22,572 nt of DNA. It comes from Gemmatimonadota bacterium. GTDB lineage: Bacteria; GCA-2686955. The position numbers and the translations under genes were made by a program. The notes beneath the pieces were generated by a model. The model was given only the letters and a program-made list of their open reading frames with translations, made no database searches and was not told the DNA's origin. The DNA lies in NCBI GenBank assembly GCA_002686955.1, contig NYZA01000224.1, positions 1 to 22,572 of the forward strand. The letters are read 5' to 3'. Positions 1-22,572 of the stretch are shown piece by piece; the stretch's first letter is position 1; every line of letters starts with the position of its first letter.

Positions 1-1
1 G

Positions 2-229
2 GCGGCGGGCGCGGTGATCGAGCGGCTGGCCTTGGCGCGGATCAGCGATTCGGCGGCGCTCCAACCGATCGTCGACCGTGTCATCGCCGATCACCCCGAT
101 GCGGTCGCGAGTCTCGAAGCCGGCAAGAAGAAATCGCTCGGGTTCTTGGTGGGGCAGATTATGAAATCCACCCGCGGGCAGGCCGATCCGAAACTGGTGC
201 ACAAGATGATCGAGGAGCGGCTCAAGTGA
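2..229 (+). CDS. gatB: GatB C-terminus, Asp-tRNA(Asn)/Glu-tRNA(Gln) amidotransferase subunit B (partial)
   Basis: Only the last 75 codons are inside the window; the reading frame is open to the left edge, so the GTG at 14 is not the true start. The C-terminal segment GFLVGQIMKSTRGQADPKLV is the characteristic end of the YqeY-like tail domain of GatB, which binds the tRNA in the GatCAB transamidase. That complex amidates Glu-tRNA(Gln) and/or Asp-tRNA(Asn) in the cytoplasm. The stop TGA overlaps the GTG start of the next gene (GTGA at 226-229), so the downstream membrane protein is probably translationally coupled. A YqeY protein carries a related domain, but the KxxxGxAxPK ending and the operon position fit GatB better. 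Confidence 0.88.
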   Translation, partial: AAGAVIERLALARISDSAALQPIVDRVIADHPDAVASLEAGKKKSLGFLVGQIMKSTRGQADPKLVHKMIEERLK

Positions 230-1284
230 AGGGAACATCCGGTGCGGAGAGCCCGGCTCGTTGGGGAATCGGCGCTCGGTCCGGACGAAAACAGCTCTGG
301 TTCGCCGCCGCCGCAAGCGCCGTCTTCCTCTATTTGGCCTTCGCGGATTCCTCGCTCTCGGGGATCGTGGGGTCACTCGCATCGGCGCGACCGATTCCGA
401 TCGCCTTCGCGGTCATCCTTGTACTCCTCACCTCGCTTCTGCGGGGCTGGAGGTGGCAGACCCTTCTTTCCCCGATCGCCCGCACGAGCTTCTGGCTTCC
501 CCACGATATCTGCGCCATCGGCTTCCTGGCCAACAACGTGCTCCCCGCTAGAGCGGGTGAGGTCGTGCGGGCCGGTCTGATGGGCCGCATGGCGGGGATC
601 AGTCGCTCTCAGGTCTTCGCCACCGTGCTATTGGAGCGATTGTGCGACCTCGTCGGTTTGATCCTCATGCTCGCCATCGTCCCCTGGCTGGCCCCCCAGG
701 CCCTTGGAGGCTTGACCCGCTGGAACGCCGCGCTCCTGAGCGTGGCGACCGTCGTGTTGCTGGCGGGGGGATTGGGGCTTACCCATCGCTTGCTGGCATC
801 GGATGCAGTGCGTCGCCGGGTCGTTCGAATGGGAGGGGTCGTCGGGCATATCACGCAAGGCTTGATCGATGGGTTTCGGGTCGGCGCCTCCCCGATGATC
901 GTCTCCGTGGCGGTCGCCCAGACGATCGGAGTTTGGTTTCTTGTCGGGCTCACCTTCCACGCGATCGCTATCGCCTACGACCTGCCTCTGGACGGGCCGG
1001 CCCGGGGACTTCCCTCCGCTCTCGCCCTCTCGGCGATCACGGGGGCGGGGTCCTTGATCCCCTCGCTCCCGGGGCAGATCGGCACCTTCCACTTCTTCGC
1101 AAAGCAAGGGCTGGAGCTGGTCTCCACCAACGGCCGCGCTCTCGACCCGATCCTGGCGGACACCTACGCCGTTGCTTCGCATGGACTTCAGTACTTGACA
1201 GTCAACATCGTAGGGGTCGCGGCGCTGCTTCACAGGGGGTTGCGGATCGGGCGGCCATCGGAGTGGTTGCGGATCGAGAGGTAG
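226..1284 (+). CDS. Lysylphosphatidylglycerol synthase TM-region (UPF0104-like) membrane protein
   Basis: A 352-aa polytopic membrane protein with about seven to nine hydrophobic segments, the first near residues 25-45. Near residues 270-290 it carries IPSLPGQIGTFHFFAKQGL, which matches the conserved 'P-G-x-x-G-x-(F/Y)-E/H' signature of the LPG_synthase_TM family. A second recognisable stretch, NNVLPARAGEVVRA near residues 103-116, is also typical. In MprF this region acts as a flippase-like half; stand-alone members are mostly uncharacterised and may act in lipid or polyprenyl-linked transport, so no substrate is assigned. The GTG start overlaps the gatB stop. The 77-nt gap to the next gene leaves room for a separate ribosome binding site. 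Confidence 0.8.
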   Translation: MKGTSGAESPARWGIGARSGRKQLWFAAAASAVFLYLAFADSSLSGIVGSLASARPIPIAFAVILVLLTSLLRGWRWQTLLSPIARTSFWLPHDICAIGFLANNVLPARAGEVVRAGLMGRMAGISRSQVFATVLLERLCDLVGLILMLAIVPWLAPQALGGLTRWNAALLSVATVVLLAGGLGLTHRLLASDAVRRRVVRMGGVVGHITQGLIDGFRVGASPMIVSVAVAQTIGVWFLVGLTFHAIAIAYDLPLDGPARGLPSALALSAITGAGSLIPSLPGQIGTFHFFAKQGLELVSTNGRALDPILADTYAVASHGLQYLTVNIVGVAALLHRGLRIGRPSEWLRIER

Positions 1285-1361
1285 GCGTTCACAATCGCCC
1301 ACCGATGGTGCAGAATCCGGGCCGCCATTCAATTAGTCTTCGAACGAGAGGAAAGCTGCCT

Positions 1362-2018
1362 ATGGGACGAAATCTGGAGCGGCTGACGATCGATCGAAGG
1401 CATCCTGCGCGCGAGACCATTGGACGCGCCGTGGACGTCCTCCGTTCCGGCGGCGTCGTTGCCTTCCCCACAGACACGGTTTTCGGCTTGGCCGCCCCCG
1501 CCACCGACGAAGGGGCACGCACGCTCGCCGAGGTGAAGGGACGCATGGACGACAAGCGTTTCCTCATCGCCCTGCTCGACGTGCCGCGGCAGGGCCAGTG
1601 GATCGAGCCGATCGCGCCCCACATCCAAAAGGCGATATCGGTTCTGTGGCCGCAAAAGGTCTCTCTCTTGCTCCCGGCCGGGCCCGCGGTCGGTCGAGAG
1701 CTCCGTGATCCCCATGACCGTGTTGGACTCCGTCGGGCCGCCGATGCGCTGACCCGCGCCCTTGCAGCGGCACTCGAGGGCGCCGTGATCTCCACCAGCG
1801 CAAATCTATCCGGAGCGCCGCCCGCATCCAGCGCCGATGAAGTCGCCGGCGAACTGCTGGGGCGAATCGACCTGATCCTCGATGGCGGCGATTCTCCGAG
1901 CGGCGCTCTGCCCACGACCGTGGTCGATTTCGTCGCCGCCACCCCCCGAATCGTTCGGCAAGGTGCTTGCTCCCCCGATCGGATCGCGGAGCTGCTCGGC
2001 TACGAGCTCGATCACTGA
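1362..2018 (+). CDS. L-threonylcarbamoyladenylate synthase (YrdC/Sua5 family)
   Basis: A 218-aa single-domain YrdC-fold protein. The enzyme makes threonylcarbamoyl-AMP from threonine, bicarbonate and ATP for the t6A37 modification of ANN-decoding tRNAs. Visible signatures are GGVVAFPTDTVFGLAAPA near residues 30-47, the basic LAEVKGRMDDKRF near 55-67 (family K-R-x-x-x-K nucleotide site), and STSANLSG near residue 145. The length matches YrdC/short Sua5 without the C-terminal Sua5 domain. The reading frame is open back to position 642, but the start is placed at ATG 1362: a purine-rich GAGAGGAAAG lies just upstream, and residues before it have no family character and overlap the preceding gene out of frame. 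YciO paralogues look similar, so the exact orthologue is not certain. Confidence 0.85.
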   Translation: MGRNLERLTIDRRHPARETIGRAVDVLRSGGVVAFPTDTVFGLAAPATDEGARTLAEVKGRMDDKRFLIALLDVPRQGQWIEPIAPHIQKAISVLWPQKVSLLLPAGPAVGRELRDPHDRVGLRRAADALTRALAAALEGAVISTSANLSGAPPASSADEVAGELLGRIDLILDGGDSPSGALPTTVVDFVAATPRIVRQGACSPDRIAELLGYELDH

Positions 2019-2058
2019 AGAAGCCGCGCACAGAGCCGAACTACACGGTCACGGAAAG

Positions 2059-4563
2059 ATGATGACGACCCAGCAATCCACCGACATCATAGTTGAAGAG
2101 CTGAGGGGTCGAATCTCGACCGCGGATCTGCACCGTTCCGCCCGCGTGGATCGATACGATCCCGGCGATGAGCTTGTGTACGACGCCGAGGCGGTAATCG
2201 GCGCGGAGCGAGGAGGCAGTGGGACGATCCGCCTCGTGGTGGAACGATTCGTGGGCGGGGGATTCGCCGGCCAAGTCTACAAGGTGCGTGTTCTGGATGT
2301 CGCGGGGGGAGAGATCGACGGCATCAGCCCCGGATCGAGCTACGCGATCAAGATCTTGATCCCCCCCTCGGGCGGCGCGCTCCTCTTTCGGAACGTGCTC
2401 TATGGAATAGGGTTTCAGGGACCTTTCCAGCTGCAGAGCAATCCGGCCGCGGCGCGCTCCGGCGCGCTCTGGCAGAAGTTCATCCGCCGCGGTGCATCGA
2501 TCGGGCTGGCCGAAGAGGGAGCTGTCAACGATATTCACGCGACCTTCATCGATACAACACTCGGCAGCTGTGGTGAGCTGAGCGACTGGGTCGACGGGCG
2601 AACGTGGCGTCTCGAGGTGGACGAGCATCTCGACTATTTGAAGCGTTGGCGCCAGGGCAAGCCGGTGCCTCCGGAGAAGCTAGGATCCGACGAGTACCGC
2701 GCAAAAAAAGTGTTCATGGCCGAATTCGTCACGCTGCTGCACGAGATGGGCGCGCACGAATTCGCCCGACAGTACGAATGGTCGACCTGCAAGAGCCAAC
2801 CGAACTGTTTGAAGAGAAGCGACACCGAAGGCGACCCCGCCGCCGGGCTCCTCGCCGTCGATTTCCGCGCCGGACTCGCCCTCCTTCCCTTCCTGCCGAT
2901 GAGCCCGGGCGACCTGAAGCTGATCGTGCTCGGGCTGTTCCGGGGCAGCTTGGTGCAGTTCGATCGCGGGAACATCGACGAGCTGGAGTCGTTCGTAGAT
3001 CGCCACTCCGACCGCTTCGCCGATATGCGTCCTCTGCTCGAGGATCTGCGTGAAGCCGATGAGATCTACCGAGATTCCGTACCCGATGTCACCCACAACC
3101 GTCTCCGCTTGCTCTACGACCGGAAGCTCTGGGACACACTTCTCGATCGCTCTCGCCGCGGGTGGCGAATTCGCAACATCATCGACGATGATTGCCTGGA
3201 AAACCTCGAAAAGAGTTTCTTCCTCACGCTGTTCTTCCGGGTGCTCGGCCTGATCCCCATCCTCGGGGGCTTCATTCGCAGGCTCTGGGGCAGAGACGAC
3301 CTCCGCCGGCACTATCGCGGCATTCTGACGAGTCGGGAGTATCTGCGAAGAGCCATACGAGCAAAGATCGCGGAATCGATCCTCCCCTGGCACCGTGCCG
3401 GACGAGTGCGGCCCGATCGGGCATTGGCGCTCGCCAAGTCGCCACCCATGTTCTTGCTGCATCTACCCCTCTCCATCTTGCCGGTGGGCATACACCGTTT
3501 TCTGACCGATCGCGACTATTTCCGGGAGCGCCTCAGATATATCTTCATTCGGCCCGTGCGTCTCTACTTCGATGCAGCCATGCGCGAAGAGTGGCTCTTC
3601 ACCATGGTCGAAGAGGGTGAGGCCAAACATATCATCGACCACGAAGAGGCGGCGATCATCCGGTCGCGGATCAAAGACCCCTTCATACAAAAATACCTGA
3701 AGAGCCTCGCGGTGCACGTCTGCACCGTGCCGATCACCCAAGTGGTATCGGTTCTCGTCGCCTTGATCTATGTGTGGACCCACCCGGAGATGCCACGCGC
3801 GCAGGCCTGGGCGGTCGGGGCCGGCATCATCGCCCTCTTTCAGGTCGTTCCGATCTCGCCCGGATCGCTCGTTCGCGGCCTGTATGTTGTGTATCTGGTG
3901 ATCCGAGAGCGGAACTTCAAAGACTACAACATCGCGGTCTTCCTGGGTTTCTTCAAGTACATCGGCTACCTCGCCTTTCCGATACAGATGGCGCAGCGCT
4001 ACCCGACCTTGGCCCGCTTCATGGCAGGCCATTGGGCTACCGAGGCGGTTCATGTGGTACCTGTCTTCGGCGAGGGAGGGGCTCTGCTCGAGCACTGGAT
4101 CTTCCGGCTCTTCTACAACTGGCCCTTGACGATCAGGCGCAGGGCGCGCCAGCGAATGCAGCGAAGGAGCATGAGCTCGCCCAGGTACTGGCATATTGCA
4201 GCCTTGGCAATCGGCGCGGCGGCGGTTTTCGGCGCGGCCGACTTCTCATATGTCGCCAGCAATCGAACGCTGCCCGAGCTCGGTGACCTGGTCCATCTGG
4301 TGTTGCTGCTGCCGCTCATCTGTGGCTGGGGAACGACGATCGCAGCCGGCGGCGCTCCAATGGGCCGGCGGATTCTCGGCGCTAGCCTGTGTGGCTTGGG
4401 TGTGGGGCTTCTCTACACCGCCGCTTCCGTCTTTGCTGGGAGCTCCGGGGGGGTTCCTATAGAGAGCGCAGCGATCATGAGCAGCGTTGTGTGGAGAGTA
4501 TTCCTCTTCTCGATCATCGCGACGGTCGGCGCGATCGCGACCGAGATCGTGTTGGGCGAGTAG
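2059..4563 (+). CDS. Unrecognised 834-aa protein: kinase-like N-terminal region plus multi-pass membrane domain
   Basis: The start is set at the tandem ATG 2059/2062, 40 nt after the YrdC stop; the upstream open frame overlaps that gene and is ignored. The N-terminal 280 residues look like a divergent protein kinase. There is a glycine-rich loop GGGFAGQVYKV at residues 66-76, an AIK lysine motif at 96-98, a helix ending in HEMGAHEFARQYEW at about 228-241 (roughly where a catalytic loop would lie), and VDFRAG at 267-272 (roughly where DFG would lie). The HRD motif is not canonical. From about residue 385 on there are around nine hydrophobic segments, including 555-575, 583-600, 622-640, 743-765, 772-793 and 808-830, so this half is an integral membrane domain. 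No family could be named. It could be an active atypical kinase, an ABC1/RIO-like protein or a pseudokinase sensor. The gene converges on the ABC-F gene with a 10-nt gap. Confidence 0.65.
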   Translation: MMTTQQSTDIIVEELRGRISTADLHRSARVDRYDPGDELVYDAEAVIGAERGGSGTIRLVVERFVGGGFAGQVYKVRVLDVAGGEIDGISPGSSYAIKILIPPSGGALLFRNVLYGIGFQGPFQLQSNPAAARSGALWQKFIRRGASIGLAEEGAVNDIHATFIDTTLGSCGELSDWVDGRTWRLEVDEHLDYLKRWRQGKPVPPEKLGSDEYRAKKVFMAEFVTLLHEMGAHEFARQYEWSTCKSQPNCLKRSDTEGDPAAGLLAVDFRAGLALLPFLPMSPGDLKLIVLGLFRGSLVQFDRGNIDELESFVDRHSDRFADMRPLLEDLREADEIYRDSVPDVTHNRLRLLYDRKLWDTLLDRSRRGWRIRNIIDDDCLENLEKSFFLTLFFRVLGLIPILGGFIRRLWGRDDLRRHYRGILTSREYLRRAIRAKIAESILPWHRAGRVRPDRALALAKSPPMFLLHLPLSILPVGIHRFLTDRDYFRERLRYIFIRPVRLYFDAAMREEWLFTMVEEGEAKHIIDHEEAAIIRSRIKDPFIQKYLKSLAVHVCTVPITQVVSVLVALIYVWTHPEMPRAQAWAVGAGIIALFQVVPISPGSLVRGLYVVYLVIRERNFKDYNIAVFLGFFKYIGYLAFPIQMAQRYPTLARFMAGHWATEAVHVVPVFGEGGALLEHWIFRLFYNWPLTIRRRARQRMQRRSMSSPRYWHIAALAIGAAAVFGAADFSYVASNRTLPELGDLVHLVLLLPLICGWGTTIAAGGAPMGRRILGASLCGLGVGLLYTAASVFAGSSGGVPIESAAIMSSVVWRVFLFSIIATVGAIATEIVLGE

Positions 4564-4573
4564 AGCTCGAGCA

Positions 4574-4579
<6 letters not shown>
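4558..4579. terminator. Palindrome spanning the convergent stop codons (candidate bidirectional terminator)
   Basis: The sequence GAGTAG (4558-4563) pairs with CTACTC (4574-4579). Inside lies the palindrome GCTCGAGC, separated on each side by a single unpaired A. The plus-strand gene ends with TAG at 4561-4563 and the minus-strand ABC-F gene ends with TAG at 4574-4576 (read as CTA), so both stops are in the symmetric arms. No U-tract follows on either strand, so a classic intrinsic terminator is not shown; the hairpin could still block antisense read-through or trim 3' ends. Confidence 0.35.
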
Positions 4580-6499
<1,920 letters not shown>

Positions 6500-6540
6500 G
6501 GGGGCGCCACTTTACTTCAATTCTCGGCTGCGACCGATAG

Positions 6541-6580
6541 CGTTCGATTGGGGGTTATGGCGTTCGATTGGGGGTTTAGG
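6541..6580. repeat. 20-bp tandem duplication
   Basis: Two adjacent 20-bp copies (6541-6560 and 6561-6580) differ only at two neighbouring positions near their ends. Each begins CGTTCGATTGGGGGTT. It sits in the non-coding stretch upstream of the ABC-F start. Only two copies are present, so it is a recent slip or duplication rather than an array. Confidence 0.8.
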
Positions 6581-6629
6581 TGGCGTTTCCAGATTGCCGG
6601 AGAGGTGGTGCAGATGGGATGCCAAATGA

Positions 6630-6893
6630 CAAGTCATTCTTGCGCGACCCCTAAACGACTTCTGGTCTACGCTCGATAGCCGCTACGCGTTCTTAGACGT
6701 ACGCCTGCCCAGCGAGGATTGGCGCCCATTCGGGGAGCAGGCCTGCGCCGCGATCACCGGGGAGACAACCGACGACGAGTTCTTCGACGTATTGGTGGCC
6801 TCGGCCCGCTCTCTCGACGACGGCCATCCACGGGCACGCAGGACGTCGAGTTCGCGGCGCGCGGGGAGACGGGGCGTGCCTGGCGACGAATGA
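6630..6893 (+). pseudogene. Start-less fragment resembling the N-terminal region of S41-type (C-terminal processing/tricorn-like) peptidases
   Basis: The frame is open from a TGA at 6627-6629 to a TGA at 6891-6893, about 88 codons, with no ATG at a sensible place. It reads NDFWSTLDSRYAFLDVR, then DWRPFGEQA, then TTDDEFFDVLVASARSLDDG, followed by H. This order (FW..LD.rYAf, a Trp-containing 'DW' segment, TTDDElfd.L, LdDGH) is the pattern seen before the PDZ and protease domains of many S41 peptidases. After DDGH the frame loses family character; the adjacent +1 frame (starting PSTGTQDVEFAARGE) reads more naturally, so a frameshift near 6830 is likely. No PDZ or catalytic domain follows. I call it a decayed remnant; the family assignment is from pattern memory. 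Confidence 0.45.
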
Positions 6894-7038
6894 CGGCGAT
6901 CGGCGGATCAGTACTCGGTCCCCATCCCCCTTCCCCGTCTTCCCCCTCCCCTCTCTCCCGGAACCCGACACTCGCGTGCATCGGGGAAAACACGCTACAC
7001 TGCCCGCGACGCGCGAGACATCGCGCGAGGGTCTCAGT

Positions 7039-7866
7039 ATGCATACTCAATCGAAGTCCCCATCAGGTCGCCACCTGCGCACGTGGAGCTGCGATGCCCC
7101 TCGGGCCGCCATAGTCATCTCTCACGGGCTCGGCGAGCACTCGGGCCGCTATGACGAGCTCGCCAGACATCTCGCGGGCAAGGGCTATATGGTCCGTGCC
7201 CTCGACCACCTGGGGCACGGTCAATCCCCCGGGCAGCGAGGCCACATCGGGCGCTTCGTCGAGCTCACCGACGGCGTGAGCGAGGCCGTCGAGCAGATCG
7301 CCGTCAAGCACCCTTCGCTGCCATGTGTTCTGATCGGGCACTCCCTCGGTGGGCTCGTCGTGGCGCACTACCTGCTCGATCAGCAAGAAGAGGTTGCCGC
7401 CGCCATCCTCTCCGGGGCGCTCTTTCGGGTGGCAGTCCCGGTTCCCTGGTGGAAAGAGACCGCGGGGAAGATGCTCTCGAATGTTTGGCCGAGCCTGAGC
7501 ATGGCGAACGAGATCAACTCTTCGCTGCTGAGCCACGATGCGGCGATCGTTCGCGCATACGACGATGACCCGCTGGTCCATGACAAGATCTCGGCCCGTC
7601 TCTACACCGAATTCACGCGAACCATGGGCGAAGTCCTGAGTGGAGCCGAGGAGATTCTCGTACCGCTGCTCATCCTCGCCGGCGCGGACGATCGCGTCGT
7701 CGCTCCCGAAGGCAGCATGCTCTTCCACCGCGACGCGGCGGCCCCGGCGAAGGAGCTGCATGTTTTCGACGGCATGTACCACGAGATCTTCAACGAGATC
7801 GGGCGCGGGGCGGTTCACCAAACCGTCACAGATTGGCTCGACCGGATCTTGCGTCAATCCGAGTAG
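7039..7866 (+). CDS. Alpha/beta hydrolase, monoacylglycerol lipase/lysophospholipase type
   Basis: A 275-aa alpha/beta-hydrolase of the Hydrolase_4 (serine aminopeptidase S33-like) group. The oxyanion/N-terminal motif ISHGLGEHSGRYDELA at about 27-42, the DHLGHGQSPGQRGH segment at 56-69, and the nucleophile elbow GHSLGG with Ser102 are typical of bacterial monoacylglycerol lipases (the family HG.gEHs.RY and D.rGHG.S patterns). The other triad members are Asp218 (GADDRVV) and His248 (GMYHEIFNE). There is no signal peptide, so it should act in the cytoplasm on monoacylglycerols or related esters. ATG 7039 is chosen because GCGAGG lies 8-13 nt upstream; the frame extends to a GTG at 6976 with unlikely sequence. 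The TPR lipoprotein gene follows 42 nt later. Confidence 0.88.
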   Translation: MHTQSKSPSGRHLRTWSCDAPRAAIVISHGLGEHSGRYDELARHLAGKGYMVRALDHLGHGQSPGQRGHIGRFVELTDGVSEAVEQIAVKHPSLPCVLIGHSLGGLVVAHYLLDQQEEVAAAILSGALFRVAVPVPWWKETAGKMLSNVWPSLSMANEINSSLLSHDAAIVRAYDDDPLVHDKISARLYTEFTRTMGEVLSGAEEILVPLLILAGADDRVVAPEGSMLFHRDAAAPAKELHVFDGMYHEIFNEIGRGAVHQTVTDWLDRILRQSE

Positions 7867-7908
7867 CGCTGAAGAGACAAAGAAACAACGACGAATGGGG
7901 CTCAAACG

Positions 7909-9120
7909 ATGACGATGAACACACGCATTCTTTTCCTGACCACCGCGGCGCTTCTCACCGGCTGCGGCGGGGCGGGGGAAACCGAACAGCCGCTCGTGGA
8001 CGCTGGGAACGAGGGCACGCAGCCCGCGACGACGACCACGGGCGATGCCGACATCCAAGGGCCGTCGCTCGCCATCGCCGCGGCCGACACTCTCGCCGGA
8101 CCTCAGGCGGCGACGGGCGACACCTTGGCACTGGTCGACGCATTGAAGATGGTGCTCGCCACGGCATCCACACCAGCCGAGCTGCACGGCAAGCTCGGAC
8201 GCACCTACTTTCGCAGCGGCCAATTCGACAAGGCCGCGGACGCATTCCGGCTCGCACTCAACGCCGAACCCACGAATATCGAGTTCCAGGTAGGGATGGC
8301 TCGCGCCCTCAACCGGGGCACCGGCGACGAGGCGGCCGTCCGCGCGGCTCTCGACGAGCTGGTCGCCAAGTTCCCGGACGCCGCGCATTTGCGAATCGAG
8401 CGCGCCAAGACGTTCAGGCGGGCCGGTGAGATCGAGACCGCGCTGGAAGAGCTGCAGGCCGCGATCGAGCTCTCGGACGGTGATCCCACCGCGCAGGTGG
8501 AGTACCATCTCACCATGGGCCGCAAGCTCCGCATGGACCGGGACGAAGAGAAGGCGGTCGCCGAGTACAAGAGCGCCCTCTCGCTCGATCCCGACAACGC
8601 GCAGGCCACCCTCGGCCTTCACCTGACCGAGACCAAGCTGCACACACGAAAGGGCGACCATGACGCGGCCGTCGAAGCCGCGCGCAGGGCGGTCGACGCC
8701 GATCCCACATCGACCCAGGCCCTCTACGCCTACCACTCGGCGATGGGCAAGCAGCTCAAGGATCGCGGCCAGTACGAAGAGGCGATCACCGAATTCATCC
8801 ACTGCTCGGAGCTCGCCCCCACCTCGGCCGGCGCCGCGAACGCTTTGGGCAGCATCTATCTGGTCGCGAAACGCTTCGATGACGCAGCCACTCATCTCAA
8901 GCGGGCGATAGAGATCGAGCCGCGGCATCTCGGCGCCCACCACGGGCTGGCCAAGGCCTACGAACGGCTCCAGTGGCACGAGCTGGCGCGCGAGACCTGG
9001 GCGAAGGTGCTGGAGTTGGACGAGAAGGGACGCTACGAGCAGGAAGCCCGCTTGCACATCGAGATCATCGACCAGATAGGAGACCTGAGCGCCGCGCCGG
9101 AAGGTGCCACCGCTCCCTAG
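7909..9120 (+). CDS. TPR-repeat lipoprotein
   Basis: A 403-aa protein. The N-terminus MTMNTRILFLTTAALLTGC is a lipoprotein signal peptide with lipobox LTGC and Cys19 as the acylation site, so it should be a membrane-anchored periplasmic or surface protein. A 45-residue Gly/Thr-rich linker follows. From about residue 85 to the end there are about seven to eight tetratricopeptide-type helical pairs, for example LGRTYFRSGQFDKAADAFRL, YHLTMGRKLRMDRDEEKAVA, and LGSIYLVAKRFDDAATHLKR. TPRs form scaffolds for protein partners; no catalytic motif is seen. It is followed after 17 nt by an SGNH hydrolase gene with its own helical repeats, so the two may share a complex or operon. A start two codons later (ATG 7915) is equally possible. 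Confidence 0.85.
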   Translation: MTMNTRILFLTTAALLTGCGGAGETEQPLVDAGNEGTQPATTTTGDADIQGPSLAIAAADTLAGPQAATGDTLALVDALKMVLATASTPAELHGKLGRTYFRSGQFDKAADAFRLALNAEPTNIEFQVGMARALNRGTGDEAAVRAALDELVAKFPDAAHLRIERAKTFRRAGEIETALEELQAAIELSDGDPTAQVEYHLTMGRKLRMDRDEEKAVAEYKSALSLDPDNAQATLGLHLTETKLHTRKGDHDAAVEAARRAVDADPTSTQALYAYHSAMGKQLKDRGQYEEAITEFIHCSELAPTSAGAANALGSIYLVAKRFDDAATHLKRAIEIEPRHLGAHHGLAKAYERLQWHELARETWAKVLELDEKGRYEQEARLHIEIIDQIGDLSAAPEGATAP

Positions 9121-9137
9121 TCCCCTCGGTTCCGACC

Positions 9138-11060
9138 ATGGCGGCACGGCCCAAGTTCCCCATATGGGGCAGAATCGCGGTCTTGGCCCTGCTCGTCGGC
9201 GGTCCGCTCTGCCTGCAGATGGCGTGGCCACCGGCTCCCGGAGACCGCGATGGTGTCGCGCCCTCGCCGCTGCCCGCCACGCCGGAGGCGAACCCCTTCT
9301 CCGAGCTCTACCGCCCCCACCCCGAGCGCTGGACCGAGCTCCGCCCCGGCGCCCGGATCGAGGCCCCGGTCGGTCTGGGATCCCGATACGAAGAGCTTTG
9401 GTCCGAGAGCGGCCTGCGTCACACCGTCCGGATCGGGGGTGACGGCCTGCGTCATTCCGGCGCCCCCTGGTGGACGACCGCCACCCCGACCCCGGCGCCC
9501 GGCGAGCTCCGAATCCTCCTCGTGGGCGACTCCTTCGCCTTCGGATTCTATGTCGACGATGACGCAACATTCGCCTCCTTGCTCTCGCGACGGAGCCCCC
9601 TCTCCCGCGTCAAGGTCCTGAACGCCGGTGTTCCCGGCTACAGCTCGGCGCAAGGCTTGGTCTATCTGCGCGAGCTCTTGCCGCGCTACCGGCCCCATAT
9701 CGTTCTGATCGCCTTCGGCACGAACGACGCACGGGACGCCGCGACCCGCTCCCCCTCCGGCTATGAGCGCCTGACCGACGGCGCCCTGCTCGAGGCCCTC
9801 CGCGCCGCCATCGATCGGCCGGGCGGACGCGCCGCCTGGAATGCCGATCCCTGGGCGGTCGTGCGATCGCTCCCGGCCAGCGGCCTCGATCGGCTCCGCC
9901 TAAGCTGGATCTACCGGCAGCTTCGCGATCCTCTCGTCTCGCTGAAGCGGGAGTGGATCGTGGAGTCGGAGGAGGAAGATCCACCGCGGCCTCCCGGTGC
10001 AGCGCCGGGAGCGGTCCGCCGCGTGCCGGTCGGAGAATACGAGGCGATCTTGCACGCCATGATCGACCGTTGCCGCGACGCTGGAGCCGAGCCGATCGCT
10101 ATCGCGCCCACCCTCGAGCCGAACTATCGCGATGCCATGCGTCGCGTCGCCGGCGCCAAGTCGATCCCCCTGCTCGACATCCCGACCCTCTTCAGGCGCC
10201 ACCGAGAGAACCGGTCCACCGCCGCGAGCGACGCCCACCCGTGGCTGGACAGCTCGGTGGACGGCGTTCATCCGAACCGATTGGGGCACAGGTTGATCGC
10301 AAATGTGTTGGGCGATTTTTTCGATGGGAGGAGCGCTGAGTATCTTCACGTTCCTGAGAACTGCCAGGCAATACCGCGGATTCGTTCCATATTGGAAGTG
10401 GACGTCGATGACGACACCCCCGCCCGCTGCGCTCGGAGAATCGAGGCACTCGAAGCCGTGCTCACGCAGTCGCGGCCGGAGCGCGTCGAAGCAGCTCTCG
10501 ATTCTTGCATGACGCAGGTCGCCGCGCCCTGCCGAGAGCATCCCGCCTTCCGCCTGCTCGCCGGAGCGACTTTGATTCAGCTGGAACGAAATGAAGATGC
10601 CATGACGCAGCTTCAGCCAGCCGTCGACGCTCTCCCCTGGCCGGGCGAGCCCCACGTCGTGCTCGCGGCCGAACTTCAGCGAGCCGGGCACCCCCACGAG
10701 GCCCTCACCCTGCTCCAAGCCGTCGTCCGCCGCGCGCCCGGCACCCCGCTCGCCACCTCCGCCATCCGCCTCGTGCCGAACGATCTCGATCCGGACGGCC
10801 GCTTCGAACACGATGCGGGGCACGCCTGGCTCTTCGATCTACACCCGGATCAACCCCCCGCCGCCGGGGACCGCGCGGGGTCGTGCCTGGTCCTGCTGGA
10901 AGACGGTGTCCCGCTCGCCGCCCCGAGGTCGCTTCACGACGATATCCGCGAGCTCGGCATGGGGCGCTACAGCCATTGGGCGCCCGTCGTCTACTTCGCC
11001 ACGAGCGACAACTCCGATCCGAACCTCAATGGGCGGAGGTATCGCGTGGAGGTACGGTAG
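9138..11060 (+). CDS. Membrane-anchored SGNH/GDSL hydrolase with C-terminal helical repeats and a terminal extra domain
   Basis: A 640-aa protein with an N-terminal hydrophobic anchor at about residues 11-29 (IAVLALLVGGPLCLQMAW). The SGNH blocks are clear: block I VGDSFAFG with Ser132, block II NAGVPGYSS, block III FGTND with Asn196, and block V DGVHPN with Asp375 and His378. Such enzymes hydrolyse esters or transfer acyl groups, often on polysaccharides. After about residue 430 there is an all-helical TPR-like part (about 430-555). The last 60 residues contain EDGVPLAAPRSLHDDIR, GMGRYSHW and ATSDNSDPNLNGRRY, a small module I recall as a C-terminal tail on unrelated methyltransferases and glycosyltransferases. 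Start ATG 9138 gives the anchor; the longer frame from 8973 lies inside the TPR gene and is rejected. Confidence 0.82.
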   Translation: MAARPKFPIWGRIAVLALLVGGPLCLQMAWPPAPGDRDGVAPSPLPATPEANPFSELYRPHPERWTELRPGARIEAPVGLGSRYEELWSESGLRHTVRIGGDGLRHSGAPWWTTATPTPAPGELRILLVGDSFAFGFYVDDDATFASLLSRRSPLSRVKVLNAGVPGYSSAQGLVYLRELLPRYRPHIVLIAFGTNDARDAATRSPSGYERLTDGALLEALRAAIDRPGGRAAWNADPWAVVRSLPASGLDRLRLSWIYRQLRDPLVSLKREWIVESEEEDPPRPPGAAPGAVRRVPVGEYEAILHAMIDRCRDAGAEPIAIAPTLEPNYRDAMRRVAGAKSIPLLDIPTLFRRHRENRSTAASDAHPWLDSSVDGVHPNRLGHRLIANVLGDFFDGRSAEYLHVPENCQAIPRIRSILEVDVDDDTPARCARRIEALEAVLTQSRPERVEAALDSCMTQVAAPCREHPAFRLLAGATLIQLERNEDAMTQLQPAVDALPWPGEPHVVLAAELQRAGHPHEALTLLQAVVRRAPGTPLATSAIRLVPNDLDPDGRFEHDAGHAWLFDLHPDQPPAAGDRAGSCLVLLEDGVPLAAPRSLHDDIRELGMGRYSHWAPVVYFATSDNSDPNLNGRRYRVEVR

Positions 11061-11081
11061 GTGTCCCGGTCCATCGGTTCC

Positions 11082-11234
11082 TTACGAGGAGTCGAAGACG
11101 ACGTTTCCGCTCTGGATGTAAGGGCGTACGTTCTTCAAGTCGAGCGATTCGAGATCGTCCCTGAGTTGTGCCATCGGCAGAATGTTCTTTCCGCCGACAT
11201 TGACGCCGCGAAAGAGCGCGATCCACGTAGCCAT
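11082..11234 (-). pseudogene. Truncated DUF1697-family gene (N-terminal 50 codons only)
   Basis: From ATG at 11234 to TAA at 11082-11084 the minus strand encodes 50 residues with the unmistakable DUF1697 opening: MATWIALFRGVNVGGKNILP, then MAQLRDDLESL, then NVRPYIQSGNVVF. Full members are about 170-180 aa, so roughly 70% is missing. The remaining space downstream is only 21 nt before the end of the SGNH gene, so the 3' part has been deleted rather than frameshifted. No strong ribosome binding site is seen. It lies 54 nt downstream of the VOC gene on the same strand. The family has no well-established biochemical role. Confidence 0.75.
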
Positions 11235-11288
11235 GATGTCACGAAGCCGGTGGAGCCTGCTCGGCTGCCCGAGTGCGTGGCGTTCCGC

Positions 11289-11648
11289 TCATTCCTCGGA
11301 CCAGACCGCGAGCTCGTTGCCGCTCGGGTCTTCAAAGTGGAACCGGCGACCACCCGGAAAGCCGAAGGGCTCCTTGGCGATCCGCCCGCCCGCTTCGCGG
11401 ACCCCCGCGAGAGTCGCGTCGAGATCGTTGGAGTACAGGATGACCAGGGGACCACCCGTCGATACCTTTGCCTCCAGGCGCAGCCCTCCGGCCTCACCGC
11501 CCTGCTTCCGGATCCCGGCATAGCCCGCCCCGTAGTCGTTGAACTTCCAGCCGAAGGCCGCCTCATAGAAGCGCTTGGACTCGACCATGTCGGTGACGGC
11601 GATCTCGATGTAGTCGATGCCGTGGTGAATCTGGTCGGCGTCGCTCAT
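11289..11648 (-). CDS. VOC (glyoxalase/bleomycin-resistance/dioxygenase) superfamily protein
   Basis: A 119-aa single VOC-domain protein. The opening HHGIDYIEIAVTDMVESKRF followed by YEAAFGWKFNDYG is the classic first beta-alpha-beta module, and the second module ends with FHFEDPSGNELAVWSEE. Potential metal ligands are His9 or His10 near the start, Glu15, a central residue near the KVSTGGPLV strand and Glu114. Small VOC proteins of this form (PhnB/YdcJ-like 'VOC family') include dioxygenases, epimerases and drug-binding proteins, so no substrate can be assigned. ATG 11648 is preferred because CCAAAGGAC sits just upstream; the frame extends to 11774 without support. Confidence 0.85.
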   Translation of the reverse strand: MSDADQIHHGIDYIEIAVTDMVESKRFYEAAFGWKFNDYGAGYAGIRKQGGEAGGLRLEAKVSTGGPLVILYSNDLDATLAGVREAGGRIAKEPFGFPGGRRFHFEDPSGNELAVWSEE

Positions 11649-11914
11649 GTCCTTTGGCTCCTTGGGTTGGGGGGACGATTGTAGGCCACGATGTACGTAG
11701 TAGCACGGCGGCACTGTGCTGGGCAGTGGTAGTCTCGGTGCCTGCATCCGAAGCAATCCAATGCCTCCGATCACCGCTTCCGGCGCCGTGATTGAGACTC
11801 GGAAGCCGCATCTTCACAGGGCGCGCATCCATCATGACCTCCGACCGGTGACCGGGCGACAATGAACATCCCATTCGCGACCGTCGTGATGGTCGTGGCC
11901 GCGGTCTGCTTGAC
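11649..11914. other. Intergenic region with no gene seen
   Basis: This lies between the VOC start and the stop of the OrfA remnant. Neither strand shows a frame with family character. Continuing the OrfA frame past its TAG gives VKQ, which is still like IS3 OrfA, then sequence that is not recognisable, so the transposon material seems to end about 11905. The VOC promoter must be here, but no clear boxes were identified. Confidence 0.5.
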
Positions 11915-12046
11915 CTAGTTCCGCAGAGAGGTCTCGTGTAGATCCAGGTCCCGAGCCACTTCGCCCAGGCTCTTCGAGCTCTCCTGGACAAGTCGCACCG
12001 CCTCCGCCTTGAGCTCGGCGCTGAACTTCCTGCGCTTGCGGTTCAT
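11915..12046 (-). pseudogene. IS3-family transposase OrfA remnant with in-frame TAG
   Basis: Reading from ATG 12046 the minus strand gives MNRKRRKFSAELKAEAVRLV, then QESSKSLGEVARDLDLHETS, then LRN followed by TAG (11915-11917) and VKQ. This is the start of the IS3-type OrfA helix-turn-helix domain (HTH_Tnp_1), where a Trp is expected after LRN, so TGG has become TAG. The sequence after VKQ leaves the family and no OrfB (DDE integrase) is present. A strong ribosome binding site GGAGG precedes the ATG. The copy is dead and truncated. Confidence 0.85.
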
Positions 12047-12048
12047 GA

Positions 12049-12087
12049 ACACCTCCTGAGGGGAGTCTATCCCCATTGCTGAGGTGT
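12049..12087 (-). promoter_or_regulatory. Hairpin that sequesters the orfA ribosome binding site
   Basis: On the minus-strand transcript ACACCTC (plus-strand 12081-12087) pairs perfectly with GAGGTGT (plus-strand 12049-12055), which contains the GGAGG of the orfA ribosome binding site. Nested inside is GGGGA/TCCCC with a 5-nt loop (12060-12074). Such structures are known in several IS elements, where transcription entering from outside folds the RBS away and prevents transposase synthesis. Here it is a fossil, since orfA is broken. Confidence 0.55.
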
Positions 12088-12097
12088 CTACTAGATC

Positions 12098-12255
12098 GGG
12101 GGAAGGTCCGTCTCGTCATCCTCGACGGGCCCTCATAGCGGACCCGTCACCTCACCAAAAACGCCCCAAATAAGGGCAAGACCAAACCGGCCAGAGTTTC
12201 CGGAGCGCGCAGTCCATAGTCTCCCCATGGGGCAGGTATTCGGGCCCGGAGACGC
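12098..12255. other. Short intergenic stretch, nothing recognised
   Basis: It lies between the IS remnant and the stop of the phosphotransferase gene. It contains no convincing frame and no obvious terminator for the minus-strand phosphotransferase gene. Confidence 0.5.
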
Positions 12256-13230
12256 TCACCCAACCGGCCAAAACACCTCCGCCAGCGCCCCGAGGTCGCG
12301 TGCATCCCCTCCTCCCGGAATCCAGTGCCGGATCCACTCAATATCCGCGTAGCGATGCAGCAAGGTGTGGGCCATGAGCCGGCGCCTCAGCTCAGGGCCG
12401 GATTCTCCCGCCGCCGCGCAGCTGGCCTCGATCAGTGCCCGCAAGGGCTCCGGCTCGCCGCGCATGATCAGCAGCCCCGGAGCGGGCAGCTCGTATCCTC
12501 GAGGACCGATGAAGGCGTCGCCGAAATCGAGGTAGCCGCTGATCTTCCAGTCGCCGTGGCTCTCGCTCAGCAGGATGTGCTCGTGGGTGATATCGGCGTG
12601 CAGGAGGACCGGCCGAGCCGGCGGCCGCGCGCCGCCTTCGGCCCGATGCAGGTAGCCGGGTATCTGCCCCGCAATCTCTTCGGGTAGCCCGTTGCTGCGT
12701 TGACGATCGGCGGCGGTGGCGCTTTGGCTCTCGAAGAAACGCGGCCAGTCGCGCTCCAGGGCGGTCGAGGCATTGACCGGCAGCGCGTGCTGCGCCGCGA
12801 TCAGGCGCCCGATCCCGCCGGCGACACGCAGCTTGGCGGAGGGCATCATGTCGGGCCAAACCTTTCCGATGGGGCAACCGGAGACCTGAGTCATCACGAT
12901 GTAGTCCCAGCCATCGAGCTCTCCGGTCGCAACGATCTCGGGCGTGGGCACCGGCAGCTTGCCCCCGACCTCTTGCATGGCAGCCGCCTCCACGACGGCG
13001 TCGCGGGGGAAGAGAGGTGTGAAGAGCTTGACCGCGTGGGTCGCGCCCAGCAGTGTCACGATGTGGGTTCCCTCCATCACCCGCCGTGGCGGCAGAGCAG
13101 CCAGCCCATGCCGGGAAGCGATCACACGCACGGCCCGGCGCCACGTTCCCTCTTTGTGAAAGAGGGAACGGTACTCGTCGAGGTTGCTCGGGACCGGAAG
13201 GTGAGGGCGGTCTTTTGTCGCGTCGTCCAT
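12256..13230 (-). CDS. Aminoglycoside/choline-kinase-like phosphotransferase (APH fold)
   Basis: A 324-aa APH-family protein. Lys68 in THAVKLF is the N-lobe ATP lysine, and VMTQVSGCPIGKVW at about 112-125 is the hinge region. The catalytic loop is LLHADITHEHILL, with Asp213 as the catalytic base position, and the metal site is GYLDFGDAFIGPRGYEL with Asp235. The usual Brenner motif HxDxxxxN has His218 in place of the Asn. The overall pattern is closest to the hygromycin-phosphotransferase-like and uncharacterised 'phosphotransferase enzyme family' proteins; a resistance role is not shown. Start ATG 13230 has AAGGAGAGG just upstream. It is divergent from tetR with a 100-bp gap containing a palindromic operator. 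Confidence 0.85.
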   Translation of the reverse strand: MDDATKDRPHLPVPSNLDEYRSLFHKEGTWRRAVRVIASRHGLAALPPRRVMEGTHIVTLLGATHAVKLFTPLFPRDAVVEAAAMQEVGGKLPVPTPEIVATGELDGWDYIVMTQVSGCPIGKVWPDMMPSAKLRVAGGIGRLIAAQHALPVNASTALERDWPRFFESQSATAADRQRSNGLPEEIAGQIPGYLHRAEGGARPPARPVLLHADITHEHILLSESHGDWKISGYLDFGDAFIGPRGYELPAPGLLIMRGEPEPLRALIEASCAAAGESGPELRRRLMAHTLLHRYADIEWIRHWIPGGGDARDLGALAEVFWPVG

Positions 13231-13294
13231 CGGTTCCTCTCCTTTGGGAAACGGAAGCTATCTCAGCGCCGATCGCGCCGCCGCGATTTTCTTC

Positions 13295-13323
13295 TTGCTT
13301 TCATACCGACCCGTCGGTATGTT
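13295..13323 (+). promoter_or_regulatory. Putative tetR promoter, apparently leaderless
   Basis: TTGCTT at 13295-13300 and TATGTT at 13318-13323 are separated by exactly 17 bp. Transcription would begin about 13330-13331, at the ATG proposed for the regulator. No ribosome binding site is visible, which agrees with a leaderless transcript. The -35 and -10 matches are moderate, so this rests on spacing plus the operator position. Confidence 0.45.
13303..13320. promoter_or_regulatory. TetR-type palindromic operator
   Basis: ATACCGACCCGTCGGTAT consists of 8-bp perfect inverted arms (13303-13310 and 13313-13320) around a 2-bp centre. It is nearly identical in form to operators of many TetR/AcrR repressors (ACCGAC...GTCGGT). 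It fills the promoter spacer and touches the -10 box, so bound repressor would block RNA polymerase. It lies between the divergent phosphotransferase gene and tetR and could act on both. Confidence 0.75.
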
Positions 13324-13330
13324 TTGTCCC

Positions 13331-13942
13331 ATGGCACCCCAAGACCGCTTCGTCGCGACCCATTCGCGAATCATCGACGCCGCGAAGACGCTTTTTCTCG
13401 AGCGCAATTTCGCTGATGTGACCATGGATCAAGTGGCCAACGCCGCGGAGGCCACGAAGGGAGCTCTCTACCACCACTTCAGCTCGAAGGAAGAGCTCTA
13501 CCTCGCCATGCTCCACGCCGACCTGGCCGAGAAAGAGGAGATCTTCCGCCGGGCGGTGGCGATGGAGGGGAGCTGCCGCGATCGTCTGGCGCGCCTCACG
13601 CTCGACTACTTCAACCTGCCGCACACGGCTCGCGAGGTGATCACCCTGGTCCGCCGCGACATCAACGTGTTCACCGGCGAGACCCGTGAGAGGCTGGTGC
13701 GTGCCTACCAGAGCGCACTGCCGGAGCAGGTCGAGGCGATACTGTCCGACGGCGTAGCCTCGGGTGAGCTGGAGGCCGCGGATCCCCGGCTCCTCTCCTG
13801 GTCCTTTGTGGCCTTGGTCGAGATCTCGTTGAGTCCCCATGCGGGCCGCGTGTTCCCCGTCGCCGCGGCCAAGGTCGACCACGTCCTCAACCTCTTTCTC
13901 AGCGGTGCGGCTTCTCGCCGCGGCGTCCTGCAACGAGCATGA
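13331..13942 (+). CDS. TetR/AcrR family transcriptional regulator
   Basis: A 203-aa TetR-fold repressor. Residues 10-60 form the DNA-binding domain: THSRIIDAAKTLFLERNF, then TMDQVANAAEATKGALYHHF with the canonical helix-turn-helix and 'YHHF' ending, then SSKEELY. The C-terminal 140 residues are the variable ligand-binding/dimerisation part, so the inducer is unknown; an acyl-CoA would fit the operon. ATG 13331 is preferred as a leaderless start; an in-frame ATG at 13319 inside the operator is possible. The stop overlaps the next ATG (ATGA at 13939-13942), so the repressor is the first gene of the operon it probably controls. Confidence 0.9.
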   Translation: MAPQDRFVATHSRIIDAAKTLFLERNFADVTMDQVANAAEATKGALYHHFSSKEELYLAMLHADLAEKEEIFRRAVAMEGSCRDRLARLTLDYFNLPHTAREVITLVRRDINVFTGETRERLVRAYQSALPEQVEAILSDGVASGELEAADPRLLSWSFVALVEISLSPHAGRVFPVAAAKVDHVLNLFLSGAASRRGVLQRA

Positions 13943-15105
13943 GCCAGAACCTATTCGATTCTTGGCGCGATCAGCCCCTCGAAGAGGTGCTTTATCAGTG
14001 TCGCGAGCTCTACGAGAATACCGACTTCCCCACGGTCAGAGCCTGGCGGGACAGGGGGGGGAAGGTGCTCGGCCATTTTCAAGTCTACTTTCCCGAAGAG
14101 ATCGTCCATGCGGCCGGCATACTTCCGGTCAAGCTGCGTGGCGGCAACATTCAGCCCGACAAGGCCGACTCCCGTTTCGGCAGCTATCTCTGTTCCATCA
14201 TCAAGACTTCGCTCGAGCTGGCACTTTCCGACAAGATCGAGCTCGACGCTTTCGTCACCCATCCGATATGCGACGCCGCCCGCAACCTCGGCGCCATCTG
14301 GGGACGCAACTACGACTACCCCTGCGAGATTCTCTATCTGCCGCAGAATCCGAACTCGGCGGCCTCGGCGGAGTATCTGCGAGGCGAGTACGATCGTCTC
14401 CAGCGAATGGTCGAGCGCGTGGCCGGTGCCGAGATCAACGACGAGGCGTTGCGCCATTCCATGGCGGTTTTCAATCGAAACCGCGCATTGATGCGCGAGC
14501 TCTACGAGATCAAGCGACAATCTCCGGAGAAGATCGCCGCCGAGGACGCCTATGCGCTCGTAGCCCTTGCCGGCATCTTGCCCCGGGAGGAGCACAACGA
14601 GCTGCTCGCCTACGTCCTGCCGATGATCCGGGAGAGCGCGGCCAAGCAGGAAGACCGCATTCGAATCGTCTTCGAAGGTGCGTTCTGCGAACAGCCTCCG
14701 TTCGATATGGTCCGCTCGATCGGCCGATCGGCCTATGTGGTCGACGACGACTTCATGATCGGTTTGCGCTGGATCCTCTCCGACGTGCCGCGGGGGCGGG
14801 ACCCGCTCCGAGATCTCGCCCTGTCCTACATCGAGGACTCTTCCTACAGCCCGGTGCAGCACGACCTGCGAAAGCGAAAGGAAGAGATGCTGGTCAGGCG
14901 CGTGCGCGCGGCCAACGCCGACGCCGTGATCGTCACCGCGGCGAAAATGTGCGAACCCGGCCTCGAGGAACAGGTCGCCTACATTCACGGGCTCGAGCGA
15001 GAGGGCATTCCCTTCTTCGTGAGTGAGTTCGAGGAGAATCAATCATCGTTCTCCGACCTCGAACTGCAGCTAGAGACTTTTATGGAGAACCTACTTTTCG
15101 CTTGA
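13939..15105 (+). CDS. 2-hydroxyacyl-CoA dehydratase / benzoyl-CoA reductase subunit, HgdB/BcrC/BzdN-like
   Basis: A 388-aa subunit of the D-component fold that carries an iron-sulfur cluster. Family features are YFPEEIVHAAGILPVKLRGG at about 50-69, a Cys in GSYLCSIIKTSLE (Cys85), THPICDAARN (Cys111), YPCEILYLPQNP (Cys129), FEGAFCEQPP and TAAKMCEPG near residue 337. HPIC and AKMC are probably among the cluster ligands. In the known complexes this subunit pairs with a second large subunit and receives electrons from an ATP-hydrolysing activator. Size and order match BzdN of the Azoarcus-type benzoyl-CoA reductase, but other substrates (2-hydroxyacyl-CoAs) are possible. A GAGG-type site in the 18-nt gap precedes the next subunit. 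Confidence 0.85.
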   Translation: MSQNLFDSWRDQPLEEVLYQCRELYENTDFPTVRAWRDRGGKVLGHFQVYFPEEIVHAAGILPVKLRGGNIQPDKADSRFGSYLCSIIKTSLELALSDKIELDAFVTHPICDAARNLGAIWGRNYDYPCEILYLPQNPNSAASAEYLRGEYDRLQRMVERVAGAEINDEALRHSMAVFNRNRALMRELYEIKRQSPEKIAAEDAYALVALAGILPREEHNELLAYVLPMIRESAAKQEDRIRIVFEGAFCEQPPFDMVRSIGRSAYVVDDDFMIGLRWILSDVPRGRDPLRDLALSYIEDSSYSPVQHDLRKRKEEMLVRRVRAANADAVIVTAAKMCEPGLEEQVAYIHGLEREGIPFFVSEFEENQSSFSDLELQLETFMENLLFA

Positions 15106-15123
15106 GACGGCGGAGGAAATGAC

Positions 15124-16416
15124 ATGACGAACCCGACACAGGCGATCGTCGGGCGCGGCAATCGCGAGGGCGCCGCGCTGTTCAGAGACTGGTTCAGCGG
15201 CCTTAACGAAGCGGCCGAGGAGGGACGTGGAGCAGCCTACGTCTTCGTGATGGGCAGCTTCAACGAGATACTCAAATCGTTCGATCTGCCGGTGGTCTTC
15301 CCAGAGATCAACTCGCTTCAGACGGCCGTTCGCCGCGTAGCCCACGAATACCTGGAAGAGGCGGAAGACCACGGCTACTCCCCTGATATTTGTGGCTACG
15401 TCAAGGCCGACATCGGCACGCAACTGCGCGGGGGCGCACATCCGATGGGGCGCATCCCCAAGCCTTCGATCGCCGTGGTCACCAACGCCTGCAACACTTA
15501 TCTCAAGTGGGCCGAAGCCTGGGAGCGCATGTACGAGATGCCGATGGTGACCATCGACATTCCCGGTACGCGTTACGCCGGCGGTGAAACCTGGAGCGGA
15601 GATCGCCATTTCGAGAACGACCGCAAGTACGTCGAAACACAGATTCGCGAGCTGATCAAGACCTGCGAAGAGGTTACCGGTAAGCGATTCGATATCGACA
15701 AACTGCGCGAAGTAATGGGGCACGCCAACGGAATCTCCCGCGGCTGGAAATCGCTCCTCGACCTGAACAAACATCGCCCGTCGGTGTTCAGCGCGCTGAC
15801 CGACGGCACCATCTACCTCGGAGTCGCCAATGGCCTACGTGGAGACGAGCGTGGAGCCAAGTACTTCGCCGACCTGGTCGAGGAGATGGAATTCAAGGTC
15901 GCCAACAAGATCGGCACGACGACGGAAGAGGAGTGGCGCCTCATCTTCGTTGGTGTTCCCTGCTACCCGATCTTCCGACGGTTCAACGAGCTTTTTACCG
16001 AGTGGAAGGGCACCTTCGTGCACTCCACCTATCTCTGGTTCGCCTCGGGTGGCTCGAATGTCGGATTCGAATACGAGCTGGCCGATCCGATCGCGAGTTT
16101 GGCTGAAGGGTCTCTGATCTCGGTACGCGACTCGATGGATTCGATGTTTCATCACGACCGCGTGGTCGAATCGATGCTCGATGGCTTTCACGTCGACGGC
16201 GTCGTCTATCACCCGATCAAGAGCTGCCGAACCGTCTCCACCGGGCTGGCCGATGGCCGCCGCGCGTTGGGGGAGCGCACCGGCGTGCAGAGCCTTTTCA
16301 TCGAATCGGACATGATGGATCGCCGGGTCGTGTCGGAAGCCCAGATGAAGAACCGTGCCGACGCCTTTTTCGAAGGGCTGGCCGTGCGTCGCAACCAGGA
16401 GCTCGTGTCCCAGTAG
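15124..16416 (+). CDS. 2-hydroxyacyl-CoA dehydratase / benzoyl-CoA reductase second subunit, BcrB/BzdO-like
   Basis: A 430-aa partner of the preceding subunit. Possible cluster ligands are Cys90 in DICGYVKADIG, Cys123 in NACNTYLKW and Cys368 in IKSCRTVSTGL, with the conserved pattern MVTIDIPGTR after the second Cys and FVGVPCYPIFRR in the middle. The C-terminal VVYHPIKSCRTVS is typical of BcrB/HgdA-type subunits. The heterodimer would hold the substrate between the two subunits next to the clusters. The GGAGGAAATGAC ribosome binding site in front of ATG 15124 is strong. The length and the following two activators match BzdO. The active substrate cannot be read from the sequence. Confidence 0.85.
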   Translation: MTNPTQAIVGRGNREGAALFRDWFSGLNEAAEEGRGAAYVFVMGSFNEILKSFDLPVVFPEINSLQTAVRRVAHEYLEEAEDHGYSPDICGYVKADIGTQLRGGAHPMGRIPKPSIAVVTNACNTYLKWAEAWERMYEMPMVTIDIPGTRYAGGETWSGDRHFENDRKYVETQIRELIKTCEEVTGKRFDIDKLREVMGHANGISRGWKSLLDLNKHRPSVFSALTDGTIYLGVANGLRGDERGAKYFADLVEEMEFKVANKIGTTTEEEWRLIFVGVPCYPIFRRFNELFTEWKGTFVHSTYLWFASGGSNVGFEYELADPIASLAEGSLISVRDSMDSMFHHDRVVESMLDGFHVDGVVYHPIKSCRTVSTGLADGRRALGERTGVQSLFIESDMMDRRVVSEAQMKNRADAFFEGLAVRRNQELVSQ

Positions 16417-16452
16417 CTTGTCCATCCGTCCACGACGAAGGAGACCTTCGCA

Positions 16453-17274
16453 ATGGCATACGCAGCAGGAGTGGATGTCGGTTCGACTCAGACCAAGGCC
16501 GTCGTCATCAACGAAGATCGCGAGCTCATCGCGACTTGTCTGATCGATACCGGCGCCAACGTCACCAAGGCCGCCGAGAACGCCTTCAGGGCCTGTATCG
16601 AGCAAGAAGGCATCCTAGAAGAAGAGATCGAATGGGTGATCGGCACCGGCTATGGACGCTACAAGGTGACTTTCGGCAACGCCCAGGTCACTGAAATCAG
16701 TTGTCATGGACGCGGCGCGACCCACATCTTCCCCGGCACGCGCACCGTGCTCGACATGGGTGGCCAAGACACCAAAGTCATTCGCGTTTCCCCCGATGGT
16801 GAAATCGAAGATTTCTGTATGAATGACAAATGCGCGGCAGGCACCGGACGATTCCTCGGCGCGTCGGCCTCAGCCCTCGACATTCCTCTCGACGATCTCG
16901 GTGCCACGGCGCTCGATTCCGATAAGGGTGTCGCGATCTCTACGACATGCACGGTGTTCGCCGAATCGGAAGTGCTCGCCTGGCTCGGAAAGGGCAAGAA
17001 GGTACAGGAGATCCTCTGGGGCGTGCACGAATCGATCGCCAAACGCTCGATCGGTCTGATGCGCCGCGTCGGCATCGAAGGAGAGATCACGTTCACCGGA
17101 GGAGTATCTCTCAACACGGCGATGGTCAAGGCGATGGAGGATGTGCTCGACACGAAGCTCAATATCTCAGAACAGTGTCACTACGCCGGCGCGTTAGGTG
17201 CGGCGCTCTTCGCCATGGACCATATTCAGGCGAGCCGTGCTCCTCACCCCATTGCCGAGGAGGTCGCCCAATGA
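16453..17274 (+). CDS. Acyl-CoA dehydratase activase / BCR ATPase subunit (BcrA/BadG family, first paralogue)
   Basis: A 273-aa ASKHA-fold ATPase with a bridging [4Fe-4S] cluster site. Phosphate-1 motif [13 protein letters not shown] at residues 6-18, phosphate-2 motif [11 protein letters not shown] at 100-110, adenosine motif [11 protein letters not shown], and the cluster cysteines Cys127 ([12 protein letters not shown]) and Cys166 ([12 protein letters not shown]) are all present. The family couples ATP hydrolysis to low-potential electron transfer. The ribosome binding site GAAGGAGACC precedes ATG 16453. The stop overlaps the start of its paralogue (ATGA at 17271-17274). The short length matches the Bzd-type small subunits. 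Confidence 0.9.
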
Positions 17275-18110
17275 GCATCACAGCGGGAATCGATGTCGGC
17301 TCGACCTATACAAAGACGGTTTTGCTCGATGCCGACAACAAGATCGTCGCCCGTCACCAGCTGAATACAGGATTCAAGCTGGCCGAGGTCGCGGAAAAGT
17401 GCTTTCAGGCATGCCTCGCCGAGGCCAGGCTCACGAGCGACGATATCGCCTACATCATCGCGACCGGCTATGGCCGTCACCAGGTCGCTTTCAAAGACCT
17501 GATAGTGACCGACATCACGGCCAGCGCGCGCGGTTGCCACCTTCTCTTCCCGGAAACCCGCACGGTGCTCGATGTCGGTGGTCAGACGATGAAGGCGATC
17601 CGCCTGGAGCCCGACGGCAAAGTCAAATCGTTCCGCCAAAACGACAAATGCGCGGCCGGCACCGGTGCTTTTCTTGAGAAGACGGCGCGATACATGGGGT
17701 ACGAAACCGACGATATCGGAGGCCTGCTCGACACCTCGCGCGATCCCGCCGAGATCTCCGGAGTGTGCGCGGTCTTCGCCGAATCGGAGGTCATCAACCA
17801 ACTCAGCCTCGGCACCCCACCCGCCGACATCATGCAGGGCGCCATCGAATCGCTGACCACCCGTGCGGTGCAGCTTATGAAGCGGGTCAAGGCCGAGCCG
17901 GGCCACACCTTGATCGGCGGCATCATGCGCTTCGGCACGATGTCGCGCGCTGTCGACAGCCGCATCAAGGACGACATCCAGCTCCCCGGTGGGGGCGAAG
18001 ACAGGGCCCTTCCGCAGTTCGTGACCGCGCTCGGGGCCGCATGGCTCGCGCACCATCGTCTGCGCAAACTGGCGGGCGAGGGCTCAACCCCCACCCCCGC
18101 AGCCGCATGA
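17271..18110 (+). CDS. Acyl-CoA dehydratase activase / BCR ATPase subunit (BcrD/BadF family, second paralogue)
   Basis: A 279-aa paralogue of the preceding ATPase, with [13 protein letters not shown] at 6-18 and the cluster cysteines Cys127 ([12 protein letters not shown]) and Cys166 ([12 protein letters not shown]) at exactly matching positions. Its phosphate-2 loop reads [10 protein letters not shown], so the family's GGQD Asp is Thr here, and the adenosine motif reads [10 protein letters not shown]. It would form a heterodimer with the first ATPase, giving an asymmetric electron donor as in benzoyl-CoA reductases. Overlaps of ATGA type on both sides place it firmly in the operon. It ends in a low-complexity tail of Pro, Thr and Ala. 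Confidence 0.9.
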
Positions 18111-18352
18111 CGGTCCCGACGAACGGCACCCCATCCCCGCCTCCGGCGAACCCCGATCTGATCGCGGCCGGTTGGGAGCGCCGGAGCATGGCCGCCCCAG
18201 ATCGCGCACGCGAGATGGCGGAGCGCTACGAGCTCTCCGGTTTCGAGGTCAAGCTGACGCCACTCGCGCCGCTCGATTTCGGTCCGGCCTGCACCCTCTG
18301 CCGAGAGTCGGCCTGCAAGGACCATGTGATGGTCTACACGCGCAAGCTCTAG
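18107..18352 (+). CDS. Small conserved Cys-containing protein at the end of the reductase operon
   Basis: An 81-aa protein, too short for a domain name. It starts by ATGA overlap with the second ATPase gene. After a Pro-rich lead of about 20 residues it reads AAGWERRSMAAPDRAREMAE, then YELSGFEVKLTPLAP, then CTLCRESACKDHVMVYTRKL. The GWERR/RA.E....Y...GFEV/C..C/YTRK pattern resembles small uncharacterised proteins I recall beside this type of operon. The three Cys (C-x2-C-x4-C) could hold a metal or Fe-S cluster, but a fourth ligand would be needed. Function unknown; a role in electron delivery or complex assembly is only a guess. Its stop TAG shares CTAG with the convergent minus-strand gene. 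Confidence 0.75.
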   Translation: MTVPTNGTPSPPPANPDLIAAGWERRSMAAPDRAREMAERYELSGFEVKLTPLAPLDFGPACTLCRESACKDHVMVYTRKL

Positions 18353-18675
18353 TCCCCCAACGCAACCCCCCTCCCGACCACACGCTCCCGCTCCACCCAT
18401 TCGTCCATCGAGGGCCGCGCATCTCCCCGAAGCTGCACCCGCCCCTCTTCCCCCAGCTCCACCACGCGGTGCAGCAGCATCCGCCCCCCAGCCCCTTCGT
18501 AGAGCACGACCTCCCCAACGATCGGACCCTCCTCTCCCAGCGGCGCCACTTTCACCCGCTCTCCATCGCGAATCGCCGGATGCATGCTGCGCCCCGACGC
18601 CAGAAACGAGAACTCACCGCCGGCGCCGAGCACCTGCCGCGCCAGCGCCCGCAGCTCATCGCGATCCAGGAACAC
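18349..18675 (-). CDS. S24/S26-type serine peptidase (SEC11-like active-site pattern), probably the leader protease of the peptide cluster
   Basis: A 108-aa protein. It has a GRSMHPAIRDGERV box with Ser30, GEVVLYEGAGGRMLLHRVVE with His69, and LRGDARPS with Asp85. These match the Ser/His/Asp arrangement of SEC11/SipW-type signal peptidases (S26), or less likely a LexA-type S24 domain with Lys. There is no membrane anchor, which is unusual for S26 and suggests a soluble cytoplasmic protease. GTG start at 18675, with GAGGAGAGG just upstream, 21 nt after the HPrK-like stop. As last gene of the peptide operon it is a natural candidate to remove the leader of the Cys-rich peptide. It may also be an inactive binding protein. 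Confidence 0.75.
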   Translation of the reverse strand: MFLDRDELRALARQVLGAGGEFSFLASGRSMHPAIRDGERVKVAPLGEEGPIVGEVVLYEGAGGRMLLHRVVELGEEGRVQLRGDARPSMDEWVERERVVGRGVALGD

Positions 18676-18696
18676 CGGCCTCTCCTCGCCCAGCGC

Positions 18697-19626
18697 TCAG
18701 CCCTCTTCCAGTCCCAGCGCCCCGACAACTCCCCGATCGGGCACGAAGCCGAAGCGCATCGGCGGACACAGTTCCACGATCCGCTCCACCAACTCCGCCG
18801 CCTGATCGAGCTGTTCCGGATCCCAGTAGGGCGGGAAGCTCCTGGCCATCAGCGTCGCCGCCGCCTCGGCCCCGCCGATCGCCCGGAACCGGTTCTTCTC
18901 AGCATGCTCCAGAAAGAGGATTCGTTCCAGCGGCGCCCCGCCTCCCGCGACCTTGTCCACATCTCCGTGCCACGGCGTTCCGAAGACCCACGGCACCCCG
19001 TCGATGATGCGCACCACGTTGCGATCATCGGAAAGAACCTCGAGACCGGCGATTCCGCTCTCCTCTTCCTGCATCTTCCCCCGATCCGACGCGTCGATCA
19101 GCACCTGGCTCAACGTGCTCTTTCCAACCCCCGACGTACCCGGAAAGAGCAAACCCCGCCCCCGCACCCGAACCGCGGTCGAATGCACGATCAATCCCAG
19201 CCCACGCGCGAGAAGCTGCCCGAAGAGCAGCTCATCGAGTGGATAGTCCAGCGCCGGCAGGCGATCGCCAAACCCTCCCGGCGGTGGATTCAGCCACAAA
19301 TCGACATGAGGCGGCACCGGCTCCGGCCCCTCGGGTATCCACGCCTGCGCATGCACCTCACCACCGAGATGCGGCGCCAGCACCGTCAGCTCGCGTCCTC
19401 CCCGCCCCCGGGTCAAACGCCACAAACGCGCCGACGAGAAGAGCAGCTCCCCCTCCCCCCGCTCCGGCGCCGGTCCCCGGTGCGCGCGGATCACTACATC
19501 AGCAACGCGCGCACCGATCTCGCACAGAAAGGGTAGGTGCGCGCGTGCGTGCCCAACCGGAGGCAACCCATCGTCCGCCGCGACCTCGACGCGCAGATCC
19601 GCGATCTCGAGGCCGACTACGTTCAG
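18697..19626 (-). CDS. HPr-kinase-like P-loop protein of the peptide cluster
   Basis: About 309 aa if started at CTG 19626, which overlaps the peptide gene's stop (CTGA), with GAGG seven nt upstream. The 20 codons between 19626 and the conventional TTG 19566 have strong third-position GC bias and read NVVGLEIADLRVEVAADDG, so translation probably begins there. The kinase part has Walker A FPGTSGVGKST at about 161-171, a Walker-B-like VLSDDRNVVR at about 197-206 and VFGTPWHGD at about 214-222, all as in HPr kinase/phosphorylase-like proteins of RiPP and PqqD loci. There is no HPr gene nearby, so the substrate is more likely the peptide, a partner protein or a cofactor. The N-terminal 140 residues are variable. 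The S24/S26-type gene follows. Confidence 0.82.
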   Translation of the reverse strand: MNVVGLEIADLRVEVAADDGLPPVGHARAHLPFLCEIGARVADVVIRAHRGPAPERGEGELLFSSARLWRLTRGRGGRELTVLAPHLGGEVHAQAWIPEGPEPVPPHVDLWLNPPPGGFGDRLPALDYPLDELLFGQLLARGLGLIVHSTAVRVRGRGLLFPGTSGVGKSTLSQVLIDASDRGKMQEEESGIAGLEVLSDDRNVVRIIDGVPWVFGTPWHGDVDKVAGGGAPLERILFLEHAEKNRFRAIGGAEAAATLMARSFPPYWDPEQLDQAAELVERIVELCPPMRFGFVPDRGVVGALGLEEG

Positions 19627-19811
19627 GTACCTGCCTCGGAACAGTTCACTGGTTGGCGAGAGAAGTCATTGCAGCCGGCGCCCCCGGAATTCGAGTGGGG
19701 CCCTGGGTTCTTCAATCGCTTGCACGCGGCCAGCACCGCTTCCTCGGCCACTAGATGCACCCGCCGAAGTTCCGGCTTCGTCCATCGAGGCTTGCTGTCA
19801 TTCTTGGCCAC
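19623..19811 (-). CDS. Candidate RiPP precursor peptide, 62 aa with three Cys
   Basis: GTG start at 19811, with AAAAAGGGTGA in front, 14 nt after the radical SAM stop; stop TGA 19623-19625 overlaps the HPrK-like start. The N-terminal half (residues 7-31) KPRWTKPELRRVHL, VAEEAVLAACK is Pro/Arg-rich then a short acidic helix ending in a Cys-Lys, as in a leader. The C-terminal half RLKNPGPHSNSGGAG, CNDFSRQPVN, CSEAGT is Gly/Ser/Asn-rich with Cys47 and Cys57, as in a core. No signal peptide or membrane segment. The KPEL....EEAVL..CK pattern resembles short peptides I recall beside radical SAM/SPASM and PqqD genes. Which residues are modified is not known. It could be a small protein instead, but position, size and composition favour a precursor. 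Confidence 0.72.
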   Translation of the reverse strand: MAKNDSKPRWTKPELRRVHLVAEEAVLAACKRLKNPGPHSNSGGAGCNDFSRQPVNCSEAGT

Positions 19812-19825
19812 GGTTCACCCTTTTT

Positions 19826-21028
19826 CTAGAGCCCAGGCATGGAGTGCACCGGTTGCAGCACCGGCGTTTCGGGCGGCGGCGGATCGACTCTTGGAGGGAT
19901 TCTCGGTACCTCAACTCGAGTGAAGGCTTTCGCGCGAGCTGTTGCGATGCTGTGTAGATAGTCCACGGTTGTCTCAGGGTCACCGTTTTCCATCTCCGCC
20001 ATCGCGGGACAGTTCCCGCAGAGCGAGATGAGGTCACAGTCCGTACAAGCATACTCTCGCGAGTAGAGCTTTGCACGCTCTATCGGCAGAGCGCGCTCCC
20101 AGCCTTCACGAAAGGTGCCTGTCGTCAGATCATAACCCGGTCTCTCGGACATGCCACACATAGTCAGGCGGCCATCCGCGGAGATGTTGAAGTTCACCAT
20201 CCCCGCCCCGCAGTGATAGAGCCGGTCGTCGGTGTTCTTGCGCTTGTCGAACTTGCACATGAACTCGACCCAGGCATCGACCCGCTCTTGATCCGACAGA
20301 TCCATGTCGAGCACCGCGCCGGGCGAGAGCCGCACAGCGAGCGGCGCGTGCCCCCCATCCTTCCTCGGATTGATCACCTGATCGAAGCGAAACTCGAGAC
20401 CGAGCGATTCCACCCAGTCCTTCATCTCGTCCATCTCGTGGTAGTTCAGCGTCGTCGCCACCCCCTTGAGCTCGAGTGGAACCCCCCTGCGCATCAACCG
20501 ATCGATCCCCTCGCGCGCCCGCCGGAACGAGCCCCGCTTCTGAGTCATCGTCTCGTAGACATCGCGGCTCTGCCCGTAGAGCGTGATCTCCACGGTGAAG
20601 GGCCGATACTCTGCGAGAAGGTCCGCGATCGCGTCGGTGACCATCGCCCCGTTCGTGAACACCGTCGTGATCAACCCGAGACGCTTGGCGTGCAGATAGA
20701 TCTCGGCGAAATCGGTGCGGATCAGCGGATCGCCCCCGGTCATCAACAGCCAAAGCGTGCCCGCCTCGGCAAGCTGATCGAGCACCCGCTTCACCTGGAC
20801 CGTACTCATCTCGCGTGGATCCGGTCCCGGCCCCGTGACAATGAAACAGTGGGCGCAGTCGTAGTTGCAGCGGTTGGTCAGCTCGAGGCTCCCGGCGATC
20901 GGAACCCGGTCGCGCATCACCCGTTCGTGGATCCCGCGCGAGAAATCCAGATAAGACACCGCCGGCACGACCGAGGGCCCCACCTCGTGTCCGGTGGTGC
21001 TTCGGTGGGGATCGACTGAGCAGTTCAT
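19826..21028 (-). CDS. Radical SAM/SPASM peptide-modifying enzyme
   Basis: A 400-aa radical SAM protein. The SAM-cluster motif is CNYDCAHC with Cys54, Cys58 and Cys61; MTGGDPLIRTDF at about 96-107 is the GGEP-like SAM-binding motif. The C-terminal SPASM domain carries Cys258, Cys273, Cys291, Cys328, Cys331, Cys337 and Cys340 (YHCGAG, CGM, CTDCDLISLCGNCPA), enough for two auxiliary Fe-S clusters. Such enzymes form thioether, C-C or other crosslinks in RiPP precursors such as PqqA, sactipeptides and mycofactocin. ATG 21028 is used; the frame to 21100 would overlap the GNAT-like gene by 47 nt. The last 25 residues are Pro-rich. The candidate substrate gene lies 14 nt downstream. Confidence 0.9.
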   Translation of the reverse strand: MNCSVDPHRSTTGHEVGPSVVPAVSYLDFSRGIHERVMRDRVPIAGSLELTNRCNYDCAHCFIVTGPGPDPREMSTVQVKRVLDQLAEAGTLWLLMTGGDPLIRTDFAEIYLHAKRLGLITTVFTNGAMVTDAIADLLAEYRPFTVEITLYGQSRDVYETMTQKRGSFRRAREGIDRLMRRGVPLELKGVATTLNYHEMDEMKDWVESLGLEFRFDQVINPRKDGGHAPLAVRLSPGAVLDMDLSDQERVDAWVEFMCKFDKRKNTDDRLYHCGAGMVNFNISADGRLTMCGMSERPGYDLTTGTFREGWERALPIERAKLYSREYACTDCDLISLCGNCPAMAEMENGDPETTVDYLHSIATARAKAFTRVEVPRIPPRVDPPPPETPVLQPVHSMPGL

Positions 21029-21053
21029 CGGCCTCGAGTCCAGACGCGGCGCG

Positions 21054-21962
21054 TCAAAGCGTGACCCAACCGGGAAGCTCCCAGAGCCCCCCATTGCCAA
21101 GGTAGTCCAGATCGAAGCTCCGCGTACCCTCGTTCAGCACCAACACCGGACCGGGATCCCAATCCGGAGCCGGCCTGGCCCCGGCCTGGATCAGCGCGGC
21201 GGCACGCGGTCCATCGAGAACGGGGACCAACACCGACGATGCGCGCTGCCGCCGAGCCTCATGCCTGAGCTGCGCCACCGCGTCGTCCAGATCCCCTCGA
21301 TCGGCCGCCAAGTCCAACACCATCAACACATTCTTCCCCTCGATCTCGTGAATCGCCAACAGCAGCCCGGCGCCGCCGCGAATCAGAAGACGTGGAGCAT
21401 TCGATTCCGTCCCATTTCCGCCCCTCCACGCCGCACGCGGCGCTCCCCGATCGACCGAAATGGGAAAATCATCCGGGGGACGGAACCGCGCGCCCTCTTC
21501 GATCTGAGACCATGCCGACGCATCGCGCCAGCGGCGGCGCGGCGAAAAGGCGAGAAAGCGCAATCGCCTCAACGAACGAAAGCGGGAACCGGCCACTCTC
21601 TCCCACAGCCGTGCCGCCCGATCGTTCGCCAAACCGAAGAAGAGAGCCGGCTCCGCCAAAATGCGACGCATCAGAAGCGGCGCCCGCCCCTTGCCGGTGT
21701 CGTCGACCAGCAAACGCTGAATCTGCCACGCCTCGACCGATTCGCCATCGACGAGCAGATCGACCCGCCGAGCAGCCACCATGCCATGCACCGATTCGCC
21801 CCGCGCCAGCAACCGGATACGGGCCCGCCCCCCGTCGAAATCGTCGCGCCAGCCGCGCACCACTTCGAGGGCTGCCTCCGTCGATCCCACCCCTTCCGCC
21901 AGGCACTCCGCCCACGCGCGATCCGCCACATCGGGCGGCTCGACCACCTTCAATGCGCTCAC
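21054..21962 (-). CDS. GNAT-like acyltransferase, possibly two-domain, in the peptide cluster
   Basis: A 302-aa protein. Residues 45-130 look like a GNAT domain: RARIRLLARGESVHGMVAAR, a strand QIQRLLVDDTGKGRAPLLMR at about 80-100 where the (Q/R)xxGxG/A acetyl-CoA loop lies, and FFGLANDRAARLWERVAG at about 108-125, the usual 'N-xx-A-xx-L(Y/W)' ending. A second less clear alpha/beta part at about 190-290 ends GGLWELPGWVTL. The protein could acylate the peptide or a small molecule; it may also only bind. GTG start at 21962 overlaps the stop of the PqqD-like gene. It lies 25 nt upstream of the radical SAM gene. I considered nucleotidyltransferase and rejected it because the Gly-Ser and Asp-x-Asp motifs are missing. 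Confidence 0.6.
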   Translation of the reverse strand: MSALKVVEPPDVADRAWAECLAEGVGSTEAALEVVRGWRDDFDGGRARIRLLARGESVHGMVAARRVDLLVDGESVEAWQIQRLLVDDTGKGRAPLLMRRILAEPALFFGLANDRAARLWERVAGSRFRSLRRLRFLAFSPRRRWRDASAWSQIEEGARFRPPDDFPISVDRGAPRAAWRGGNGTESNAPRLLIRGGAGLLLAIHEIEGKNVLMVLDLAADRGDLDDAVAQLRHEARRQRASSVLVPVLDGPRAAALIQAGARPAPDWDPGPVLVLNEGTRSFDLDYLGNGGLWELPGWVTL

Positions 21963-22276
21963 TCCGGGTCCGGTTCGACCCCGTCGAGAACGACCGCTCC
22001 CACCGCCTCGAGCTCACCCAAGACCCGGCCGACATCCTCCACGAGCTCTTCCCGGCCCGCCTCGTAGCTCCGTCGCGCCATCTCCACGAGCTCCTCGCCC
22101 GATCGCAGCTCTTCGAGCGCGTCCCAGAGGAAGCCGGCCGTCTCGTTGAGCGTGAAGATCCAGTCCTTGTCCCCGACCGAACGGTGAATCGGAATCAAGA
22201 GACGCTCGCCCGCGATCGATCGGGTCACGATCATGGGGTTGCGTTGGTATCGGCGTTCGAGCCAGGGTGTTTCCAT
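21959..22276 (-). CDS. PqqD-like peptide chaperone (RiPP recognition element)
   Basis: A 105-aa PqqD-fold protein. Residues 14-50 read PMIVTRSIAGERLLIPIHRS, then IFTLNETAGFLWDAL, the core beta-strands plus helix of PqqD/RRE domains, followed by helices EELVEMARRSYEAG and LVEDVGRVLGELEAVGAVVL. PqqD-like proteins bind the leader of a RiPP precursor and present it to the partner radical SAM enzyme. ATG 22276; no gene is seen directly upstream on this strand, so it is likely the first gene of the operon. The stop TGA overlaps the GNAT-like start GTG (GTGA at 21959-21962). Confidence 0.88.
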   Translation of the reverse strand: METPWLERRYQRNPMIVTRSIAGERLLIPIHRSVGDKDWIFTLNETAGFLWDALEELRSGEELVEMARRSYEAGREELVEDVGRVLGELEAVGAVVLDGVEPDPE

Positions 22277-22297
22277 TGCCCGAACTCTACCATGGGC

Positions 22298-22396
22298 TTA
22301 TTCCACCCACGCCTCCGTCGAGTCGGCCGCGAAGCCGGGCAGCCCAATCCAATGAAGGAGGGGTCTGAGCTCCCGGCGGCGGCGCCTCCCTTCCAT
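22298..22396 (-). CDS. Possible 32-aa ORF upstream of the PqqD-like gene
   Basis: From ATG 22396 to TAA 22298-22300 the minus strand encodes MEGRRRRRELRPLLHWIGLP, then GFAADSTEAWVE. It ends 21 nt before the PqqD-like start. No ribosome binding site is visible, the N-terminus is Arg-rich, and the end could equally be the tail of a deleted gene. Reported because it sits where a leader peptide or second small product might be. Confidence 0.2.
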   Translation of the reverse strand: MEGRRRRRELRPLLHWIGLPGFAADSTEAWVE

Positions 22397-22421
22397 CGGC
22401 TACCGCAACCGCCTAGGAGCC

Positions 22422-22572
22422 TGTTGCGCATAGGCTTTCGAGCCCAGTGTTCGAGCTCGTTTCGAGATCAAGGAGCTGGGGCCGCGGGAAGGCTGGTTGC
22501 CTTTCAAGGACTTAGCGACGCAGAGATCGGAACGAAGACGGATGCTGGGCGAAGCGAAGACTATGCGCAACA
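22422..22572. repeat. 12-bp perfect terminal inverted repeats bounding a 151-bp segment
   Basis: TGTTGCGCATAG at 22422-22433 is exactly complementary to CTATGCGCAACA at 22561-22572, the last bases of the window. The left copy is preceded by GGAGCC. Beyond the 12 bp the arms match only loosely. The 127-bp interior shows no frame with family character. This could be a MITE, the ends of a decayed insertion sequence, or one element cut by the window edge. Confidence 0.5.

Follow-up and report, generated by a model that had tools for sequence, protein, structure and literature searches.

The window analysed here is a stretch of 22,572 nucleotides that makes up one entire contig in the draft genome of a Gemmatimonadota bacterium (4.28 Mb in 270 contigs, 84.5% complete). 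The ORF listing of the window contains six tightly spaced ORFs on the minus strand at 18349-22276, and every ORF, overlap and short gap described there by the original prediction, which was made from the sequence alone, was recovered. From upstream to downstream, the genes code for a PqqD-like protein, a 302-aa protein, a radical SAM/SPASM protein, a 62-aa peptide, an HPrK-like protein and an S26-like peptidase. The first two genes share a GTGA overlap, gaps of 25 nt and 14 nt precede the radical SAM and the peptide genes, respectively, a CTGA overlap joins the peptide gene to the HPrK-like gene, and a 21-nt gap separates the latter from the S26-like gene. The HPrK-like gene was given a CTG start; the first ordinary start codon, a TTG at 19566, would remove about 20 N-terminal residues that can be aligned in homologues. 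Only 296 nt separate the PqqD start from the contig end upstream of it. Downstream of the operon, a small convergent ORF overlaps the peptidase gene by 4 nt; as named by sequence reading, it lies at the end of a cluster (13939-18352) of 2-hydroxyacyl-CoA dehydratase/benzoyl-CoA reductase-like subunits and two activator ATPases that converges on the operon.

None of the six operon proteins reached an NCBIfam cut-off among the matches listed. The first product (21959..22276, minus strand) matches Pfam PqqD at 2.8e-12, above the cut-off, in agreement with the predicted PqqD fold, and would act as a discrete RRE (RiPP recognition element), binding the leader of a modified, ribosomally made peptide (RiPP). 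The radical SAM/SPASM protein (19826..21028, minus strand), the putative maturase, likewise exceeds the Pfam cut-off (Radical_SAM, 5e-23) and carries a CxxxCxxC motif that is invariant among 60 copies from the cassettes described below. Six of the seven SPASM cysteines are present; the last one, kept in 55 of the 60 copies, is a His in the window enzyme and in that of locus L139. The best NCBIfam partial match of the enzyme is the mycofactocin maturase (1.1e-29, below cut-off). The protein encoded between these two (21054..21962, minus strand) is GNAT-like by eye (LVDDTGKGRAPLLMRRIL ... GLANDRAARLWERV). It has no match in Pfam, NCBIfam or the PDB, its single-sequence AF2 model (pLDDT 36) is too poor for fold use, and no homologue was found in the other loci scanned. 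It is possibly an accessory acyltransferase and would be an addition specific to this lineage.

Relatives of the radical SAM enzyme were gathered with their flanks, and each locus was scanned with profiles of every part. Radical SAM, PqqD, precursor, kinase and peptidase genes were all found within 6.5 kb in 39/66 loci, and the radical SAM, precursor and kinase genes occur together in 56/66; these 66 radical-SAM loci were picked by radical SAM similarity and include close relatives as well as loci truncated by contig ends. The peptidase is not nearby in 17 loci bearing precursor and kinase, and a nearby precursor or kinase is absent in 10/66 loci, some of them truncated at contig ends and some distant outgroups. 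Most loci have a PqqD homologue next to the radical SAM gene, and the precursor gene mostly lies with the radical SAM gene on one side and the kinase gene on the other. The hosts are Chloroflexota, Acidobacteriota, Planctomycetota, a deltaproteobacterium and rare phyla, and at least five little-studied bacterial groups carry the gene set; the radical SAM relatives in other phyla are 31-44% identical to the window enzyme. Among the 327 Acidobacteriota genomes sampled, the radical SAM search at E <= 1e-90 located the cassette in 37. Five genes of the proposed six-gene set are therefore conserved as a cassette, whereas the GNAT-like gene is so far private to the window genome.

Variants of the cassette were also observed. 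Three Aminicenantes-type loci have three radical SAM domains each, and in these an HPrK-like kinase domain and a radical SAM domain are joined in a single protein (L150 10617-12662, L151 9660-11654, L152 10224-12179). Reading by eye, we noted that the cassette of genome G039 contains an additional radical SAM-like ORF alongside a methyltransferase-like gene (L021 5233-6360 and 8523-9674), and that a nucleotidyltransferase-like gene recurs near 12 loci (e.g. L147 5253-6476). The largest cluster of neighbouring ORFs was discounted, as it is antisense to the radical SAM gene.

The 62-aa peptide (19623..19811, minus strand), which has no Pfam match, belongs to a family found in 56 loci and is the candidate precursor; it reads MAKNDSKPRWTKPELRRVHLVAEEA up to the predicted cleavage site and VLAACKRLKNPGPHSNSGGAGCNDFSRQPVNCSEAGT beyond it. 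The leaders of 56 unique precursors follow the consensus [KR][KR]x[YW]xxPx[LVI]xxVxLxxEEAVLxxCK. The [YW]xxP motif is present in 55 of them (WTKP in the window, 19773..19784, minus strand), and the first Cys follows the Y/W at a distance of 20 in 45/56 precursors and of 19-21 in every one. Motifs of this type bind RREs in lasso leaders and in those of linear polyphosphorylated peptides (LPP) (PMC13381572). Two Cys are invariant across the alignment (A5) and a third nearly so, and the mean pairwise identity is 0.36 in the leader vs 0.20 over the 10 residues following that first Cys. The predicted core of the window peptide (19626..19736, minus strand) has three Cys and a C-terminal Thr; across the family, predicted cores comprise 24-46 residues and vary in sequence between clades. 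Ser is the C-terminal residue in 47 and Thr in 5 of the 56 precursors (52/56 Ser/Thr). Against a Ser frequency of 9.4%, the excess of C-terminal Ser has a binomial P of ~1e-39, a value that assumes independent sequences, which these are not. A lipobox reading of the 'VLxxC' segment was dropped, since position -1 can hold F, N, L or V, and a signal peptide is not evident.

The E-values of the precursor HMM used in the locus scan derive from an iterated profile; independent retrieval was obtained in four genomes (G043, G060, G061 and G062), whose precursors were found with an A5 profile not containing them. The check suggested with the original prediction, a comparison of homologous loci and of their peptides, came out in its favour: the small peptide is kept, its leader is conserved and its core is more variable. 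A genetically encoded precursor with these properties, lying beside modifying enzymes, is what RiPPs in general are recognised by.

The P-loop protein encoded at 18697..19626 (minus strand) has a weak Pfam match to HPrK, below the cut-off. An AlphaFold model built from 8 homologues reached a pLDDT of 85, and the best Foldseek matches of this model were ATP-PEPCK and HPrK/P, which supports the kinase-like fold expected of an HPrK-like protein. A His and the P-loop Lys are invariant across 44 homologues. Lasso clusters encode HPrK-like kinases that phosphorylate the precursor at its C-terminal Ser and depend on a His-Lys-Asp-Asp set (PMC9266682); the same set is found in the window kinase (VHST ... 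GTSGVGKST ... SDDR). An Anaerolineaceae clade (6 loci, SH-aLRT 99) is the only one largely without C-terminal Ser: this residue ends 0/6 precursors, two end in Thr, and in the kinases GED(Q/T) replaces xD[DE]R. As these loci form one clade on the tree, the correlation between kinase motif and precursor C-terminus amounts to one evolutionary event.

The last gene (18349..18675, minus strand) encodes a soluble protein with Ser30/His69/Asp85, the predicted leader peptidase. Its Pfam match to S24 is weak and below cut-off, while a profile built from 33 family peptidases matches SEC11C, of the SEC11 signal-peptidase subunits, at 2e-14; in 33 homologues His, Arg, Gly and Asp are invariant, and Ser is nearly so. 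Of the S24/S26 Ser/His/Asp protease originally proposed, the S26 part holds, in its archaeal/eukaryotic signal-peptidase type (SEC11, SipW), but the S24/LexA-type identity was rejected, the family profile favouring SEC11/SipW. A characterised parallel is LppS of the LPP pathway, with the catalytic triad S29/H68/D93 (PMC13381572).

Taking these parts together, we hold with considerable confidence that the operon is a RiPP pathway with the 62-aa peptide as substrate, and it is quite likely that its genes form a biosynthetic pathway with the following predicted order of steps. The PqqD-like RRE would bind the precursor via [YW]xxP and hand it on for modification of the core by the radical SAM/SPASM enzyme. 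Cys-based cross-links are favoured because the Cys are conserved, thioether or other radical cross-links at these residues being the most likely products; that radical SAM chemistry takes place on the precursor Cys at all is slightly short of an even bet. The HPrK-like kinase would phosphorylate the conserved C-terminal Ser/Thr, and by analogy with the lasso kinases we lean towards this assignment. The soluble SipW/SEC11-type peptidase would then cut off the leader, a role that is probable by analogy with LppS. The cut would probably fall just after the Ala of 'EEA', some 15 residues beyond the Y/W, as placed by an LPP-like register in which cleavage separates FET from AQS; Ala occupies this position in 32/56 precursors. 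The undescribed RiPP pathway proposed at the outset, with the peptide as substrate, a trimming protease and a kinase adding a group, was thus borne out in its conservation, and its chemistry is a prediction made concrete in two places, a C-terminal phospho-Ser and the leader cut site.

When whole genomes were searched with the A5 profile, G043 turned out to carry ten precursor genes, G061 five, G060 three and G062 two. The G043 copies (L173-L179) have an almost identical core, CKSDTGAGPNQSTCIIPQCFNPGS, and one maturation locus serves the ten scattered genes. For eight of these ten, a gene no more than 263 nt upstream on the same strand codes for a secreted protein, and these proteins have a C-terminal domain in common; as G043 has 27 genes with this domain in 3.6 Mb, the naive P is ~1e-14, which ignores a possible duplication of the gene pair as a unit. 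Taking G043 and G060-G062 (L180-L188) together, most of the scattered precursor genes come right after secreted-protein genes of this kind. The shared domain, which is FnIII-like, recurs in Chloroflexota and Acidobacteriota in large ORFs that neighbour the cassette; several of the large ORFs with this domain are Peptidase_C25 proteins. A C25 (gingipain-like) gene is present in 35/45 cassette genomes, and in 27/45 such a gene is no more than about 12 kb away from the radical SAM gene (large Peptidase_C25 genes at, e.g., L125, L127, L138, L124 and L013). Comparing cassette with cassette-free genomes, C25 was present in 12/14 vs 1/14 Chloroflexota (Fisher P 7e-5) and in 21/28 vs 8/20 Acidobacteriota (Fisher P 0.02), both values uncorrected for kinship. 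In the window genome a link between C25 and the cassette was not found; the only C25 gene detected there (contig C29), with a T9SS-type C-terminus by eye, lies beside a PorV-like gene. Any function drawn from the links to secreted proteins is speculation. They point to a role other than antibiosis, and we tentatively suggest, as a possibility with the odds against it, that the modified peptide is a dedicated partner of large secreted proteins (C25 gingipain/PorU-like, FnIII-like), perhaps a linker, anchor or activator that they recognise or to which it is attached, and not an antibiotic.

These links also bear on a reading that we consider improbable, in which the mature peptide would be an intracellular cofactor or signal like PQQ or mycofactocin and not an exported product. 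The partial match to the mycofactocin maturase, the nearly invariant G043 cores and the lack of a visible exporter in the window agree with it, but cores of 24-46 residues that vary across clades, and the gene links to secreted proteins, do not. Similarly doubtful is that the operon is a member, or a precursor-bearing relative, of SynChlorMet (Scm; NCBIfam TIGR04248-TIGR04251), where PqqD-like, HPrK-like and SPASM proteins occur in one cassette. Models for ScmC, ScmD, ScmE and ScmF are among the partial matches, and the several radical SAM genes and kinase-radical SAM fusion of the Aminicenantes branch speak for it; however, every score is far below its curated cut-off: ScmC scores 18.6 of 125 in the window and 45 of 125 at best, ScmE scores 79 of 400 in the window, and the window operon has one radical SAM gene where Scm, by model names, has two. 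Membership was rejected on the curated cut-offs of the four models, in a comparison by model scores.

A plain LPP or phospho-lasso-like pathway, with phosphorylation as the primary modification and the radical SAM enzyme as secondary tailoring, is unlikely, if less far-fetched. LPP, reported in 2026 and described only from Bacillota, are made by lpp genes A, K, B, S, D and N, which include a discrete RRE, an HprK-like kinase and a SipW-like leader peptidase; the precursor has the motif YxxPxVLxHQxIxFETxxS, its RRE-presented leader is cut by LppS, a SipW-like S/H/D peptidase, and phosphorylation, which is kinase-dependent, occurs at core Ser3 (PMC13381572). The window set has the same trio and a [YW]xxP leader, and the nucleotidyltransferase-like gene near 12 loci recalls the NTP transferase found in clusters for LPP and lasso peptides. 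On the other hand, the window family has the precursor consensus [YW]xxP..V.L..EEAVLxxCK and a different predicted phosphorylation site, and phosphorylation leaves its conserved Cys unexplained. The asparagine-synthetase-like cyclase and B2 protease of lasso pathways are absent among the six operon proteins (Pfam/NCBIfam), the other window ORFs having been read by eye. Finally, an LPP pathway would be expected to have no further primary modifying enzyme in its core gene set; it has no radical SAM enzyme, and the LPP paper makes no mention of one (PMC13381572), whereas a radical SAM/SPASM gene lies in the operon and in its relatives, a presence partly built in because the search began from radical SAM.

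We therefore retain the reading of a RiPP pathway that includes a SPASM maturase, and compare it with the remaining known systems. Sactipeptides and ranthipeptides share the SPASM enzyme and a Cys core; in the window thioethers are predicted only, and no maturase model matched above cut-off. PQQ and mycofactocin share a PqqD-type chaperone and a SPASM enzyme acting on a small peptide (PqqD with PqqE; MftC), but the precursor differs and, to our knowledge, neither system has an HPrK-like kinase or a SipW-type peptidase. Our search of open-access papers returned no description of a set of radical SAM, HPr kinase and PqqD, and none of the curated families names the five-gene set. If the proposed pathway is true, it would be a RiPP class in which radical chemistry and phosphorylation are joined with a leader protease of the signal-peptidase type, and would extend SipW-type leader peptidases well beyond Bacillota. 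Kinase-tailored lasso peptides of the paeninodin/ThcoK type (PMC9266682) have the same PqqD-type B1, [YW]xxPx[LVI] leader, HPrK-like kinase and C-terminal Ser, but use a macrolactam cyclase and a B2 cysteine protease where the window operon has a radical SAM enzyme. The original claim that no characterised pathway has this combination thus needs qualifying, since the trio of RRE, kinase and SipW-like peptidase is characterised in LPP; what appears new, judged from the genes, is the combination of this trio with a radical SAM enzyme of the SPASM type and a three-Cys, Ser/Thr-ending precursor, which on our reading would be a new RiPP class built from LPP and lasso parts plus a SPASM maturase.
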